Shown here one piece after another: positions 1-64,000 of a stretch of DNA of 64,000 nt. The position numbers were made by a program, and so were the translations under genes. This DNA is from Micromonospora olivasterospora (GTDB lineage Bacteria; Actinomycetota; Actinomycetes; Mycobacteriales; Micromonosporaceae), in the NCBI RefSeq assembly GCF_007830265.1, contig NZ_VLKE01000001.1, forward strand, positions 930,001 through 994,000. The letters are read 5' to 3'. The notes under the pieces are model-generated. The model was not told where the DNA came from. It made no database searches and worked only from the letters and a program-made list of their open reading frames with translations. The first letter of the stretch is position 1. Each line of letters opens with the position of its first letter.

Positions 1-528
1 GAACTCCTCCGGCTCGAGCAGGAACGCGGGGTCGGCGGTGACCGTGACAGGGTTGGTCAGTCCGGCCTCCTCCAGCACCATCCGGGACTCCTGGTCCCGC
101 ACGGTCACCTCCACGGCGCTGGCCAGGGTCTCCCGGACCATCCCCGTGTCCACCCCGTCCGAGAGCGGGCCCACCCCGACCGCGTACGTGAGCAGGGGCA
201 GCCCCCGCTCCTGGGCGACCCGGACCACCCGCAGGTAGCGGCGGGCCTCCCGGTCGTAGAGGATGCCGCCGCCGCCGAGGATCAGCAGGTCCAGCCCGGC
301 GAGCACCTGCGCCGAGTCGACGCGGCTGACCCCCTCCCAGGGCACCGCCTGGACGTCGGGGTGCTCCCTGGCGGTGTGCTCCGGGTTGCGGGAGAAGACG
401 ACGATCCGCGCGTCCGGTTCGTGGTGTCGCAGGTCGGCCAGGAGGCCGGTGAGGATCGCCTCGTCGCCGAGGTTGCGCCCGCCGTACGAGCCCAGCACAC
501 CGATCGTCAGCCCGGTGCGGTCCGCCAT
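1..528 (-). CDS. Polysaccharide pyruvyl transferase family protein (partial, C-terminus outside window)
   Basis: The first 176 residues are visible and the reading frame runs off the left edge. The protein begins MADRTGLTIGVLGSYGGRNL, has a GDEAI motif near residue 22 and a Gly-rich LILGGGGILYD motif near residues 82-92. Both are typical of the CsaB/WcaK-like polysaccharide pyruvyl transferase family, which transfers pyruvate or related groups onto cell-wall or capsular glycans. The ATG at 528 is preceded by AGGAGCG. The actual substrate cannot be read from this fragment. Confidence 0.8.
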   Translation of the reverse strand, partial: MADRTGLTIGVLGSYGGRNLGDEAILTGLLADLRHHEPDARIVVFSRNPEHTAREHPDVQAVPWEGVSRVDSAQVLAGLDLLILGGGGILYDREARRYLRVVRVAQERGLPLLTYAVGVGPLSDGVDTGMVRETLASAVEVTVRDQESRMVLEEAGLTNPVTVTADPAFLLEPEEF

Positions 529-599
529 CGCCTCGCTCCTCCCAGCGGGGTACCTTCCGCGTGGCGTTCCCGCTGGGCCGGGGGGCATGCCCGGGGCGG

Positions 600-884
600 T
601 CAGCGCGGCGGGGCCTCCCCGGCGTCCGAGGTGAGCGGCTTGCGCATCTGCTGGTTGGTGACCTCGAAGCCCAGGCTCTCGTAGAGCCGGATCGCGCCGG
701 TGTTGTGGGCGAAGACGTTCAGTCTGAGCTGGTCGTACCCGAGCCGGGCGACCTCGGCCTCGGCGAGCTGGATCATCCGCCGTCCGTGCCCGCGTCCCCG
801 GTGCGCCGGGTGTACCTCGATGTGGTGGATCCGGGGCAGGCTCGGGCGGCCCGGGGCCGGCAGGCTCACCCAGATCCAGCCCAC
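600..884 (-). pseudogene. GNAT acetyltransferase, C-terminal fragment only
   Basis: The reading frame gives about 95 residues. They contain an R-G-R-G-H-G-R acetyl-CoA-binding loop followed by a helix and the HNTGAIRLYESLGFE motif that ends GNAT domains. The N-terminal half of a normal GNAT protein (about 150-170 residues) is missing. The recognisable part starts exactly where the stop codon of the adjacent TetR gene overlaps it in another frame, so this looks like a deletion junction. It is probably not functional. Confidence 0.7.
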
Positions 885-1405
885 CCCCGCCCGCCGACCA
901 GGCGGGACACCAGGGCGGACACCACCTCGTCGAGGTCGAAGCCGGCGTCGATCGAGGTGGTGAGCAGGTCGAGCAGCAGCCCGTCCACCGCATAGTGGAG
1001 CAGGGCGACCTCGAACGCGCCACCCGGTAGCCCGGCGGCGACGTGGAACGCGACGTCGTCGGTGTACCCCTGGCGCAGCACGGCGGCGAGGCCGCGGTTC
1101 AGCTCCGGGCGCCGCGCCGCCTCCAGGCGCAGCTCGATGAGCGCCCGGGTGACGTCGGGCTCCCGGGTGGTGCGCGCGACGACGTACCGCAGGTAGTCGG
1201 TGACGAGGGCGAGCGAGGGCTCGCGGCCGGCCAGCTCGGCGAGGACGGCCTCGTCCGGGGCGTACCGCTCGAAGATCCGCTCGGCGAGCGCGCCGAGCAG
1301 CGCCTCCCGGCTCGGAAAGTAGTTGGAGGCGGTGCCGGTCGGCACCCCCGCCTCGGCGTCCACCGCGCGGTGGGTGAGCCCCCGCGCGCCGGCGGCGGCG
1401 AGCAC
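866..1405 (-). pseudogene. TetR-family regulator lacking its extreme N-terminus
   Basis: About 179 residues are readable from a GTG at 1405. The sequence starts inside helix 1 of the TetR DNA-binding domain (VLAAAGARGLTHRAVDAEAG, then VPTGTASNYFPSREALL), so the helix-turn-helix itself is present. The first 8-12 residues expected in the family are replaced by unrelated sequence, with a stop codon at 1421-1423 in the same frame. The C-terminal ligand-binding region looks complete. It could still be expressed from the GTG, but no convincing ribosome site is seen. Confidence 0.6.
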
Positions 1406-1416
1406 GCGCAGCTCCC

Positions 1417-1545
1417 ACGTTCAGCCACCCGCACTTCGGCCTCGACCAGCCCACCGGCCGGTTCGACACGGTGTTGATGGGCCGCGGCACCTACGAGCCG
1501 GCGCTGCGGATGGGCGTCACCAGCCCGTACGCCCACCTCACGCAG
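1417..1545 (+). pseudogene. Dihydrofolate reductase/RibD-like domain, internal fragment
   Basis: The plus-strand frame reads FSHPHFGLDQPTGRFDTVLM then GRGTYEPALRMGVTSPYAHL. This matches the middle of the RibD C-terminal/DHFR-like proteins common in actinobacteria, where GR.TY is the NADPH-binding region. Both ends are missing. The fragment abuts the truncated TetR start on the left and the stop of the hydrolase gene on the right, on opposite strands. It is a remnant without start or catalytic completeness. Confidence 0.6.
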
Positions 1546-1564
1546 ACGCCGGAGCGGCCCGGCA

Positions 1565-2362
1565 TCAGGCCGGCTCGCGGACCTGGGTGGTGAGGAACGG
1601 AAGCACCGCCGCGGGCAGCGCCGCCGAGCGGACGATGTCGTAGTGGGTCAGCCCCGGCAGCACCGCCAGGCGGGAGGCGGGGCGGCCGGTGCCGTCCCAG
1701 CCGGCGTCGCGCCGGCCGCCGCCGAGCAGGCCGAAGAACTCGGCGGCGTGGGCGGTGGAGACCGAGTCGGCGTCGGCGAACACCAGCAGGACGGGAGCGG
1801 CCAGGGCGGCCACCTCCGCCGACCAGTCGTAGTCGCGGCGGAGCAGGTCGCCGGACTTGGCCCAGAGCGCCGGCCAGTCCTCGGGGTGGGGGGCGATCCG
1901 GGCGTACAGCTCGTGCGGCGGGGTGCCCCGCATCCGCTCGGCGACCTGCTCGTCGTGGGCGGCCATGGCGGCCAGCACCTCCGGATACCAGCCCTGCCGG
2001 CGGCAGGGCGCGGAGACCACCACCAGCCGGCGCACCAGCGCGGAGTGCTGGATCGCCAGTCGCAGGGCCACGCCGCCGCCCAGCGAGTAGCCCATCAGAT
2101 CGACCTCGCCGAGGTCGAGGTGACGGATCAGCGCGGCGACGTCGTCGGCCATCGACTCGTACCGCAGCGGGCGGTCGATGTCGGCGGTGCGGCCGTGGCC
2201 CTGGAGGTCGACCGCGACCACCCGCCGCCGCTCGGCCAGGGCGGGCAGGACGGGCGCGAACATCTCCGCCGCGCCGAACCCGCCGTGCAGCAGCACCAGC
2301 GGACGGCCGGAGCCGTGCACCTCGTACCAGAGCGACAGTCCGTTGACGTCGGCATAGCTCAT
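1565..2362 (-). CDS. Alpha/beta hydrolase
   Basis: The product is 265 residues and begins MSYADVNGLSLWYEVHGSGR. It has the oxyanion-hole HGGFG motif near residue 29, a GYSLGG nucleophile elbow near residue 94 (catalytic Ser), an acid region FADADS and a late GLTHYD histidine. This is the usual Ser-Asp-His layout of small-molecule esterases and hydrolases. The ATG at 2362 has GGAGGTG 6 bases upstream, which favours it over longer reading frames. The substrate is unknown. Confidence 0.85.
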   Translation of the reverse strand: MSYADVNGLSLWYEVHGSGRPLVLLHGGFGAAEMFAPVLPALAERRRVVAVDLQGHGRTADIDRPLRYESMADDVAALIRHLDLGEVDLMGYSLGGGVALRLAIQHSALVRRLVVVSAPCRRQGWYPEVLAAMAAHDEQVAERMRGTPPHELYARIAPHPEDWPALWAKSGDLLRRDYDWSAEVAALAAPVLLVFADADSVSTAHAAEFFGLLGGGRRDAGWDGTGRPASRLAVLPGLTHYDIVRSAALPAAVLPFLTTQVREPA

Positions 2363-2477
2363 CGGGGCACCTCCGGCACCTGTCCCACTCGTCGAGGCCG
2401 ATCCAACACCAGCCGTACGACATCCGCCGGGGCGACGCCGGACCAGGCCGGACGGGCTAGGCGAGTACGATCCTGCC

Positions 2478-3695
2478 GTGGCTTCGGGCAGGATCGACGA
2501 CGACGAGCAGCTACGCCGCATCGAGGCGGTGACCGATTCCACGCTGTCCCGGCTCGACGTCGCCGACCTCTTCGACGAACTGCTCGACCGCGTCCGCGAC
2601 CTGCTGGGCGTCGACACCGCCGCCATTCTCCTGCTCGACGTGCACGCCCGTCAGCTCGTCGCCACCGCCGCCAAGGGGCTGGAGGAGGAGGTGCGGCAGG
2701 GCTTCCGGGTCTCGGTGGGCCGGGGCTTCGCCGGCCGGGTCGCCCTGACCCGCCAGCCGGTCATCATCGAGCACGTCACCTCCGACCGGGTGGTCAACCC
2801 GATCCTGCTGGAGACCGGCGTCCGGTCCCTGCTGGGCGTGCCGATCTTCGCGCGCGGCGAGGTCGCCGGCGTCCTGCACGTCGGCACCCTCACGCCCCGG
2901 CGGTTCAACACCGACGACATCCGCCTGCTCGAACTCGTCGCCGATCGGGTCGGCCAGGCCGCCCGGGCCCGGGCGAACACCCTGGACCAGGCCGCCGCCC
3001 TGGCCCTGCAACGCAGCCTGCTCCCCACCGCGCTGCCCCAGGTGCCCGGCCTGGAGATGGCCGCCCGGTACGTGCCCGGTCACGTCTCCGGCGTCGGCGG
3101 CGACTGGTACGACGTGTTCACCCTCCCCTCCGGCTGGGTCGGGGTGGTCATCGGTGACGTGTCGGGCCACGGGCTCCAGTCGGCCGTGGTGATGGGCCGG
3201 ATCCGCAGCGCGCTGCGGGCGTACGCCCTGGTCTGCGACGACCCGGCGGAGGCGCTGACCATGCTGGACCGCAAGGTGGTCCACTTCGAGACCGGCGCCC
3301 TCACCACCGCCCTGTACGCGATGATCTCTCCGGACGGCGCGACGATCCGGATCTCCGTGGCCGGGCACCTGCTACCCGTGCTGGTCGCGCCCGACCGGCC
3401 GGCCGCTCTGCTCCCCGCCGACGTGGACCTGCCGCTCGGCACCGGCCGCCGGCCACCCCCGCGGCGCAGCGCGCGGCTGGACTTCCCGTACGGCGGGGTC
3501 CTGGTCTGCTACACCGACGGGCTCGTCGAACGCCGCGGCGAGGTGATCGACGCGGGCATCGCCCGGCTGCAGGCCGCCATCCCGCTGGCGCCCGTCGAGA
3601 CGGTGTGCGCGACGGTCATGGCGAGCCTCGACACCGAGCACCCGAACGACGACATCGCCATGCTGGCGATCCGGCGAACGGTCGGCCGAATCTAG
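2478..3695 (+). CDS. GAF-domain PP2C/SpoIIE-type protein phosphatase
   Basis: The protein has 405 residues and starts at a GTG. Residues about 15-165 form a GAF sensor domain, and about 185-400 a PP2C/SpoIIE Ser/Thr phosphatase domain. Metal-binding acidic motifs are visible as GGDWYDVF, GDVSGHG and the final HPNDDIAML. Proteins of this type dephosphorylate STAS-domain anti-sigma antagonists in partner-switching stress pathways; a STAS protein is encoded at 47565-47927, but nothing links the two directly. It is transcribed divergently from the hydrolase at 1565-2362. Confidence 0.9.
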   Translation: MASGRIDDDEQLRRIEAVTDSTLSRLDVADLFDELLDRVRDLLGVDTAAILLLDVHARQLVATAAKGLEEEVRQGFRVSVGRGFAGRVALTRQPVIIEHVTSDRVVNPILLETGVRSLLGVPIFARGEVAGVLHVGTLTPRRFNTDDIRLLELVADRVGQAARARANTLDQAAALALQRSLLPTALPQVPGLEMAARYVPGHVSGVGGDWYDVFTLPSGWVGVVIGDVSGHGLQSAVVMGRIRSALRAYALVCDDPAEALTMLDRKVVHFETGALTTALYAMISPDGATIRISVAGHLLPVLVAPDRPAALLPADVDLPLGTGRRPPPRRSARLDFPYGGVLVCYTDGLVERRGEVIDAGIARLQAAIPLAPVETVCATVMASLDTEHPNDDIAMLAIRRTVGRI

Positions 3696-3825
3696 CTGGG
3701 GCAACCTTCCACCGGAGTCCGCGGACGTCCACCACCGCTCGTACCCGTCGTCACCCAGATAGCCACCTACCTCACGCTGTTACGGGAACGACGTTTGCGT
3801 GGGCCACACACGGGTATGCGGCGCC

Positions 3826-3975
3826 ATGATCGCGCTGCTCATCGCCCTGCTACTCGTCTGGCTGGTCCTGGTGATCGTCGGGCTCGTGGCCAAGGGCCTG
3901 TTCTGGCTCTTCGTGGTGGGGGCGATCCTGTTTGTCGCGACCGCGATCGTTCTGTGGGTCCGCAGGCGGGTGTAA
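3826..3975 (+). CDS. Small two-helix membrane protein
   Basis: An ATG frame of 49 residues reads MIALLIALLLVWLVLVIVGL followed by a short AKGLFW turn and a second hydrophobic stretch ending in WVRRRV. Two transmembrane helices with a positively charged end are the only features. Codon use matches the genome and the frame is well defined, but there is no clear Shine-Dalgarno site. Similar small hydrophobic proteins are common in actinobacteria without assigned function. Confidence 0.55.
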   Translation: MIALLIALLLVWLVLVIVGLVAKGLFWLFVVGAILFVATAIVLWVRRRV

Positions 3976-4047
3976 GCCGCCTACCAGCGGTGGGGTGCCG
4001 CTGGGGGTGGATCCGCCCCGGGCACGTGTTGCCGAACTCGGAGGATC

Positions 4048-4173
4048 GCCCCGCACGTCGTACAGGCCATCGCCCGCCACGCCGACGTGAAGATCACCCT
4101 GAAGATCTACTCGCACGCCAACCTTGACGTCATGCGCCCGGCGCTCGGCAAGCTCGACGGGCGGCTGTCGTGA
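4048..4173 (+). pseudogene. Tyrosine recombinase (integrase), C-terminal remnant
   Basis: About 41 residues read PHVVQAIARHADVKITLKIY then SHANLDVMRPALGK and stop. This is the C-terminal box of phage or AICE tyrosine integrases: H-A-D-V-K at the position of the usual G-H-S motif, then the catalytic Tyr in I-Y-S-H. The rest of the integrase is gone. It ends 73 bases before the 3' end of a tRNA-Val gene, the usual place for an integrase of an element inserted in that tRNA, so it is probably the scar of a lost integrative element. Confidence 0.7.
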
Positions 4174-4246
4174 GCCTCGTTGCTGTCACTATTGCTGTCA
4201 GCGGCCGGATTCTCGATCATCCGAATCGCGGCGGCGCTGTGGTTGG

Positions 4247-4321
4247 TGGTGGGCGCGGCAGGTTTCGAACCTGCGACCCCTCGCTTGTAAGGCGAGTGCT
4301 CTCCCACTGAGCTACGCGCCC
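4247..4321 (-). tRNA. tRNA-Val (anticodon UAC), CCA encoded
   Basis: The minus strand gives a full cloverleaf: acceptor GGGCGCG paired with CGCGCCC, discriminator A and encoded CCA. The D-arm contains AGCTCAGTGGGAGAGC. The anticodon stem CTCGC/GCGAG encloses the loop CTTACAA, so the anticodon is UAC. The T-arm contains GGTTCGAA. An integrase remnant lies just beyond its 3' end, which suggests it has served as an attachment site. Confidence 0.95.
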
Positions 4322-4403
4322 GGAACGCCCCGCACGGCGGGCCGGAGTCCGGCAAGCTTACCTGCCGGCCCCCGGCCCGTCGCAACGGCGTACCTGGTTG
4401 GGA

Positions 4404-4871
4404 TCAGGCGGCCACGGCCTCCGCGAGGGCCTTGCGCCAGCCCTGCTGGTCGCGCGCCTCGCCCGGCATGTTCATCTCGGCGAACCGGACGACGCCCGCC
4501 TTGTCGATCACGAACGTCCCCCGGTTGGCGATGCCCGCGACGTCGTTGAAGACGCCGTACGCCTGGGCCACCGCGCCGTGCGGCCAGAAGTCGGCCAGCA
4601 GCGGGAACTGGTAGCCCTCCTTGTCGGCCCAGATCTTGTGGGTGTAGATGGAGTCGACGCTGACGGTCAGCACCTGGACATCGTCGTTGACGTACTCGTT
4701 GAGGTTGTCCCGCACCTCGCAGAGCTCACCCTGGCAGATACCGGTGAAGGCGAGCGGGTAGAAGACCAGCAGCACCGTCCGCTTGCCGCGGTAGTCCGAC
4801 AGCCGGACCTCCTGGTTGTTCTGGTCCTTCAGCACGAAGTCCGGCGCCTCGGCGCCAACCTCGATAGGCAT
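4404..4871 (-). CDS. ahpE: AhpE-like peroxiredoxin
   Basis: The 155-residue protein closely resembles mycobacterial AhpE: PLAFTGICQGEL with peroxidatic Cys46, then THKIWA, FPLLADFWPHGAVAQAYGVF and GIANRGTFV. It reduces peroxides in the cytoplasm. A second cysteine, Cys51, lies five residues after the peroxidatic one, the spacing of the resolving Cys in E. coli BCP, whereas mycobacterial AhpE is usually described as one-Cys. The gene sits between tRNA-Val and a DUF3052 gene, close to pyruvate dehydrogenase genes, an arrangement seen in other actinobacteria. Confidence 0.9.
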   Translation of the reverse strand: MPIEVGAEAPDFVLKDQNNQEVRLSDYRGKRTVLLVFYPLAFTGICQGELCEVRDNLNEYVNDDVQVLTVSVDSIYTHKIWADKEGYQFPLLADFWPHGAVAQAYGVFNDVAGIANRGTFVIDKAGVVRFAEMNMPGEARDQQGWRKALAEAVAA

Positions 4872-4973
4872 GCGTACTCCTTGGGGGTGTCAGGTTTAGG
4901 GGTGGCGTCAGCCTGCCATAACCGGCACGCCCCGTCTACTGTGGCCCGGCCCGCGGAGGGGCCGGTACGCCGA

Positions 4974-5411
4974 CTACTTCTTGGCCTTGGTGCCCCGGCG
5001 CAGCACGAGCCGGGCGCCGCTCCAGTCCCGGCCGGCGTTGACCGTGGACGTCTGCTGCAGGCCGGCGGTGGGCGCGGACTCCGCGACCTCGCTCGGCTCG
5101 ACGTGGCCGTCCCGCCCGGCCTTGGGCGTCAGCAGCCACACGACGCCGTTGTCGGCCAGCGGGCCGAGGGCGTCGACGAGGAGCTCGAAGAGATCACCGT
5201 CGCCGTCGCGGTACCAGACCAGCACCGCGTCGACCACCTCGTCGGTGTCCTCGTCGACCAGATCTCCACAGCGGTCGGTCAGGGCGTCCCGGAGATCCTG
5301 GTCGACGTCCTCGTCGTACCCCATCTCCATGACGACCATCCCCGGCTCGATCCCGAACCGGTCCGCCAGGCTGCGTACCCCGTCGGCGGCCTGACCAGCG
5401 GTCGCGCTCAC
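4974..5411 (-). CDS. DUF3052 domain protein
   Basis: The product has 145 residues if the GTG at 5411 is used. That start has AGGAGG nine bases upstream, which makes it better than the ATG at 5429. The protein is acidic, with a central GYDEDVDQDLRDALTDR segment and a VVWLLTPKAGRDGHVEPSEV region, and matches the actinobacterial DUF3052 family. No biochemical function is established. Its conserved position between a peroxiredoxin and pyruvate dehydrogenase genes hints at a link to redox or central carbon metabolism, but this is only contextual. Confidence 0.85.
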   Translation of the reverse strand: MSATAGQAADGVRSLADRFGIEPGMVVMEMGYDEDVDQDLRDALTDRCGDLVDEDTDEVVDAVLVWYRDGDGDLFELLVDALGPLADNGVVWLLTPKAGRDGHVEPSEVAESAPTAGLQQTSTVNAGRDWSGARLVLRRGTKAKK

Positions 5412-5523
5412 TGTCGCGTGCCTCCTCATCTCATCCCTGCTCGCGGCATCGCTGCGACGCCGTCAGGCAAAGTCCACACACTCGTGCCTCCCTGCGCAAG
5501 TGGCGCACCGGGTGGAACGGAAT

Positions 5524-8166
5524 TTACCGCGCCAGCAGCGTACGGGCACCCTGGGTAATGGCTTCCTCGGAGACCAGCACCTGGCGGGCCGCCGGACCTA
5601 ATGGTACAAATGAGTCAACTCCGGCCACTCGCCGCGCCGCGCCGACGTACCCACCGTCGACCAGCGCCGCGATCACCCCCTCGCCCACGCCGCCGGACCG
5701 ACGGGTCTCGTCCACGATCAGCACCCGGCCGGTCGCCGAGGCCTCCCGGACGATGTCCGCCACGGGCAGCGGCGCGATCCAGCGCAGGTCGACCACGCGG
5801 GCGCCGACCCCCTCGTCGGCCAGGGCGGCGGCGGCGCGCAGCGACATCCGCACGCCGTTACCGAAGGTGATGATCGTAAGGTCCTCGGCTGAGCCGACCC
5901 CGTACACCCGGGCCCGGCCGACCGGCACGTGCGAGCCGGCCCACGCGCCGGGCTCCGCGTACCCGGTTAGCCACTCGCCGTCGCCGTCGGCGTACAGGTC
6001 GCTGGTGTGGTAGAGCGCGATCGGCTCCAGGAAGACGCACACGCTGCCGTCCACCGCGGCGCTGGCGAGGCAGGTACGCAGCATCGGCCCGGCGTCGTCC
6101 GGGCGGGCCGGCACCGCGATCACCAGCCCCGGCACGTCCCGCAACACAGCGAGCGAGTTGTCGTTGTGGAAGTGCCCGCCGAAGCCCTCCTGGTACGCCA
6201 GCCCGGCCACCCGGACGACGAGCGGGTTGCGGAACGCCCCGGAGGAGAAGAACCGCATGGTGGCCGCCTCGCCGCGCAGCTGGTCCTCGGCGTTGTGCAG
6301 GTACGCCAGGTACTGGATCTCCGGCACCGGCAGCAGCCCGGCCAGCCCCGCGCCCAGCCCGAGGCCGAGGATCGAGGTCTCGTCGAGCAGCGTGTCGAAC
6401 ACCCGGGCCGGACCGAACCGGTCGCGCAGCCCCTTGGTCACCCCGTACACGCCGCCCTTGGCCGCCACGTCCTCGCCGAAGACGACCATGCCGGGGTGGT
6501 CGAGCATGCCGTCGGCGAGCGCGGCGTTGATGCTCTGGGCGAGGGTGAGCGGGCCGGCCAGCTCCGGCGGCCTGCCGCCGAACGCCTCGACCCGCGCCGC
6601 GGCGTTGGGCCCGCCGGCCCGGGCCGCCGCGTCGGCCACCGCGCGGGCCACCCGGGCCGGCCGCCGGGGCGCGATCTCGGCGACCACGTCGGCCGCCGAG
6701 GCGAGTTTCGGCTCACCGATCACCTCCTCCGCGATCCGGCGTACCTGCCAGCCGCGCTCGTCGTACCGGGCCAGCAGCTCCTCTCCGGTGGCCACGCCGG
6801 CCGAGACCAGCAGCCGCGCGGTGGCGAGCACCGGGTCCCGCGCCAGGTCCGCGGCGATCTCGCCCGAGCTGCGGTACGCGGCCTCCGCGTCCGCCCCGGC
6901 GTGCCCCATCAGCCGTACGGTGGACAGGTGCAGCACGGCGGGCCGCCGGTGCCGGCGCACCCAGCCCACGGCCTCCACCGCCGCCTCGTACGCCCCGACC
7001 GGGTCGCTGCCGTCGGCGGCGAAGTAGCGGATCCCCGGCTTGGCGCGCAGGGTCGCCTCCACCCAGCCCTGCGGCGAGCGGACGCTGATGCCCAGGCCGT
7101 TGTCCTCACAGACGAACAGCACGGGGATGCGCAGCCCGGTGTGGTCGTACCAGCCGGCGGTGTTGAACGCGGCGGTGGCGCTGGCATGGTTGACCGAGGC
7201 GTCGCCGAACGAGCAGACCACGACCGCGTCGGGCGGCCACGGTGACCGGGGCGGGGGGACGTCGTCGCCGGCCCGGCTCGCCCCGGCCCGTCGCGCCGTC
7301 GGGTCCCGCCGGCGCAGCCGCTCCAGGGCCAGGCCCACGCCGACGGCCCGGGGCAGGTGCGAGGCGATCGTGGAGGTGGTCGGCACGACGGCCAGGTCGG
7401 CGCGGCCGAACACCTTGTGCCGGCCCCCGGCGATCGGCTCGCGGGCCGAGGCCACCATGCCGCGCAGCACGTCCCGCGCCGCTTCGGCGTACGCATCCGC
7501 AGAGCCGGCCCCGGCGGGGCCGACCTCGGCGGTTGGACCGGTGACGGTGGAGTCGGCCTCAGCGGTGAAACCGGTGACGGCGGGGCCGGCCTCGGCGGGG
7601 CGGGTGGCCGCCGGTTCCCGGTCGCCCGCCGGTCCGTCACCGGCGACCGGCTCGGCCCCGGCGGGACCATCGGCCAGCCCCGCCCGCCCCTCCCCTCCGG
7701 CCGGCGCGGCGTGGTCCGGGGCGTCCCGGTCGCGGTTCCCGGGACCGGTGGGCGGGACGTCGTCCGCGCCCTCCCCGCCCCCGGTCGTGGCCCCGTCCTC
7801 GGTCAGGAAGGCGCCCCCGCCCGCGGCCTGGGCGGCGCGCAGGCAGTAGAACGCGCCGGAGCGGTAGTGCAGCAATGTCGGGTCGCCGGGGCGCAGCGCG
7901 GCGGCGACCGCGGCGTTGCCCTCGTGGCCGGCGGACCCGATCGTGTAGAAGCCCTCGCCGAAGCTGCGCAGCCACCGCCCGGCGAGGTCGAGCTGCCGGC
8001 TGGTGACCTGGGCGTCGAAGAGGTCCAGCAGCTGCGCCCCGGTCAGTGGCGAGCCGTCGCGCACGGGCTCGGCGGGGTCGAGTCGCCGGGCCGCGGGCGC
8101 GAGCGCGGCGAGGGACTCCCGGAACCGGTCGTCGAGATCTTGCGGGGTGGTCACGTCGGACAGCAT
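5524..8166 (-). CDS. Fused E1 alpha-beta 2-oxoacid dehydrogenase (thiamine-dependent)
   Basis: One 880-residue polypeptide joins both E1 subunits of a branched-chain or pyruvate-type dehydrogenase. The alpha part (about 1-450) contains the substrate region [16 protein letters not shown] and the thiamine-diphosphate motif GDASVNH...CEDNGLGIS near residues 320-360. The beta part (from about 538) contains [20 protein letters not shown] and [13 protein letters not shown] 105-residue insert rich in Gly, Pro, Ala and Glu lies at about 120-225 inside the alpha part. The ATG at 8166 has GAGG upstream; the open frame beyond it is antisense-type sequence. It would feed acyl groups to an E2 encoded elsewhere. 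Confidence 0.9.
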
Positions 8167-8222
8167 TACCGACGCGGGGTCACCTCGCCCACCCGGACAC
8201 GATCCGCCCGGGACGGGCCGCC

Positions 8223-8552
8223 TCACTCCGGCCCGCACGGCTCCGGGCAGCCGCCGTCGGAAATCTTCCAGACCAGCTCGCGGAGCGCGGTCAGCTCCTG
8301 CTCGGTAAGCCCGGCGAGGAGTCGGGAGTCCGACATCACCTGATCGACGCGGCCGCGCATGCGCCGCCCGGCCTCGGTCACCACCAACGTCTTCTGCCGG
8401 CGGTCCGCCGGGTCGACCCGGCGCTCCACCAGGCCCGCCCGCTCCAGCTTGTCGACCAGCCCGGTCACGTTCGACCGGTCGCAGCGCAACTGCTCGGCCA
8501 GGTCGCGGGCCGGCAACGGGCGGTCCGGGTCGAGCTGGTGCAGGGCCCGGGC
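8223..8552 (-). pseudogene. MarR-family regulator missing its N-terminal third
   Basis: The frame reads ARALHQLDPDRPLPARDLAE and continues through the winged helix (CDRSNVTGLVDKLERAGLVE, RRVDPADRRQKTLVVTEAGR) to a normal C-terminus. About 45 residues of the dimerisation helix that should precede it are absent. The frame meets a stop at 8580-8582 just before an inverted repeat. A TTG at 8516 could give a 97-residue DNA-binding peptide, but without its first helices dimerisation is doubtful. Confidence 0.65.
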
Positions 8553-8577
8553 GGGCCGCCCACCCGCGCAGCGGCAG

Positions 8578-8629
8578 ATTCACGGAGATTGTCCCTTCGG
8601 GGCACCGTATGGCCGGGCATTCCGTGAAT
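8578..8629. repeat. Inverted repeat beside truncated MarR gene
   Basis: ATTCACGGA at 8578-8586 is repeated in inverted orientation as TCCGTGAAT at 8621-8629, with 34 bases between. It lies exactly between the broken end of the MarR gene and the convergent end of the YjbQ-type gene. It may be a terminator-like hairpin or the scar of a small mobile element. Confidence 0.5.
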
Positions 8630-8666
8630 GTGCGTGCTTCTGCGGTCCCGGCGCCCTTCCCCGCGG

Positions 8667-9071
8667 TCAGGCCGCGAGGAAGGAGAGGCGGACCTGGCGG
8701 GTGGGGTTGTCGCCGTTGGTGTCGACCAGGCAGATCGACTGCCAGGTGCCCAGCGCGAGCCGCCCCCCGACCACCGGCACGGTCGCGTACGGCGGGACGA
8801 AGGCCGGCAGCACGTGGTCCCGCCCGTGGCCGGGCGAGCCGTGCCGGTGTCGCCAGCGGCCGTCCGCGGGCAGCAGGTCGTCGAGGGCACGCAGCAGGTC
8901 GTCGTCCGAGCCGGATCCGGTCTCGATCAGCGCGAGCCCGGCCGTGGCGTGCGGCACGAAGACGTGCAGCAACCCGTCCCCCTGGCCGGAGACGAACCGC
9001 TCGGCCTCGGCGGTGATGTCCCGGACGGTCGGCCGGGACCCGGTCTGAACGGTGATCACCTCAGTGCGCAC
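8667..9071 (-). CDS. YjbQ/UPF0047 family protein
   Basis: The 134-residue protein starts at a GTG and reads VRTEVITVQTGSRPTVRDIT. It contains the family hallmarks HVFVPHATAGLALIE, GHGRDHVLPAF and LALGTWQSICLVDTN. Members of this family have been associated with a weak thiamine-phosphate-synthase activity, but their true role is unsettled. The length is typical (about 130-140). The GTG is chosen because the family alignment begins there; the ribosome site is weak. Confidence 0.85.
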   Translation of the reverse strand: MRTEVITVQTGSRPTVRDITAEAERFVSGQGDGLLHVFVPHATAGLALIETGSGSDDDLLRALDDLLPADGRWRHRHGSPGHGRDHVLPAFVPPYATVPVVGGRLALGTWQSICLVDTNGDNPTRQVRLSFLAA

Positions 9072-9323
9072 CCCCGCATTCTGCCGCAGCGGGGGCCACG
9101 GGCCGGGAGCAACGCGACACCCCACGCCGGGCGCCGTGGTTCGGCCGCCCCGCCCGTTACCGGATCACACTCGATCGTTGATGGAGTGGCCTCGTCCCGC
9201 GCTCGATCCCACTACTTCACGGATTGAGCACGATCTTGGCGCGGAGCGCGGAGCGCGGGGACGCAGCGCGCGAGGCAGGGGCGCGCGAGCGCGGGACTCG
9301 GAGTGGTGAAACCCCTGGCCAGG

Positions 9324-9803
9324 TCACCAGCCGCCGCCACCGCCACTGTCGCCCCCGGACGAACCGCCACCCGACCAGCCGCCGTCGCCCCCGGACGAAC
9401 CGCCACCCGACCAACCGCCGTCGCCCCCGGACGAACCGCCGCCCGACCAGCCGCCCGGCCAGCCGCCGGAGTCCGCGCCGCCGGACGAACCGCCGACGGA
9501 GTCCGCGCCGCCGGACCAGCCGGAGTCACCGCTCGGGTGGTACGCGCCGACGGGGCCGGCCGGCAGGGTCGCGTCGTACCCGCCGCCGGAGCGGCCTCGC
9601 GGGGCCGTCGAGGCGTAGCCGTGCCGGGGCCGGTCGCCGCGGGCCGAGGAGAGAAAGGCCAGCCCCACGGCCAGCAGGGCGAGCCCGAGCAGCCCGAGCG
9701 GGACCATGCCCGCCCTGCCCCGGGCCAGCCCGGCCACGGCCAGCGGGAGGGCCAGCCCGCCGGCCAGCACGAGTACGCTCGCCAGCGCCCGTCGCGTCGT
9801 CAT
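9324..9803 (-). CDS. Small membrane protein with Gly/Ser/Trp repeat tail
   Basis: The 159-residue protein starts MTTRRALASVLVLAGGLALP and has two hydrophobic segments (about 8-25 and 32-51). A tail from about residue 70 to the end consists largely of repeats of GGWSGGGSSGGD. The repeats are encoded by a 36-bp tandem DNA repeat. The tail is probably disordered. No known domain is seen and no function can be assigned. Its start is 10 bases from the left end of the TnpB element, whose insertion may have removed its promoter. Confidence 0.65.
   Translation of the reverse strand: MTTRRALASVLVLAGGLALPLAVAGLARGRAGMVPLGLLGLALLAVGLAFLSSARGDRPRHGYASTAPRGRSGGGYDATLPAGPVGAYHPSGDSGWSGGADSVGGSSGGADSGGWPGGWSGGGSSGGDGGWSGGGSSGGDGGWSGGGSSGGDSGGGGGW
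9348..9455. repeat. 36-bp tandem repeat within coding sequence
   Basis: About three near-identical 36-bp units, each containing GTCGCCCCCGGACGAACCGC on the plus strand, encode the repeated GGWSGGGSSGGD tail of the minus-strand membrane protein. The period is a multiple of three, so copy-number changes would keep the frame. Confidence 0.75.
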
Positions 9804-9813
9804 GGCCCCGAGG

Positions 9814-9844
9814 CTAGTGCGGTGTCCACAGACGTTTGCCGGGT
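9814..9844 (+). repeat. Left terminal inverted repeat of TnpB element
   Basis: It begins CTAGTGCGGTGTCCACAGAC and continues GTTTGCCGGGT. It matches the inverted right end with four mismatches. Confidence 0.8.
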
Positions 9845-9860
9845 TCGTCGGCGGTGAAAA

Positions 9861-11324
9861 TTGTCGTACTGGTGGTGTTGGCTTCGGTTCGTGCCTCGTC
9901 GTCGGGATCCGGATGCGCCGCGGGTGGTGCATCGCACCGCTCGTGTCGCGTTGCGGGTGACGGCGGGGCAGCGGCGGCGGTGTTTCGGCCTGCTGCGGTC
10001 GGCCGGTGACGTATGGGCGTGCGTGCTGGAGGTCAACGCGTGGCGGCGGCGCCGCCACGACGCCCCGCTGGCGGGCTATCAGGAGTTGTGTCGGGAATTG
10101 TCGGCCTCGGGTGCGGGGACTTTCGCGGAGTTGGACTCGACGGGTGCGCGGTCGGTGTTGCGGCGGTTTTCGGATGCGTGGTTCGCGGCGGCGAAACAAC
10201 GCAGGGCCGGTGACGCGTCGGCGCGGTTTCCGAGGCGGCGGCGGGGGTTGGTGCCGGTGCGCTGGTACCACGGCACGTTCACCCTCGACGGCCACCGCGT
10301 GCGTATCCCCACCGCGAGAGGCACCACCGCGTTGTGGGTGCGGCTGGCGCGTCAGGTGCCGTATCCGGTGGAGCAGGTCCGCTCGATCACCCTGCTGTGC
10401 GAGGGCGGCCGGTTGTTCCTCGACGTCACCGCCGAGGTCCCGGTCGCGGTGTACCCGCCCGGTGAGGGGCCGGACCCTGCCAGGGTCGCGGGCGTGGACA
10501 TCGGCATCATCCACCCGTACGCCGTCGCTGGCCCTGGCGGGCAGGCGCTGCTGGTGTCCGGGCGGGCGATCCGCGCCGAGCATCGCATGCACCTGGCCGA
10601 CACCAAAGCCCGCCACCGTGCCGTCGCCCGCCGGGCACCGAAACCCGGTCAGCGGGGGTCACGGCGGTGGCGCCGATACCGGGCCCGCGCCCGGGCGGTG
10701 GAGGGCCGGCACCGGCGGCGGGTGCGCCAGGCCCAGCACGAGGCCGCCCGCGCCGTCGTCGGGTGGGCTGTCGAGCAGCGGGTCGGGGTGCTGCACGTCG
10801 GTGACCCCCGCGGTGTGCTGGACCTGCCGGCCGGGCGGCGGCACAACCTGCGGCTACGGCAGTGGCAGATCGGCCGACTGTTGCAGATCCTGACCGACAA
10901 GGCCACCCTCGCCGGCATCACCGTCCACCTGGTCGACGAACGCGGCACGTCCTCGACCTGCCCCACCTGCCGCCAGCGGATACCGAAGCCGCGTGGGCGG
11001 ACCCTGACCTGCCCGCACTGCCAGTTCACCGGCCACCGCGACCTCGTCGCAGCGGCCAGCATCGCCACCCGTATCCCGGGCGGCGGACGCACCACCCCCA
11101 CAGCCATCGTGCTGCCCGGGATGGTCACGCACCGTCGAGCCGGCCGGCACCTCCCCGGCGCTGGCCGGTCCCGACCTGACCCCCGCCGCCCACCCGGCGG
11201 CGTGCGGGTCAAGATGGCCCGCTGTGGCCCGCCCCACCGACCAGTGGGGAGTCGCTCGCCCAACAAGCGAGGATCCACAACACCCCACCGGAGACCCGGT
11301 GAACGTCAGTGGACACAGCACTAG
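9861..11324 (+). CDS. TnpB-like protein with altered RuvC-II site
   Basis: The frame gives 487 residues, but homology starts near the GTG at 9924, so the true protein is probably about 466. RuvC-I is GVDIGI (Asp213), the Arg-rich bridge region lies at about 255-290, a zinc ribbon has CPTC and CPHC, and RuvC-III is GHRDLVAA (Asp394). The RuvC-II glutamate expected in a V-E-D-L-type motif is replaced: the sequence is HVGDPRG (Gly314-Asp315). An alternative acid, Glu360 in VDERGTSSTC, is nearby. The C-terminal 80 residues run through the right terminal repeat and the TAG stop lies in its CTAG. It may be a nuclease with a rearranged active site or a nuclease-dead RNA-guided binder. Confidence 0.8.
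   Translation: MSYWWCWLRFVPRRRDPDAPRVVHRTARVALRVTAGQRRRCFGLLRSAGDVWACVLEVNAWRRRRHDAPLAGYQELCRELSASGAGTFAELDSTGARSVLRRFSDAWFAAAKQRRAGDASARFPRRRRGLVPVRWYHGTFTLDGHRVRIPTARGTTALWVRLARQVPYPVEQVRSITLLCEGGRLFLDVTAEVPVAVYPPGEGPDPARVAGVDIGIIHPYAVAGPGGQALLVSGRAIRAEHRMHLADTKARHRAVARRAPKPGQRGSRRWRRYRARARAVEGRHRRRVRQAQHEAARAVVGWAVEQRVGVLHVGDPRGVLDLPAGRRHNLRLRQWQIGRLLQILTDKATLAGITVHLVDERGTSSTCPTCRQRIPKPRGRTLTCPHCQFTGHRDLVAAASIATRIPGGGRTTPTAIVLPGMVTHRRAGRHLPGAGRSRPDPRRPPGGVRVKMARCGPPHRPVGSRSPNKRGSTTPHRRPGERQWTQH
11294..11324 (-). repeat. Right terminal inverted repeat of TnpB element
   Basis: Read on the minus strand it begins CTAGTGCTGTGTCCACTGAC and continues GTTCACCGGGT. It overlaps the 3' end of the tnpB-like gene, including its stop codon. 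Confidence 0.8.
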
Positions 11325-11489
11325 GAGAGCAGGGCAACCCCGTCACGGAGACCCCGGGCCAGCGGAAAGTTACTGGCGGGTACCTGTGTCCGACATCGCG
11401 TCTGGGGGAGCCAGACGTGACGGGAGCCGCCACCACGGGGCAGGATGACGCTAGAGACCTATCCCACACACACAACCGAGGGAACGCCA

Positions 11490-14234
11490 GTGGCTACGGA
11501 ACGCAAGCGCCCGGTGATCACCGCCGGTCTGCCGAGCCAGCTTCCGGACATCGACCCCGAAGAGACCAGCGAATGGGTCGAGTCGCTTGACGGTGTCATC
11601 GACGAGCGCGGAACCAAACGCGCCCGGTACGTCATGCTGCGCCTGCTCGAGCGGGCCCGCGAGCGCCAGGTCGGCGTGCCGTCGCTGACCACCACCGACT
11701 ACATCAACACCATTCCGCCGGAGCGCGAGCCGTGGTTCCCGGGTGACGAGCACGTCGAGCGGCGGCTCCGGGCGTACATCCGGTGGAACGCGGCGATGCT
11801 GGTGCACCGGGCGCAGCGCCCCGAGATCGGCGTCGGCGGGCACATCTCGACGTTCGCCAGCTCCGCGTCGCTGTACGAGGTCGGGTTCAACCACTTCTTC
11901 CGCGGCAAGAACCACCCGGGCGGCGGCGACCACATCTTCTACCAGGGGCACGCCTCCCCCGGGATGTACGCGCGGGCGTTCCTCGAGGGGCGGCTGAGCG
12001 AGGACCAGCTCGACGGGTTCCGGCAGGAGCTGTCCCACCCGGGCGGCGGCCTTCCGTCGTACCCGCACCCGCGGCTGATGCCGGACTTCTGGGAGTTCCC
12101 CACGGTCTCCATGGGCCTCGGCCCGCTCAACGCCATCTACCAGGCCCGGTTCAACCGGTACCTGCACCACCGCGGCATCAAGGACACCTCGCAGCAGCAC
12201 GTCTGGGCGTTCCTCGGCGACGGCGAGATGGACGAGGTCGAGTCGCTCGGCGGGATCGGCGTGGCCGCCCGCGAGGAGCTGGACAACCTCACCTTCGTCA
12301 TCAACTGCAACCTCCAGCGGCTCGACGGCCCCGTCCGCGGCAACGGCAAGGTCATGCAGGAGCTGGAGGCGTTCTTCCGGGGCGCCGGCTGGAACGTCAT
12401 CAAGGTCGTCTGGGGCCGCGAGTGGGACCCGCTGCTCGCCGCCGACACCGACGGCGCGCTGGTCAACCTCATGAACACCACGCCGGACGGCGACTACCAG
12501 ACCTACAAGGCCGAGTCCGGGGCGTACGTCCGGGAGCACTTCTTCGGCCGCGACCCGCGCACGCGCAAGATGGTCGAGCACCTGAGCGACGACGAGATCT
12601 GGAACCTCAAGCGGGGCGGCCACGACTACCGCAAGCTCTACGCGGCGTACAAGGCGGCGATGGAGCACACCGGCCAGCCGACGGTGATCCTGGCCAAGAC
12701 GATCAAGGGCTGGACGCTCGGCTCGCACTTCGAGGGCCGCAACGCCACGCACCAGATGAAGAAGCTGACGCTGGAGGACCTGAAGCTCTTCCGCGACCGG
12801 CTCTACCTGGACATCCCGGACAAGGCGCTGGAGGAGAGCCCGTACCTCCCGCCGTACTACCACCCGGGCGATAAGTCCGAGGAGATCGCGTACCTGAAGG
12901 AGCGCCGCCAGCAGCTCGGCGGGTACCTGCCGACGCGGCGGACCGAGCACAAGGCGCTGGCCATCCCGGCCACCGAGCGGTTCTCGGACGTCAAGCGCGG
13001 CTCCGGCAAGCAGAAGATCGCCACGACCATGGCCTTCGTGCGTCTACTCAAGGACATCATGAAGGACAAGGAGTTCGGCAAGCGCTGGGTGCCGATCATC
13101 CCGGACGAGGCCCGCACCTTCGGCATGGACTCGCTGTTCCCGACGCAGAAGATCTACTCGCCGCACGGCCAGCGGTACACGTCGGTGGACCGGGACCTGT
13201 TCCTGTCGTACAAGGAGGCGACGACCGGGCAGATCCTGCACGAGGGCATCAACGAGGCCGGCTCGGTCGCCTCGTTCACCGCCGCCGGCACCTCGTACGC
13301 CACCCACGGCGAGCCGATGATCCCGCTGTACATCTTCTACTCGATGTTCGGCTTCCAGCGCACCGGCGACGGCTTCTGGGCCGCGGCCGACCAGATGGCC
13401 CGGGGCTTCGTGCTGGGCGCGACCGCGGGGCGGACCACGCTCAACGGCGAGGGCCTGCAGCACGAGGACGGCCACTCGCTGCTGCTCGCCGCCACGAACC
13501 CGGCGGTGGTCGCCTACGACGCGGCGTTCGCGTTCGAGCTGGCGCACATCGTGGAGAACGGCCTGCACCGGATGTACGGCGAGAAGCAGGAGAACATCTT
13601 CTACTACCTCACCATCTACAACGAGCCGATCTACCATCCCGCCGAGCCGGCCGAGCTGGACGTCGAGGGGCTGCTCAAGGGCATCTACCGCTACGCCCCG
13701 GCGCCGCAGGTCGAGGGGAACGCGCCACGGGCCAACATCCTGGCCTCCGGCACGGGCATGCAGTGGGCGCTGCGGGCGCAGCAGCTGCTGGCCCAGGACT
13801 GGGGGGTGGCCGCCGACGTCTGGTCGGTGACCTCCTGGACGGAGCTGCGCCGGGACGCGGTGGAGTGCGAGGAGCACAACCTGCTCAACCCGGGCGCCGA
13901 GCAGCGGGTGCCGTACCTCCAGCAGAAGCTGGCCGACGCCGACGGCCCGAAGGTCGCGGTCAGCGACTGGATGCGCGCCGTACCGGACCTGATCGCCCGC
14001 TGGGTACCGGGTGACTACACCTCGCTCGGCACCGACGGGTTCGGCCTGTCCGACACCCGGCACGCGCTGCGCCGGCACTTCCACGTCGACGCCGAGTCGG
14101 TGACGGTCGCGGCGCTGCGGCAGCTCGCGCTGCGCGGCGCGGTGCCGGCCACCGTGCCGGCCGAGGCGGCGAAGAAGTACGCCATCGACGACGTCAACGC
14201 CGCCCCGGTCGGCGAGACCGGCGGCGACAGCTAG
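11490..14234 (+). CDS. aceE: Pyruvate dehydrogenase E1 component, homodimeric type
   Basis: The 914-residue protein matches AceE along its full length. The thiamine-diphosphate motif is [15 protein letters not shown]...NLTFVINCN near residues 240-275. Further conserved blocks are [20 protein letters not shown] and [11 protein letters not shown]. It decarboxylates pyruvate and passes acetyl groups to the lipoyl E2 subunit in the cytoplasm. The GTG at 11490 has GAGGGA seven bases upstream; an in-frame ATG at 11445 would add 15 residues. The gene starts about 165 bases after the TnpB element and is followed by a strong terminator. Confidence 0.95.
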
Positions 14235-14248
14235 GCCGTACGGCGACA

Positions 14249-14282
14249 GGGCCCGGCGCGGTGGTCATACCGCGCCGGGCCC
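14249..14282 (+). terminator. Rho-independent-type hairpin after aceE
   Basis: A perfect 14-bp stem, GGGCCCGGCGCGGT paired with its complement, closes a 6-base loop GGTCAT. It lies 15 bases after the aceE stop. There is no T-tract, as is usual in high-GC actinobacteria. Confidence 0.85.
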
Positions 14283-14338
14283 TCGTCTCGATGGCCGGCA
14301 ACGGCGTATTGATTTCCACGAAACGATGGACCGGCATG

Positions 14339-14354
14339 CTCTAGGTATGTAGAG
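14339..14354. promoter_or_regulatory. Candidate PadR operator
   Basis: CTCTA and TAGAG flank a 6-base centre GGTATG, eight bases before the padR start codon. A palindrome overlapping the likely promoter fits autoregulation by the PadR-like protein. The site is AT-rich relative to its surroundings. Binding is inferred, not shown. Confidence 0.45.
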
Positions 14355-14361
14355 TTTGGAT

Positions 14362-14721
14362 ATGCCGCGCATCCGAGACACCTCCCCCCAGACGCTGCGC
14401 GTCCTCCAGGCCCTGTTGCACGATCCGCAGGAATGGCGGTACGGCTACGACCTGAGCAAGGAGACCGGCCTTGCCTCCGGCACCCTCTACCCGATCCTGA
14501 TGCGACTGTCGGAACGCGAACTGCTCGACGCGCAGTGGACCCCGCCTGCCCGCCCTGGCCTGCCGGCCCGGCACACCTACCGTCTGACCGGCGAGGGCAT
14601 GCGGCTGGCACGGGAGCGGCTAACCGCACGGACCGAGGCAGTACAGGCCAAACCGGCCACCGGGCGACTACGCCAAGCGATGGAGGCTTTCCTCACGCCG
14701 CTGAGCGGATACGCCCGATGA
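14362..14721 (+). CDS. PadR-family transcriptional regulator
   Basis: The 119-residue protein begins MPRIRDTSPQTLRVLQALLH and has the PadR winged helix with GYDLSKETGLASGTLYPILM followed by LPARHTYRLTGEG. PadR proteins usually repress nearby transporter or stress genes and are released by a ligand. Its stop overlaps the start of the next gene by four bases (ATGA), so it is the first gene of an operon running to 19035. No Shine-Dalgarno site is evident before the ATG, which suggests a short-leader or leaderless message. Confidence 0.9.
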   Translation: MPRIRDTSPQTLRVLQALLHDPQEWRYGYDLSKETGLASGTLYPILMRLSERELLDAQWTPPARPGLPARHTYRLTGEGMRLARERLTARTEAVQAKPATGRLRQAMEAFLTPLSGYAR

Positions 14722-15431
14722 CCGCCAACGGAATGCAGCGACGGATCCGCGCCGCCTCTCACGCGCTGCTGGTAGCGGTTGTGCGTGGCAGGGGCAATCG
14801 CGGCGGAGCATGGGGCGAGGCAATCCTCGCCGAGCACGACCAGACGACCGGGACGATCGAAGCGGTCCGCTGGACGATGAGCTCCCTCCGCGTCGTGCTT
14901 CGCGAGCGGCAGGGGCGACGGGCTGCCCAAATTAGCCCGGTCAGGCGTATGCGACTGTCGCAACGGCTGGCCGCCTCGGCGCTGGTGGCAGCCGTGGCCG
15001 GGGTACTGATTCAGCAGTTCGTCGTCGGCCTCACCCCGGTTCAGTCCATTGCGATGGAGCCCACGCTACGGGTCGACGACCGTGTCGTGGTCGACCGCAT
15101 CGCGTTCCGCCTGCTCCACCTCAACCACGGCGATGTCGTACTGCTTCGCGGCGAAGATGGCATGGCCAGCGCTCTCCAGCGCGTGGTGGGACTCCCCGGG
15201 GACCAACTCTCGTGCGACCGGGGCCGACTGTACCGCAACAGCGAGCAGGTCGAGGAGGCCTACCTGAACGCGAAAGACCGGACCGAGTGTTCCCCCGTCA
15301 CCGTACCGGCCGAGACGGTCTATGTGATGGGCGACGGTCGTGGGGTGGCCCGGGATTCCCGTGAGTATGGGCCCATACCGCAGGACCGGGTGATCGGCCG
15401 GGTCCTGAGTCGAATCTGGCCGATGGGGTAA
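14718..15431 (+). CDS. Signal peptidase I-like protein without catalytic dyad
   Basis: The 237-residue protein has an N-terminal region of about 75 residues (AWGEAILAEHDQTTGTIEAV), one transmembrane helix at about 84-104, and an S26 signal-peptidase fold. Conserved boxes are easily seen: QSIAMEPTL, LQRVVGLPGD and GDGRGVARDSREYGP. In active enzymes the Met of the first box is preceded by the nucleophilic Ser and the second box carries the general-base Lys. Here these are Ala112 and Gln154, so proteolysis by the Ser-Lys mechanism should be impossible. It overlaps padR by four bases and precedes a secreted protein and an ABC exporter, so it may act as a non-catalytic binding or chaperone factor. 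Confidence 0.85.
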   Translation: MTANGMQRRIRAASHALLVAVVRGRGNRGGAWGEAILAEHDQTTGTIEAVRWTMSSLRVVLRERQGRRAAQISPVRRMRLSQRLAASALVAAVAGVLIQQFVVGLTPVQSIAMEPTLRVDDRVVVDRIAFRLLHLNHGDVVLLRGEDGMASALQRVVGLPGDQLSCDRGRLYRNSEQVEEAYLNAKDRTECSPVTVPAETVYVMGDGRGVARDSREYGPIPQDRVIGRVLSRIWPMG

Positions 15432-15625
15432 CAACACCACCAAGTCCGACCCGTCTTGCTCGACGCGACCATCAATAGACGCCATCAGCGGCTAGCAGCC
15501 GTCCACCATTCCAGCGAACACGGAGGGTAGCAGGGTTGTAAAAGATTGAGGTTTATGGTTGATCTCTTCGGGCGCCCACCCTCGAATCGTCGAATTTCTT
15601 GAGCGCCAAACGGGGAGGTACACCC

Positions 15626-16045
15626 TTGACCAGGGGTAAGAAACTAGTCGCTACCGCCGGCCTGTCCGCAGCATTCGTACTCGGATTCGCATCCACGGCC
15701 CACGCATTGGGCAGCGGCCCGCTGAATCTCGACAACGGCACGGGCCACTTCTCAGGGCAGTGGGAGTTCTATCCGCAGGGTACCGGCCACGGGGGCCTGC
15801 ACGTCTGGGGAAGCGTCTGCGACGACTCCGCAGACGGCAACGGCGTCTACGGCCAGGGCCGGGTGCACGGGCTGAGCTGGTCCAGCCAGCGCGGGGACAG
15901 CAACGGCAGCGCGGCTGGATGTGGGTCCGAGAATCGCGAGTTCTACGATTCCGCGACGACGTACTCGAGCTACGGCTACTATCAGGTATGCACTGACGAT
16001 CTTGGATCGGACACCTGCGACGTCTCGGCTCGACTCAACCGATAA
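15626..16045 (+). CDS. Secreted four-cysteine protein of unknown function
   Basis: The TTG at 15626 is eight bases after GGGGAGG and gives 139 residues. A Sec signal peptide is clear: MTRGKKLVATAGLSAAFVLG, then FASTAHA with likely cleavage after residue 27. The mature part is about 112 residues, rich in Gly, Ser, Tyr and Trp, with four cysteines at 65, 99, 122 and 131 that could form two disulfides. I recognise no family. Exported small proteins next to ABC/FtsX pairs are often bacteriocin-like, and lactococcin-972 clusters have a similar gene order, but the sequence does not look like lactococcin 972. Function remains open. Confidence 0.75.
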   Translation: MTRGKKLVATAGLSAAFVLGFASTAHALGSGPLNLDNGTGHFSGQWEFYPQGTGHGGLHVWGSVCDDSADGNGVYGQGRVHGLSWSSQRGDSNGSAAGCGSENREFYDSATTYSSYGYYQVCTDDLGSDTCDVSARLNR

Positions 16046-16072
16046 CTGTTTCCTGCGTAGTTAAGGAAAACC

Positions 16073-16726
16073 GTGCTCTCAGCGGAAAAACTGACGCTGA
16101 GCTTCGGTAAGACGGTGGCGCTCGCAGGAGCGAGCGCCACCGTCCACCGCGGCGAGGTATTAGCCCTGGTCGGCCCGAGCGGTTCCGGCAAGTCCACGAT
16201 GCTCTACTGCATGGCCGGGCTGCTCGATCCCGATGGCGGCAAGGTCGAGTTTGACGGCAGAATCCTCACGAAGCTTAACGACGACGTCCGCTCCGATTTG
16301 CGTCGCCGCGAGTTCGGGTTCGTGTTCCAGTTCGCTGAACTCGTACCTGAGTTGTCACTCCGAGAGAACGTGTCATTGCCCTTGGAACTCAACGGCGTTT
16401 CGCGCCGGGAACGTGAAGCACGAGTGGACGAACTGCTGGATCGGCTCGGCATCGCGGAGCAGGCGGGACGCCGCCCGGCCAAGGTGTCCGGCGGGCAGGC
16501 GCAACGCGCCGCCGTCGCGCGCGCCATGGCGCACCGGCCCCGCGTCCTGTTCGCCGACGAGCCCACTGGCGCGCTGGACAGCCAGAACGGCACTCTCGTC
16601 CTCGACGCGCTGCTCGATCTGGCGGCGGTTGACGAGACCGCCGTCGTCCTGGTGACACACGATCCGGAGATCTCGGCACGCGCGCACCGGGTCGTCCAGA
16701 TGCGTGACGGCGTGGCGACCTCATGA
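16073..16726 (+). CDS. ABC transporter ATP-binding protein (MacB/LolD type)
   Basis: The 217-residue protein starts at a GTG. It has Walker A GPSGSGKST (34-42), the signature VSGGQAQR, Walker B VLFADEP and the switch VTHD. The length and the FVFQFAEL Q-loop context are those of LolD/MacB/FtsE-type ATPases that work with FtsX-like permeases rather than classical importers. Its end overlaps the permease start by four bases. It powers the membrane partner on the cytoplasmic side. Confidence 0.92.
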   Translation: MLSAEKLTLSFGKTVALAGASATVHRGEVLALVGPSGSGKSTMLYCMAGLLDPDGGKVEFDGRILTKLNDDVRSDLRRREFGFVFQFAELVPELSLRENVSLPLELNGVSRREREARVDELLDRLGIAEQAGRRPAKVSGGQAQRAAVARAMAHRPRVLFADEPTGALDSQNGTLVLDALLDLAAVDETAVVLVTHDPEISARAHRVVQMRDGVATS

Positions 16727-19035
16727 GCCGCACCTTCTCTCTCGCCATCCGCCTGGTACGCGGCGGAGGCGCGGCGGGGATCACACGTCTCGCTCTGATG
16801 ACAGTGGGTATGGCGGTCGGCGTGGCCGTCACGACCCTCGTCGTAATGCTGCCGTCGGTCCTCGATCACCGTGCCGCCGCCTCGTCCGGCCGGTTGCCTG
16901 CTCCCGCAGGCGAGGCGGGCAGCGCGAAGCCGACGTTCATGTTCGCCCTCGTGGAAGACTCCTGGAAGGGACAACGATTCAGCCGGGTCCTTCTCGCCCC
17001 GTTAGGCACTGACGCCGTGCCGCCGCCGGGAGTCGAGAGATTTCCGGGTCCTGGCGAGATCATCGCCTCCCCGTCCGCAGCCGCCCTGCTCGCCGACCAT
17101 CCCGAACTAGGTGCACGGGTTCCGGGACGGGTAACGAGTGAGATCGCCGCCGAGGGCCTGCTAGCCCCCGACGAAATGTTCGCTTACGTCGGTGTGACAC
17201 CCGACCGCCTGGAGGGCGGCAGCGAGGCATCCGGGTTTGGGGTCGGCTTTCAGGACGACATCGTCCGCGAAACGTTCGACGGCGTCGCACGTGAACTCGG
17301 CGTCCTGGTCCTCACGCCTGCGCTGATCTACGTGGTTGTCTGTGGCCGCCTCGCTGCGGCGACCAGGGCCCGGCGCTATGCCGCCCTGCGCCTGATCGGA
17401 CTGCGCCGCAGCCACGTGCTGCGGATCGCCGCAACCGAATCGGCCATCACCGGCGGGTTCGGCGCACTGGTCGGCGTTCTGCTCTATGAGCAACTATCCC
17501 CTCCAGTGGCTCGCAGTGGCGCCCTCGGGTTCACGTGGTACCCAGAAGTTAGCGACGTCGGGGCCGCCGGCACGGCGGCGATAGTGCTGCTCGCCGCCGT
17601 CGTTTCTGCATTGGTGGGGGCGCTGGGGTTGCGGCAGAGCCTGAACCGACCGGTTGCGGCGCGGGCTGCGGTGGAGGAACCACCTGCCCGCTGGTGGTTG
17701 CTACTCCCCCTTATTCTCGGCCTCGGTCTCATGCTGCCCGTCATCCTGCGACGGGTCACCACCGGTGGAACCACCCGGGTGGTCTACACGGATGTCCAGA
17801 TCGCGATGGTGCTCACGGGCATGGTCCTCGCCGGGGTAGGTGTCGTGCTGGCGATCCGACCCATCGTCTCGTCGACGGCCCGGGCGGTCGCTCATCCCTC
17901 CCTACCTCTTACGCTCCGACTCGCCGGCCGCCGGCTGAGCTGCACACCCTCGAGTACCCTGCGGCTGTTGTCCGGCTTGGCGGTGCTCGTGCTCGTTGGC
18001 GGCATCAGCGCTGGCGTCCTGCGCGATGACGAACTCGCTGCGGGCCCGGAGGTCGACGCATTCACTGTGACGGTTGACGCGCGGCGGGCGGCGACGCCTC
18101 AGGTTCGAGAGAAGGTAGCCCTGGTTCCCGCGCAGCACCGCTGGACCGTCCAGTACTCGATCGCCAGGCCGCCTGCCAACGTCGGTCCGCCGACGACGGC
18201 GGCGGACCGGGTAGCGATGTTCGGGGTGGCTATGGTGACGGCGCCCTGCGCGCAGATTCGAGTTATCACCAAATCCGCGCTCCCCGGCTGTCGCGACGGT
18301 GCAGACTACCGCCTAGTCGACGCCGAACTTCACAACACCGCCGAGGACATCCCGCCGGGGGTCATGGTGCAGTTCGCCGATGACAAGGGTGAAAGCAACT
18401 CGTACCGGACGCCGGAGGCCTCACTTGTGGTGGACGACCTTGAGCAGTCACAGCTGCACTTGAGCAGTGCGATCCTCGTCGCGGCGGAGCGACCGCGGTT
18501 CGGCTGGCCTGAAAATCTGTTGCTGAACTTTGTGGTGGCGGAGCCGGAGTCAAACGTCGAGGCGTTCAAGTCGGCCGTGCTGGCCAACGACCCTACGGCC
18601 GCCATTGATGTCCAACTGCGCAACATTCCCGCGCTCGAGGCATATCGGGCACATCGGGGAACCATCAGCACCGGCGTCATGATCGGGTTTTTCCTCGGCG
18701 CTGCGGCATTCCTCATCGCCGTCGTCGACCGGGCGATCGATCGCCGCCGCGACGTCATCAGCCTCCTGGTGCTGGGCATGCCGCTCCGCTCGGTGCGCGC
18801 CAGCCAACTGTTTCACATTACGCTGCCTCTCATTGCCGTTCTCGTGGTGACCGTGGCGGTTGGACACGTAGCCGGCAACGCATGGCTCCAGCTCAACGGC
18901 CGGTACAGCGGCTGGTACGGCGGCACCCTCAAGACAATGCTGCCGCTCGCCGGGCTTGCGGCCCTCGCCGCGATCAGTGCCGCGCCGGTCGTTGTCGGCA
19001 AGACGATCCGGGCGGAGGACATGCGTCGCGAATGA
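16723..19035 (+). CDS. FtsX/MacB-type permease
   Basis: The 770-residue membrane protein has an N-terminal transmembrane segment (about 20-45) and an extracytoplasmic region. A first FtsX core follows around residues 185-300 (RYAALRLIGLRRSHVLRI). A second half has helices near 330-385, a large extracytoplasmic part and a final FtsX core from about 645 (DVISLLVLGMPLRSVRASQL). This two-core layout is that of MacB-like or bacteriocin-immunity-type exporters that act on substrates at the outer face of the membrane. It is the last gene of the padR operon and ends at a terminator. Confidence 0.88.
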   Translation: MSRTFSLAIRLVRGGGAAGITRLALMTVGMAVGVAVTTLVVMLPSVLDHRAAASSGRLPAPAGEAGSAKPTFMFALVEDSWKGQRFSRVLLAPLGTDAVPPPGVERFPGPGEIIASPSAAALLADHPELGARVPGRVTSEIAAEGLLAPDEMFAYVGVTPDRLEGGSEASGFGVGFQDDIVRETFDGVARELGVLVLTPALIYVVVCGRLAAATRARRYAALRLIGLRRSHVLRIAATESAITGGFGALVGVLLYEQLSPPVARSGALGFTWYPEVSDVGAAGTAAIVLLAAVVSALVGALGLRQSLNRPVAARAAVEEPPARWWLLLPLILGLGLMLPVILRRVTTGGTTRVVYTDVQIAMVLTGMVLAGVGVVLAIRPIVSSTARAVAHPSLPLTLRLAGRRLSCTPSSTLRLLSGLAVLVLVGGISAGVLRDDELAAGPEVDAFTVTVDARRAATPQVREKVALVPAQHRWTVQYSIARPPANVGPPTTAADRVAMFGVAMVTAPCAQIRVITKSALPGCRDGADYRLVDAELHNTAEDIPPGVMVQFADDKGESNSYRTPEASLVVDDLEQSQLHLSSAILVAAERPRFGWPENLLLNFVVAEPESNVEAFKSAVLANDPTAAIDVQLRNIPALEAYRAHRGTISTGVMIGFFLGAAAFLIAVVDRAIDRRRDVISLLVLGMPLRSVRASQLFHITLPLIAVLVVTVAVGHVAGNAWLQLNGRYSGWYGGTLKTMLPLAGLAALAAISAAPVVVGKTIRAEDMRRE

Positions 19036-19051
19036 CGAGGAGCGGAACGAC

Positions 19052-19088
19052 GATGGTCCGGCGTCCCTGGCGGGAACGCCGGACCATC
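19052..19088. terminator. Bidirectional hairpin between convergent genes
   Basis: GATGGTCCGGCGT at 19052-19064 is perfectly complementary to 19076-19088, with an 11-base loop. It lies between the permease gene and the convergent SRPBCC gene and could terminate both. Confidence 0.8.
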
Positions 19089-19119
19089 ACCATCGCGGGC
19101 GACGCCGGGACCGGTCCGG

Positions 19120-19566
19120 TCAGCCGACGGCGGCCAGGTCGGTCAACCGGGCCAGTGATTCCTCCAGGTCGGCGCCGACCCTGCGGAGCCCGAGCCGGAG
19201 CAGGGCGGCCTTGACCGGGCCGGCCGGCCACCGTACGACGATGAGCCGCACGATGGTCCCGCCCTCCTCCTCGTCCGAGGTGAGCTGGACGTAGATCTCG
19301 GTGCGGGCCTCGGCCCGGGCACCGGCGCCCCTGGCGCGCTCCCGCCAGCCGATCAGGGTCGGCTCCTGGTAGGCGATCACTTCGGCCTCGTGCGCCGCGC
19401 CGCGCCCGGCCTGGACCAGCTGCCGCCGGCCGAAGCCCTCACCCGAGAGCACCTCGGCCGCGCGGACCCCCGCCAGCCAGGCCGGCAACTGCTCGGCCCG
19501 CTGCACGACGTCCCAGACCGCTTCCACCGGCGCCATCACGTGCGCACTGCGTTCCACGAGGATCAT
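19120..19566 (-). CDS. SRPBCC (polyketide cyclase/START-like) protein
   Basis: The 148-residue protein begins MILVERSAHVMAPVEAVWDV, the usual start of SRPBCC ligand-binding domains. It continues with YQEPTLIGWRERARG and TIVRLIVVRW strands and a long C-terminal helix. The ATG at 19566 has GGGGAAGAAC upstream; a frame-matched ATG at 19608 is less likely. The family binds hydrophobic ligands in a deep pocket. The ligand is unknown. Confidence 0.8.
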   Translation of the reverse strand: MILVERSAHVMAPVEAVWDVVQRAEQLPAWLAGVRAAEVLSGEGFGRRQLVQAGRGAAHEAEVIAYQEPTLIGWRERARGAGARAEARTEIYVQLTSDEEEGGTIVRLIVVRWPAGPVKAALLRLGLRRVGADLEESLARLTDLAAVG

Positions 19567-19754
19567 CTTTGTTCTTCCCCCACTGAGGACATCCGCGATA
19601 TTCCGCACTCTATGCGCAAAAACGGACGTACCAGGACGGGATCGGAAAAGACACGCCGAGGGGCCTTGCGCACACGATGGGCGACCGCCTATGGCGCCCC
19701 CCTGGCTCGTACCCCTGACGGAATCCGCTGGCCGGCCGCCGTAGGCTTGGGGAC

Positions 19755-21164
19755 GTGACGGTACGTGTACGCTTCGCCCCCTCGCCGACCGGTATGTTCC
19801 ATGTCGGCGGCGCCCGCTCGGCCCTGCAGAACTGGATCTACGCCAAGCAGCAGGGCGGGGTGTTCGTGCTCCGCATCGAGGACACCGACGCGGCGCGCAA
19901 CAAGCCCGAGTGGACCGAGGGCATCCTGTCCGCCCTGGAGTGGATCGGCGTCGCCCGGGGCAGCTACGAGGGCCCGCACTTCCAGTCGTCGTACGCGGCC
20001 GAACACCGCGCCGCCGCCCGGCGGCTGCACGAAGCGGGCCGCGCGTACTACTGCGACTGCACCCGGGAGGCCGTGCAGGCGCGCACCGGCTCCCAGTACA
20101 CCGGCTATGACGGCTTCTGCCGCGACCGGGGCCTGCCGCCGGGCGAGGGCCGGGCGCTGCGCTTCCGTACGCCCGACGAGGGCGAGACGGTGGTCGTCGA
20201 CCTGATCCGCGGCGAGCCGACGTTCGAGAACAAGCTGATCGAGGACTTCGTCATCGCCCGCGGCGACGGGTCGGCGGTGTTCCTGCTGGCGAACGTCGTC
20301 GACGACATGACCATGGGGATCACCCACGTGATCCGGGCCGAGGAGCACCTGCCCAACACGCCGAAGCAGCAGCTGCTCTGGGACGCCCTCGGGGTCAAGC
20401 CGCCGGTCTGGGCGCACGTGCCGGTGGTGGTCAACGAGAAGCGGCAGAAGCTGTCCAAGCGGCGGGACAAGGTCGCCCTGGAGGCGTACCGGGACGAGGG
20501 CTACCTCGCCGACGCGATGCGCAACTACCTGATGCTGCTCGGCTGGGCCCCGTCGGGCGACCGGGAGATCGTGCCCTGGTCGGTGATCGAGGAGGAGTTC
20601 CGGCTGGAGGAGGTCAACCCCTCCCCCGCGTTCTTCGACGAGAAGAAGCTGCGCGCGTTCAACGGCGAGTACATCCGGGCCCTGCCGCTGGACGAGTTCG
20701 TGGCGGCCTGCCGGCCCTGGCTCGCCGGCACCGACACCATCGCGCCCCCGCCCTGGCAGCCGGAGGAGTTCGACGCCGAGGCGTTCGCCGCGGTCGCCCC
20801 GCTGGCCCAGACCCGGATCGCGGTGCTCAGCGAGATCGTCGCCAACGTCGACTTCCTCTTCCTGGCCTCGCCGCTGGTCGACGAGGCGGCGTGGGCCAAG
20901 GCGATGAAGGAGGGCGCGGCCGAGCTGCTGGACGCGGCGATCGCGGCGTTCGAGGCGCTCCAGCCCTGGGACGCGGAGTCGCTGAAGGCGGCACTGGAGG
21001 CGGTCGGCGCCGAGCGCGGGCTCAAGCTCGGCAAGGCCCAGGCCCCGGTCCGGGTCGCGGTCACCGGCCGTACGGTCGGCCTGCCGCTGTTCGAGTCCCT
21101 GGAGGTCCTCGGCCGCGAGCGCACCCTGACCCGCCTCCGCGCCGCCCGCGTCCGCCTCCCCTGA
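19755..21164 (+). CDS. gltX: Glutamyl-tRNA synthetase (GluRS-like)
   Basis: The 469-residue class I synthetase starts at a GTG. The HIGH-type motif is [19 protein letters not shown], zinc-region cysteines are in [10 protein letters not shown] and GYDGFC, and the KMSKS-type motif is KLSKR near residue 233. It charges glutamate onto tRNA. The sequence departs from the usual actinobacterial GluRS I remember (NPHVG start, about 490 residues), so it may be a second or transferred copy. An IS4-family element sits 18 bases after its stop. Confidence 0.85.
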
Positions 21165-21170
21165 CCGCCC

Positions 21171-21182
21171 GCCACCCTCGCC
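21171..21182 (+). repeat. Target-site duplication (left) of IS4-family element
   Basis: GCCACCCTCGCC is repeated exactly at 22718-22729 on the other side of the element. Twelve bases fits the 10-13 bp duplications typical of IS4-family elements. Confidence 0.9.
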
Positions 21183-22717
21183 AACGCCGTTGCGTTTGGC
21201 GATCGGCGGATGAGTCAAGGGGGACTTTGAAGACGCGAACGGGACTTCTGATAGATCAACTTGTGTCGAGCAAGAAGATCATGCCTCAGGAGTCCCGTTG
21301 CAGGAGAAGTCTGTCATCACCCGGTCGATCGAGGTAGCCGGGGGTGTGCACGCGCCCGGACATCTGGGCGAGTTGACCCAGATCATCGACTTCGACCTGG
21401 TCGACGCGGTGCTGGAAGAAACCGGGACACGCGAGAAGCGGCTGCGGCTGCTGCCGTCTCGGGTCGTGGTGTACTTCGTCCTCGCACTCGCCCTGCTCGA
21501 CCGCTGTTCCTACCGAGCGACGTGGGGGAAGCTGACCGCGGCCCTGGCCGGCTTGTGCCTGACGCGGCCGAGTATCTCCTCACTGTCACGCGCTCGCCGC
21601 CGGGTCGGAGTAGCGCCGCTACGGCGCCTGTTCGAGACCCTGGCCGGTGCCGTCGGTCTGCTCGGCCAGCCCGGCGTGTTCTACCGGGGCCTGCGTACCG
21701 TGGCCATCGACGGCACCCACCTGCACGTGCCCGACGAGGAACGGGTCACCTGGCGCTACCCCAAACGCGTAGGAGACAAGCTGGAGTTCGGCTACCCGCT
21801 GCTACGGCTGCTCGTGGTGATCGAGTGTGGGACCCGCGCCCTGCTCGCCGCGGCCTTCGGCCCCGAAACAGAAGGCGAACTGGCTTACGCGCGGCGGCTT
21901 CTGGGCGTCCTGGACCGCACGATGCTGCTGCTGGCCGACGCCGGCTTCGACGCCGCGGAATTCCTGCGCGACGTCGGCGCCACCGGCGCGCAGTTCCTGG
22001 TCCGCTCATCCGCCCGCCGCTGCCCGACCATCCAGCGTCGCCTACCCGACGGCTCCTACCTGGCCCGCATCGGCTACGGCAGCCTACCCGCTCTCATCCT
22101 GGTGCGGGTCATCGAAGCGCAGGTCACCGTCACACTGGCCGACGGCAGCCTGCGGCGCGAGCAGTGGCGGCTGATCACCAGCCTGACAGACCACACCCGC
22201 TACCCCGCCCACGAACTCGTGGACCTCTACCACGAACGCTGGCAGGCCGAAACCACGTATTTCTCGATCAAAGCGACCATGCTCGACGGCCGCGTCCTGC
22301 GCTCCCGCAGCATCCCCGGGATCGAGCAGGAGGTGTACGCCCTGCTCACCGCCTACCAGGCCCTCATCCGCGCGGCAGCAGACGCCACCTGCACCCAGCC
22401 CGGCCTGGACATGGACCGGATCAGCTTCACCGTCCTCATCGACGCCGCCGCCGACACGATCACCACCGCCAGCGGAATCCTTCCCGGCAGCTCAACCGAC
22501 CTCCTCGGCACGATAGGCCACGCCGCGCTGGCCGACCTCCTACCCGCCTGGCGCCGCCCTCGAATCAAGGCCCGCTCCCGCAAGAACCCGACCAGCAAGT
22601 ACAGCCCGAACGCCGGACAGCACCCCGCAACCACGCAGACCTACACCTTCCACGCCGACATCACAATCTTCGAAAAGGGGCTTGCCTCCCGCTCACGGCG
22701 CTAAACGCAACGGTGTT
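21183..22717 (+). mobile_element. IS4-family insertion sequence, apparently complete
   Basis: The 1535-bp element is bounded by 19-bp terminal inverted repeats, AACGCCGTTGCGTTTGGCG at 21183-21201 and its complement at 22699-22717 with two mismatches. It is flanked by the perfect 12-bp direct repeat GCCACCCTCGCC. It carries one intact transposase gene whose stop codon lies in the right repeat. The identical flanks point to a fairly recent insertion downstream of the GluRS gene. Confidence 0.92.
21298..22704 (+). CDS. IS4-family DDE transposase
   Basis: The 468-residue protein has an N-terminal IS4 helper domain (about 30-120) and a catalytic DDE core. Visible acids are Asp in TVAIDGTHLH, Asp in LLADAGFD, and Glu in YHERWQAETTYFSIK, which fits the Y-(2)-R-(3)-E-(6)-K signature of IS4 enzymes. 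The start is an ATG or TTG-type codon near 21298, shortly after the left repeat. The gene appears intact. Confidence 0.92.
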   Translation: MQEKSVITRSIEVAGGVHAPGHLGELTQIIDFDLVDAVLEETGTREKRLRLLPSRVVVYFVLALALLDRCSYRATWGKLTAALAGLCLTRPSISSLSRARRRVGVAPLRRLFETLAGAVGLLGQPGVFYRGLRTVAIDGTHLHVPDEERVTWRYPKRVGDKLEFGYPLLRLLVVIECGTRALLAAAFGPETEGELAYARRLLGVLDRTMLLLADAGFDAAEFLRDVGATGAQFLVRSSARRCPTIQRRLPDGSYLARIGYGSLPALILVRVIEAQVTVTLADGSLRREQWRLITSLTDHTRYPAHELVDLYHERWQAETTYFSIKATMLDGRVLRSRSIPGIEQEVYALLTAYQALIRAAADATCTQPGLDMDRISFTVLIDAAADTITTASGILPGSSTDLLGTIGHAALADLLPAWRRPRIKARSRKNPTSKYSPNAGQHPATTQTYTFHADITIFEKGLASRSRR

Positions 22718-22732
22718 GCCACCCTCGCCCTG

Positions 22733-22808
22733 CCGCGATCTTGCACTTTCGGCCCCGACAGAAGGGGGCAACTCACCCATATCGGGGGCACCAAGTGCAA
22801 GATCGCGG
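22733..22808. repeat. 16-bp inverted repeat (REP/MITE-like)
   Basis: CCGCGATCTTGCACTT at 22733-22748 is perfectly inverted at 22793-22808, with 44 bases between. Very similar AAGTGCAAGATCGCG motifs recur, from memory, in intergenic regions of Micromonospora-type genomes. It sits after the IS element and before the convergent CopC-type gene and could also act as a terminator. Confidence 0.7.
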
Positions 22809-22841
22809 CTCGTCGGGGCGGGGCGGGGCGCCGATGGGGCG

Positions 22842-23453
22842 TCAGGCGCGTCGTGCGCGGCGGCGCAGCAGGAGTACGGCGGCGAGTGCCGCGAGCACGA
22901 CCACCCCACCCGCGGCCCAGAGCCAGCGGGCGACGCCGTCGCCGTCCCTGGCCGGGAGCGGGATCGCGGCGGACGGGGTGGTCGGGGCGGCGGCGGGCGA
23001 GGACGGTGCCGCCGTCGGGGTGGCGGCGGGTCCCGCCGGGCCGGACGACGGCGGCTGCGCCGGGGTGCCGGTGGTCAGCGTGAAGCGCACCTCGCCCCGC
23101 ACCGGGTGGCCGTCGCCCGACGCGAGCTGGTACCCGACGATGTAGAGCCCCGCCGCGCCGGGCGCGAACGGGACGCTCACCCGGTTGCCCGAGTAGGTCG
23201 GCGAGCCGCCGAGGGCCGGCACGTTGTCAGGCCCGGCGACTGTGATCTTCGTCGTATCCCGGTCCGGCTTCGCCAGGAACCGGAGTTCGATCTTCTCGGG
23301 TGCGACCGCGATCCGCGCGCCGTCCTTGGGATCGCTGGCCGTCAGCGAGTTGTGCGCCGCCGCGGGCGCGGCCGGCAGCGCCAGCGACACCCCGAGCGCC
23401 ACGCCGAGAACGGCTGGCGCCGTACGCGCTGCGCGTGGGACCCTGCCCCCCAT
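22842..23453 (-). CDS. CopC-domain secreted and membrane-anchored protein
   Basis: The 203-residue protein has a signal peptide (cleavage near PAAPAAAH), with the mature chain starting at His as in CopC copper-binding proteins (AHNSLTASDPKDGARIAVAP). The CopC immunoglobulin-like domain covers about 33-125 and includes GHPVRGEVRFTL. A Pro/Ala/Thr-rich linker follows, then one C-terminal transmembrane helix with an RRRARRA tail. The family binds copper outside the membrane. The usual partner CopD is not adjacent. Confidence 0.85.
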   Translation of the reverse strand: MGGRVPRAARTAPAVLGVALGVSLALPAAPAAAHNSLTASDPKDGARIAVAPEKIELRFLAKPDRDTTKITVAGPDNVPALGGSPTYSGNRVSVPFAPGAAGLYIVGYQLASGDGHPVRGEVRFTLTTGTPAQPPSSGPAGPAATPTAAPSSPAAAPTTPSAAIPLPARDGDGVARWLWAAGGVVVLAALAAVLLLRRRARRA

Positions 23454-23685
23454 GAACCCCTCCGTAAAGGTACGATCCGCCCGCTGATCAACGGCTGACC
23501 ATTAGTCGGGTCGAGATCGCAAATAGTTCCAATTCCCGATCCAGCAGCTGCAACCGATCGACGTTCTGCGCAGTCTTTGAGGTGAAGTGTCTCCGCTGTC
23601 GGAGGGGGACGCGGTCATCGCCGTCGGCCAACCAACGCGTGACCTGCAGCGAAGCCATCCAAATCGACGGGGCGAGGAGGCGGCC

Positions 23686-24411
23686 ATGGTCCGACTGGTG
23701 AAGCGGCTGATCCTGGCGGCCGCGGGGGTACTGCTGGCGGCGGTCCTGACGCCCGCCCTGGCGGAGCCCGCCCACGCCGCCGGCGCGGGCACGGCCCAGG
23801 GTGGCGCGGGGCGGGCGGGGGGCGGGCCGGCGCAGGCCGCGCCCAAGCCGAAAGCACCGCCGGCCGGGGTCGACATCACCGGGCACCAGCTCGCCGAGCC
23901 GCTACGGCTGCGCGCCGCCACCCATCCCGCCGAGGTCGCTGCCGTCATCGACCAGGTGAACTGGCTGAGCCGGACGGGCGCGGCCGCCGGGCCGAAGCCG
24001 GACGACCTGGGCCCCAAGTACACGGTCGTGGTGCTCGCCGGGGACGTCCCGACCCAGACGTACGACCTCTATCCGCTGGCCCTGGGCGGCCCCCGGGTCT
24101 ACCGGCCGGCGAAGCAGCCCGACCCGGCCCACCGGGCCAAGGCCGGCTGGTTCCTCGGCCGGCTCAACATGTCCGAGACCCTGCGGACGGCCGGCGTGCC
24201 GCTGGAACGGCAACTCGACACGGTCAGCGGCGGCGGTGGCGTCGGCGGCGGCGAGCGGGTGCTGCCGGACGAGTCGCTGAAACCGGGCAAGGACCTGGGC
24301 GAGGCGATGGGCGAGCTGCAGCGGCTGCTGCTGCTCAACGTCGGCGTGCTGGTGGCGATCACCGTCGGGCTGGCCGGGATCGCGCTGCTGATCCGCCGCC
24401 GCACCCGCTGA
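23686..24411 (+). CDS. Secreted, C-terminally membrane-anchored protein of unknown function
   Basis: The ATG at 23686 follows GAGGAGG by seven bases and gives 241 residues. A signal peptide (MVRLVKRLILAAAGVLLAAV, cleavage near AHA) precedes a Pro/Ala-rich stretch. A globular part (about 60-200) contains YTVVVLAGDVPTQTYDLYPL and GWFLGRLNMSETL. A single transmembrane helix near residues 212-234 ends in RRRTR. No family is recognised with confidence. Confidence 0.75.
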   Translation: MVRLVKRLILAAAGVLLAAVLTPALAEPAHAAGAGTAQGGAGRAGGGPAQAAPKPKAPPAGVDITGHQLAEPLRLRAATHPAEVAAVIDQVNWLSRTGAAAGPKPDDLGPKYTVVVLAGDVPTQTYDLYPLALGGPRVYRPAKQPDPAHRAKAGWFLGRLNMSETLRTAGVPLERQLDTVSGGGGVGGGERVLPDESLKPGKDLGEAMGELQRLLLLNVGVLVAITVGLAGIALLIRRRTR

Positions 24412-24506
24412 CCCGGCACCGACAGCACGAGGTCGGCACCCGCGGCGCGGAGTCACCGCCGGCGCGAGGGCGGCACCAGCGCGGAGTCAGCGCCAACCGC
24501 GCGGGG

Positions 24507-24827
24507 TCAGCACCAGCGGCGCGGTGGGCGCTCCTGCCGCACGGCGCGGTGCCGGGGGCGGACCGGGCCGTGCCGGTGCGCGCCGGCCCAGCCGGGCTGG
24601 TCGTTGCGGCAGGACGCGGACCGCCCCAGCTCCCCACCGACGGGCGACTCCGGGGTGCGCTGGCGGGGCACCGGCGGGTCGTCCTCGCCCCGGGGCGGGC
24701 CCGGCTCGGCGGGGTAGGGCGGGCCGGCGGGCCGACGGTGGTGCTTCGCCGCCGGCAGCGGCTCGTGGTGGCCCGGACGGCAGCCCTCCCCCTGGGCGCA
24801 GCCGTGCTCGGCCTCCCCCTGCGCCAT
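24507..24827 (-). CDS. Hypothetical Pro/His-rich small protein
   Basis: An ATG frame of 106 residues, with AGGAG eight bases upstream, reads MAQGEAEHGCAQGEGCRPGH. It is rich in Pro, Arg and His, with cysteines at the start and end. Composition is low complexity and no domain is seen. It is the only plausible gene in the 24412-25068 interval, and it could be spurious in such GC-rich DNA. Confidence 0.35.
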   Translation of the reverse strand: MAQGEAEHGCAQGEGCRPGHHEPLPAAKHHRRPAGPPYPAEPGPPRGEDDPPVPRQRTPESPVGGELGRSASCRNDQPGWAGAHRHGPVRPRHRAVRQERPPRRWC

Positions 24828-25068
24828 CGCCCCGTCTCCTCACGCTCGCGTCGCGCGCGGACCGGCCGGACCGCGCGCCCTGTCACCGTACTGGCCCAGG
24901 CCGGCGCGCGCCGGGCGCACCCCTCGTCAGTTCCGCGGGGGCGGCGCGCTCCATGGCGGGGGTCGGCATGCGCGGCCTGCTGCCCGGGTAGGGGCACCGG
25001 GCGGCGATCCTGGGCCAGGAGCTGGCCCTGCCCGCCCCGCCTCCCCCGCGTCGTGCCAGGCTGTAGGA

Positions 25069-26307
25069 ATGGGGAACGAGCCGGAGGGCGGGGAGCTGTC
25101 GGCCACGCTGCGCCGGATCGAACGGGCGGCGGGGGCGCTGGCCACCGCGAGCGTGGCCCGGATGGACGAGACGCTGCCCTGGTTCCGGGCGCTCCCGGCG
25201 GACCAGCGCTCCTGGGTGATGCTGGTGGCCCAGGCCGGCGCCCGGTCACTGGTGCAGTGGCTGCGCGACGGCGGCGGCACGGCGGACAGCACCCAGGAGG
25301 TCTCCGACGAGGTGTTCGCCACCGCGCCGCAGGCGCTGGCCCGCTCGATCAGCCTCCAGCAGACGGTGGCCCTGATCAAGGTCACCATCGAGGTGGTCGA
25401 GGAGCAGGTCGGGACGCTGGCCGCGGAGGGCGAGGAGCAGCAGCTGCGGGAGGCGGTGCTGCGCTTCTCCCGGGAGATCGCGTTCGCCGCCGCCCGGGTG
25501 TACGCCCGGGCCGCCGAGTCCCGCGGCTCGTGGGACGCCCGGCTGCAGGCCCTGCTGGTCGACGCGCTGCTGCGCGGGGACTCCCCGGACGTGCTGGCCA
25601 GTCGCGCCGCGGCGCTCGGCTGGTCGGACGCCCCGCCGGTGGCGGTGGCGGTGGGCCGCTCCCCTGGCGGCGAGGTGGCCGCCGTGCTGCACACGGTCTA
25701 CCGGCTGGCCCGGCGGATCGGCGTCGAGGTGATCGGCGGGGTGCACGGCGACCGGCTGGTGATCGTGCTCGGTGGCGCGGCGGACCCGATGGCGGCGACC
25801 GGGAAGCTGCTGCCCGCGTTCGGGGACGGGCCGGTGGTGGTGGGCCCGGCGGTGCCGAGCCTGGACGAGGCGACCGACTCGGCGCGGGCCGCGCTGGCGG
25901 GTTTCCGGGCGGCCCCGGCCTGGCCGGCCGCACCGCGCCCGGTTCCGGCCGGCGAGCTGCTGCCCGAGCGGGCCCTCGCCGGGGACGCCGAGGCCCGCCG
26001 CCGGCTGCGCCACGACGTGTACGCCGCGCTCGTCCGCGCCGGCGGGGAGCTGCTGGAGACCCTGGACGCGTTCTTCGCCGCCGGCGGGACGCTGGAGAGC
26101 GCGGCCCGCGCCCTGTTCGTACACCCCAACACCGTGCGTTACCGGCTGCGCCGGATCGGCGAGGTGACCGGCTTCTCGCCGCTGGCGCCCCGGGACGCGT
26201 TCGCCCTGCAGGTGGCGCTGACGGTCGGCCGCCTGGACCCGGTGGTCCCCGTGGTGCCAACCCAGACAATGCCCCCCACCGGTCGGCAAAACGTCACAGA
26301 CAGGTGA
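25069..26307 (+). CDS. fasR: FasR-type regulator of fatty-acid synthesis (PucR-like HTH)
   Basis: The 412-residue protein has a long N-terminal helical region and a PucR-type C-terminal helix-turn-helix near 335-385 (ESAARALFVHPNTVRYRLRR). Its position directly before fabD-fabH-acpP-fabF is that of FasR, the activator of the fab operon in Streptomyces. A promoter-like sequence lies between this gene and fabD, so FasR probably acts there. Assignment as FasR relies on both the domain and the context. Confidence 0.85.
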   Translation: MGNEPEGGELSATLRRIERAAGALATASVARMDETLPWFRALPADQRSWVMLVAQAGARSLVQWLRDGGGTADSTQEVSDEVFATAPQALARSISLQQTVALIKVTIEVVEEQVGTLAAEGEEQQLREAVLRFSREIAFAAARVYARAAESRGSWDARLQALLVDALLRGDSPDVLASRAAALGWSDAPPVAVAVGRSPGGEVAAVLHTVYRLARRIGVEVIGGVHGDRLVIVLGGAADPMAATGKLLPAFGDGPVVVGPAVPSLDEATDSARAALAGFRAAPAWPAAPRPVPAGELLPERALAGDAEARRRLRHDVYAALVRAGGELLETLDAFFAAGGTLESAARALFVHPNTVRYRLRRIGEVTGFSPLAPRDAFALQVALTVGRLDPVVPVVPTQTMPPTGRQNVTDR

Positions 26308-26323
26308 TCATCTACGCCGATTT

Positions 26324-26352
26324 TTGTAGGAACCCCACAAAGGCGCTAGTGT
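26324..26352 (+). promoter_or_regulatory. Candidate fab operon promoter
   Basis: TTGTAG and TAGTGT are separated by 17 bases, close to a sigma-70-type promoter. They lie in a locally AT-rich gap between fasR and fabD, 57 bases before the fabD start. This is the expected target region for FasR. Confidence 0.55.
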
Positions 26353-26408
26353 GGTTTGGTGGCCGTCGGCACACACGTGACCGACGAGTATCCGGGAGAG
26401 TCATAACC

Positions 26409-27581
26409 GTGCTCGCCGTACTCTCTCCTGGGCAGGGTTCGCAGAAACCCGGCTTCCTGACCCCCTGGCTCGACGTGACCGGCACCGAGGCACGACTGCG
26501 CTGGTGGTCGGCACTGGCCGGGGTCGACCTGGTGCACCTCGGCAGCAAGGCCGACGCCGACGAGATCAAGGACACCGCCCGCACCCAGCCGCTGCTGGTC
26601 GCCGCAGCCCTGCTCGCCGCCGAGCACCTGCCGATGCACGACGTGGCGCTCACCGCCGGGCACAGCGTCGGCGAGCTGGGGGCGGCGGCGCTGGCCGGGG
26701 TCCTCCCCGCCGAGACCGCGATCACCCTCGCCGGGGTGCGCGGCCGGGAGATGGCGGCCGCCTGCGCGCTGGAGCCGACCGGCATGGCCGCGGTGCTGGG
26801 CGGGGACGCCGACGAGGTGCTGGCCGCGCTCGACGCGCACGGGCTGCACCCGGCCAACCGCAACGGCGCCGGCCAGGTCGTCGCCGCGGGTTCCGTCGCC
26901 GGCCTGGACAAGCTCGCGGCCGAGCCGCCGGCGAAGGCCCGGGTGATCCGGCTGAAGGTGGCCGGGGCGTTCCACACCCCGTACATGGGCCCGGCCGAGG
27001 CCGCGCTGGCCGAGGTGGCCGCCGGGATCACCCCGGCCCGTCCGGCCCGGATCCTGCTGTCCAATCTCGACGGGGCGGCGGTCGACCACGGCCGGGAGGT
27101 GGTGCAGCGGCTGGTCCGCCAGGTCACCGCGCCGGTGCGCTGGGACCTGTGCATGCGCACGCTCGCCGACCTCGGCGTCACCGGGGTGATCGAGCTCCCG
27201 CCCGCGGGCACCCTCGCCGGCCTGATCAAGCGGGACCTCAAGGAGTCCGGCGTCCCCGAGATCGTCACCCTGAACACCCCGGACGACCTGCCCGCCGCGC
27301 GGGACCTGATCGCCCGGCACGGCACGGCCCCGGACCACGAGCCGACCATCCGGTTCCGGGTGGTGGCGGCCCGCTCGGCGGGCACCTTCAAGCCCCTCGA
27401 CGGGCTGACCGAGGGCGAGGCGCTGCGGGCCGGCCAGGTGATCGGGCACGTCGCCACCCGGCAGGGTCAGGTCGAGGTGACCGCGCACGACAGCGGCCTG
27501 CTCACCGAGTGGCTGGCCCACCACGACGACCCGGTCGCCCCGGGCCAACCACTCGCCCGGATCGGGGGTCAGCAGTCATGA
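26409..27581 (+). CDS. fabD: Malonyl-CoA:ACP transacylase with extra lipoyl-like domain
   Basis: Residues 1-305 form the acyltransferase, with nucleophile Ser86 in GHSVGE and His189 in GAFHTP. It loads malonate onto AcpP. Residues about 313-388 are an additional beta-hairpin domain resembling biotinyl/lipoyl domains (VIGHVATRQGQVEVTAHDSG, then DDPVAPGQPLARIG). No Lys is present at the modification hairpin, so it cannot be a normal carrier. Typical FabD is about 310 residues. The GTG at 26409 starts the family alignment. The stop overlaps fabH by four bases. Confidence 0.9.
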   Translation: MLAVLSPGQGSQKPGFLTPWLDVTGTEARLRWWSALAGVDLVHLGSKADADEIKDTARTQPLLVAAALLAAEHLPMHDVALTAGHSVGELGAAALAGVLPAETAITLAGVRGREMAAACALEPTGMAAVLGGDADEVLAALDAHGLHPANRNGAGQVVAAGSVAGLDKLAAEPPAKARVIRLKVAGAFHTPYMGPAEAALAEVAAGITPARPARILLSNLDGAAVDHGREVVQRLVRQVTAPVRWDLCMRTLADLGVTGVIELPPAGTLAGLIKRDLKESGVPEIVTLNTPDDLPAARDLIARHGTAPDHEPTIRFRVVAARSAGTFKPLDGLTEGEALRAGQVIGHVATRQGQVEVTAHDSGLLTEWLAHHDDPVAPGQPLARIGGQQS

Positions 27582-28522
27582 CAGTCAGCCGGATCGTCGC
27601 GCTGGGGCACTACCAGCCGTCCCGCGTCGTCACCAACGACGAGCTGGCCCAGCTCGTGGACACCAACGACGAGTGGATCCGGGACCGGGTCGGCGTCGCG
27701 ACCCGCCGGATCGCCGGGGACGAGACCGTCGCCGACATGGCCGCGGCCGCCGCCGGCAAGGCGCTGGCCGGCTCGGGCCTCACCGCCGCCGACATCGACC
27801 TGGTCGTGGTGGCCACCTGCACCGCGGTCGACCGCAGCCCGAACGTGGCCTGCCGGGTGGCCGCGAAGCTCGGGATCACCGCGCCGGGCGCGTACGACAT
27901 CAACACCGCGTGCTCGGGCTTCGCGTACGCGCTGGGCACCGTCGACCACGCCATCCGGGCCGGGGCGTCGCGCAACGCGATCGTCATCGGCGCGGAGAAG
28001 CTGTCGGAATTCACGGACTGGACCGACCGCTCCACCTGCATCATCTTCGGCGACGGCGCGGGCGCGGCCGTGGTCACCGCCGCCGCCGAGGGCGAGCCGG
28101 CCGGGGTGGGTCCGGTGGTGTGGGGCTCGGTGCCGGAGAAGAGCGACGCGGTACGCATCGAGGGCTGGCGCCCGTACATCAAGCAGGAGGGGCAGGCGGT
28201 CTTCCGCTGGGCCACCACGGAGCTGGCCCCGCTGGCCCTGAAGGCGTGCGAGCGGGCCGGGGTCGACCCGTCGGAGCTGGCCGCCTTCGTGCCGCACCAG
28301 GCCAACGCCCGGATCATCGACGGCATCGCCAAGCGGCTGGGCATCCCCGACGCGATCATCGCCAAGGACATCGTCGAGTCCGGCAACACCTCGGCGGCGA
28401 GCATCCCGCTGGCGCTGTCCAAGCTCGTCGAGCGGCGGGAGGTCCCCTCGGGCGCCCCGGTGCTGCTCTTCGGTTTCGGCGGCGGCCTGACCTACGCCGG
28501 TCAGGTCGTCCGCTGTCCCTGA
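27578..28522 (+). CDS. fabH: Beta-ketoacyl-ACP synthase III
   Basis: The 314-residue enzyme has the full KAS III triad: Cys112 in NTACSGF, His240 in VPHQANARI and Asn270 in ESGNTSAAS. It condenses an acyl-CoA starter with malonyl-ACP to begin fatty-acid chains. In actinobacteria it often accepts branched starters, which the dehydrogenase genes earlier in the window could supply; that link is inference. It overlaps fabD by four bases. Confidence 0.95.
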   Translation: MTVSRIVALGHYQPSRVVTNDELAQLVDTNDEWIRDRVGVATRRIAGDETVADMAAAAAGKALAGSGLTAADIDLVVVATCTAVDRSPNVACRVAAKLGITAPGAYDINTACSGFAYALGTVDHAIRAGASRNAIVIGAEKLSEFTDWTDRSTCIIFGDGAGAAVVTAAAEGEPAGVGPVVWGSVPEKSDAVRIEGWRPYIKQEGQAVFRWATTELAPLALKACERAGVDPSELAAFVPHQANARIIDGIAKRLGIPDAIIAKDIVESGNTSAASIPLALSKLVERREVPSGAPVLLFGFGGGLTYAGQVVRCP

Positions 28523-28601
28523 CGTCCGGCCCCACCGGGCCGTGCGCACCGGGCCCGTGTCGCCCGGTGAGACCAACCCCATTGAGAGGAACCCAACCGC
28601 A

Positions 28602-28841
28602 ATGACCCGTGACGAGATCACCGCCGGCCTCGCCGAGATCCTCGAGGAGGTTGCCGGGGTGAACCCGGACGACGTGGCCGAGGGGAAGTCCTTCACCGAT
28701 GACCTGGACGTCGACTCGCTCTCCATGGTGGAGGTCGTGGTCGCCGCCGAGGAGAAGTTCGGCGTCAAGATCCCGGACAGCGAGGTGCAGAACCTGAAGA
28801 CCGTCGGGGACGCCGTCAGCTACATCGAGGCGCAGTCCTGA
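28602..28841 (+). CDS. acpP: Acyl carrier protein
   Basis: The 79-residue acidic protein carries the phosphopantetheine attachment site at Ser39 in DLDVDSLSM. It shuttles growing acyl chains between the Fab enzymes. GAGAGGA lies about ten bases before the ATG. It sits in the usual position between fabH and fabF. Confidence 0.95.
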   Translation: MTRDEITAGLAEILEEVAGVNPDDVAEGKSFTDDLDVDSLSMVEVVVAAEEKFGVKIPDSEVQNLKTVGDAVSYIEAQS

Positions 28842-28843
28842 TC

Positions 28844-30070
<1,227 letters not shown>

Positions 30071-30076
30071 CACCCC

Positions 30077-30126
30077 GGCAAGGGCCCCTTGTCAAGGCGC
30101 GTTCCGCGCCGCAAGGGGCCCTTGCC
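30077..30126 (+). terminator. Terminator hairpin of the fab operon
   Basis: A perfect 15-bp stem, GGCAAGGGCCCCTTG with its complement at 30112-30126, encloses a 20-base loop that itself contains GGCGCG/CGCGCC. It starts six bases after the fabF stop. Confidence 0.85.
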
Positions 30127-30141
30127 AATCTCCGGGCCCGG

Positions 30142-30510
30142 TCAGGCAACGGCGCGCAGGCGGGCGTCGAGCGCGTCGAGGTCGGGCAGGAACCAGACGT
30201 GGTCGGCCCGGTTGGACTCGTGGACGAGGGCGCGCAGCGCCGGACTCGCCACGAGTTGCCGGGAGATGTCGCCGATCACGGCCAGCCGCAGCCGGTAGTT
30301 GACGAACTTCTGCATGACCTCGCCGGCGAACCGGCTGCCCAGCTCGAAGAACTGCTCGTCGAGCCGGCCTGCGGGCACCGCCACCACCTCGGCGCCGAGG
30401 AACGCCGCACCGATCAGGTCCACCGCGTCCTGCACGGTGGTCACCGGCGGGCCGTCCGGATCGCACTCCAGCACCCGCACCCCGGCCCGCTCCCGCACCA
30501 CGTCAGGCAT
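30142..30510 (-). CDS. DUF4180 domain protein
   Basis: The 122-residue protein contains VLECDPDGPPVTTVQDAVDL, VPAGRLDEQFFELGSRFAGE and QKFVNYRLRLAVIGDIS, which identify the DUF4180 family. No enzymatic role is established. Its start overlaps the end of the upstream HTH gene by eight bases, so the two form an operon and may work as a regulator-effector pair. Confidence 0.85.
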   Translation of the reverse strand: MPDVVRERAGVRVLECDPDGPPVTTVQDAVDLIGAAFLGAEVVAVPAGRLDEQFFELGSRFAGEVMQKFVNYRLRLAVIGDISRQLVASPALRALVHESNRADHVWFLPDLDALDARLRAVA

Positions 30511-30973
30511 CCCGGGCCTCCCCCGCTTCCCAGGCGAGCAGGCCGTTGCCGCCTTCCAGGACGGCGTCGACCAGGCGCAGCAGCTCCGCCGTGGCGGCGG
30601 CGCCCCCGAGTATCACGATCTTCATGCGGTTCCGCTCCTCGTCGTAGACGGTCTGGACGCGCAGCGCGTGGGCAGGGTCGGCGCCCGTGTTCGCCGCGGC
30701 CAGCACGAGCGTGCCCAGCCGGTCGGCCGCGGCCCGCTCGATCCCGTCGACCTGCGCGATGCTGGACACCTCCACCGGCGCTACGCCCGCGGGCCGGGTC
30801 GCCCCCGGCTGCGACCGCCCGGTCAGCGCGTCGAGGTCGGCGCGGGCGACCCGGTACTGCTTGCCGATCCGTACGGCCCTGAGCCGGCCGGCGCGGATGT
30901 AGCCCCGCACGGTACGCACGTGCAGGCCGAGCAGCTCGGCCACCTGCTCGACCGAGTACATTTCATTCCCCAT
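30503..30973 (-). CDS. Excisionase/MerR-like helix-turn-helix protein
   Basis: The 156-residue protein begins MGNEMYSVEQVAELLGLHVR with a short winged helix-turn-helix of the excisionase type (TVRGYIRAGRLRAVRIGKQY). A C-terminal region of about 75 residues containing RMKIVILGGAAATAELLRLV is unrecognised. A 13-bp perfect palindrome overlaps its start codon, which suggests autorepression. ATG codons at 30973 and 30961 are both possible starts. Confidence 0.8.
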   Translation of the reverse strand: MGNEMYSVEQVAELLGLHVRTVRGYIRAGRLRAVRIGKQYRVARADLDALTGRSQPGATRPAGVAPVEVSSIAQVDGIERAAADRLGTLVLAAANTGADPAHALRVQTVYDEERNRMKIVILGGAAATAELLRLVDAVLEGGNGLLAWEAGEARDA

Positions 30974-31004
30974 CGCTCCCCAAGATAGCCGCTTGGGGAG
31001 CGAT
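30972..31004. promoter_or_regulatory. Palindromic operator at the HTH gene start
   Basis: ATCGCTCCCCAAG at 30972-30984 is perfectly inverted at 30992-31004 with 7 bases between. It covers the start codon and promoter side of the HTH/DUF4180 operon, the expected place for an autoregulatory site. Confidence 0.65.
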
Positions 31005-31059
31005 AGGGAACACCAATCGGGTACGGCCCGAGGTCTTCCCGGCCCCTATGGAGCTGCCC

Positions 31060-31146
31060 GCACAGGCGGGGCACGATGTGGCGGGCGGACGGGCGCACAG
31101 GCGGGGCAGCTTGTGGCGGGCGGACGGGCGCACAGGCGGGGCAGCT
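31060..31146. repeat. 35-bp tandem repeat, about 2.5 copies
   Basis: Units starting GCACAGGCGGGGCA recur at 31060, 31095 and 31130 with near identity. They lie in the intergenic space before the methyltransferase gene. The unit is not a multiple of three and no gene is read through it, so it is not coding. Confidence 0.75.
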
Positions 31147-31260
31147 CCACAGGGGCCACGTCGCATGCCCGTGTCGGTCGGCCCGAACCTCACGCCGGCA
31201 CGACCGGACGGGCGGCGCCCGACTAGGGTGAGAGCCGCCGAGAAGCGCGAGGAGCACGCC

Positions 31261-31977
31261 GTGGAAGCGACCGAAGTCCGCAAGCTCGCCGCCCTGGAGG
31301 ACACCCACTGGTGGTACCGGGAGCGGCGCGTGCTGCTGGCCCGCGCGCTGCGCCGGCTGGCCGCCGCCGGGCACCGCCCCGGGCGGGCGCTCGACGTCGG
31401 CGCGGCCGGCGGCGGCAACACCCGGGTGCTGCGCGCGCACGGCTGGCGCCCGGTGGCGCTGGAATACACCCCGGAGGGCGCCGCCGTGGCCCGGGAGCGG
31501 GGGCTGGACGTCGTCCAGGCCGACGCCCGGCACCTGCCGCTGCCCTCGGCGAGCCTCGGCCTCGTGGTGGCGTTCGACATCCTGGAGCACTTCGACGAGG
31601 ACCACCTGGCCGCCGCCGAGATCCGCCGGACCCTGCGCCCCGGCGGCACCGCCCTGATCGCCGTGCCGGCCGACATGGCGCTGTGGTCCGCGCACGACGA
31701 GGCGGTCGGCCACGTCCGGCGGTACGACCGCGCGTCGCTGCGCGCCGTCGTGGAGAAGGCCGGGCTGGTGGTCGACGAGCTGTGGAGCTGGAACGTGCTG
31801 CTCCGGCCGGCCGCGGCCTGGCGGCGGCGCAGGTCCACCGGCAGCGACCTGGACGACCCGCACCCCGTGCTCAACCTGGGCCTGCGGGCCGTCATCACCG
31901 CCGAGCGGTACCTGCCGGTGCGGTCGCTGCCCGGCGTGTCCCTCATGCTGCGCGCCCACCGCCCCACGGAGAACTGA
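31261..31977 (+). CDS. Class I SAM-dependent methyltransferase
   Basis: The GTG at 31261 has GAGGAG seven bases upstream and gives 238 residues. The SAM-binding motif I is ALDVGAAGGGNTRVL, followed by ALEYTPEG and the post-motif region VVAFDILEHFDEDHLAAAEI. An early DTHWWYRERRVLL is typical of methyltransferases acting near lipid-linked or glycan substrates, but the substrate is unknown. Confidence 0.85.
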   Translation: MEATEVRKLAALEDTHWWYRERRVLLARALRRLAAAGHRPGRALDVGAAGGGNTRVLRAHGWRPVALEYTPEGAAVARERGLDVVQADARHLPLPSASLGLVVAFDILEHFDEDHLAAAEIRRTLRPGGTALIAVPADMALWSAHDEAVGHVRRYDRASLRAVVEKAGLVVDELWSWNVLLRPAAAWRRRRSTGSDLDDPHPVLNLGLRAVITAERYLPVRSLPGVSLMLRAHRPTEN

Positions 31978-31997
31978 TCCCACGCGAGCCGCGGGGC

Positions 31998-32028
31998 TTG
32001 AGTCTCCAGCGGCTGGAGGGTGCACGCT
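31998..32028 (+). promoter_or_regulatory. MerR-type promoter with 19-bp spacer and palindrome
   Basis: TTGAGT (31998-32003) and CACGCT (32023-32028) are 19 bases apart, the long spacer characteristic of MerR-activated promoters. The near-perfect palindrome CTCCAGCGGCTGGAG (32004-32018) lies inside. The downstream GTG is seven bases after the -10 element, so the message is probably leaderless. Confidence 0.7.
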
Positions 32029-32034
32029 GGGCGG

Positions 32035-32937
32035 GTGACCGACCGCACCGAGCTGTACACCATCGGGCAACTCGCCCGGCGGACCGGCCTGACCGTGCGC
32101 ACCATCCGCTTCTGGTCCGACCTCGGCCTGCTGCCGCCGACCACCCGGACCTCCGGCAACTACCGGCTGTACGACGCGCCGGCGGTGGCCCGGCTCGACC
32201 TGCTGCGGACCCTGCGGGACCTCGGCATCGGCCTGGACGCCGCCCGCCGGATCCTGGACCGCCAGGAGAGCGTGGCCGACGTCGCGGGGGCGCACGTACG
32301 GGCACTCGACGCCGAGATCCGGATGCTGCGGCTGCGCCGGGCGGTGCTGCGGTCGGTCGCCCGACGTGGCGGTACGACAGAGGAGCTGAAACTGATGACC
32401 GACCTGGCCCGACTCTCCGCCGAGGAGCGGCAGCGGATCGTCGACGACTTCGTCGCCGACGTCTTCGCCGGGATCCCCGCCGACGCGCCCGGGGCCGGCC
32501 TGGCCGGGGCCATGCGGGCGCTGCCCGCCGAACTGCCCGACGATCCCAGCGACGCGGAGGTGGACGCGTGGCTGGAGCTGGCGGGGCTGGTCGCCGACCC
32601 GGCGTTCCGGGAGCGGGTACGCCAGATGGCGCTCGCCGGCGCGGCGGGCGACTCCACCGTGGAGCTGTCGCCCGCGTCCGTGGAGCGGGCCCGGGAGGCG
32701 CTGGCCGCCGGGTTGGCCCCGGAGTCCCCGGAGGCGGCAGCGGTGCTCGCGCAGCTCGTGGACCCGGCGCTGACCGGCCGGGAGCGGGCCGCGCTGGCCG
32801 ACCGTCTGGCGACCTTCACCGATCGCCGGGTCGAGCGGTACTGGCAGCTCGTCGGGGTGCTCAACCGGCGGCTCCCGTTCCCGTCCTCGGTACCGGCCGT
32901 GGAGTGGCTGATCGCCGCGCTCCGCGCACCCCGCTGA
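32035..32937 (+). CDS. MerR-family transcriptional regulator
   Basis: The 300-residue protein begins with the MerR winged helix (LYTIGQLARRTGLTVRTIRF, then WSDLGLLPP and GNYRLYD). A dimerisation coiled coil and a C-terminal helical region of about 180 residues follow. It probably autoregulates through the 19-bp-spacer promoter just upstream. No conserved metal-binding cysteines are visible, so the ligand is likely organic. Confidence 0.88.
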   Translation: MTDRTELYTIGQLARRTGLTVRTIRFWSDLGLLPPTTRTSGNYRLYDAPAVARLDLLRTLRDLGIGLDAARRILDRQESVADVAGAHVRALDAEIRMLRLRRAVLRSVARRGGTTEELKLMTDLARLSAEERQRIVDDFVADVFAGIPADAPGAGLAGAMRALPAELPDDPSDAEVDAWLELAGLVADPAFRERVRQMALAGAAGDSTVELSPASVERAREALAAGLAPESPEAAAVLAQLVDPALTGRERAALADRLATFTDRRVERYWQLVGVLNRRLPFPSSVPAVEWLIAALRAPR

Positions 32938-33022
32938 GCCCGGCTCGCCGTCCGCTACGATCCATCGGCCGTCCGGTGTGGACCCGGGCGGGCAGCGAAT
33001 CGACCACGGGGAAAGTGGACAG

Positions 33023-33130
33023 GTGTTTCGACGTGCCGGGGCGGTCCTGTTGGCCGCGCTCACCATCGCGACCACGGCGGGCTGCGGCGCGGACGGCACG
33101 CGTACGGCGGCGGCCGATCCCGCCGGGTCC
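33023..33130 (+). pseudogene. Lipoprotein gene, N-terminal fragment
   Basis: A GTG frame reads FRRAGAVLLAALTIATTAGC followed by GADGTRTAAADPA, a clear lipoprotein signal with lipobox T-A-G-C. After about 36 residues the frame continues only through the antisense of a broken ROK gene, so the mature protein is missing. Confidence 0.6.
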
Positions 33131-33754
33131 CACCCGCTGCGGGTCGAGCAGCAGGCAGCAGGTGACCGGGTGCCGAGCCAGCTCGTCGACCCGGGCCGTC
33201 AGCGCGTCCCGGGCCGGCCCGGGGCGCTCGGCGGCGGCGGCCAGCCCGGCCACCCCGCCCGGCACCCCGGAGGACTCGGCGAGCCGGTCCAGCGCCCGGC
33301 CCGAGAAGCCCAGTTCCAGCATCGTGCCGGGCCACGGCCGCCGGTGACGGCGTACCCGATCTCGCCGGCCGCGCCGTGGTGCCCGGCCAGCACCGCTCCG
33401 CGTACCGTGACCGCCGCCGCGACCCCGGTGCCGAGCCCGACGACCAGAGCGGGATCGGCGTCGCGGAGGGATCCGAGCCGCAGCTCGGCCAGCGCGGCCG
33501 ACGCCGGCCGCGGCGAGCGGTGCGCCGACGTCCGCCAGCAGCCGCCCGGCCAGGTCCAGCGCGCGGTCCAGGGCCTGCGGGGCGCCCTGTTCGGCGTGCG
33601 TCGGCACGCGCTCGCGGGCCAGCAGCCGACCCTCGCCGTCGGCCACCCCGACCGCCATCTTGGTGCCGCCGAAGTCGATGCCGAACAGCACCGGGGCGGG
33701 CCGGTCGGCCCGCGGCGCGGGGCGGGCGACCGGGCCCGCCGGCCGCACGCTCAC
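33100..33754 (-). pseudogene. ROK-family sugar kinase/glucokinase, decayed
   Basis: The N-terminus is recognisable (VLFGIDFGGTKMAVGVADGE, a DxGGT ATP-binding motif). After about residue 85 the frame breaks and about 70 residues are missing. The frame carrying ALVVGLGTGVAAAVTVRGAV and HHGAAGEIGYAV follows, then another shift leads to LELGFSGRALDRLAESSGVP and VTCCLLLDPQRV. The C-terminus is cut at about 33100-33120. With an internal deletion, two frame changes and a lost C-terminus it cannot encode an active kinase. Confidence 0.75.
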
Positions 33755-33779
33755 CGCCGCTTCCCCTCGGTCGTCGCCG

Positions 33780-34751
33780 CGGTGCGCACGCTCACCGGGC
33801 GGCCCCCTCGGCGGCGACCGACCTGCGCAACCACGGCGAGGCCACCCAGAGCGGCACCGTCACCCTCGGCCTGCCGGACGGCTTCACCGCCGACGCGCCC
33901 ACGAAGAGCTACGAAGAGCTACGCCGACCTGGCCCCCGGCGGCACCGGGGCGGTCACCTTCACGGTCACCAACTCCGACGCCACCCTGCCGACGGCCAAC
34001 GAGGGCGGCTCGGACGGCGACTACCGCATCACCATCACCACGACCAGCGCCGCCGGCAGCACGGTCGAGACCGGCGCCCTGGAGATCGTGCCGACCACCG
34101 AGGTCCCGCACGCCGGCGCCGACCACGCCATCGACGGCGTGGTCGGCGCCGTCCACGCCGTCGACGGCGTCGCCTCCCCCGGCGAGTACCCGGGCGAGGA
34201 GCTGGACCTGTCCCGGATCTGGGAGGGGGCGGCCACCACCCCGCAGGACGCCTCGGCGACGGGCCGGATCGCCTGGACCGCGGACGCGCTGAAGGTGTTC
34301 GTCCAGGTCACGGACGACGTGCTGGGCCGGAAGGTGGTCCCACAGGGCTGCAAGCGGCAGCGGCGCACCGACGGCCCAGCGGCAGCCCAGCGCCCCGGTC
34401 TTCCCGGACACCGCCGCCCGCAGCGTGCACAGCCCGCAGACCATCGCCCAGGCGGCGGTGGACGGGGTGGCCCCGGCCGCCGTGCCCCGGCTGCCGCAGG
34501 ACGCCCTGCGGCTGACCGGCCAGCGCCCGGTGGCCGGCGGGGTGGAGGTCACCCTGCGGGCCGACCGCGCCGGCACGGCGTACCTGTATGCCTGGGACGG
34601 CGACGCCGCCCTCGGTGACCGGACCGTCGAGCTGGCCGCCGGCCGGTCGGCGACGGTGGTGGCCCCGGTCGCCGGCGGCACGCCGACGGCCCTGCTGGCC
34701 GCGTTCGAGTCAAACGGCTCGGCCCTGGCCCGCAGCCTCCCCCTGAACTGA
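33780..34751 (+). pseudogene. Secreted NEW3/CBM9-like protein, frameshifted and deleted
   Basis: Three pieces are visible. ATQSGTVTLGLPDGFTADAP then TKSY is in one frame. A NEW3-like and CBM9-like region (YADLAPGGTGAVTFTVTNSD ... IAWTADALKVFVQVTDDVLG) is in a second. The C-terminal VDGVAPAAVPRLPQDALRLT ... ARSLPLN is in a third. The first frameshift is caused by an exact 10-bp duplication, ACGAAGAGCT at 33901-33910 and 33911-33920. A deletion near 34370 joins the CBM9-like part to the tail. The original was probably a secreted glycan-active enzyme; its catalytic part is gone. Confidence 0.7.
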
Positions 34752-34756
34752 CGGCG

Positions 34757-34791
34757 AACGGAGGGGCCCCTGCTCAAGGGGCCCCTCCGTT
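34757..34791. terminator. Perfect 15-bp hairpin terminator
   Basis: AACGGAGGGGCCCCT (34757-34771) pairs with 34777-34791 around the loop GCTCA. It separates the decayed plus-strand gene from the convergent membrane-protein gene. Confidence 0.85.
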
Positions 34792-36965
34792 CAGCGCAGG
34801 CGGTAGACGGCCATCCGGGCGTTCGTGTAGCGCAGCTCGGCCAGCGTGGCCAGCGCCTCGGACTCCCGCCCGACCTGGCGGTCGACGACCAGCCAGCGCA
34901 CGCCGTACGTGTCGCGCAGGTGGGCCAGGCCGTCGGCCGTCGGGGCGGTGAACGCCTCGTCGTTGGCGCGCAGCCGCGCGGCGTCCCAGAACGGGGCGTA
35001 CGGGCCGCCGGGCAGGCCGACCATCCGGGGCGCGAACGCCCACCCCTCGACCAGCACCGCGCGCTCGGTGTACCCGCTCAGCCAGAACGACCGGGCGTCG
35101 CACCAGCCCTGCACCACCGCCCGGCAGTGCGCGTTGGTCGCCACCACGTCGTCGGGCTCGCTGTGGTCGTGCACCCAGCGGGCCGCCGCCACGCGGGAGG
35201 CCGGCATCCGCTCCACCGGGTACGCCCCGCCGTTGGGATACCGGTGGGCGGCCGCCGCGTCCAGCACCAGCCCGGGCGCGCCCGCGACCAGGGCGGCGGT
35301 GAGCAGCACCGCCCCGCCCCGGCCGGCGAGCCCCGGCCACCGGCCCACCAGCGCCGGCCAGCACAGCGCCACCAGCACCGCCACCGCCGCCAGCGCCATC
35401 GCCCACGTCAGCAGCGGCAGCACCGGGGCGTACGCCGGGCCGGCCGGCCCGGGGGCCGGATGGCGCAGCTGGACGGCGGTGAGCAGCACGGCGAACCCGG
35501 CCGCCCCGGCCGCGAGCAGCGCCCGGCCCCGGACGCCCAGCGCGGCCCGGTCCAGCAGCTCCGCCCAGCCCCACGCCGACAGGATCACCCCGAACGCGAA
35601 CCCGGCCCGGGTGAAGTACTGGTTGCTGCTGCCCGGGTGGCCGACCAGCAGGTAGATCGCCGGCCCGGCGAGCGCGCCGCCGAGCAGGAACACCTGCACC
35701 GGCTCCAGCCGCCACCGGCGCAGCCGCAGCAGCGCCAGCGCCCCGGCCAGCCGAAGCTGGAGGTTGAGCAGGAACGCGCCGAAAACCGCCACCCAGAGCA
35801 GCGCGGTCACCCCCGCCGGGTGGCCCGTGCCGACGTACGGGCGCAGCCCCGAGAACGGGTCGACGGTCACCCCGTGGCTCTCGAACGCGAACAGCACGGC
35901 GGTGGCGAACAGCTGCGCGGCCAGCGCCAGCCCCGCCGCCGCCAGCACCGCCCGGGGCGGCCGGCGGCGGGCCAGCAGCGCCACGGCGGCGGTGAAGGCG
36001 AGCGCCGCCAGCACCACCGGCACCGAGCTGGCCTTCGCCCCCGTCGAGGCGGCCAGGAACAGCACCGCGAGCGCCCACCCGCCGCGCCCGAGCGCCGGCA
36101 CGGTCGACCCGCGGGCCCGGCCGACGATCTCCCCGAGCGCGGCGACCAGCGGCAGCAGCAGGACCCAGCTGTACGTCATCGACGGGCTGCCCCAGACGAT
36201 GAACGTGGCCTGGGTGCCGAAGAGCTGGCGCACCCCGTTCTCGTAGCCGAACTCCCCGACGGTGAACATCAGCGCGGCGGCGCCCACCCCCGCGTACGCC
36301 CGGCCGGAGACCCGCCAGCCGACCACCGCGACCAGCACGGCGGCGAGCGCGCACAGGGTCGGCACGCCCAGCCGGAAGAACACCGTCGGCAGGTCGACGC
36401 CGCTGACCAGGCTGGCCGCGGCGAAGTGGGCGAAGCCGAACCAGTGGTAGTGCAGCGGCTCCCCGGCGACCTGCGGCACCTCCAGCGGCACCCGGTGGGT
36501 GGCCGCGCCGGCCAGGGAGAGCTGGAACGCCAGGTCGATGTACTGTGCCTGCCCCTCGTCGGTGGGCAGCACCGGGTTGACCCGCAGGAACGACTCGGTC
36601 AGGTAGAGCGTGAAGCCGGCGACCACGGCGGCGAGCGACCACGCCCAGCCGGCGGGAACCGGGACGTACCCGGCGGGCCGCCAGTGCCGGCGCAGCCGGG
36701 GCACGGCCACGAACGGCGCCAGCACCGCCAGCGGCCACAACCACAGCCAGCCGGGCCGCCCCGCGGCGGTGAACGCCGCCCAGCCGACCAGCTCCAGCAC
36801 CAGCCCGACCGCGGCGCCCAGCGCCAGGTCCTCGACCAGGGTGTGCGGGCGGCGGCGCAGCGCCCGGAAGACCAGCGTGCCGGGCAGCAGCACGGCCAGC
36901 AGGACGTACCCGGTCCAGCGGGCCACGTCGAGCGCCGGGGTGCCGGTGGCGAGCAGGGCGGCCAC
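34791..36965 (-). CDS. Large polytopic membrane protein, probably glycosyltransferase-like
   Basis: The 724-residue protein has about 13-15 hydrophobic helices and a soluble C-terminal domain from about 590 (RYPNGGAYPVERMPASRVAA, VRWLVVDRQVGRE). A short acidic loop after the third helix (VNPVLPTDEGQAQYIDLAFQ) resembles the first extracytoplasmic loop of GT-C polyprenol-phosphate-sugar-dependent transferases. It follows directly after a dolichol-phosphate-mannose-synthase-like gene, which fits. The GTG at 36965 is the first usable start in the hydrophobic frame, but a few upstream residues may be missing. Confidence 0.75.
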   Translation of the reverse strand: MAALLATGTPALDVARWTGYVLLAVLLPGTLVFRALRRRPHTLVEDLALGAAVGLVLELVGWAAFTAAGRPGWLWLWPLAVLAPFVAVPRLRRHWRPAGYVPVPAGWAWSLAAVVAGFTLYLTESFLRVNPVLPTDEGQAQYIDLAFQLSLAGAATHRVPLEVPQVAGEPLHYHWFGFAHFAAASLVSGVDLPTVFFRLGVPTLCALAAVLVAVVGWRVSGRAYAGVGAAALMFTVGEFGYENGVRQLFGTQATFIVWGSPSMTYSWVLLLPLVAALGEIVGRARGSTVPALGRGGWALAVLFLAASTGAKASSVPVVLAALAFTAAVALLARRRPPRAVLAAAGLALAAQLFATAVLFAFESHGVTVDPFSGLRPYVGTGHPAGVTALLWVAVFGAFLLNLQLRLAGALALLRLRRWRLEPVQVFLLGGALAGPAIYLLVGHPGSSNQYFTRAGFAFGVILSAWGWAELLDRAALGVRGRALLAAGAAGFAVLLTAVQLRHPAPGPAGPAYAPVLPLLTWAMALAAVAVLVALCWPALVGRWPGLAGRGGAVLLTAALVAGAPGLVLDAAAAHRYPNGGAYPVERMPASRVAAARWVHDHSEPDDVVATNAHCRAVVQGWCDARSFWLSGYTERAVLVEGWAFAPRMVGLPGGPYAPFWDAARLRANDEAFTAPTADGLAHLRDTYGVRWLVVDRQVGRESEALATLAELRYTNARMAVYRLR

Positions 36966-37110
36966 GACGGCGGCGTAGCCGGCGACGGCGGGGGCGAAGC
37001 GCAGGGCCGCGGGGCGGCGGGCGGTCGCGCCGCCGCCCGGCGCGGCGGGGCGCCGGCGGCGTCGGGTTCGCGGGGCCGCGGCGGCTCGGCGCCGCCGGTG
37101 GCGAGCGCGG

Positions 37111-38136
37111 TCACCGGAGGCTGTCGGCCAGCTCGGCCGGGCCGTCGGAGGCGGCCGGCGCGCCGTCGCCGGGGCGGCGGTCCGCTCCCGCGTCGCCGTC
37201 CGCGCCGGTGTCGCTGGCCACGAAGTACGCCGGGCGGCCCTGCACGGCGGTGTAGACGCGGGCCACGTACTCGCCGAGCAGGCCGAGGCAGAGTAGCTGC
37301 ACCGCGCCGAGGAAGAGGATCGCCACGTAGAGCGAGGGCCAGCCGGTCACCGTGCTGCCCGCGAGCCACGCGACCACGGCGACGACCACCAGCACGCCGC
37401 AGACCGCCACGCCGGCCAGCCCGAGCCAGGTGGCCACCCGCAGCGGTACGGCGGAGAAGCTCGTGACGCTCTCGACGGCCAGGCCGGCCATCCGGGACAG
37501 CGGATACTTGGTGCGGCCGGCCGCGCGCTCCTCGCGCTCGTAGCTGACCTCCCCGCTGGGGAAGCCGAGCCACGGCACCACCAGCCGCAGCACCGGGCTG
37601 CGCTCGGGCAGCTCCCGCAGCGCCTCCACCGCCGCCCGGCTGAGCAGCCGGAAGTCGCCGGCCTGCGCGGGCACCTGCTTGCCGACCAGCCGCCGCATCA
37701 GCCGGTAGTAGCCGGCCGCCGTCCACCGCTTGAAGCGGGTGTCGCTGCTGCGGTCGGCGCGCACCCCGTACACGACGTCCAGGCCCTCGGCGCGGGCCCG
37801 GCGCAGCATCTCGGCGATCGCCTCCGGCGGGTCCTGCAGGTCGGCGTCGATGCTGACCACGTACCGGCCGCGGGCCCGCAGCACCCCGGCGACCAGCGCC
37901 GCCTGGTGGCCGCTGTTGCGCCGCAGCCGCAGCACCCGCAGCTGCGGCCAGCGGGCGCGCAGCCCGGCCAGGCCGGCGGCGGTGCCGTCGGTGCTGCCGT
38001 CGTCCACCGCCAGCACCTCGTAGGGCTCGTCGAGCCCGTCGAGGACGGCGCGCAGCCGCTGGGCGAGCAGCGGCAGCACGCTCTCCTCGTTGAACATCGG
38101 GACCACCACCGACACTGCCGGCTCCGGTCGCGTCAC
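37111..38136 (-). CDS. GT2 family polyprenyl-phosphate sugar transferase
   Basis: The 341-residue protein has a GT2 domain (AVSVVVPMFNEESVLPLLAQ, VDDGSTDGT, SIDADLQDPPEAI) and two C-terminal transmembrane helices (about 230-255 and 265-290). This is the layout of DpmA/GtrB-type enzymes that make polyprenyl-phosphate sugars on the inner membrane face. The product would serve the neighbouring GT-C-like membrane protein. A disordered charged tail follows. Confidence 0.9.
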   Translation of the reverse strand: MTRPEPAVSVVVPMFNEESVLPLLAQRLRAVLDGLDEPYEVLAVDDGSTDGTAAGLAGLRARWPQLRVLRLRRNSGHQAALVAGVLRARGRYVVSIDADLQDPPEAIAEMLRRARAEGLDVVYGVRADRSSDTRFKRWTAAGYYRLMRRLVGKQVPAQAGDFRLLSRAAVEALRELPERSPVLRLVVPWLGFPSGEVSYEREERAAGRTKYPLSRMAGLAVESVTSFSAVPLRVATWLGLAGVAVCGVLVVVAVVAWLAGSTVTGWPSLYVAILFLGAVQLLCLGLLGEYVARVYTAVQGRPAYFVASDTGADGDAGADRRPGDGAPAASDGPAELADSLR

Positions 38137-38230
38137 GGCGCTGGCCTCCGTCCTCGCCGGCGGTGTCGGGACAGCCGAACGCTACCAGCCGGGCCGGGGG
38201 GCGCAGGCCGGTCCGGCGCGGTGCCGCGCC

Positions 38231-39961
38231 CTACTTCGCGCAGGAGGTCGCGGGAAGCCCGGGTACGGGCACCGGCGAGCGCCCGGTCGGCTCGGCCCTG
38301 CCGGCGAGCACGTTCGCCAGCGCCGTCATCGAGGCCGGGCTGGAGGAGTACGTGGCCAGCAGCGTGGGCGACTTCGCCCGCGCCAGCAGGTACGGGGTGT
38401 CCATCGCGACGGTCACGGCGGCGTCCGCGCTGAGGTCGCCGGCGCCGTCGCCGTACCCGACGAGGTGCACCTTCGTCCCGCCGCTCGGCTTGACCTCCAC
38501 CCCGGCCGCGGTCAGCGCCTCGGCCAGCAGCGCCCGGGTCCGGTCTCGGCCGCCGGAGGAGGTGACGGTCACCGGGCCGCGTACGCCGACGGCGCAGGAG
38601 CCGCGCAGCACGGTCACCGCGCCGGCGGCCAGCGCCTCGGCCGCCCCGCGGTGCTCCGGGCTGTCGAGCGTGGACATCGCCGGGGCGGGGCGGTCGGCCA
38701 GGGTGAACTTCATGGTCAGCACCCGGGTGGCCGCCTCGACCAGCCGCGCCCGGGGCAGCGACCCGTCGCGCAGCGCGGCGAGCAGCCCGTCGTACGCCTG
38801 GGTGACGTTCGGCGGCATCAGGATCAGGTCGTTGCCGGCGTCGAGCGCCCGCACCGCCGCCTCCCCCGGTGACCAGCGCTTGGCCGGCGGCATGTTCATC
38901 CCGTCCGTGACCAGCACGCCCGTGAAGCCGAGCTGCCCGCGCAGCACGTCGGTGAGGACCTTGCGGGAGAAGGTCGCCGGGACGCCGGGGTCGATCGAGG
39001 TGACGTCGAGGTGCGCGGACATCACCGCGAGGGCCCCGGCGTCGATGCCGGCCGAGAACGGCGGGAACGCCACGCTGTCGAGCACCTTGCGGGACTGGCC
39101 GACCACCGGCACGTCCTTGTGCGAGTCGGCGGCGCTGAGGCCGTGGCCCGGGAAGTGCTTGACGGTGGCCGCCACGCCGGCGGCCTGCAGCCCCCGGACC
39201 GCGCCGGCCACCTGCGCTCCGGCCCGCCGCGGGTCCGCGCCGAACGACCGGGACCCGATCACGGTGCTGCGCTTGGCGAGCACGTCGGCGACCGGGGCGA
39301 AGTCCATGTTGATCCCCATGGCGGCCAGCTCGGTGCCGGCGGCCCGCCAGGCGGCCTCGGTGCGCGCCGGGTCGCCGGCCGCCCCGGCCGCCAGGGGGCT
39401 GGGCAGCAGCGTGACGCCGTCGGTGATCCGGGTGACCACGCCGTACTCCTGGTCGGTGCCGATCAGGAAGCCGGCCGGGCCGGCGGCCAGCTTTCCGCCG
39501 GCCTCCCGCAGCCCGCTGGTCAGCTCGCGGACCTGCCGGGGGTTCTCGACGTTGGTGGTGACCTGGTTGCCGGAGGTGGGGTCGTCGGCGCTGAAGCCGA
39601 CGAGGATGACCCCGCCCAGCCGGTACTTCGCGACCATCTCGGCCGGGGTGGCCACCCCGGCGAGGGTCCGGTTGCCGGCGGCGGAGGCTTCCGACACCTC
39701 CGTCGCCGAGCTGCCGTACGCGTAGGGCATCAGCACCTGGCCGACCAGGTCCTCGTCGGCGAGGGTGCCGACGAGGGCGGCGGCGCGGGCCGCCGGGTCG
39801 ACGGCGGTCGATCCGGACGGGGTCGGCGGCGCGGCCGGGGCGGTGGTCGGCGGGGCGACGGCCGGCCCGCCGGACTGCCCCGCACACCCCGTGAGGAGCA
39901 GCGCGGTCAGGGCGGTGAGCGCGACGCCGGCACGTCGAGGGGTAATCGACACGCCGCCCAT
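38231..39961 (-). CDS. Glycoside hydrolase family 3 lipoprotein (NagZ-like)
   Basis: The 576-residue protein has a lipoprotein signal (VALTALTALLLTGCAGQSGG, lipobox L-L-T-G-C) and a GH3 catalytic barrel. The hallmark ATVKHFPGHGLSAADSHKDV lies near residues 262-280 and the nucleophile region GVLVTDGMNM near 345-352. These match beta-N-acetylglucosaminidases that trim peptidoglycan or other glycans outside the cell. A C-terminal GH3 domain is present. The start could also be the GTG three codons later. Confidence 0.9.
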   Translation of the reverse strand: MGGVSITPRRAGVALTALTALLLTGCAGQSGGPAVAPPTTAPAAPPTPSGSTAVDPAARAAALVGTLADEDLVGQVLMPYAYGSSATEVSEASAAGNRTLAGVATPAEMVAKYRLGGVILVGFSADDPTSGNQVTTNVENPRQVRELTSGLREAGGKLAAGPAGFLIGTDQEYGVVTRITDGVTLLPSPLAAGAAGDPARTEAAWRAAGTELAAMGINMDFAPVADVLAKRSTVIGSRSFGADPRRAGAQVAGAVRGLQAAGVAATVKHFPGHGLSAADSHKDVPVVGQSRKVLDSVAFPPFSAGIDAGALAVMSAHLDVTSIDPGVPATFSRKVLTDVLRGQLGFTGVLVTDGMNMPPAKRWSPGEAAVRALDAGNDLILMPPNVTQAYDGLLAALRDGSLPRARLVEAATRVLTMKFTLADRPAPAMSTLDSPEHRGAAEALAAGAVTVLRGSCAVGVRGPVTVTSSGGRDRTRALLAEALTAAGVEVKPSGGTKVHLVGYGDGAGDLSADAAVTVAMDTPYLLARAKSPTLLATYSSSPASMTALANVLAGRAEPTGRSPVPVPGLPATSCAK

Positions 39962-40036
39962 CCCACCAGTTCACCCTTATCGGGGCAAGTTGACCTGGTA
40001 CGGGCCGGCAGCGTCCGGCCTGCGTGCCCGAGGCGG

Positions 40037-40528
40037 TCAGCCGACCCGGGTGAGCAGGGTCACGGGGGCGCCGTCGCCGGCGTACCGGTAGGGCTCCAGC
40101 TCGGCGTCCCAGGCGGTGCCGAGCGCCTTGTCGAGGGCGTGCGCCAGCGCCTCCGGGGCACGGGCGGCGGCCATGATGGCGCGCAGCCGGTCCTCGCCCA
40201 GCTGGATGTCGCCGGCCGCGCCCACCGTGGCCCGGAACAGGCCCCGGCCCGGCACGTACATGAAGCGCTCCCCGTCGGCACCGGCGCTCGGTTCCTCGGT
40301 CACCTCGAAACGGATCATGGGCCACTGCCGGAGGGCAGCGGCCAGCTCGGCGCCCGTCCCCGGACGACCGGTCCACCCGCACTCGGCGCGTCGGGCGCCG
40401 GGGTCGACGGGCTGAGCCGTCCACTGCAGGTTGACCGGCGCGGCGAGGACGCGCGCGATCGCCCACTCGACGTGTGAGCACACGGCGAGCGGGGTCGAGT
40501 GGACGTATACGACGCCACGCGTTGGCAC
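40037..40528 (-). CDS. DUF3145 domain protein
   Basis: The 163-residue protein begins with a GTG preceded by GGGAGG and contains VVYVHSTPLAVCSHVEWAIA, ECGWTGRPGTGAELAAALRQ and WDAELEPYRYAGDGAPV. This is the DUF3145 family, nearly universal in actinobacteria but without known function. It is a useful marker of the phylum. Confidence 0.9.
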   Translation of the reverse strand: MPTRGVVYVHSTPLAVCSHVEWAIARVLAAPVNLQWTAQPVDPGARRAECGWTGRPGTGAELAAALRQWPMIRFEVTEEPSAGADGERFMYVPGRGLFRATVGAAGDIQLGEDRLRAIMAAARAPEALAHALDKALGTAWDAELEPYRYAGDGAPVTLLTRVG

Positions 40529-40874
40529 GGAGACCTCCCGGAGAGCGAGGTGCGTCTTCCCCTACGACCTCGACCACCCGAGTTGTCACTGGAACACATG
40601 ATGACTGGTGTGACGGATGGTACGCCAGGGAATCGGAAAATTGCCCTCGGGCAGACCGCGCATCCGACCTACCGGCGGGCCGGAATAGCTGGGTGGCTCA
40701 CCCGGTTGTGCTCTCCGGACAGGCACGGTGACCAGCCAGGTGCCGTGGTCGTGTACAGTTCCATCGGCGGCTTGTGCCGCGCACATCTTCGGCGGGCCGA
40801 GGCTCCACCCGGGCGTCACCCGTCAACAGCCCCCGGACGTTACCGTCCTCCCGTACGTCTCAAGGAGTACCTCC
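40529..40874. other. Intergenic region between divergent genes, no gene recognised
   Basis: This 346-bp stretch lies between the divergent DUF3145 gene and the small conserved protein. It is less GC-rich than its surroundings, as expected for two promoters. I see no convincing coding frame or structured RNA. A possible -10 element TACAGT lies near 40755. Confidence 0.4.
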
Positions 40875-41204
40875 GTGGCGAGCAACACCTCTAAGACCGC
40901 GCGCGCGTCAGTCCGGGCCGGCCAGGCTGGCCAAGGTGGCGCCCTCAGCGTGCTGGGCGAGTTCAAGTACATCATCCCGCTCAACGGCGGCAAGCACGCC
41001 TACCTGCGGAACCTGACCAACGGCAAGACGGCGCACCTGCGCACCGACTCCGAGGCCTTCATCGAGGAGATCCGGGTGCTGGCCGCCGCCGGCCACGCCG
41101 CCAAGATCCGGGCCGAGATCAACGGCCTCGCGGCCGCCCACCCGGAGCACGGCTGGGACGCCACCGAGAAGCGCCTCGTCGAGGCCGGCGTCTTCGAGGG
41201 CTGA
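40875..41204 (+). CDS. Small conserved actinobacterial protein
   Basis: The GTG at 40875 follows AAGGAG by seven bases and gives 109 residues. The N-terminus is basic and Ala-rich. The rest (LSVLGEFKYIIPLNGGKHAY, LRNLTNGKTAHLRTDSEAFI, HPEHGWDATEKRLVEAG) looks like a compact folded domain. I do not recognise a characterised family. It is followed by a terminator. Confidence 0.75.
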   Translation: MASNTSKTARASVRAGQAGQGGALSVLGEFKYIIPLNGGKHAYLRNLTNGKTAHLRTDSEAFIEEIRVLAAAGHAAKIRAEINGLAAAHPEHGWDATEKRLVEAGVFEG

Positions 41205-41226
41205 GCCCTCCCCCTCGCTGCATCCA

Positions 41227-41260
41227 GAACCGCCCGTCGGGTCGTCCCGGCGGGCGGTTC
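41227..41260 (+). terminator. Terminator hairpin
   Basis: GAACCGCCCG (41227-41236) pairs perfectly with CGGGCGGTTC (41251-41260), and pairing extends inwards through CGG/CCG with one wobble. It follows the small conserved gene by 22 bases. Confidence 0.8.
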
Positions 41261-41356
41261 GTCGTCTCCGCCCTCTTCCTTCTCGCCGGCGGGGTGGTTG
41301 GCCTGGTGCCATGGTGGGTAGCCGATGTTCTCCGGGCGGCCCGAGGGGAGGCGGCG

Positions 41357-42328
41357 ATGCCGGAGCACGTGGAGCTACGGCTGCCCGACGACGTACGCCT
41401 GCACGTCGAGGCGTCCGGGCCGGCCGACGCCGAGGTCACCGCGATCCTGCTGCACGGCTGGACGCTGGACGGGCGCGGCTGGCACCGCCAGCTCGCCGCG
41501 CTCCGGGACGGTTTCGGCGACCGGGTCCGGGTGGTCACGTACGACGCCCGGGGCCACGGCCGGTCCAGCGCCATGCCGCTGCGCACCGCCACCCTGGCCC
41601 AGCTCGGCGACGACCTGGCCGCCGTGGTCGACGCCGTCGCCCCGGCCGGCCCGGTGGTGCTCGTCGGGCACTCGATGGGCGGCATGACGATCATGGAGTA
41701 CGCGCACCGCCACCCCGAACACTTCGCCGCCCGGGCGGCCGGGCTGGTCTTCGTCGCCACCACCGCCGAGGGGCACACCCACACCGGCTACGGCCTCTCG
41801 CCCCGCGTCGCCCGGCTGATCCGGCTGGCCGAGACCACCGGCGCCGGGGTGCTGGCCCGCTGCGGCTCGTGGTGCCCGCCCCGGCCGCTGCTGCGCGCGC
41901 TGCGGCCCAGCATCCGCTGGCTGCTGTTCGGCGACCGCTGCGACCGGACGGACATCCGGCTGGTCACCTCGGCGGTGGCCCGCGCCTCGCTGCGCTCGAT
42001 CGGCGGCTTCCGGGCCTCGATCGGGGCCCAGCACCGGCTGGAGACCCTCGCCGCGCTGTCCCACCTGCCGGCGGCCGCGCTGGTCGGCGACCGGGACCGG
42101 CTCACCCCGCCGCCGTGCGCCGAGTCGATCGCGGCGGCGCTGCCGGAGACCGCGCTGACCGTCTGCCCCGGCGCCGGGCACATGCTGATGATGGAGCGGC
42201 CCGCCGAGGTCAACGCCGCCCTGGCCGGCGTACTGCACCGGGTGCTGGCAGGCGCCCCGCGGGCCGTGCCGGCCGGCGTCCCCGGCGCCGCACCGACCGC
42301 CCGGTCCGACGCCGTCCCGGCCGGCTGA
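41357..42328 (+). CDS. Alpha/beta hydrolase
   Basis: The ATG at 41357 has GGGGAGG five bases upstream and gives 323 residues. Motifs are the HGWTLDG oxyanion region, DARGHGRS, the nucleophile elbow VLVGHSMGGM, an acid in LVGDRDRLTPP and the final GAGHML histidine. This is the complete catalytic triad of a haloperoxidase or esterase-like hydrolase. A low-complexity Ala/Pro tail ends the protein. The substrate is unknown. Confidence 0.88.
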   Translation: MPEHVELRLPDDVRLHVEASGPADAEVTAILLHGWTLDGRGWHRQLAALRDGFGDRVRVVTYDARGHGRSSAMPLRTATLAQLGDDLAAVVDAVAPAGPVVLVGHSMGGMTIMEYAHRHPEHFAARAAGLVFVATTAEGHTHTGYGLSPRVARLIRLAETTGAGVLARCGSWCPPRPLLRALRPSIRWLLFGDRCDRTDIRLVTSAVARASLRSIGGFRASIGAQHRLETLAALSHLPAAALVGDRDRLTPPPCAESIAAALPETALTVCPGAGHMLMMERPAEVNAALAGVLHRVLAGAPRAVPAGVPGAAPTARSDAVPAG

Positions 42329-42463
42329 CCGCCCGCGATCCGGCGGCCGGGACGTGGGGTGGATCGCGGCACCGGCATGGCCCCGCGACGGCGTCCGCCG
42401 GTGGTCGTACCCTCACCCGGTCACCCCGGCGACCGCCGCCACCGTCTGCGAGGAGCCCGTACG

Positions 42464-44581
42464 TTGAGCGACCGGACCACCCTGGAGCAGGAGATCGCCG
42501 TCGAGCAACGGCATCTCGACCGGGTGTACGCCCGCCTCGCCGAACTGCGCCGCGCGGCCGCCCTGGCCGAGAAGGAGGGCTACCGGCTGGCCCGGGTGGG
42601 CAACTTCGGCGCCCTGGTCGAGCGGGACGCCATGGTCTTCCACGCGGCCCGGCGGCGGCACCTGCTCGACGCCGAGCACGAGGGGCTGGTCTTCGGCCGG
42701 CTGGACCTGCGCGAGGGGCAGGTGCTGCACGTCGGTCGGCTCGGGGTGCGCGGCGAGGACGCCGAGACCCTGGTGGTGGACTGGCGGGCCCCCGCCGCCG
42801 CGGCCTTCTACCAGGCCACCCCGGCGCAGCCGCTGGGCGTGGTGCGCCGGCGCACGATCCAGTCCTCGGCGGAGCGGGTGACCCGGATCGAGGACGACCT
42901 GCTGGACCCGGGTGCGGCCCCGCCGGAGATGGTCGTGGTGGGCGACGGGGCGCTGCTGGCAACCCTGTCCCGGGCCACCGGCCGGGGCATGCGGGACATC
43001 GTCGCCACCATCCAGCGGGAGCAGGACGAGGCGATCCGCTCCCCCGGCTCCGGGGTGACCATCGTCTCCGGCGGCCCGGGCACCGGCAAGACGGCCGTGG
43101 CCCTGCACCGTGCGGCGTACCTGCTCTACTCCGACCGCAGCCGGTACGCCGGCGGCGGCATCCTGGTGGTCGGCCCGTCGGCGGTGTTCGTGGAGTACAT
43201 CGCCTCGGTGCTGCCGTCGCTCGGCGAGGAGGCGGCCACCCTGCACTCGCTCGGGTCGCTCTTCCCGGGCATGTCGGCCACCCGCACCGATCCGCCCGAG
43301 GTGGCGGCGGTGAAGGGGTCGCTGCGGATGCGCCGGGTGCTGGAGCGCGCCGCGCGCGACGCCGTGCCGGGCGGCCCCGGCGAGTTGCGCCTGCTCTACC
43401 GGGGCGCGCTGCTGCGGCTGGACCGCCGCGAGCTGGACGGCATCCGCGATCGGGCGCTGTCCCGGGGCGCCCGCCGCAACGAGGTCCGCCGGGCCGGCTT
43501 CGACGGGGTGTTCGCCGCGCTGTGGGCGCAGGCCCGGCGGCTGGACATCCCCCGGCTGCCGGAGCAGCGCGTGTTCGAGGACGAGATCGCCGACCGGCCC
43601 GAGTTCCGCGAGTTCCTCAAGGCGTGGTGGCCGCGCCTGCACCCGCGGCACGTGCTGGGCTGGCTGGCCCGCCCGGAGCGGCTGCGCCGGTACGCCGGGG
43701 GCGTCCTGAGCCGGGCGGAGATCGGCCTGCTCGCCGACGCGTACCGGACGCTGGACGCCGAGGGGCTCACGATCGCCGACATCGCCCTGCTCGACGAGCT
43801 GGACGCGCTGCTCGGCAAGCCGGTGCGGCCGGCCCGGCCGAAGCGGGACCCGTTCCAGCTGGCCGGCGGGGTGCGGGAGCTGAGCACGTACGCCGAGCGG
43901 CAGCGGGCGGCCCGCGAGGCGGCCCGGCAGCGCCCCGAGGACTACCGCGAGTACGCGCACGTGGTCGTCGACGAGGCCCAGGACGTCTCGCCGATGCAGT
44001 GGCGGATGATCGGCCGGCGCGGCCGGCTGGCGTCCTGGACGGTGGTGGGCGACCCGGCGCAGACGGCGTGGACGGGCGCGGAGGAGGAGCTGACCCGGTC
44101 CCGGGACCAGGCGCTGGGCCGGCGCCGCCGGCAGCACTTCACCCTCACCACCAACTACCGCAACTCCGCGGAGATCTTCGCGGTGGCGGCGGCGGAGATC
44201 CGCCGGCTCTACCCGGACCTCGCGCTGCCCAGCGCGGTCCGCTCCACCGGCGTGGACCCGGTCCGACTCGCCGTCCCGCCGGCCGAGCTGCGGCCGGCCG
44301 TCGCGGCGGCGGTCGCCGAGCTGTTGGGCGAGGTGGAGGGCACGGTCGGGGTGATCACCCCGGTCCCGCGCCGGGACGAGGTCGCCGGCTGGCTCGCCGG
44401 CCAGGCCGGCCCGCGCCTGCAGGTAATCACCAGCCTCCAGGCCAAGGGCATGGAGTACGACGGGGTCGTGCTGGTGGCCCCGAGCGAGATCCGGGCCGAC
44501 CCGGGCTCCGGCGTACGGACGCTCTACGTGGCGCTGTCCCGGGCCACCCAGCGCCTCACCACGGTCGATCCGACGGGCTGA
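42464..44581 (+). CDS. helD: HelD-like RNA polymerase-associated helicase
   Basis: The TTG at 42464 follows GAGGAG by eight bases and gives 705 residues. An N-terminal coiled coil (IAVEQRHLDRVYARLAELRR) precedes a superfamily 1 motor with Walker A SGGPGTGKTAVALHRAAYLL, motif II VVVDEAQDVSPMQW, VVGDPAQTAWTG, TTNYRNSAEI and SLQAKGMEYDGV. This is the layout of HelD, which releases stalled RNA polymerase and in some actinobacteria protects against rifamycins. The coiled coil distinguishes it from UvrD/PcrA. Confidence 0.85.
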   Translation: MSDRTTLEQEIAVEQRHLDRVYARLAELRRAAALAEKEGYRLARVGNFGALVERDAMVFHAARRRHLLDAEHEGLVFGRLDLREGQVLHVGRLGVRGEDAETLVVDWRAPAAAAFYQATPAQPLGVVRRRTIQSSAERVTRIEDDLLDPGAAPPEMVVVGDGALLATLSRATGRGMRDIVATIQREQDEAIRSPGSGVTIVSGGPGTGKTAVALHRAAYLLYSDRSRYAGGGILVVGPSAVFVEYIASVLPSLGEEAATLHSLGSLFPGMSATRTDPPEVAAVKGSLRMRRVLERAARDAVPGGPGELRLLYRGALLRLDRRELDGIRDRALSRGARRNEVRRAGFDGVFAALWAQARRLDIPRLPEQRVFEDEIADRPEFREFLKAWWPRLHPRHVLGWLARPERLRRYAGGVLSRAEIGLLADAYRTLDAEGLTIADIALLDELDALLGKPVRPARPKRDPFQLAGGVRELSTYAERQRAAREAARQRPEDYREYAHVVVDEAQDVSPMQWRMIGRRGRLASWTVVGDPAQTAWTGAEEELTRSRDQALGRRRRQHFTLTTNYRNSAEIFAVAAAEIRRLYPDLALPSAVRSTGVDPVRLAVPPAELRPAVAAAVAELLGEVEGTVGVITPVPRRDEVAGWLAGQAGPRLQVITSLQAKGMEYDGVVLVAPSEIRADPGSGVRTLYVALSRATQRLTTVDPTG

Positions 44582-44626
44582 CGGGGTACCCGGACGGGGT
44601 CCTCGGTCGGACTGCCGACGATTACT

Positions 44627-44648
44627 TGCATACATAGCGATGTGAGCA
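44627..44648. promoter_or_regulatory. Palindromic operator before cation efflux gene
   Basis: An imperfect 22-bp palindrome has arms TGCnnACAT and ATGTnnGCA separated by nGCn, 16 of 22 positions being symmetric. It lies in an AT-rich patch 41 bases before the preferred start. A site of this size suits an ArsR/SmtB- or MerR-type metal sensor, but no sensor gene is adjacent. Confidence 0.5.
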
Positions 44649-44689
44649 TAGATTGGGCCGGCACCGGGACAGGGACGGAGGGTGTTGGC

Positions 44690-45604
44690 GTGGGCGCAGG
44701 TCATGACCACCACCACGGCGTCGCGTACGCCGCCGAGCGGCACCGGGGCCGACTGTGGGCCGCGTTCGGGCTGCTCGGCGCGCTGATGCTGGTCGAGGCG
44801 GGCACGGCGTACGCCACCGGCTCCCTGGCGCTGCTCTCCGACGCCGGGCACATGTTCACCGACGTGCTCGGCATCGGCATGGCGCTCGCCGCGATCACCG
44901 CCACCCGCCGGGCCGCCGCCGACCCCCAGCGCACCTTCGGGCTGTACCGGCTGGAGGTGCTCGCGGCGCTCGGCAACGCGCTGCTGCTCAGCGGCGTCGC
45001 CGTGTACGTCCTCCTCGAGGCGGTACGCCGGTTCGGCAACCCGCCGGAGGTGACGACCGGCCCGATGCTGGCGGTGGCGGTGCTGGGCCTGCTCGCCAAC
45101 CTGGCCGCGTTCGGCCTGCTGCGCGGCGGGGCGCAGGAGAGCATCAACCTGCGCGGGGCGTACCTGGAGGTGCTGGGGGACCTGCTCGGCTCGGTCGGGG
45201 TGATCGCCGCGGCGGCCCTGATCTGGGCCACCGACTGGTGGTGGGCCGATCCCCTGGTCGCGGTCGCGATCGGCGTGTTCATCCTGCCCCGCACCTGGCG
45301 GCTGGGCCGGGCCGCCGTCCGGATCCTGGTGCAGGCCGCCCCGGAGCACCTGCAGGTCACCGCCGTGCACGACCGACTCGCCGCGGTGCCCGGCGTGGTC
45401 GAGGTGCACGACCTGCACGTCTGGACGCTCACCTCCGGGATGGAGGTCGCCTCGGCGCACCTGACCATGGCCCCCGACGCCGAGGTGGGCGCCGTGCTGA
45501 CCGCCGCCCGCACCGCACTGCACGAGGACTTTCACATCGAGCACGCCACGCTACAGGTCGAACCCGGAACGTCACCGGGAAACTGCGGGCCGACCGCCTG
45601 GTGA
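44690..45604 (+). CDS. Cation diffusion facilitator (CzcD/ZitB-like)
   Basis: The GTG at 44690 has GGAGGG seven bases upstream and gives 304 residues; an upstream in-frame GTG at 44642 overlaps the operator and is less likely. The protein has a His-rich start (GAGHDHHHG), six transmembrane helices and a C-terminal cytoplasmic domain. Helix 2 has SDAGHMFTD (HxxxD). Helix 5 reads YLEVLGDLLGS, so the usual HxxxD pair is ExxxD. It should export divalent metal by proton antiport, and the Glu substitution may alter metal choice. Confidence 0.9.
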   Translation: MGAGHDHHHGVAYAAERHRGRLWAAFGLLGALMLVEAGTAYATGSLALLSDAGHMFTDVLGIGMALAAITATRRAAADPQRTFGLYRLEVLAALGNALLLSGVAVYVLLEAVRRFGNPPEVTTGPMLAVAVLGLLANLAAFGLLRGGAQESINLRGAYLEVLGDLLGSVGVIAAAALIWATDWWWADPLVAVAIGVFILPRTWRLGRAAVRILVQAAPEHLQVTAVHDRLAAVPGVVEVHDLHVWTLTSGMEVASAHLTMAPDAEVGAVLTAARTALHEDFHIEHATLQVEPGTSPGNCGPTAW

Positions 45605-45769
45605 TACCCAGATCCGTCGATCAGGTGGGCTATTGTGCCTCCATGCCGGATTTGATGGGTTTGATCCGCGTACCGTGCGTAACGGGCGCAGCGCCCGCCC
45701 CACCAGCACCGGTAGGCTCGGTCCCGGCCTCCGCTCCGGTGGCGCCCGCCGGCGCCCGCGGCGGCCGCC

Positions 45770-45887
45770 GCCTAATCGCCCGCGAGGGCGAGCCGGGGAA
45801 CCACGTTCGTGGGGTGCATCCGCGTGAGCGGTAGGGATCTTCCGTCCCGAACCCGTCAGCTAACCCGGTCGGCGGCTGACGGAAGGA
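45770..45887 (+). ncRNA. Cyclic di-AMP riboswitch (ydaO/yuaA type)
   Basis: The leader contains the conserved blocks of this class: TAATCGCCCGCGAGGGCGAG, CCGGGGAACCA, GGGGTGCATCCGCGTGAGCG, GTAGGGATCTTCCGTCCCGA and ACCCGTCAGCTAACCCGGTC GGCGGCTGACGGAAGGA. It lies directly before a secreted cell-wall-type protein gene, the standard context in actinobacteria, where c-di-AMP usually turns expression off. The boundaries are approximate. Confidence 0.9.
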
Positions 45888-45894
45888 CATCCGC

Positions 45895-46965
45895 ATGCCA
45901 GTAGTGGCACCTGTACGAAGGACGGCCGCCCGGGTGGCGGCCCTGCTCGCGCTCACGCTCGCCGGCGGCCTCGCGGTCGTCCCGGCGGGCGACACCCCGG
46001 CACAGGCGGCGCCGCCCGCCGGGCTGCTCGCCGCCGCGCCGGGGCAGGACGACGAGGGCGGCACCCCGGCGCTGCGCGCCGCGCTGGAGGCGGCCAGCAA
46101 GGGCTACCTCGACGCCAAGGCCGCCCTGAACCGCTCGGTGCAGCGGCAGCAGCAGCTCGGCGCCCAGCTCAAGACGATCGAGGCGGAGCTGACCGTGCGT
46201 GACAGCAGGGTCGGTGAGATTGCCGGTGTGGCGTACAAGACGGGCCGGCTCCGGGCGGTGTCGGCGCTGCTGAACAGCAACTCGCCCGAGGGGTTCATGG
46301 ACCGGGCGGCGGCGCTCGACCAGGTGGCCAGCAACGAGGACCGCGCCCTGCGCGACCTGCTGGCGGCCCGGGACCAGGCGAACCGGACGCGGCAGGCGCT
46401 GGACGGGGAGATCCGCGAGCAGCGCCGGCAGGTCGCCGTGATGGGCAAGCGCAAGGAGCAGGCCGAGCGGGCCCTGGCCGTGGCCAACGAGCGGGCCGGC
46501 GGCGGGTCGAGCCCCGGCGGCACCTCCGGCGCCACCGCCTCCCCCGCGAAGCGCAACCCCGACGGGTCCTGGCCCGCCGAGTCGTGCAGCGTGAACGACC
46601 CGACCCCGGCCAACGGCTGCATCACCCCCCGCACGTTGCACGCGCTCCAGCAGGCCAAGGCGGCCGGCTTCACCCGGTACGTCTCCTGCTACCGCTCGGG
46701 CGGCTCCGGCGAGCACCCCAAGGGGCGGGCCTGCGACTTCGCCGCACAGACGGGCGGCTTCGGCGGCGTGGCCAGCGGCGGGGACCGCACGTACGGCAAC
46801 AACCTGGCGGCGTACTTCGTGCGCAACGCGGACAACCTCGCCGTGCTGTACGTCATCTGGTTCAAGCAGATCTGGCTGCCCAGCAGCGGCTGGAAGGCGT
46901 ACAGCGGTGGCAACGGGGATCCGTCGAGCGACCACACCAACCACGTGCACCTGTCGGTGTACTGA
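45895..46965 (+). CDS. Secreted coiled-coil protein, likely cell-wall hydrolase-related
   Basis: The 356-residue protein has a signal peptide (VAALLALTLAGGLAVVPAGD, cleavage near AQAA). A coiled-coil domain (about 55-200) resembles the N-terminal domain of NlpC/P60 and RipA-like endopeptidases. After a Ser/Gly linker the C-terminal domain (about 235-356) contains CITPRTLHALQQAKAAGF, SCYRSGGSGEHPKGRACDFA and DHTNHVHLSVY. The His and Asp positions resemble LAS-type (D-Ala-D-Ala carboxypeptidase-like) metal sites. Control by the c-di-AMP riboswitch supports a cell-wall role. It is not an NlpC/P60 cysteine enzyme. Confidence 0.82.
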   Translation: MPVVAPVRRTAARVAALLALTLAGGLAVVPAGDTPAQAAPPAGLLAAAPGQDDEGGTPALRAALEAASKGYLDAKAALNRSVQRQQQLGAQLKTIEAELTVRDSRVGEIAGVAYKTGRLRAVSALLNSNSPEGFMDRAAALDQVASNEDRALRDLLAARDQANRTRQALDGEIREQRRQVAVMGKRKEQAERALAVANERAGGGSSPGGTSGATASPAKRNPDGSWPAESCSVNDPTPANGCITPRTLHALQQAKAAGFTRYVSCYRSGGSGEHPKGRACDFAAQTGGFGGVASGGDRTYGNNLAAYFVRNADNLAVLYVIWFKQIWLPSSGWKAYSGGNGDPSSDHTNHVHLSVY

Positions 46966-47047
46966 CCCGACTCCCGCCCCGCGCCCGTAAGGCCCTGCTC
47001 ACCCTGCACCGCGCTGCCGCCCGCCGGCGCGTCGCCACCGGCCCCGC

Positions 47048-47527
47048 TCAGGCCGGCGAGGAACCGCCCGGCGGGCGGTCCAGCACCTCGGCGAGCCGGC
47101 GGGCCAGGCCGAGGTGCGCCGAGCGGGCCTGCCGGAAGGCGTACCCGAACAGCGGGGCGGGGGCGCCGAGCGTGATCTCGACGTCGATCCGGACCACGCC
47201 GCCCGGCTCGTCGCGCAGCCGGGTGTGGTTGCGCACCGTCGTGGCCGGCCACTGCCGGGCCACTATGACGATCTCGTCCTCGGTCACCACCAGGACGTCT
47301 GCCTGGTACGTCGTCGTGAAGCGCAGCGGACCGGCGGCGAGCCGGTCGGTGATCGCGTAGCTGGCCCGGGCGCCCGGCCGGGGCGGCAGCCGGCGCACCC
47401 GCGTGATCAGCGGGTGCAGCTCGCCCTGCCGGGACAGGTCGCCGAGCAGCGCCACCGCCTCGGCGCGCGGGCAGCGCGCCTGGACGGAGTACTGGAAGGT
47501 GTCACGCCGCAGCACGCCCACGATCAT
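47048..47527 (-). CDS. SRPBCC-family protein
   Basis: The 159-residue protein starts MIVGVLRRDTFQYSVQARCP and has the strand-helix pattern of SRPBCC ligand-binding proteins (AEAVALLGDLSRQGELHPLI, GPLRFTTTYQADVLVVTEDE, VRIDVEITLGAPAPLFGYAF). These bind hydrophobic ligands or act as cyclases. No partner gene indicates the ligand. Confidence 0.78.
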   Translation of the reverse strand: MIVGVLRRDTFQYSVQARCPRAEAVALLGDLSRQGELHPLITRVRRLPPRPGARASYAITDRLAAGPLRFTTTYQADVLVVTEDEIVIVARQWPATTVRNHTRLRDEPGGVVRIDVEITLGAPAPLFGYAFRQARSAHLGLARRLAEVLDRPPGGSSPA

Positions 47528-47564
47528 CCCCCAGCGGAGCCGACGACAAAAGGGCCCGGCGCGG

Positions 47565-47927
47565 TCAGGCGCCCGGCAGGACCTCCGGGGTGGCGTTGCC
47601 GGCGTAGTAGGGCTCCGGGGCGCCGAACAGGCCGAGCAGGCCGGTCACCCAGAGCTGACGGTGGACGAACCGGCTCGGCTCGGTGACGACCAGCTTCACG
47701 CCGCTGACCTCCGCGGTCTGGAAGCCGGCCACCATCGCGCTGATGCCGACGGAGTCGATGAACGTGACGAGGCGCATGTTGAGCTCGATCCGGGTGGGAC
47801 GCCCCTTGGCGAGCACCTCGGCGATGGCTTCGCGCACCTCGTACGCGGTGTCGACGTCGATCTCACCGCGCGGGGCGATCTCGACGACACCACCGGACAG
47901 TACCGACTTCACGATCGACAGGCTCAC
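47565..47927 (-). CDS. STAS-domain anti-sigma factor antagonist
   Basis: The GTG start has GGAGG seven bases upstream and gives 120 residues. The STAS domain includes VEIAPRGEIDVDTAYEVREA and the phosphorylation-site motif TFIDSVGIS, where the Ser is the target of anti-sigma kinases. PP2C phosphatases such as the one at 2478-3695 reset such proteins. It probably takes part in a partner-switching stress pathway. No anti-sigma kinase or sigma factor is adjacent. Confidence 0.88.
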   Translation of the reverse strand: MSLSIVKSVLSGGVVEIAPRGEIDVDTAYEVREAIAEVLAKGRPTRIELNMRLVTFIDSVGISAMVAGFQTAEVSGVKLVVTEPSRFVHRQLWVTGLLGLFGAPEPYYAGNATPEVLPGA

Positions 47928-48282
47928 GCGAGCACCTCCACTCGCCCGATCACGGGCGCCTCATCAGTACGCGGGCCGCGACCGAGAGTATTCCTCCGAC
48001 GGCCTCGGTCGCCACCCCTCAGGATGAGCAATCTGTGGATCAGGGCGGAGAAAGCGCCCCATCCGGACTATTCACATCTGCTTCGGATCACATCTGGTTC
48101 GGCACACGACCGACCCCGGGGCCGGTCTCGCCGCCCCAGGGTAGCGGTCTCCACCGACGATCGCGCGCACCCGCCGTACCGGGCGCGCCCCGTCGGCGGG
48201 GACGGCCGCCGGCCCGCGCGTCCGGGTTTGCGGCGGCGACGGGTGGGGCACTGCCCGGGTGGCACCCCGAGGAGGTATGACC
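47928..48282. promoter_or_regulatory. Intergenic region with 16-bp tandem repeat
   Basis: This 355-bp gap between divergent genes contains two adjacent 16-bp copies, TCACATCTGCTTCGGA (48072-48087) and TCACATCTGGTTCGGC (48088-48103). A tandem activator-binding site is possible. No coding frame is credible here. Confidence 0.45.
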
Positions 48283-48690
48283 ATGTTGGGAACGAACCTG
48301 CTGGAACGCCGCAGCAGACCCGAGCGGATCGCGGACCAGGCCTGGCAGCACCTGCTCTCCGCCGCCAGCTCCGCCGGGGACACCGTCCGGGACACCGCCC
48401 GCTCGGCCCGCCGGGGCGGCTCGGGCCTGGCCGGGGAGGCCGGTGACCTGGTCGGCTCCGCCGCCGACGAGGCCCGCCGCCGCGCGGTGCTGGCGTTCGA
48501 CGCGCTCGCCGGGCGCCGCCCGGCACTGCCCTGGGCCCTGCTGATCAGCGCCGCGCTCGTGGGCGCGGCGATCGGCTGGGCCGCCGGCTCGGCCGCCCGC
48601 GCGGCCGGGAGCCGGACCGGGTACGACGTGGACGACGTCGAGTTCGTCGACGTCGACCGGCCCAACTCCCCCGTCGGCCTGGACGGCTGA
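48283..48690 (+). CDS. Small membrane-associated protein, unknown function
   Basis: The ATG at 48283 is seven bases after GAGGAGG and gives 135 residues. An amphipathic helical region (AWQHLLSAASSAGDTVRDTA) precedes one transmembrane helix (ALPWALLISAALVGAAIGWA) and an acidic tail (YDVDDVEFVDVD). It resembles the small YtxH-like or phage-shock-type helper proteins in layout only. No family is assigned. Confidence 0.65.
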   Translation: MLGTNLLERRSRPERIADQAWQHLLSAASSAGDTVRDTARSARRGGSGLAGEAGDLVGSAADEARRRAVLAFDALAGRRPALPWALLISAALVGAAIGWAAGSAARAAGSRTGYDVDDVEFVDVDRPNSPVGLDG

Positions 48691-48765
48691 CGACCGGCCC
48701 GGGCGCCGGAAACGACGCCCGGGCCGCCCCCCGCGAGCACCAGGGCCACCGGGACGACTTGGAGT

Positions 48766-49033
48766 GCCAGAGGCCGGCCGGGTCGGTGAGCAGGGCGTGC
48801 CCGCCCCAGGCCACCTGCCACGCCTGGAGGGTGGGGTCACCGGCGTCCTGCGGGATGGTGGTGGCCGGGTGGCGCAGCGTCGGCCAGGTCAGCGCCGCCG
48901 CGAGCACCAGCGAGCCGAGCACCGCGAGGGTCCACTCGTGCCGGACCAGCCGCGCCACCCGCACGGCCGCCGCCCCCGACCGCCCCGGCCGCGCGGGCGC
49001 GGGCGTAGGGATCGCCTCGTCAACCGCGCTCAT
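48766..49033 (-). pseudogene. Membrane glycosyltransferase-like gene, N-terminal fragment
   Basis: An ATG frame with GGGAG upstream reads MSAVDEAIPTPAPARPGRSG, a first transmembrane helix (LAVLGSLVLAAALTWPTL) and the loop TIPQDAGDPTLQAWQVAWGG. This loop is typical of large actinobacterial polytopic transferases of 500 or more residues. The similarity ends at LWHSK near 48766 and the rest is gone. Confidence 0.6.
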
Positions 49034-49110
49034 CGCCACTCCCGCCCCGACCGCCGTCGCCTCGCCCCAGATCGTGCCGGACGCACCGAGCCCTGTCGAT
49101 GCCCGCGCCC

Positions 49111-49129
49111 CTCACCCGGGCGGGGTGAG
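49111..49129. promoter_or_regulatory. Palindrome CTCACCC/GGGTGAG before BON gene
   Basis: CTCACCC and GGGTGAG flank five bases, 86 bases before the BON-protein start. The same core recurs in the hairpin at 49910-49938 before the DsbA-like gene, suggesting a shared regulator or chance in GC-rich DNA. Confidence 0.4.
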
Positions 49130-49214
49130 TCCGGTTCACCCGGGCCGGCGGCAGGCTCGGACCCGCGGGCGTACGCCCGGCGGACCGGCACCGACACACC
49201 GGGAGGAGCGAGCG

Positions 49215-49892
49215 ATGGCCACCTCGACGACCACCCGTACCGACCAGGACATCCAGTCCGACGTGCTGGACGAGCTGACCTGGGAGCCGCGGGTCCGACC
49301 GAACGAGATCGGCGTGACCGTCACCGAGGGCGTGGTCACGCTGACCGGCTGGGTCGACAGCTACGCCAAGAAGTACGCGGCGGAGCGCGCCGCGCACCGG
49401 GTCGCCCGGGTCCGGGCGGTCGCCAACGACGTCACCGTCCGGCTCCCCGGGCCGTCCCAGCGCACCGACGCGGAACTCGCCACGGCGGTCGGCCGGGCGC
49501 TGGAGTGGGACGCGTTCGTGCCGGTGGAGCCGATCGACGTCACCGTCTCGAACGGGTGGGTGACGCTGCACGGCGAGGTGGAGTGGGAGTACCAGCGCCG
49601 GGCCGTGGAGCGGGCGGTGGGCCGGCTCACCGGCGTACGCGGGCTCAGCAACGGCGTGACGGTGCGACCGACGCTGCGGCCGGACGCCAACGAGCTGACC
49701 GACCGGATCGTCGACGCGCTGGCCCGCAACGCGGCCGTGAACGGGGAGCGGGTCACCGTCCTCGTGCGCGGCGACACCGTACGGCTGGAGGGACTGGTCC
49801 ACTCGGTGCCCGAGCGCGAGGAGATCGAGCGGATCGTCTGGTCGGCCCCCGGCATCCACACCGTGCACAACCACCTGACCGTGTCGGGCTGA
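49215..49892 (+). CDS. Triple BON-domain protein
   Basis: The 225-residue protein, with GGAGGAGCG before the ATG, contains three consecutive BON domains (about 12-75, 85-150 and 155-225). They are marked by repeats such as IGVTVTEGVVTLTGWVDSY, IDVTVSNGWVTLHGEVEWEY and VTVLVRGDTVRLEGLVHS. BON domains bind membranes or other envelope components, but this protein has no signal peptide. Soluble BON proteins are often stress-induced. Confidence 0.88.
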   Translation: MATSTTTRTDQDIQSDVLDELTWEPRVRPNEIGVTVTEGVVTLTGWVDSYAKKYAAERAAHRVARVRAVANDVTVRLPGPSQRTDAELATAVGRALEWDAFVPVEPIDVTVSNGWVTLHGEVEWEYQRRAVERAVGRLTGVRGLSNGVTVRPTLRPDANELTDRIVDALARNAAVNGERVTVLVRGDTVRLEGLVHSVPEREEIERIVWSAPGIHTVHNHLTVSG

Positions 49893-49909
49893 GCCCGGGG
49901 GAACCACCC

Positions 49910-49938
49910 GGGCCGGGTGAGCCGCCCTCACCCGGCCC
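49910..49938. terminator. 12-bp hairpin between BON and DsbA-like genes
   Basis: GGGCCGGGTGAG (49910-49921) pairs perfectly with 49927-49938 around CCGCC. It may terminate the BON transcript or, through its CTCACCC/GGGTGAG core, be a regulatory site of the next gene. Confidence 0.6.
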
Positions 49939-49956
49939 GGCGGGAGGATGCCGATC

Positions 49957-50505
49957 ATGACGACGCCGTTGCAGGTCACACCCCGGCTGCGGGTGCCGGT
50001 GACCGAGGCCGACCACGCCCGGGGGCCGGTGGACGCCCCGGTTACCCTCGTCGAGTACGGCGACTTCCAGTGCCACTACTGTGGCCTGGCGTACCCGAAT
50101 CTCGCGGAACTGCTGCGCCAGCGGGCCGACGTGGTGCGGCACGTCTACCGGCACTTCCCCATCAGCAACGTCCACCCGTACGCGGACAGCGCCGCCGAGG
50201 CCGCCGAGGCCGCCGCTCGGCGGGGCCGGTTCTGGGACATGCACGACTGGCTGTACCAGCACCAGGACCAGCTCGACCCGGTGCACCTGTCGCTCGGCGT
50301 GGAACAGCTCGGGCTGCCCGCCGACGAGGTGGGCGCCGAGGTGGCGCGGCACGCCCACGCCGACCGGGTCCGGCAGGACTTCGTCGGCGGCATCCGCAGC
50401 GGCGTGGCCGGCGCGCCGACGCTGTTCGTCAACGACGTCCGCTACGAGGGCGGGTACGCGCTGCCCGACCTGCTCGCCGCCGTCGACCAGGCGGCCACCG
50501 CGTGA
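49957..50505 (+). CDS. DsbA-family thioredoxin-fold protein
   Basis: The 182-residue protein has the thioredoxin-fold start VTLVEYGDFQCHYCGLAYPN with active-site C-H-Y-C. A helical insert follows, and VAGAPTLFVNDVRYEGGY supplies the cis-Pro loop. It lacks a signal peptide, so it probably acts in the cytoplasm as an oxidoreductase. GGGAGG is nine bases before the ATG at 49957; an ATG at 49948 is also possible. Confidence 0.88.
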   Translation: MTTPLQVTPRLRVPVTEADHARGPVDAPVTLVEYGDFQCHYCGLAYPNLAELLRQRADVVRHVYRHFPISNVHPYADSAAEAAEAAARRGRFWDMHDWLYQHQDQLDPVHLSLGVEQLGLPADEVGAEVARHAHADRVRQDFVGGIRSGVAGAPTLFVNDVRYEGGYALPDLLAAVDQAATA

Positions 50506-50514
50506 GCGGGCGGC

Positions 50515-53215
50515 TCAGAGCAGTCGCAGCTCGCGGGCCCGGCGCACGGCCTCCCGGCGCCGGGTGGCGTCCAGCTTGCGGTAGATGTTGCGGACGTGCG
50601 TCTTGACGGTGTTGACCGACAGCGACAGCTCGCTGGCGATCTCCACGTTGGACAGGATGCTCTGCAGGTAGCGCAGGATCGTCAGCTCCCGCTCGGTGAG
50701 CGGCTCGTCGAGCCGCCGCTCCGGCGCGGCGGCCCGCCCGTCGCCCGGCTCCCCGGCCCCCGGACCAGCTCGCGCACCGTCGGCCAGTGCGCCGTGCCGG
50801 AGTCCAGGTGCGCGGTGAGCAGGTCGCGCACGCCCGGCTCGGCGTGGGTGAAGACCCGCCGGTACCCGTCCGGGTCGGCCAGCTCCAGCACCCGCTCCAG
50901 GAGGCGCCCGGCCCCCCGTTCGTCGCCCGCCGCGCGGGCCAGCGCGGCGTCCAGCACGCCCGCGTCGAGGCGTACGGGCAGCGGCCAGGCGGCGGCCTCC
51001 GGGCCGTCCCAGTGCGGCAGCGCGTACCCGGCGGCGCGCGCGTCGCCGGCGCGCAGCTCCACCCGGGCCAGCGCCACGGCCAGCGCCGGGGGCGGCCCGT
51101 CGGGCGCGGCGGGCGGCCGGCGAGCAGGGCGCGGGCGGTGTCCAGGTCGCCGTGGGCGGCCCGCAGGTCCGCCTCGGCGGCGAGCAGCGCGTACGCCAGC
51201 TCCCCGGCGCCGGGAAGGCGGCCCCGGGCGGCGGCGAGCACCCGCAGCGCCTCCCCCGGGTCGCCCCGGTCGCGCAGCAGCGGGGCCCGGCACAGCGCCG
51301 CGAGGGCTCCCGCCGTCGCCTCCCCGGTCGCCGGCGCGGCCAGCGCCAGGCTCGCCTCCGCCTCCTCGGGGCGGTCCCGGTGCAGCGCCACCACGGCCAG
51401 CGCCAGGTAGCCGTGCGCGCAGTCCACCCGGCAGGACCAGCCCTGGCAGGGCGGCATGGCCAGCGCCTCCCGGGCGGCGCGTTCGGCCGCGCGCAGCTCG
51501 CCGCGTGCCGCGTGCAGCACGGCGGACCGGCTCGCGCAGAGCAGCTCGGTGCGGGGCCGGCCGGCCTCCCGGGCCGCCGCCAGCGCCCGGGCGAACTCCT
51601 CCCCCGCCGCGCGCGGGTCGCCCTCGGCGAGCGCGACCAGGCCGAGCGCGGCGCCGGCCGCCGCCCGTACGTCGGCGTCGTCGGTGGCGCCCGTACGCGG
51701 ATCGTCCGCCGGGCCCGCCGGCGTACGCGTGGCGAGCAGCCGGGCCGCCGCGCGGCGTACCCCGTCGTGGTCGCCGGCCAGCCGGGCCAGGGTGACGTCC
51801 ACGGCGGCGGCCAGCCGGCCGAACCGGTCGCGGCGCGGCACGGGCAGCGACGGCGCGGCCTCGGCGGCCCGGCGCGCCTGCTCGGCGGCGGCGGCCGGGT
51901 CCCCGGCGTGGGCGCGCTCGACGGCGGCGGCCAGCCCCAGCTCCGGGTCCCGCCGGACGGCCTCCTCCGGCGGCGGGGCCGGCGCCGGCCCGTCGGCGCC
52001 CTCCCGGTCGTACGGGACGAGGTCCGGCCACCGCCGCACCAGCAGCTCCGTGGCGCGGGCCCACCGGCCGGCGGCGAGGGCGTGCCGCAGCGCCTCGGCG
52101 GGGCGGCCGTGCGCCGCGTACCAGTCGGACGCGCGCAGGTGCAGCTCGCGGCGCCGCCCGTCGCCCAGGCCGGCCAGCTCGGCACGGAGCACGTCGGCCA
52201 GCAGCGGGTGGCAGCGGTACCAGGGCGGGCGGCTGTCGTCCCGGTGCAGGAAGCCGCCGGGGGCGGCCAGGGCGGTCAGCGCCCGTTCGGCGTCGGACCG
52301 GCCGGTGAGCGCGTCGACCAGGTCGGCCCGGAACGCGCCCACCGCCGCGCCCCGGCGCAGGGCGTCCCGGGCCGCCTCGTCGAGCGGGTCGAGCACCTCC
52401 TCGCGCAGGTAGCCGGCCACGTCCGGGTGGTCACCGCCGAACTGCTCGCCCGCGCGGGCCGGGTCGGGCCGCTCCCGCAGGGCCAGCGCGGCGAACCGCA
52501 GCCCGGCCGCCCAGCCGCCGGTGCGCTCGCGCAGCCGGGGCACCACCGCCGCCGGCACGGGCACGCCGTGCGCGGTGAGCAGGTCGGCCACCTCGTCCTC
52601 GGTGAACGCCAGCTCGTCGGGGCCGACGCTGGTCAGCTCCCCCGCGAGCCGCAGCCGGTGCAGCCCCGGCGGCAGGTCGGCCCGCGCCCCCACCACCAGA
52701 CGCAGCCGCCCCCCGTGACGCAGCAGGAACTCCAGGCCGGCCAGCGCCGCCGGGTCGCCGACGCGGTGCAGGTCGTCGAGGACGAGCAGCACCGGGCGCT
52801 CCCGGGCGGCGAGCGCCGCGGCCAGCGGCTCCAGCTGGTCCGGGCGGGGCGGCGCGGCGGGCACCGGAGGGGCGGGCAGCTCGGCCCCGCCGGGACGCTG
52901 CTCGGCCGTCGTGCGCAGCGCCGCCGCCAGGTACGCCCACAGCCGCGCACCGGTGTCGCCCGCCTCCACCGACACCCACGCCGGCGTCGGCTCGACCGAC
53001 CGGGCCCAGGTGGCGAGCAGGGTCGTCTTGCCCCAGCCCGCCGGAGCGGAGACCACGGTGACCGCCCCGGCCGTCCCCTCGTCGAGCCGGCGCAGCAACC
53101 GGGGCCGGACGAGCACGGGCTCGGGCAGCGGGGCGGGGGCCAACCGGGACGCCAGCAGCGGCGTCGGCGCGGTCGCCGCCGCCTCGACCGTGATCTCGCT
53201 GTCGCCCTGCGGCAT
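50515..53215 (-). pseudogene. LuxR/MalT-type ATP-binding regulator with two frameshifts
   Basis: The three frames together make a full MalT-like regulator of about 890 residues. The N-terminal P-loop VVSAPAGWGKTTLLATWARS, the DDLHRVGDPAALAG region and the helical repeats are in frame one, until about 51110. Then ALARVELRAGDARAAGYALP to TVRELVRGPGS is in frame two. The C-terminal LuxR helix-turn-helix (EPLTERELTILRYLQSILSN, VEIASELSLSVNTVKTHVRN) is in frame three from about 50755. Each shift is equivalent to one missing base in a G/C run. It is either a recent pseudogene or a sequencing error. Confidence 0.75.
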
Positions 53216-53462
53216 CCGGCCCCACCCCCAAGCTCCCCAGGTTCGTGCGGCGGGCGGTTACCCCGCGCCGGCCGGTTCACCCCTTCGGGGGGAACCCGCT
53301 TCACCCCGCACGGCGCGACGATCGGGGCACGCGGTGGCCGGCCGGGGCCGGCCGCCGTGCCCGGCCGGGCGGCGCGGTGGCCGGCCGCCCGTGGCCACGG
53401 GTCCGCGGACGGGCCGGTAAGCGCGAGGAACGCCCGAACGGCACGAGGGGCGGGTGGAGCGG

Positions 53463-53921
53463 ATGGCAGGCGGGACGCGGGGCGGGCGGGCGCTGGCCCG
53501 TACCGTCGGGGCGGTGGCCGCCGGCGCGGTGGCCGGGGCGACGGCGGCGCGGACGCTGTGCGCGCGCCGGGGTAAGGGCCGGCCCGGGGCCCGGCCGCGA
53601 CCGGGCCGCTGGGAGGTGGTGACGGTCGACCGGCCGCCCGAGCGGGTGCTGCCCGGCGGGCGGTGGCCGGAGCCGCTGCGCCGCCTCGGCGCGGCCGTCG
53701 AGGTCGCGGCGGGCCCGGCGCCCGGCGGACGGGGCACCGAGCTGGCCGCCCGGCCGGCCGGCGGCGCGGCGGCCCTGCCGGGGATGGCCGCCCACCTGGC
53801 CGGCGACGACCCTGGGCGGTTCGTCCGCGCGGCGCTGCGCGAGGCCAAACAGCTCGCCGAGACCGGCGAGCTGCTGCGGCCGGACCGCTCGCCGCTGGAC
53901 GGGCCGGCGGTGCCGGCGTGA
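53463..53921 (+). CDS. Short SRPBCC-like protein
   Basis: The 152-residue protein has a hydrophobic, possibly membrane-inserted N-terminus (TVGAVAAGAVAGATAARTLC). A reduced SRPBCC-type domain follows (WEVVTVDRPPERVLPGGRWP, PAPGGRGTELAARP, FVRAALREAKQLAETGE). Similar proteins sit next to zinc alcohol dehydrogenases in actinobacteria, as here, where the stop overlaps the next GTG. Start choice is between this ATG and a GTG nine bases upstream. Confidence 0.7.
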   Translation: MAGGTRGGRALARTVGAVAAGAVAGATAARTLCARRGKGRPGARPRPGRWEVVTVDRPPERVLPGGRWPEPLRRLGAAVEVAAGPAPGGRGTELAARPAGGAAALPGMAAHLAGDDPGRFVRAALREAKQLAETGELLRPDRSPLDGPAVPA

Positions 53922-55081
53922 GGGCGCTGTGCTGGCTCGGCGAGGACGGCCTGGCGGTACGGCAGGTGCCCGACCCGGAGCTGCGTAACGAGACCGACGC
54001 GATCGTCCGGGTGCGGCGCAGCGCCACCTGCGGGGCGGACCTGCCGCTGCTCGGCGGCCGGGTGCCCGAGCTGTCCGTCGGCGACGTGCTCGGCCACGAC
54101 TTCCTGGGCGAGGTGGTGGAGGTCGGGCCGCGGGTGCGCCGGCACCGGGTCGGCGACCGGGTGGTGGTGTGCTCGGGCGTCGCCTGTGGGCAGTGCTGGT
54201 ACTGCCGGGAGGGCCTGTACGCCTGCTGCGACAACGGCAGCACCGACCCGGCGGCGGGCGAGGCGGCGTGGGGGCAGCCCGTCGCCGGCTGCTTCGGGCG
54301 GCCCCGGGCCGGCGGCGGCTTCGCCGGCGGCCACGCCGAGTACGTGCGGGTGCCGTACGCGGACGTCGGGGCGTTCGCCGTGCCGGACCCGGTGGACGAC
54401 GACCGGGCCGTCTTCGCCTCGGACGCGGTGCCGGCCGGGTGGCTGGGGGCCGAGCTGGGCGAGGTGCGGCCCGGGGACGTGGTCGCGGTGTGGGGCGCGG
54501 GCGCGGTGGGGCAGATGGCGGCGCAGGCGGCCCTGCTGCGCGGCGCGGACCGGGTGGTGGTGATCGACCGGTACCCGGACCGGCTGCGGCTGGCCGAGCG
54601 GCACGTCGGGGCGGAGACGCTCGACTACCGGGCCGCCGACGTCCCCGCCGAGCTGCGGGAACGCAGCGGCGGCCGGGGCCCGGACGTGTGCGTCGAGGCG
54701 GTCGGCATGGCCTGGGACCACGGCCCGCGCTCGCTGGTCGACCGGTTCACCCGCTCCGCCGTCGCCCCGGACCGGCCGATCGCCGTACGCGAGGCGGTGC
54801 ACGCGTGCCGCAAGGGCGGCCGGGTCGTGGTGCTCGGCACGTTCACCGGGTTCGTCGACACGTTCCCGCTGGGCGCCGTCATGCACAAGGGGCTGAGTCT
54901 GCGCAGCGCCCGGCAGCACGGGCAGCGCTGGATCCCGATGCTGCTGGACCGGATCGCCCGGGGCGAGATCGCCACCGGCCACCTGGCCACCCACCGCCTC
55001 CCCCTGGAGCAGGCCCCGCTCGGCTACGACCTGTTCCGCGACCGCGCCGACGGCTGCCTCCGCGCGGTCTTCACGCCCTGA
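53918..55081 (+). CDS. Zinc-dependent alcohol dehydrogenase family protein
   Basis: The 387-residue protein starts at a GTG overlapping the previous stop. It has the catalytic-zinc Cys in RRSATCGADL, GHDFLGEVVEVG, a four-Cys structural zinc loop CGQCWYCREGLYACC and the NAD-binding VWGAGAVGQMAAQAALLRGA. The inserted helix region (HGPRSLVDRF) matches the formaldehyde-dehydrogenase-like subgroup. It oxidises an alcohol or glutathione- or mycothiol-like adduct with NAD(P). The true substrate is unknown. Confidence 0.88.
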   Translation: MRALCWLGEDGLAVRQVPDPELRNETDAIVRVRRSATCGADLPLLGGRVPELSVGDVLGHDFLGEVVEVGPRVRRHRVGDRVVVCSGVACGQCWYCREGLYACCDNGSTDPAAGEAAWGQPVAGCFGRPRAGGGFAGGHAEYVRVPYADVGAFAVPDPVDDDRAVFASDAVPAGWLGAELGEVRPGDVVAVWGAGAVGQMAAQAALLRGADRVVVIDRYPDRLRLAERHVGAETLDYRAADVPAELRERSGGRGPDVCVEAVGMAWDHGPRSLVDRFTRSAVAPDRPIAVREAVHACRKGGRVVVLGTFTGFVDTFPLGAVMHKGLSLRSARQHGQRWIPMLLDRIARGEIATGHLATHRLPLEQAPLGYDLFRDRADGCLRAVFTP

Positions 55082-55105
55082 ACCGTCCGATGGGAGACTC
55101 GGGGG

Positions 55106-56290
55106 ATGCGGACGCAGCGGCCGTACGACCTCGTCCTGTTCGGCGCGACCGGGTTCACCGGCGCGCTCACCGCCGAGTACCTGGCCCGGCACGCGCCGGA
55201 CGGGCTGCGCTGGGCCCTCGCGGGGCGCAACCCGGCGAAGCTGGCCGCCGTCCGGGACCGGCTCGCCGACATCGACCCGACGCTGGGCGACCTGCCGCTG
55301 CTGACCGCCGACGCCGCCGATCCCGGGTCGCTGCGGGCGGTCGCCGAGGCCGCCCGGGTGGTCGCCAGCACCGTCGGCCCGTACGTCCGGCACGGGGAGC
55401 CGCTGGTCGCCGCGTGCGCCCGCGCCGGCACCGACTACGTCGACATCACCGGCGAACCGGAGTTCGTCGACGAGACGTACGTGCGCCACCACGCCGAGGC
55501 GGTGCGCACCGGCGCCCGGCTGGTGCACAGCTGCGGCTTCGACTCGATCCCGCACGACCTGGGCGCCTGGTTCACCGTCAGGCGGCTGCCGCCGGACGCC
55601 CCGATCACCGTCGACGGGTTCGTCCGGGCCGGCGGCCGGTTCTCCGCCGGCACGTACCACTCGGCGCTGCTCGCGTTCTCCCGCGCGGCCGAGACGAGGC
55701 GGGCGGCGCGCGAGCGCCGGGCCGTCGAGCCGCGCCCGGAGGGCCGCCGGGTCCGGGCCGTGCCGGGCCGGGTGGGGCACTCCCGGGAGCTGGGCATGTG
55801 GGCGGTGCCGCTGCCGACCATCGACCCGCAGGTGGTGCGGCGGTCGGCGGCGGCCCGCCCCGAGTACGGGCCGGACTTCCGGTACCGGCACTTCGCCGCC
55901 GTGAAGCGGCTGCCGACGATCCTGCTCGCCGGCGCCGCGCTGGGCGGCCTGGCCGGGCTGACGAAGCTGCCGCCGACCCGGCGCTGGCTGCTCGGCCGGC
56001 TCTCCTCCGGGCAGGGCCCGACGGCGGAGCAGCGGGCGCGCTCCTGGTTCCGGGTGCGTTTCCTCGGCTCGGGCGGCGGCCGCCGGGTGGTCACGGAGGT
56101 GTCCGGCGGCGACCCCGGGTACGACGAGACCGCCAAGATGCTGGCCGAGTCGGCGCTCTGTCTGGCGCTGGACGACCTGCCGCCCACCTCGGGCCAGGTG
56201 ACCCCGGTGACGGCGATGGGCGACGCCCTCCTCGCCCGGCTCACGGCGGCCGGCCTCACCTTCCGGGTGCTGGAGCACGGCTCGGCTTGA
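55106..56290 (+). CDS. Saccharopine dehydrogenase-like NADP-binding protein
   Basis: The 394-residue protein starts with a Rossmann motif, LVLFGATGFTGALTAEYLAR, then ALAGRNPAKL, VVASTVGPYVRHGEPLVAAC and YVDITGEPEFVDE. This is the actinobacterial saccharopine-dehydrogenase/trans-acting enoyl reductase family, related to the mycobacterial protein that partners polyketide synthases. No polyketide synthase is in the window. Whether it reduces a lipid or another substrate is unknown. Confidence 0.85.
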   Translation: MRTQRPYDLVLFGATGFTGALTAEYLARHAPDGLRWALAGRNPAKLAAVRDRLADIDPTLGDLPLLTADAADPGSLRAVAEAARVVASTVGPYVRHGEPLVAACARAGTDYVDITGEPEFVDETYVRHHAEAVRTGARLVHSCGFDSIPHDLGAWFTVRRLPPDAPITVDGFVRAGGRFSAGTYHSALLAFSRAAETRRAARERRAVEPRPEGRRVRAVPGRVGHSRELGMWAVPLPTIDPQVVRRSAAARPEYGPDFRYRHFAAVKRLPTILLAGAALGGLAGLTKLPPTRRWLLGRLSSGQGPTAEQRARSWFRVRFLGSGGGRRVVTEVSGGDPGYDETAKMLAESALCLALDDLPPTSGQVTPVTAMGDALLARLTAAGLTFRVLEHGSA

Positions 56291-56317
56291 CCCTCGACCA
56301 GGTTGAGGCGACAGGAT
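56287..56317 (+). promoter_or_regulatory. MerR-type promoter with 19-bp spacer
   Basis: TTGACC (56287-56292) and CAGGAT (56312-56317) are 19 bases apart. The imperfect palindrome CTCGACCAGGTTGAG (56293-56307) lies inside the spacer, and the GTG follows seven bases after the -10 element. This is the same layout as at 31998. Confidence 0.6.
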
Positions 56318-56324
56318 CACCGGC

Positions 56325-56921
56325 GTGGAGAGCGAACTGCGCAGCATCGGCGAGCTGGCCCGGGCCAGCGGCCTGACGGTCAGCGCGCTGCGGTTCGCCC
56401 CGGCCGAGCTGGTCGACCGGGTACGCGCGCTGCTGGACACCACCGAGGAGACCGACGCGCACCTGCGGGTGGACGCCAGCGCTGTCTCCGTCTCGGTCGC
56501 CGGGCGGGAGGTCGCCGGGGCCGCCCTGCCGTACGACTTCCCCGACTACCGCCGGCTGCTGCGCGGCCACGTCGACGGCGCGGCGGCGTACCGGATCCCG
56601 GTGGACGTGCCGGCGCTGCGCGCGGCGCTCGCCGACGGCGGGCCGACCCTGGTCCGCCGGTACGAGGGCCGCGACGTGGCGGTGACCGTGCTCGGCCTGG
56701 ACGACCGGGGCGCGCTGCGGGTCCTCGACGGTGACGCGCTGGCCGCCGCCGAGCCGGACGAGCTGCGGTTCGGGGTGAACGGGCGGTACCTGCTCGACGC
56801 GTTGGACGCGGGCGACCGGGGCCAGTTGGTGCTGGAGCTGGACGGCCCGATCGCCCCGCTGGCCGTGCGCCGCCCGGACGACGAGGACGCGTTCTCCATC
56901 CTGATGCCGATCCGCCTCTGA
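56325..56921 (+). CDS. MerR N-terminus joined to a beta-clamp-like C-terminal domain (internal deletion)
   Basis: The 198-residue protein begins with the first helices of a MerR domain, SIGELARASGLTVSALRF. It then jumps directly to PAELVDRVRALLDTTEETDA and a domain resembling the DNA polymerase III beta-subunit-like region found in actinobacterial MerR proteins (YDFPDYRRLLRGHVDGAAAY, LRFGVNGRYLLDALDAGDRG, LMPIRL). The MerR wing and dimerisation helix, about 80-100 residues, are missing although the frame is intact. The MerR-type promoter is retained. It is either a remodelled protein or a silent pseudogene. Confidence 0.7.
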   Translation: MESELRSIGELARASGLTVSALRFAPAELVDRVRALLDTTEETDAHLRVDASAVSVSVAGREVAGAALPYDFPDYRRLLRGHVDGAAAYRIPVDVPALRAALADGGPTLVRRYEGRDVAVTVLGLDDRGALRVLDGDALAAAEPDELRFGVNGRYLLDALDAGDRGQLVLELDGPIAPLAVRRPDDEDAFSILMPIRL

Positions 56922-57028
56922 CAGCCGGGCAGGGCCCCGTCGTTCCGGGCCGGACCGGCCCCGGAGGGGCGCGACGGTAGCATCTGGGGGTCCCACCTGA
57001 CTCCCCGGACGGAGGCGTACGGAGCAGC

Positions 57029-58315
57029 ATGCTCGACATGGAGTTGATCCGGAAGGATCGCGAGGCGGTGGCGACCGCGCTGGCGAAGCGACTGGATCCC
57101 GCCGAAGTCAACCGGGCGCTGGACGAGCTCCAGCGGCTCGACCAGGAGCGCCGCGCCCTGATCACCGAGATCGACGCCGAGCGGCAGCGCCGCAAGGCGG
57201 AGGCCCGGGCGTACGCGGCAGCGAAGCGGGCCGGCACCGAGCCGGAGGTCTCCGCGCCGGAGGCCGGGCGCAAGCAGCTCGCCGAGCTGGAGTCCGAGCT
57301 GGACGGGGTGCAGTCCCGGCTGCGCGAGCGGATGAGCGAGCTGCCGAACGTGCCCGCCGACGACGTCGTCGCCGGGGGCAAGGAGGCCAACCGGGTCGTC
57401 AAGACCTTCGGCGCGCCGCCGGCCATCGAGGAGCTGCGCGACCATGTGGAGCTGAGCCGCGCGCTCGGCCTGGTCGACCACGAGCGTGGGGTCAAGCTCG
57501 GCGGCTCCGGCTTCTGGATGTACACGGGCATGGGCGCCCGGCTGGAGTGGGCGCTGGTCAACTGGCTGATCGAGCGGAACGTCGAGGCCGGGTACGAGTT
57601 CCTGCTCCCGCCGCACCTGCTGCTGGACACCGCCGGGTTCGCCGCCGGCCAGTTCCCCAAGTTCTACGACGACGTCTACCACCTGGACAAGCGGTCCGCC
57701 CCGCGCGGCCAGTTCCTGCTGCCCACGGCGGAGACGGCGATCCTCGGCGCGTTCCAGGATGAGATCCTGGACATTGCGAAGCTGCCGCTGAAGGTGTTCG
57801 CGTACACCCCGTGCTACCGGCGGGAGGCCGCCGGCTCGCACTCCGACGAGCGCGGCACGGTGCGCGGCCACCAGTTCAACAAGGTGGAGATCTTCCAGTT
57901 CACCCTGCCCGAGCAGGCCGACGCCGCGCTGGAGGAGATGGTCGGCCACGCGGAGAGCCTGGTCGAGGGGCTGGGCCTGCACTACCAGCGCAGCCTGCTC
58001 GCGGCCGGCGACGCCAGCGCCGCGATGCGCAAGACCCTCGACATCGAGGTCTGGATGCCGAGCACCGGCAAGTACAAGGAGGTGTCGTCGGTCTCCTGGG
58101 GCGGCGACTACCAGGCCCGCCGGGCGGCGATCCGCTACCGGGAGCCGGGCGGCAAGCAGACCCGCTTCGTGCACACGCTGAACGGCTCGGCGCTGGCCAC
58201 CAGCCGGCTGTTCCCGGCGATCCTGGAGCAGTTCCAGCAGCCCGACGGCTCGGTGCTGGTGCCGGAGGTGCTCCGCGACCGGCTCGGCACCGACCGGCTG
58301 ACGCCGGTCCGCTGA
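57029..58315 (+). CDS. serS: Seryl-tRNA synthetase
   Basis: The 428-residue class II enzyme has an N-terminal long coiled-coil tRNA-binding arm (about 30-105). Class II motif 2 is TPCYRREAAGSHSDERGTVR and motif 3 is LNGSALATSRLFPAILEQFQ. It charges serine onto tRNA and starts the selenocysteine route where present. GGAGCAGC precedes the ATG. A very strong terminator follows. Confidence 0.96.
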   Translation: MLDMELIRKDREAVATALAKRLDPAEVNRALDELQRLDQERRALITEIDAERQRRKAEARAYAAAKRAGTEPEVSAPEAGRKQLAELESELDGVQSRLRERMSELPNVPADDVVAGGKEANRVVKTFGAPPAIEELRDHVELSRALGLVDHERGVKLGGSGFWMYTGMGARLEWALVNWLIERNVEAGYEFLLPPHLLLDTAGFAAGQFPKFYDDVYHLDKRSAPRGQFLLPTAETAILGAFQDEILDIAKLPLKVFAYTPCYRREAAGSHSDERGTVRGHQFNKVEIFQFTLPEQADAALEEMVGHAESLVEGLGLHYQRSLLAAGDASAAMRKTLDIEVWMPSTGKYKEVSSVSWGGDYQARRAAIRYREPGGKQTRFVHTLNGSALATSRLFPAILEQFQQPDGSVLVPEVLRDRLGTDRLTPVR

Positions 58316-58323
58316 CCACACCC

Positions 58324-58360
58324 CGTCGGCGGGGGTCGGGTTACCCGACCCCCGCCGACG
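58324..58360. terminator. 17-bp perfect hairpin after serS
   Basis: CGTCGGCGGGGGTCGGG (58324-58340) pairs with 58344-58360 around TTA. It sits between serS and the convergent methyltransferase gene. Confidence 0.9.
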
Positions 58361-58423
58361 CATTTCCACCCTCACGTGCCCGCGCTGAACCTTCGCCCCG
58401 GGCGGCCGCCTGCGAGCAGCGCG

Positions 58424-59248
58424 CTACCGCCGGGCGGCGGCGGCCCGCTGGCGTGCCGATTCGTACAGCACGACGGTCGCGGCGGTCGCCGCGTTCAGGG
58501 AGCTGGCGGACCCGAACATGGGGATCCGGACGAGTTGGTCGCATGCCTCGCGCCAGCCGGAGCTGAGGCCGGTGGTCTCGTTGCCGATCAACGTCAGGGT
58601 GGGTTGTGTGAAGTCGTACTCGGCGGCGTCCAGGATGCCGCGCTCATCGGTTCCCACGATGCTCATGCCGATGCCGTCGGCGCGGACGTCAGCGACCCAG
58701 GATAGAACGGCCTGGTGGGAGGGCACCCGGACCACGGGCAGGGCGAACAGCGAGCCGGTGCTCGCCCGGACCGCCTTCGGGTCGTACACGTCGGCGGCGT
58801 GGCCGGTGACGATGACGCCGCCGGCGCCGAAGGCGTCCGCCGACCGAACGAGGGTCCCGATATTGCCGGGGCTGGTGGGCCGATCGAACACGACGGTGAG
58901 CATGGTCGGACCGACCGGGATGCGGCGCAGGTCGTCCTCCGGCAGCGCGACCACGGCCAGCAGCTCTGGCACCGCGTCTGCCTTACCTCCCAGTTCGTGC
59001 ATCAGTTCACGCGAGACGGCGAACCTCTCGGCCCGGACTGTGTCCAGGGCCTCGCGTGCCCAGCCGGACAGCTGAGCGCTGGTGTCGTAGAGCAGCTCCC
59101 GGATCTGCCAGCCGTGTTCGACGGCCATGGTGATCGGGCGCACGCCCTGCACGAGGAACTCGCCGCGTCGCTGCCGCTTGGTCCGATTGTCGAGGAGAGC
59201 TTTCCATTGCTGGAACCGCGCATTGCGGCCACTCACTCGCAGAACCAC
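58424..59248 (-). CDS. TrmH/SpoU-family RNA 2'-O-methyltransferase
   Basis: The 274-residue SPOUT protein has NRTKRQRRGEFLVQGVRPIT at the N-terminus. The knotted-fold SAM motifs are DRPTSPGNIGTLVRSADAFG, LIGNETTGLS and IPMFGSASSLNAATAATVVL. It methylates a ribose in rRNA or tRNA; the target is not predictable. The GTG at 59248 starts where the family alignment begins, with GGAGG upstream; an ATG at 59284 would add 12 residues. Confidence 0.88.
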   Translation of the reverse strand: MVLRVSGRNARFQQWKALLDNRTKRQRRGEFLVQGVRPITMAVEHGWQIRELLYDTSAQLSGWAREALDTVRAERFAVSRELMHELGGKADAVPELLAVVALPEDDLRRIPVGPTMLTVVFDRPTSPGNIGTLVRSADAFGAGGVIVTGHAADVYDPKAVRASTGSLFALPVVRVPSHQAVLSWVADVRADGIGMSIVGTDERGILDAAEYDFTQPTLTLIGNETTGLSSGWREACDQLVRIPMFGSASSLNAATAATVVLYESARQRAAAARR

Positions 59249-59512
59249 TGTCAACCCCGCCTCCGTCGCATGTAGCCCGCCCATGCCCTGCCTGCCACAC
59301 CTCACCGGTCTCGGGGCGGACCTTCGGCAGCGCAGCGGGAACGTGCCCAGCGAGTAGCGCGGCTCCCAGCGTCCCGCGCCGACGAGCAGATCGTACGCGT
59401 ACGTCGGACGGAGGCTTGATGATCTCGGCACTCCGTCCCGCCCGGCGGCCACCAGGATGGCCCTGCCCGGGCGACGAGGATCCCAGTAGGCGAAGCGATA
59501 CATGTCCATGCG
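59249..59512. other. Intergenic region upstream of the TrmH-type gene
   Basis: No gene is called in this interval. A minus-strand frame in it (MDMYRFAYWDPRRPGRAILV ... YAYDLLVGAGRWEPRYSLGT) flows into the methyltransferase frame without a stop. It may be a decayed upstream gene, but I cannot match it to a family. Confidence 0.35.
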
Positions 59513-59542
59513 TTGACAGGTTCTGCAACGCGCTTGTAACCT
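59513..59542 (+). promoter_or_regulatory. Amylase promoter with LacI-type operator
   Basis: TTGACA (59513-59518) and TAACCT (59537-59542) are 18 bases apart, a good sigma-70-type promoter. Between them lies an imperfect palindrome centred on CGCG, TGCAACGCGCTTGTA. This resembles LacI/MalR-family operators that control Streptomyces amylase genes, so maltose-dependent derepression is likely. Confidence 0.6.
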
Positions 59543-59636
59543 TGCCGAAAATTTCAGCCATGACCTGCAAGATTCCGGCACCAGAGGCGTCTTCCCCCGC
59601 CGCACCGCCCCGTCCCCCGATCCCGTAGGAGTTTCG

Positions 59637-61082
59637 ATGCGTCGACGTCGAGGCCGCTCCGCGGCGCTCGCCCTGGGCCTGATCGCCGGCCTGATCGCAC
59701 CGACCGCCCTCGCGGCGCCCCCGGCCGCCGCGGCACCGTCCGGCACGAAGAAGGTCATCGCGAACCTGTTCGAGTGGAACTGGCCGAGCGTGGCCAGCGA
59801 GTGCACCAACGTGCTGGGCCCGAAGGGGTACGGCTTCGTCCAGGTCTCCCCGCCGCAGGAGCACGTCCGGGGCAACCAGTGGTGGGTGGCGTACCAGCCC
59901 GTCAGCTACCGGATCGAGTCCCGCAAGGGCACCCGGGCGCAGTTCCAGTCCATGGTGAACACGTGCCACGCCGCCGGGGTGAAGGTGATCGTGGACGCGG
60001 TGATCAACCACATGTCCGGCCAGGACGCCGGAGGCACCGGCTGGGCCGGCTCGTCGTACGGCCACTACGACTACCCGGGCATCTACCAGTCGCAGGACTT
60101 CCACTACTGCGGTCGCAACGGCAACAACGACATCGCCAACTACTTTGACCGGTACGAGGTGCAGAACTGCGAGCTGGTCAACCTCGCCGACCTCGAGACC
60201 GAGTCGGACTACGTCCGGTCGAAGATCGCCGGGTACCTGAACGACCTGCTCTCGCTCGGCGTGGACGGGTTCCGGCTGGACGCCAGCAAGCACATGCCGG
60301 CCGCCGACATCGCCGGGATCAGGGCCAGGCTCTCCCGGTCGGCGTACATCGTGCAGGAGGTCATCTACGGCCCCGGCGAGCCGATCCTGCCGACCGAGTA
60401 CACCGGCAACGGCGACGTACACGAGTTCCGGTACGGCAAGGACCTCGCCCGGGTGTTCCGCAGCGAGCGGCTGGCGTACCTGAAGAACTTCGGCGAGGGG
60501 TGGGGCCACCTACCGAGCGCCTCGGCGGCGGTGTTCGTGGACAACCACGACACCCAGCGCGAGGGCGGCGTGCTGACGTACCACGACCGGGGCATCTACG
60601 CCCTGGCCAACGCCTTCATGCTGGGCTGGCCGTACGGCTCCCCCACGGTCATGTCCAGCTACACGTTCGGCAACCGCGACCAGGGCCCGCCCTCCGACGG
60701 CACCAACAAGACCCTGAACACCACCTGCTACTCGGGCTGGGAGTGCGAGCACCGCTGGCGGGTCATCCTCAACATGGTGGGCTTCAACAACGCCACCCAG
60801 GGCGCCGGCGTCGCCAACTGGTACGACAACGGCTACCAGCACATCGCCTTCAGCCGCGCCGGCAAGGGCTACCTGACGATCAACGACGAGGACTTCGCGG
60901 TCAACGGCCGGTCGTACTACACGGGGCTGCCCGCGGGCCGGTACTGCGACATCATCCACGGCGACTTCAGCAACGGCTCGTGCAGCGGACCGGTGATCAC
61001 GGTTGACGGCAGCGGCTGGTTCGCCGCCAACGTCCCGGCCCACGACGCGGTCGCCATCCACGTCGGCGCCAAGCTGAGCTGA
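59637..61082 (+). CDS. Secreted alpha-amylase (GH13)
   Basis: The 481-residue protein has a twin-arginine-like or Sec signal (MRRRRGRSAALALGLIAGLI, cleavage near AAAA) and a GH13 barrel. Catalytic residues are visible: nucleophile Asp215 in DGFRLDASKH, acid/base Glu241 in IVQEVIYG and Asp305 in VDNHDTQ. The C-terminal beta domain ends near 481 without a starch-binding domain. It hydrolyses internal alpha-1,4 bonds of starch outside the cell. The close match of NLFEWNWPSVASEC to Streptomyces amylases supports the assignment. Confidence 0.95.
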   Translation: MRRRRGRSAALALGLIAGLIAPTALAAPPAAAAPSGTKKVIANLFEWNWPSVASECTNVLGPKGYGFVQVSPPQEHVRGNQWWVAYQPVSYRIESRKGTRAQFQSMVNTCHAAGVKVIVDAVINHMSGQDAGGTGWAGSSYGHYDYPGIYQSQDFHYCGRNGNNDIANYFDRYEVQNCELVNLADLETESDYVRSKIAGYLNDLLSLGVDGFRLDASKHMPAADIAGIRARLSRSAYIVQEVIYGPGEPILPTEYTGNGDVHEFRYGKDLARVFRSERLAYLKNFGEGWGHLPSASAAVFVDNHDTQREGGVLTYHDRGIYALANAFMLGWPYGSPTVMSSYTFGNRDQGPPSDGTNKTLNTTCYSGWECEHRWRVILNMVGFNNATQGAGVANWYDNGYQHIAFSRAGKGYLTINDEDFAVNGRSYYTGLPAGRYCDIIHGDFSNGSCSGPVITVDGSGWFAANVPAHDAVAIHVGAKLS

Positions 61083-61097
61083 GCAGGGCCGTCCCGA

Positions 61098-61128
61098 GGC
61101 GTCCCCGCCCACGGCGGGCGGGGACGCC
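61098..61128 (+). terminator. Terminator hairpin after amylase gene
   Basis: GGCGTCCCCGCCC (61098-61110) pairs perfectly with 61116-61128 around ACGGC, 15 bases after the amylase stop. Confidence 0.85.
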
Positions 61129-61213
61129 GACCCGTCTCCGCTCGACGCGTTCCCCGCCCCCGAGGGCGGGTAACCGTGCCGGGTCCGCGTCGCGACAGCG
61201 GGGGGTTGAGGGG

Positions 61214-62065
61214 ATGAATACCACGCCAAAGGGACGGGTCGACACGATCGTGCTCCTCCACGGGCTCTGGATGACGCCCCGGAGCTGGGAGAACTGGGCC
61301 GAGCGCTACCGGTCACGCGGCTTCCGGGTGCTGACCCCCGCCTGGCCGGGAATGGACCGTGAGGTCGAGGCGCTGCGGGAGGATCCGGGCCCCATCGCAA
61401 GCCTGACCATGGACCAGATCATCGACCACTACGCCGCGATCATCGAGAGGCTGCCGACGCCGCCGATCGTGATGGGCCACTCCTTCGGCGGCCTGTTCGC
61501 CCAGGTCCTGCTCGACCGGGGGCTCGGCGCCGTGGCGGTCGGGGTGCACCCGGCGCCGATCAAGGGCGTGGTCCGGCTCCCGGTGAGCACGCTGCGCGCC
61601 GCGTACCCCGTGCTCCGCAGCCCCCGGAACCGGCACCGCGCCGTGCCGATCACCCCCGAGGAGTTCCGGTACGCCTTCGGCAACACCCTGAGCGCCGAGG
61701 ACTCCGACCGGGCCTGGCAGCGGTACGCCGTACCGGCGGCCGGGCACGTGCTCTTCGAGGGCGCGTTCGCGAACCTGAACCCGGACTCGGCGGCCGGGGT
61801 GGACAACGGCAACGACGAGCGGGGGCCACTGCTGCTGATCGGCAGCGACCTGGACCACGTGGTGCCGGCCGCGGTGGTGAAGGCGGTCGCCGGCCTGTAC
61901 CAGAAGTCGCGGGCCATCACCTACTACCACGGGTTCCCGGGACGGTCCCACTTCACTGTCGGCGAGCCCGGCTGGGAGCAGGTGGCCGACTACGCCCTGG
62001 ACTGGTCGGTGGAGATGGCGAACACCCGCGCCCCGGCGATCGTCGGCGAGGCCCCCCACTGGTGA
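61214..62065 (+). CDS. Alpha/beta hydrolase (lipase-like)
   Basis: The 283-residue protein has VLLHGLWMTPRSWENW, the nucleophile elbow VMGHSFGGLFAQ, an Asp in IGSDLDHVV and a late His in GRSHFTV. This is a complete catalytic triad. The HGLW start is typical of a group of actinobacterial lipase or esterase-like proteins. No signal peptide is visible, so it is cytoplasmic. Confidence 0.87.
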   Translation: MNTTPKGRVDTIVLLHGLWMTPRSWENWAERYRSRGFRVLTPAWPGMDREVEALREDPGPIASLTMDQIIDHYAAIIERLPTPPIVMGHSFGGLFAQVLLDRGLGAVAVGVHPAPIKGVVRLPVSTLRAAYPVLRSPRNRHRAVPITPEEFRYAFGNTLSAEDSDRAWQRYAVPAAGHVLFEGAFANLNPDSAAGVDNGNDERGPLLLIGSDLDHVVPAAVVKAVAGLYQKSRAITYYHGFPGRSHFTVGEPGWEQVADYALDWSVEMANTRAPAIVGEAPHW

Positions 62066-62105
62066 GGTTCAGGTGGCACGAACCGGGCCGGCTCGGCGAG
62101 CACCG

Positions 62106-62240
62106 TCAACGCCACCGAACCCGCCGGGCGCACTCGCCGTCGTGGTCCGGCCGGAGCAGGCACCGCCGGCCGCCGGGCATGAGCCGGTCGCAGAAGACCT
62201 GATGACGTACGTTCTGGTCGTCCTCGGCCGAGACGGTGGT
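62106..62240 (-). CDS. Possible small Cys-rich protein
   Basis: A minus-strand frame ends TTVSAEDDQNVRHQVFCDRL then MPGGRRCLLRPDHDGECARR. The C-x(n)-C-LLRPDHDG-x-C pattern resembles small actinobacterial zinc-binding-like proteins. No good start codon with a ribosome site is found, so the 5' boundary is uncertain and the gene may be a fragment. Confidence 0.3.
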   Translation of the reverse strand, partial: TTVSAEDDQNVRHQVFCDRLMPGGRRCLLRPDHDGECARRVRWR

Positions 62241-62251
62241 GTCCCCAGGTT

Positions 62252-62512
62252 CTGACTTTTTCCGCCGGACTGCACGCCGGGGCGATGACCGGTGCCTTCT
62301 CGATCCTGGAGTTCCCCTTGGATACCAACGGCAAGGAGATGGAGCCGCCGGTGGTCTACCTGGAGAGCGCCACGGGAGCGATCTACCTCGACAAGTCCCA
62401 CGAGGCCGCCGCATACAACGCGATCTGGGCCGACATGGCGGGCCGCACCCTCAACGAATCCCGCTCGAAGAGCTTCATCCAGCAAGTCGCAGAGGAGTAC
62501 TCCCGTGCCTGA
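62252..62512 (+). pseudogene. DUF5753 regulator, C-terminal fragment without HTH
   Basis: The frame reads LTFSAGLHAGAMTGAFSILE and VVYLESATGAIYLDKSHEAA through to YSRA. This is the end of the DUF5753 domain of Scr1-type regulators, which normally have an N-terminal helix-turn-helix and about 270-290 residues. The first 190 residues or so are missing. An ATG at 62285 could express a 75-residue remnant. Confidence 0.75.
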
Positions 62513-62705
62513 CCTGACCGGTGCGATCTGGCGCAAGTCGACCCGCAGCAACAACGGCGGTGACTGCGTCGAGGTCGCCGGCAACCTCCCCGGCATCGTC
62601 GGGCTTCGAGACAGCAAGGATCCGACCGGCGCGACACTGACGTTCATTTCGACGGCGTGGGCCACCTTCGTCGAAGGCGTCAAGGGCAACTCATTCCGCC
62701 GTTGA
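62505..62705 (+). CDS. DUF397 domain protein
   Basis: A GTG start overlapping the previous stop by eight bases gives 66 residues: VPDLTGAIWRKSTRSNNGGD, CVEVAGNLPGIVGLRDSKDP, and so on. W-R-K-S-T-R-S and C-V-E-V-A are the hallmarks of DUF397, a small protein that nearly always follows a DUF5753 regulator. Its partner is truncated here, so it is probably an orphan. Confidence 0.88.
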   Translation: MPDLTGAIWRKSTRSNNGGDCVEVAGNLPGIVGLRDSKDPTGATLTFISTAWATFVEGVKGNSFRR

Positions 62706-62815
62706 TCGGCCCGCGCCGATAGCCTGTTTCTGACGTCAGCAGCGGCTCTCCTGACCCCGGCCGGTCAGTCATGAACACGGACGACGGGCGAGTTGGCGTT
62801 TGGCAGGATGTGATC

Positions 62816-63323
62816 ATGGCGGGCGACAACTCGGGGCGGTGGCGTCTGCCGCTCTTGATCGGATGGGCGGATGTCAACCCGGCGCCGTACTCGTTCGACC
62901 CGGCCGACGCGCTGACCGTGGTGCGGTCCCTGGCGCCTCCCGTGCCGCCTCGGCCGATCAGACAGGGGTTCCGTCTGGTCGGAACGGAGGAGGCGATTCA
63001 GTGGTCCGAGGCGATGACCCGCGCCCTCGTCGACCACTACGGCCCCTGGGCGTACGGATGGCGCTGGTCGATCGGTGAGGGAGGGCTGCTCAGCGAGCGC
63101 GACGCTGGTCGACGACGCGATGGGCGGACGGTTCGAGGGCTGGAAGCGCCTGTCTGCCGCCGATGTCGTCGATCTCGCGGAGCGGCTCGCCAGAGATGTG
63201 GTCGGGCAGGAGGTGAGTAGCGAGATTCCTCGTTCCGGCCGCGGGGCCGACGACTGGCCCGACACCTGGCCGGACGAATGGCCCTCCTGGCGCACGACGA
63301 ACCTCAGCCGGCCCGACAGCTAG
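62816..63323 (+). pseudogene. Hypothetical protein interrupted by a frameshift
   Basis: From the ATG at 62816 one frame reads MAGDNSGRWRLPLLIGWADV to DHYGPWAYGWRWSIGEGG. A second frame, from about 63090, reads ATLVDDAMGGRFEGWKRLSA ADVVDLAERLARDVVGQEVS to NLSRPDS. The two look like halves of one protein of about 165 residues with sequence lost or shifted between 63075 and 63105. The function is unknown. Confidence 0.5.
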
Positions 63324-63474
63324 GCGTCGGACTCCGTCAGTCCGAAAGCCGGATGCGGGGTCACGCATGCAGCGCAACCAACCGCCGACCGGCTACGACA
63401 ACACGGTCAAACGATACGGATCGTGGCCGAGTCGCCACTGACCTCGGTCTCTGTCCGTCAGGAAACTCTGACAG

Positions 63475-64000
63475 GTGACGTACCCGCCTTCGCAGGACCC
63501 GTGGCAGAACCAGACGCCTCCGCCTGCGCCGCCACCCCCTTACAACCCACCGCCCGGCGCCACCGGGCCCATCCCTCACTACCCGACGGCGCAGTTCCCG
63601 GCCGCTGGGCCGTTCCCCGGCCTGCCGATCCAGCCACGGCCCCGGCGCAACAAGGTGAAGATCGCCCTTGTCAGCGCCGCTGTACTGGCGCTCCTCTGCT
63701 GCGGAGGAACGATCATGGCAGCGGTCGTCTCCCCGCCGGCGCCTACCGAGACCAAGGGCAAGGCGGCGAACGCGGCCCCGACCATCAGTGCCGTCGAGGA
63801 GCCGACGACCGCGCCGGCCAGCGATCCGCCGCCCAGCGCGGCGCCGACACCCAGCGCCGTCGTGACACCCAGCACGGCCGCCACGCCTACGGTGGAAACC
63901 CGGACCGCCACGGAGAAACAGAGGATCAACTACAAGACCAGGACGGTCGAGGACTCGTCACTGCCCAAGGGCACCAGGAAGGTGACGACTCGCGGTGTGC
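63475..64000 (+). CDS. Pro-rich membrane protein with G5 domain (partial, runs off right edge)
   Basis: A GTG frame gives 175 residues to the window edge. A Pro/Gln-rich cytoplasmic part (SQDPWQNQTPPPAPPPPYNP) precedes one transmembrane helix (ALVSAAVLALLCCGGTIMAA), a Pro/Thr/Ala-rich linker and then EKQRINYKTRTVEDSSLPKG followed by TRKVTTRGV. The last part matches the beginning of a G5 domain, found in extracellular cell-wall-binding or nuclease proteins. The full domain set lies outside the window. Confidence 0.75.
   Translation, partial: MTYPPSQDPWQNQTPPPAPPPPYNPPPGATGPIPHYPTAQFPAAGPFPGLPIQPRPRRNKVKIALVSAAVLALLCCGGTIMAAVVSPPAPTETKGKAANAAPTISAVEEPTTAPASDPPPSAAPTPSAVVTPSTAATPTVETRTATEKQRINYKTRTVEDSSLPKGTRKVTTRGV

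Follow-up and report, generated by a model that had tools for sequence, protein, structure and literature searches.

A PadR regulator and a disarmed signal-peptidase fold in a horizontally acquired five-gene cassette of Micromonospora olivasterospora: a possible sensor pair

Anatomy and insertion of the cassette

The window, that is the whole 64,000 bp stretch of Micromonospora olivasterospora DNA analysed here, was found to carry a cassette of five genes with the following features:

About 14288..19047, plus strand: five-gene cassette, horizontally acquired, between aceE and the SRPBCC/gltX region (borders from alignment with the cassette-free genome G256)
14339..14357, plus strand: candidate PadR operator, an inverted repeat CTCTA-N6-TAGAG (14339-14354) overlapping the conserved TATGTAGAGTTT (14346-14357), 4 bp 5' of the padR start
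14362..14721, plus strand: padR, PadR-family regulator of 119 aa (Pfam PF03551, 37.2 bits against a cut-off of 27)
14718..15431, plus strand: S26N, 237 aa, with helices at residues 3-23, 31-40 and 46-71, a transmembrane (TM) helix at 74-101 and a disarmed signal-peptidase fold (Ala112, Gln154)
15626..16045, plus strand: secreted protein, 139-aa precursor with four cysteines, TTG start, predicted seven-stranded beta-sandwich
16073..16726, plus strand: ABC ATPase of the LolD/MacB/FtsE class, 217 aa (PF00005)
16723..19035, plus strand: FtsX-type permease, 770 aa (PF02687)

Twelve same-genus loci were located for comparison via the SRPBCC gene downstream of the cassette, and in nine of these aceE adjoins that gene within the fetched flank. 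The distance between the two genes is 136–239 bp in five measured same-genus loci compared with about 4.9 kb in the window; at the same-genus locus L212 the gap is longer, at some 700–800 bp. According to the borders given by the G256 alignment, the inserted segment comprises exactly the five genes. Their GC3 lies at 0.78–0.81 throughout; for aceE and gltX on either side it is 0.97.

The original prediction described five genes on one strand, joined by overlaps or short gaps and closed by a terminator. The common strand holds, as do two overlaps of 4 bp (one for the padR and S26N genes, one for the ABC ATPase and FtsX genes). However, the gap between the S26N gene and the secreted-protein gene, at 194 bp, is not short, and the terminator was not borne out, with none being found at the operon end in a consensus scan. 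A hairpin just 3' of position 19047 is also present in the cassette-free G256 and therefore belongs to the host flank. The cassette is made up of two modules, namely the PadR–S26N pair and a core of secreted protein, ABC ATPase and FtsX permease.

The PadR–S26N pair and its candidate operator

The S26N protein matches Peptidase_S26 of Pfam (105.3 bits) and NCBIfam TIGR02227 (117.1 bits against a cut-off of 47), and a structure match was obtained as well. When the protein is aligned with solved signal peptidases, Ala112 and Gln154 fall at the positions of the catalytic Ser and Lys, in agreement with the substitutions originally predicted, and the claim that the other S26 boxes are intact likewise agrees with the retention of box E (GDxRxxxxDSR). 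Judged from its sequence, the window protein is thus a signal peptidase by fold and not by active site. The predicted model (pLDDT 91.3) has three helices, one TM helix and the signal-peptidase (SPase) fold. The N-terminal domains of S26N proteins gave no Pfam match in eight of eight cases at E up to 10, a search in which the HMMER filters drop most weak matches, and no GxP is found within residues 46-71, the third helix. Strong matches to this domain (E 2.7e-9 or better) occur solely on S26N in all 20 bearing genomes.

A set of 354 Micromonosporaceae genomes, a family which takes in Couchioplanes and Planosporangium, was queried with the window S26 protein. Matches at E 5e-33 or better were obtained in 45 genomes, and in 44 of these the match begins at residue 29 or earlier and therefore includes the core of the N-terminal domain. 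PadR was found just upstream on the same strand at 29 of the 30 best loci (the window counted). The pair usually occurs without the rest of the cassette: relatives of the secreted protein, ABC ATPase or FtsX permease are absent within 1.5 kb at 28 of the 30 loci, the two exceptions being the window and G311. The expectation that this five-gene set, with both Ser-to-Ala and Lys-to-Gln, would recur in many genomes was not upheld, as the five-gene order is present in two of the 354 genomes (again the window and G311), and G311 has Ser/Gln at the dyad positions, leaving Ala/Gln to the window alone among the five-gene sets.

The state of the dyad was followed in 31 S26N proteins (type A), consisting of the 30 best loci minus the near-copies L051 and L063 plus P0006–P0008. 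Of these, 21 retain the catalytic Ser, 17 the Lys and 14 both residues; the replacement pairs are many, namely AQ, SQ, SY, ER, AR, GK, SI, TL, SV, AK, SR, GR, SM, and AD, while Trp32, Gly33, Ala35, Glu39, Trp52, Cys166, and Cys191 are invariant in all 31. The type-A tree requires the dyad to have switched between intact and lost six times or more, with two switches being forced by strongly supported branches alone. The dyad is intact at 15 of the 30 best PadR–S26N loci. A second, Actinoplanes-rich set that overlaps the first was composed of the best 120 of 2077 family-profile matches plus P0008; here both dyad residues are present in 86 of 121 proteins (Ser in 88, Lys in 108), Trp32 in 121 and Cys191 in 120, so that the intact dyad is commoner in this set and disarming is recurrent. 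Catalysis thus appears dispensable in S26N, with the N-terminal domain and the Cys pair being near-invariant.

NG86 estimates of dN/dS, which are rough as dS is near saturation in most pairs, were 0.34 (window/G311), 0.36 (window/G338), and 0.31 (G311/G338) for S26N and 0.30 for one pair of the type-B S26 proteins described below. These rough values (0.30–0.36, four pairs) indicate purifying selection on the dead S26 proteins.

The motif TATGTAGASTTT was found at 26 of the 30 padR–S26N loci (missing in L050, L051, L061, and L068) and stands a few bases 5' of padR in all 24 upstream regions parsed. When whole genomes were scanned it was present in 18 of the 20 bearing genomes, always at the padR–S26N promoter and nowhere else in them, once per genome except in G018, where a single promoter region has two sites; the reversed pattern, used as a control, was found in none of the 20. 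Thirty family genomes without a full-length S26N match yielded the motif once (G013) and the reversed control also once. In the 7.07-Mb window genome the 12-mer is unique even at one mismatch, and it overlaps the perfect CTCTA-N6-TAGAG inverted repeat. No second operator-like site was detected 5' of the secreted-protein gene. The conserved 12-bp site at the padR promoter is accordingly put forward as a candidate operator.

The secreted protein–ABC–FtsX core and a second kind of S26 protein

The cysteines of the secreted protein were correctly placed at residues 65, 99, 122, and 131 of the 139-residue precursor by the original prediction, which also held the protein to be unlike familiar families. 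In line with this, no Pfam or NCBIfam match was obtained (single relatives gave chance-level Pfam matches only, at E 1.4 or worse), and a sequence comparison with the PDB, up to E 1, was also negative. Its AlphaFold2 model is a beta-sandwich of seven strands (mean pLDDT 76.1). By eye its signal peptide is unremarkable, and two S26 proteins that retain Ser and Lys are encoded in the window genome, so the protein seems to need no dedicated peptidase. The best NCBIfam model for the ABC ATPase is LolD, at 196 bits and below the cut-off of 307.75; a LolCDE lipoprotein extractor was rejected on this basis. The FtsX permease has about 9–10 hydrophobic segments in a simple hydropathy plot and two large loops that likely lie outside the membrane.

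Relatives of this permease at E 5e-73 or better were found in nine of the 354 family genomes; at E 1e-20 or better, 280 genomes have one, belonging in the loci looked at mostly to a wider PadR–ABC–FtsX family. Intact cores with PadR–S26N upstream are those of the window and G311, and intact cores with a second kind of S26 protein 3' of FtsX occur in G328, Couchioplanes caeruleus (G012), and Catellatospora sp. KI3 (G091). Others are partial or decayed (G314, G076, G141, and G124, the S26 gene of the last being a fragment). The secreted-protein gene is a remnant in G314 and none was found in G076, and in both the open frames for ABC, FtsX, and the type-B S26 are still present. A second copy of the core in the window genome is interrupted by two transposase genes, the core of G376 has no S26, and two Streptomyces loci (L034, L035) have the secreted protein without a related ABC or FtsX within 10 kb.

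The S26 proteins encoded 3' of FtsX (type B) have no N-terminal domain and, in the two checked, a second hydrophobic segment near the C-terminus. Types A and B form separate clades, each supported at 100/100. With the G124 fragment left out, type B is dead in seven of seven cases: the Ser is replaced by Val or Ala, and the Lys by Leu, Met, or Val. A dead S26 thus accompanies each core examined except those of G376 (none) and G124 (fragment). As the two types are separate clades and both stand at the same core, disarmed signal-peptidase folds were, on these sequences, recruited to it on two separate occasions.

Interpretation and comparison with known systems

The best explanation, to which we assign a probability of about one half, is that S26N is a disarmed signal-peptidase sensor which relays to PadR, the cassette combining this autoregulated sensor pair with a secreted protein and an ABC/FtsX pair. 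It is suggested by the candidate operator at the promoter of padR itself, by a near-constant neighbour with a conserved three-helix domain, and by an outside fold which has been kept while its chemistry was lost. S26N would lie in the membrane with the three-helix domain in the cytosol and the signal-peptidase fold outside. Because the peptide-binding fold is kept and cutting is lost, the ectodomain would probably be a receptor whose ligand is either an uncleaved signal peptide or the secreted protein of the cassette itself. Its occupancy may be passed by the three-helix domain to PadR through direct contact, and PadR, acting on the single operator at its own promoter, would control the operon either negatively or positively. 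Transcription would read through the 194-bp gap, within which there could also be an independent promoter, and the ABC/FtsX pump may move or clear the secreted protein or another envelope compound.

The data point to PadR–S26N as a regulatory pair and not a maturation enzyme. Of the export, maturation or self-protection system with a non-catalytic peptidase partner that had been proposed for this locus, the non-catalytic partner is supported by the recurrently dead S26, its presence at nearly every core examined, and its purifying selection, whereas the maturation role is disfavoured. A broader proposal, which we regard as plausible but somewhat short of even odds, is that of a minimal membrane signalling pair in which a dead signal-peptidase fold, repeatedly disarmed within one family and twice recruited to the same core, binds uncleaved signal peptides or a secreted ligand and informs PadR, making secretion status a transcriptional input. 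As the five-gene linkage occurs in just two genomes, the pair may stand next to the core by chance, and as the dyad is retained in many pairs (at 15 of 30 loci and in 86 of 121 proteins of the set of the best 120 of 2077 plus P0008), cutting may still matter there.

The main rival, compatible with the sensor reading and in our view unlikely though to be taken seriously, is a bacteriocin or self-protection cassette resembling lactococcin 972 loci, with a Sec-exported beta-sandwich toxin, ABC/FtsX immunity, and the S26 protein as an accessory immunity or regulatory factor. A small secreted beta-sandwich protein does lie beside an ABC/FtsX pair, the cassettes are patchy, mobile, and often decaying, and the case is strengthened by G314 and G076, which have lost the secreted gene and kept the rest, a pattern that fits immunity outlasting toxin. 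Genes of comparable kinds make up the lactococcin 972-like scbABC locus, the functions of B and C being described as predicted only in the available text (PMC11796350). However, neither the secreted protein nor FtsX matches a bacteriocin family model in Pfam or NCBIfam, the ATPase reaches 170.9 bits against the cut-off of 254.85 of the lactococcin-972 ABC model, and the two Streptomyces loci have the secreted protein without the transporter genes. An inducible secretion-stress bypass like AyrRABC would be a special case of the sensor reading, and a rather doubtful one. On blockage of the housekeeping signal peptidase, stalled preproteins would be sensed by the dead peptidase and extracted by ABC/FtsX. 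The combination of an autorepressor with a membrane relay and an ABC transporter follows the same logic as that described in the available text on AyrRABC (PMC5727409, PMC5013292), LolD is the top model for the ATPase, and a cleavage-dead signal-peptidase fold might well be a natural preprotein receptor; this account leaves the conserved four-Cys secreted protein unexplained, however, and no AyrA (DUF3169) match was found in Pfam among the five proteins.

That PadR–S26N is a mere hitchhiker, an unrelated neighbour whose dyad loss is neutral decay, would agree with a pair that is mostly solitary and has repeatedly lost its dyad. It is improbable given the purifying selection (dN/dS 0.34 for window/G311, 0.31 for G311/G338), the intact structural boxes and N-terminal domain, the insertion borders enclosing exactly the five genes, and the presence at other cores of an S26 of a different clade which is dead too. 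It is quite improbable that the S26 protein is an assembly chaperone like SipA, retaining the secreted protein at the membrane so that it can be assembled on the surface, as none of the five proteins matched a sortase or pilin in Pfam and 28 of the 30 PadR–S26N loci are without relatives of the core genes nearby.

Lactococcin 972-like loci are described as encoding a small Sec-type beta-sandwich protein together with an immunity protein and a transporter, both of them predicted (PMC11796350). Lactococcin 972 and, by prediction, the window secreted protein are both beta-sandwiches, with lactococcin 972 not among the matches listed. The window locus differs in having no sequence-model match, extra PadR and S26 genes, and four cysteines. 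A lactococcin 972 system by family model was ruled out, there being no Pfam or NCBIfam match for the secreted peptide and an ATPase below the cut-off. In AyrRABC of Staphylococcus aureus, AyrA is reported to relay the build-up of uncleaved preproteins to the autorepressor AyrR, with the ABC transporter relieving the stress (PMC5727409, PMC5013292). The window operon appears similar in uniting a putative autorepressor, a putative membrane relay, and an ABC transporter with a possible link to signal-peptide handling. A conserved operator-like site lies at the padR promoter. However, AyrR is Cro/CI-like and AyrA a polytopic DUF3169 protein, and the available text describes no secreted protein or S26 fold in that operon (PMC5727409, PMC5013292).

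SipA of Streptococcus pyogenes (PDB 4n31) is described as a non-catalytic SPase fold without the Ser/Lys dyad that serves pilus polymerization, and Gram-positive genomes are said there to encode signal-peptidase folds lacking the dyad (PMC4049620). S26N, by alignment and structure match, is also such a fold; it differs in its place in a PadR operon, in its extra cytosolic domain, and in the lack of any sortase or pilus match among the five proteins. Within the S26N family the dyad ranges naturally from intact to disarmed while the setting stays constant, with PadR alongside and a fixed cytosolic domain, and the role of dead signal peptidases thereby becomes a testable question.

In its proposed logic PadR–S26N, besides recalling AyrR–AyrA, resembles HAAS-PadR systems, in which a PadR gene stands beside one for a membrane protein with a three-helix N-terminal cytosolic domain and which have been proposed as an alternative to two-component systems (PMC11237479). 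The window PadR gene is likewise coupled to that of a membrane protein with three helices before its TM helix. S26N differs in lacking a detectable HAAS/DUF1700 match and the GxP motif, and its sensor would be a single-pass signal-peptidase fold, which the available text does not describe for HAAS-PadR (PMC11237479). If the sensor reading is true, signal-peptide occupancy would be an added input to PadR-based envelope signalling in actinobacteria.

Relatives of the secreted four-Cys protein

Shorter or partial relatives of the secreted protein were found at seven loci (L037, L038, L155, L156, L158, L159, and L160), with the motifs CDxxxDGNGVY and GCG being common to several of them. Within the stretches fetched, no close relatives of the cassette ABC/FtsX genes adjoined these genes. 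The four-Cys protein is thus a member of a wider, unnamed actinobacterial family.

Second core and mobile elements

The genome holding the window (G000) also possesses a second copy of the core, which is decayed and broken up by two transposase genes of the DDE_Tnp_4 and ISL3 types. Another transposase gene lies directly downstream of gltX, ~2.3 kb from the cassette.

L027 7800-14282 (G000:C1 about 4991800-4998280): decayed second secreted protein-ABC-FtsX-S26 core
Window 21298-22704: transposase gene of the IS4 type, matching Nterm_IS4 and DDE_Tnp_1 in Pfam

S26 proteins and the operator-like site

A separate S26 group of 207-aa proteins (P0055-P0104) was frequent among the homologue-search matches; here the Ser position is mostly Ala and the Lys is absent (DDAMEPT ... 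VxRII). The outside domain of the PadR-linked S26 proteins carries a near-invariant pair, Cys166 and Cys191 (window S26N numbering), which likely forms a disulfide.

The 30 control genomes contained a single operator-like 12-mer, in G013 (region L230 61-1463), located just 3' of another PadR gene and a 352-aa partner. A Pfam search with this partner gave no match; its N-terminus (WPADL...AEWLAEL) is similar, when compared by eye, to the N-terminal domain of S26N.
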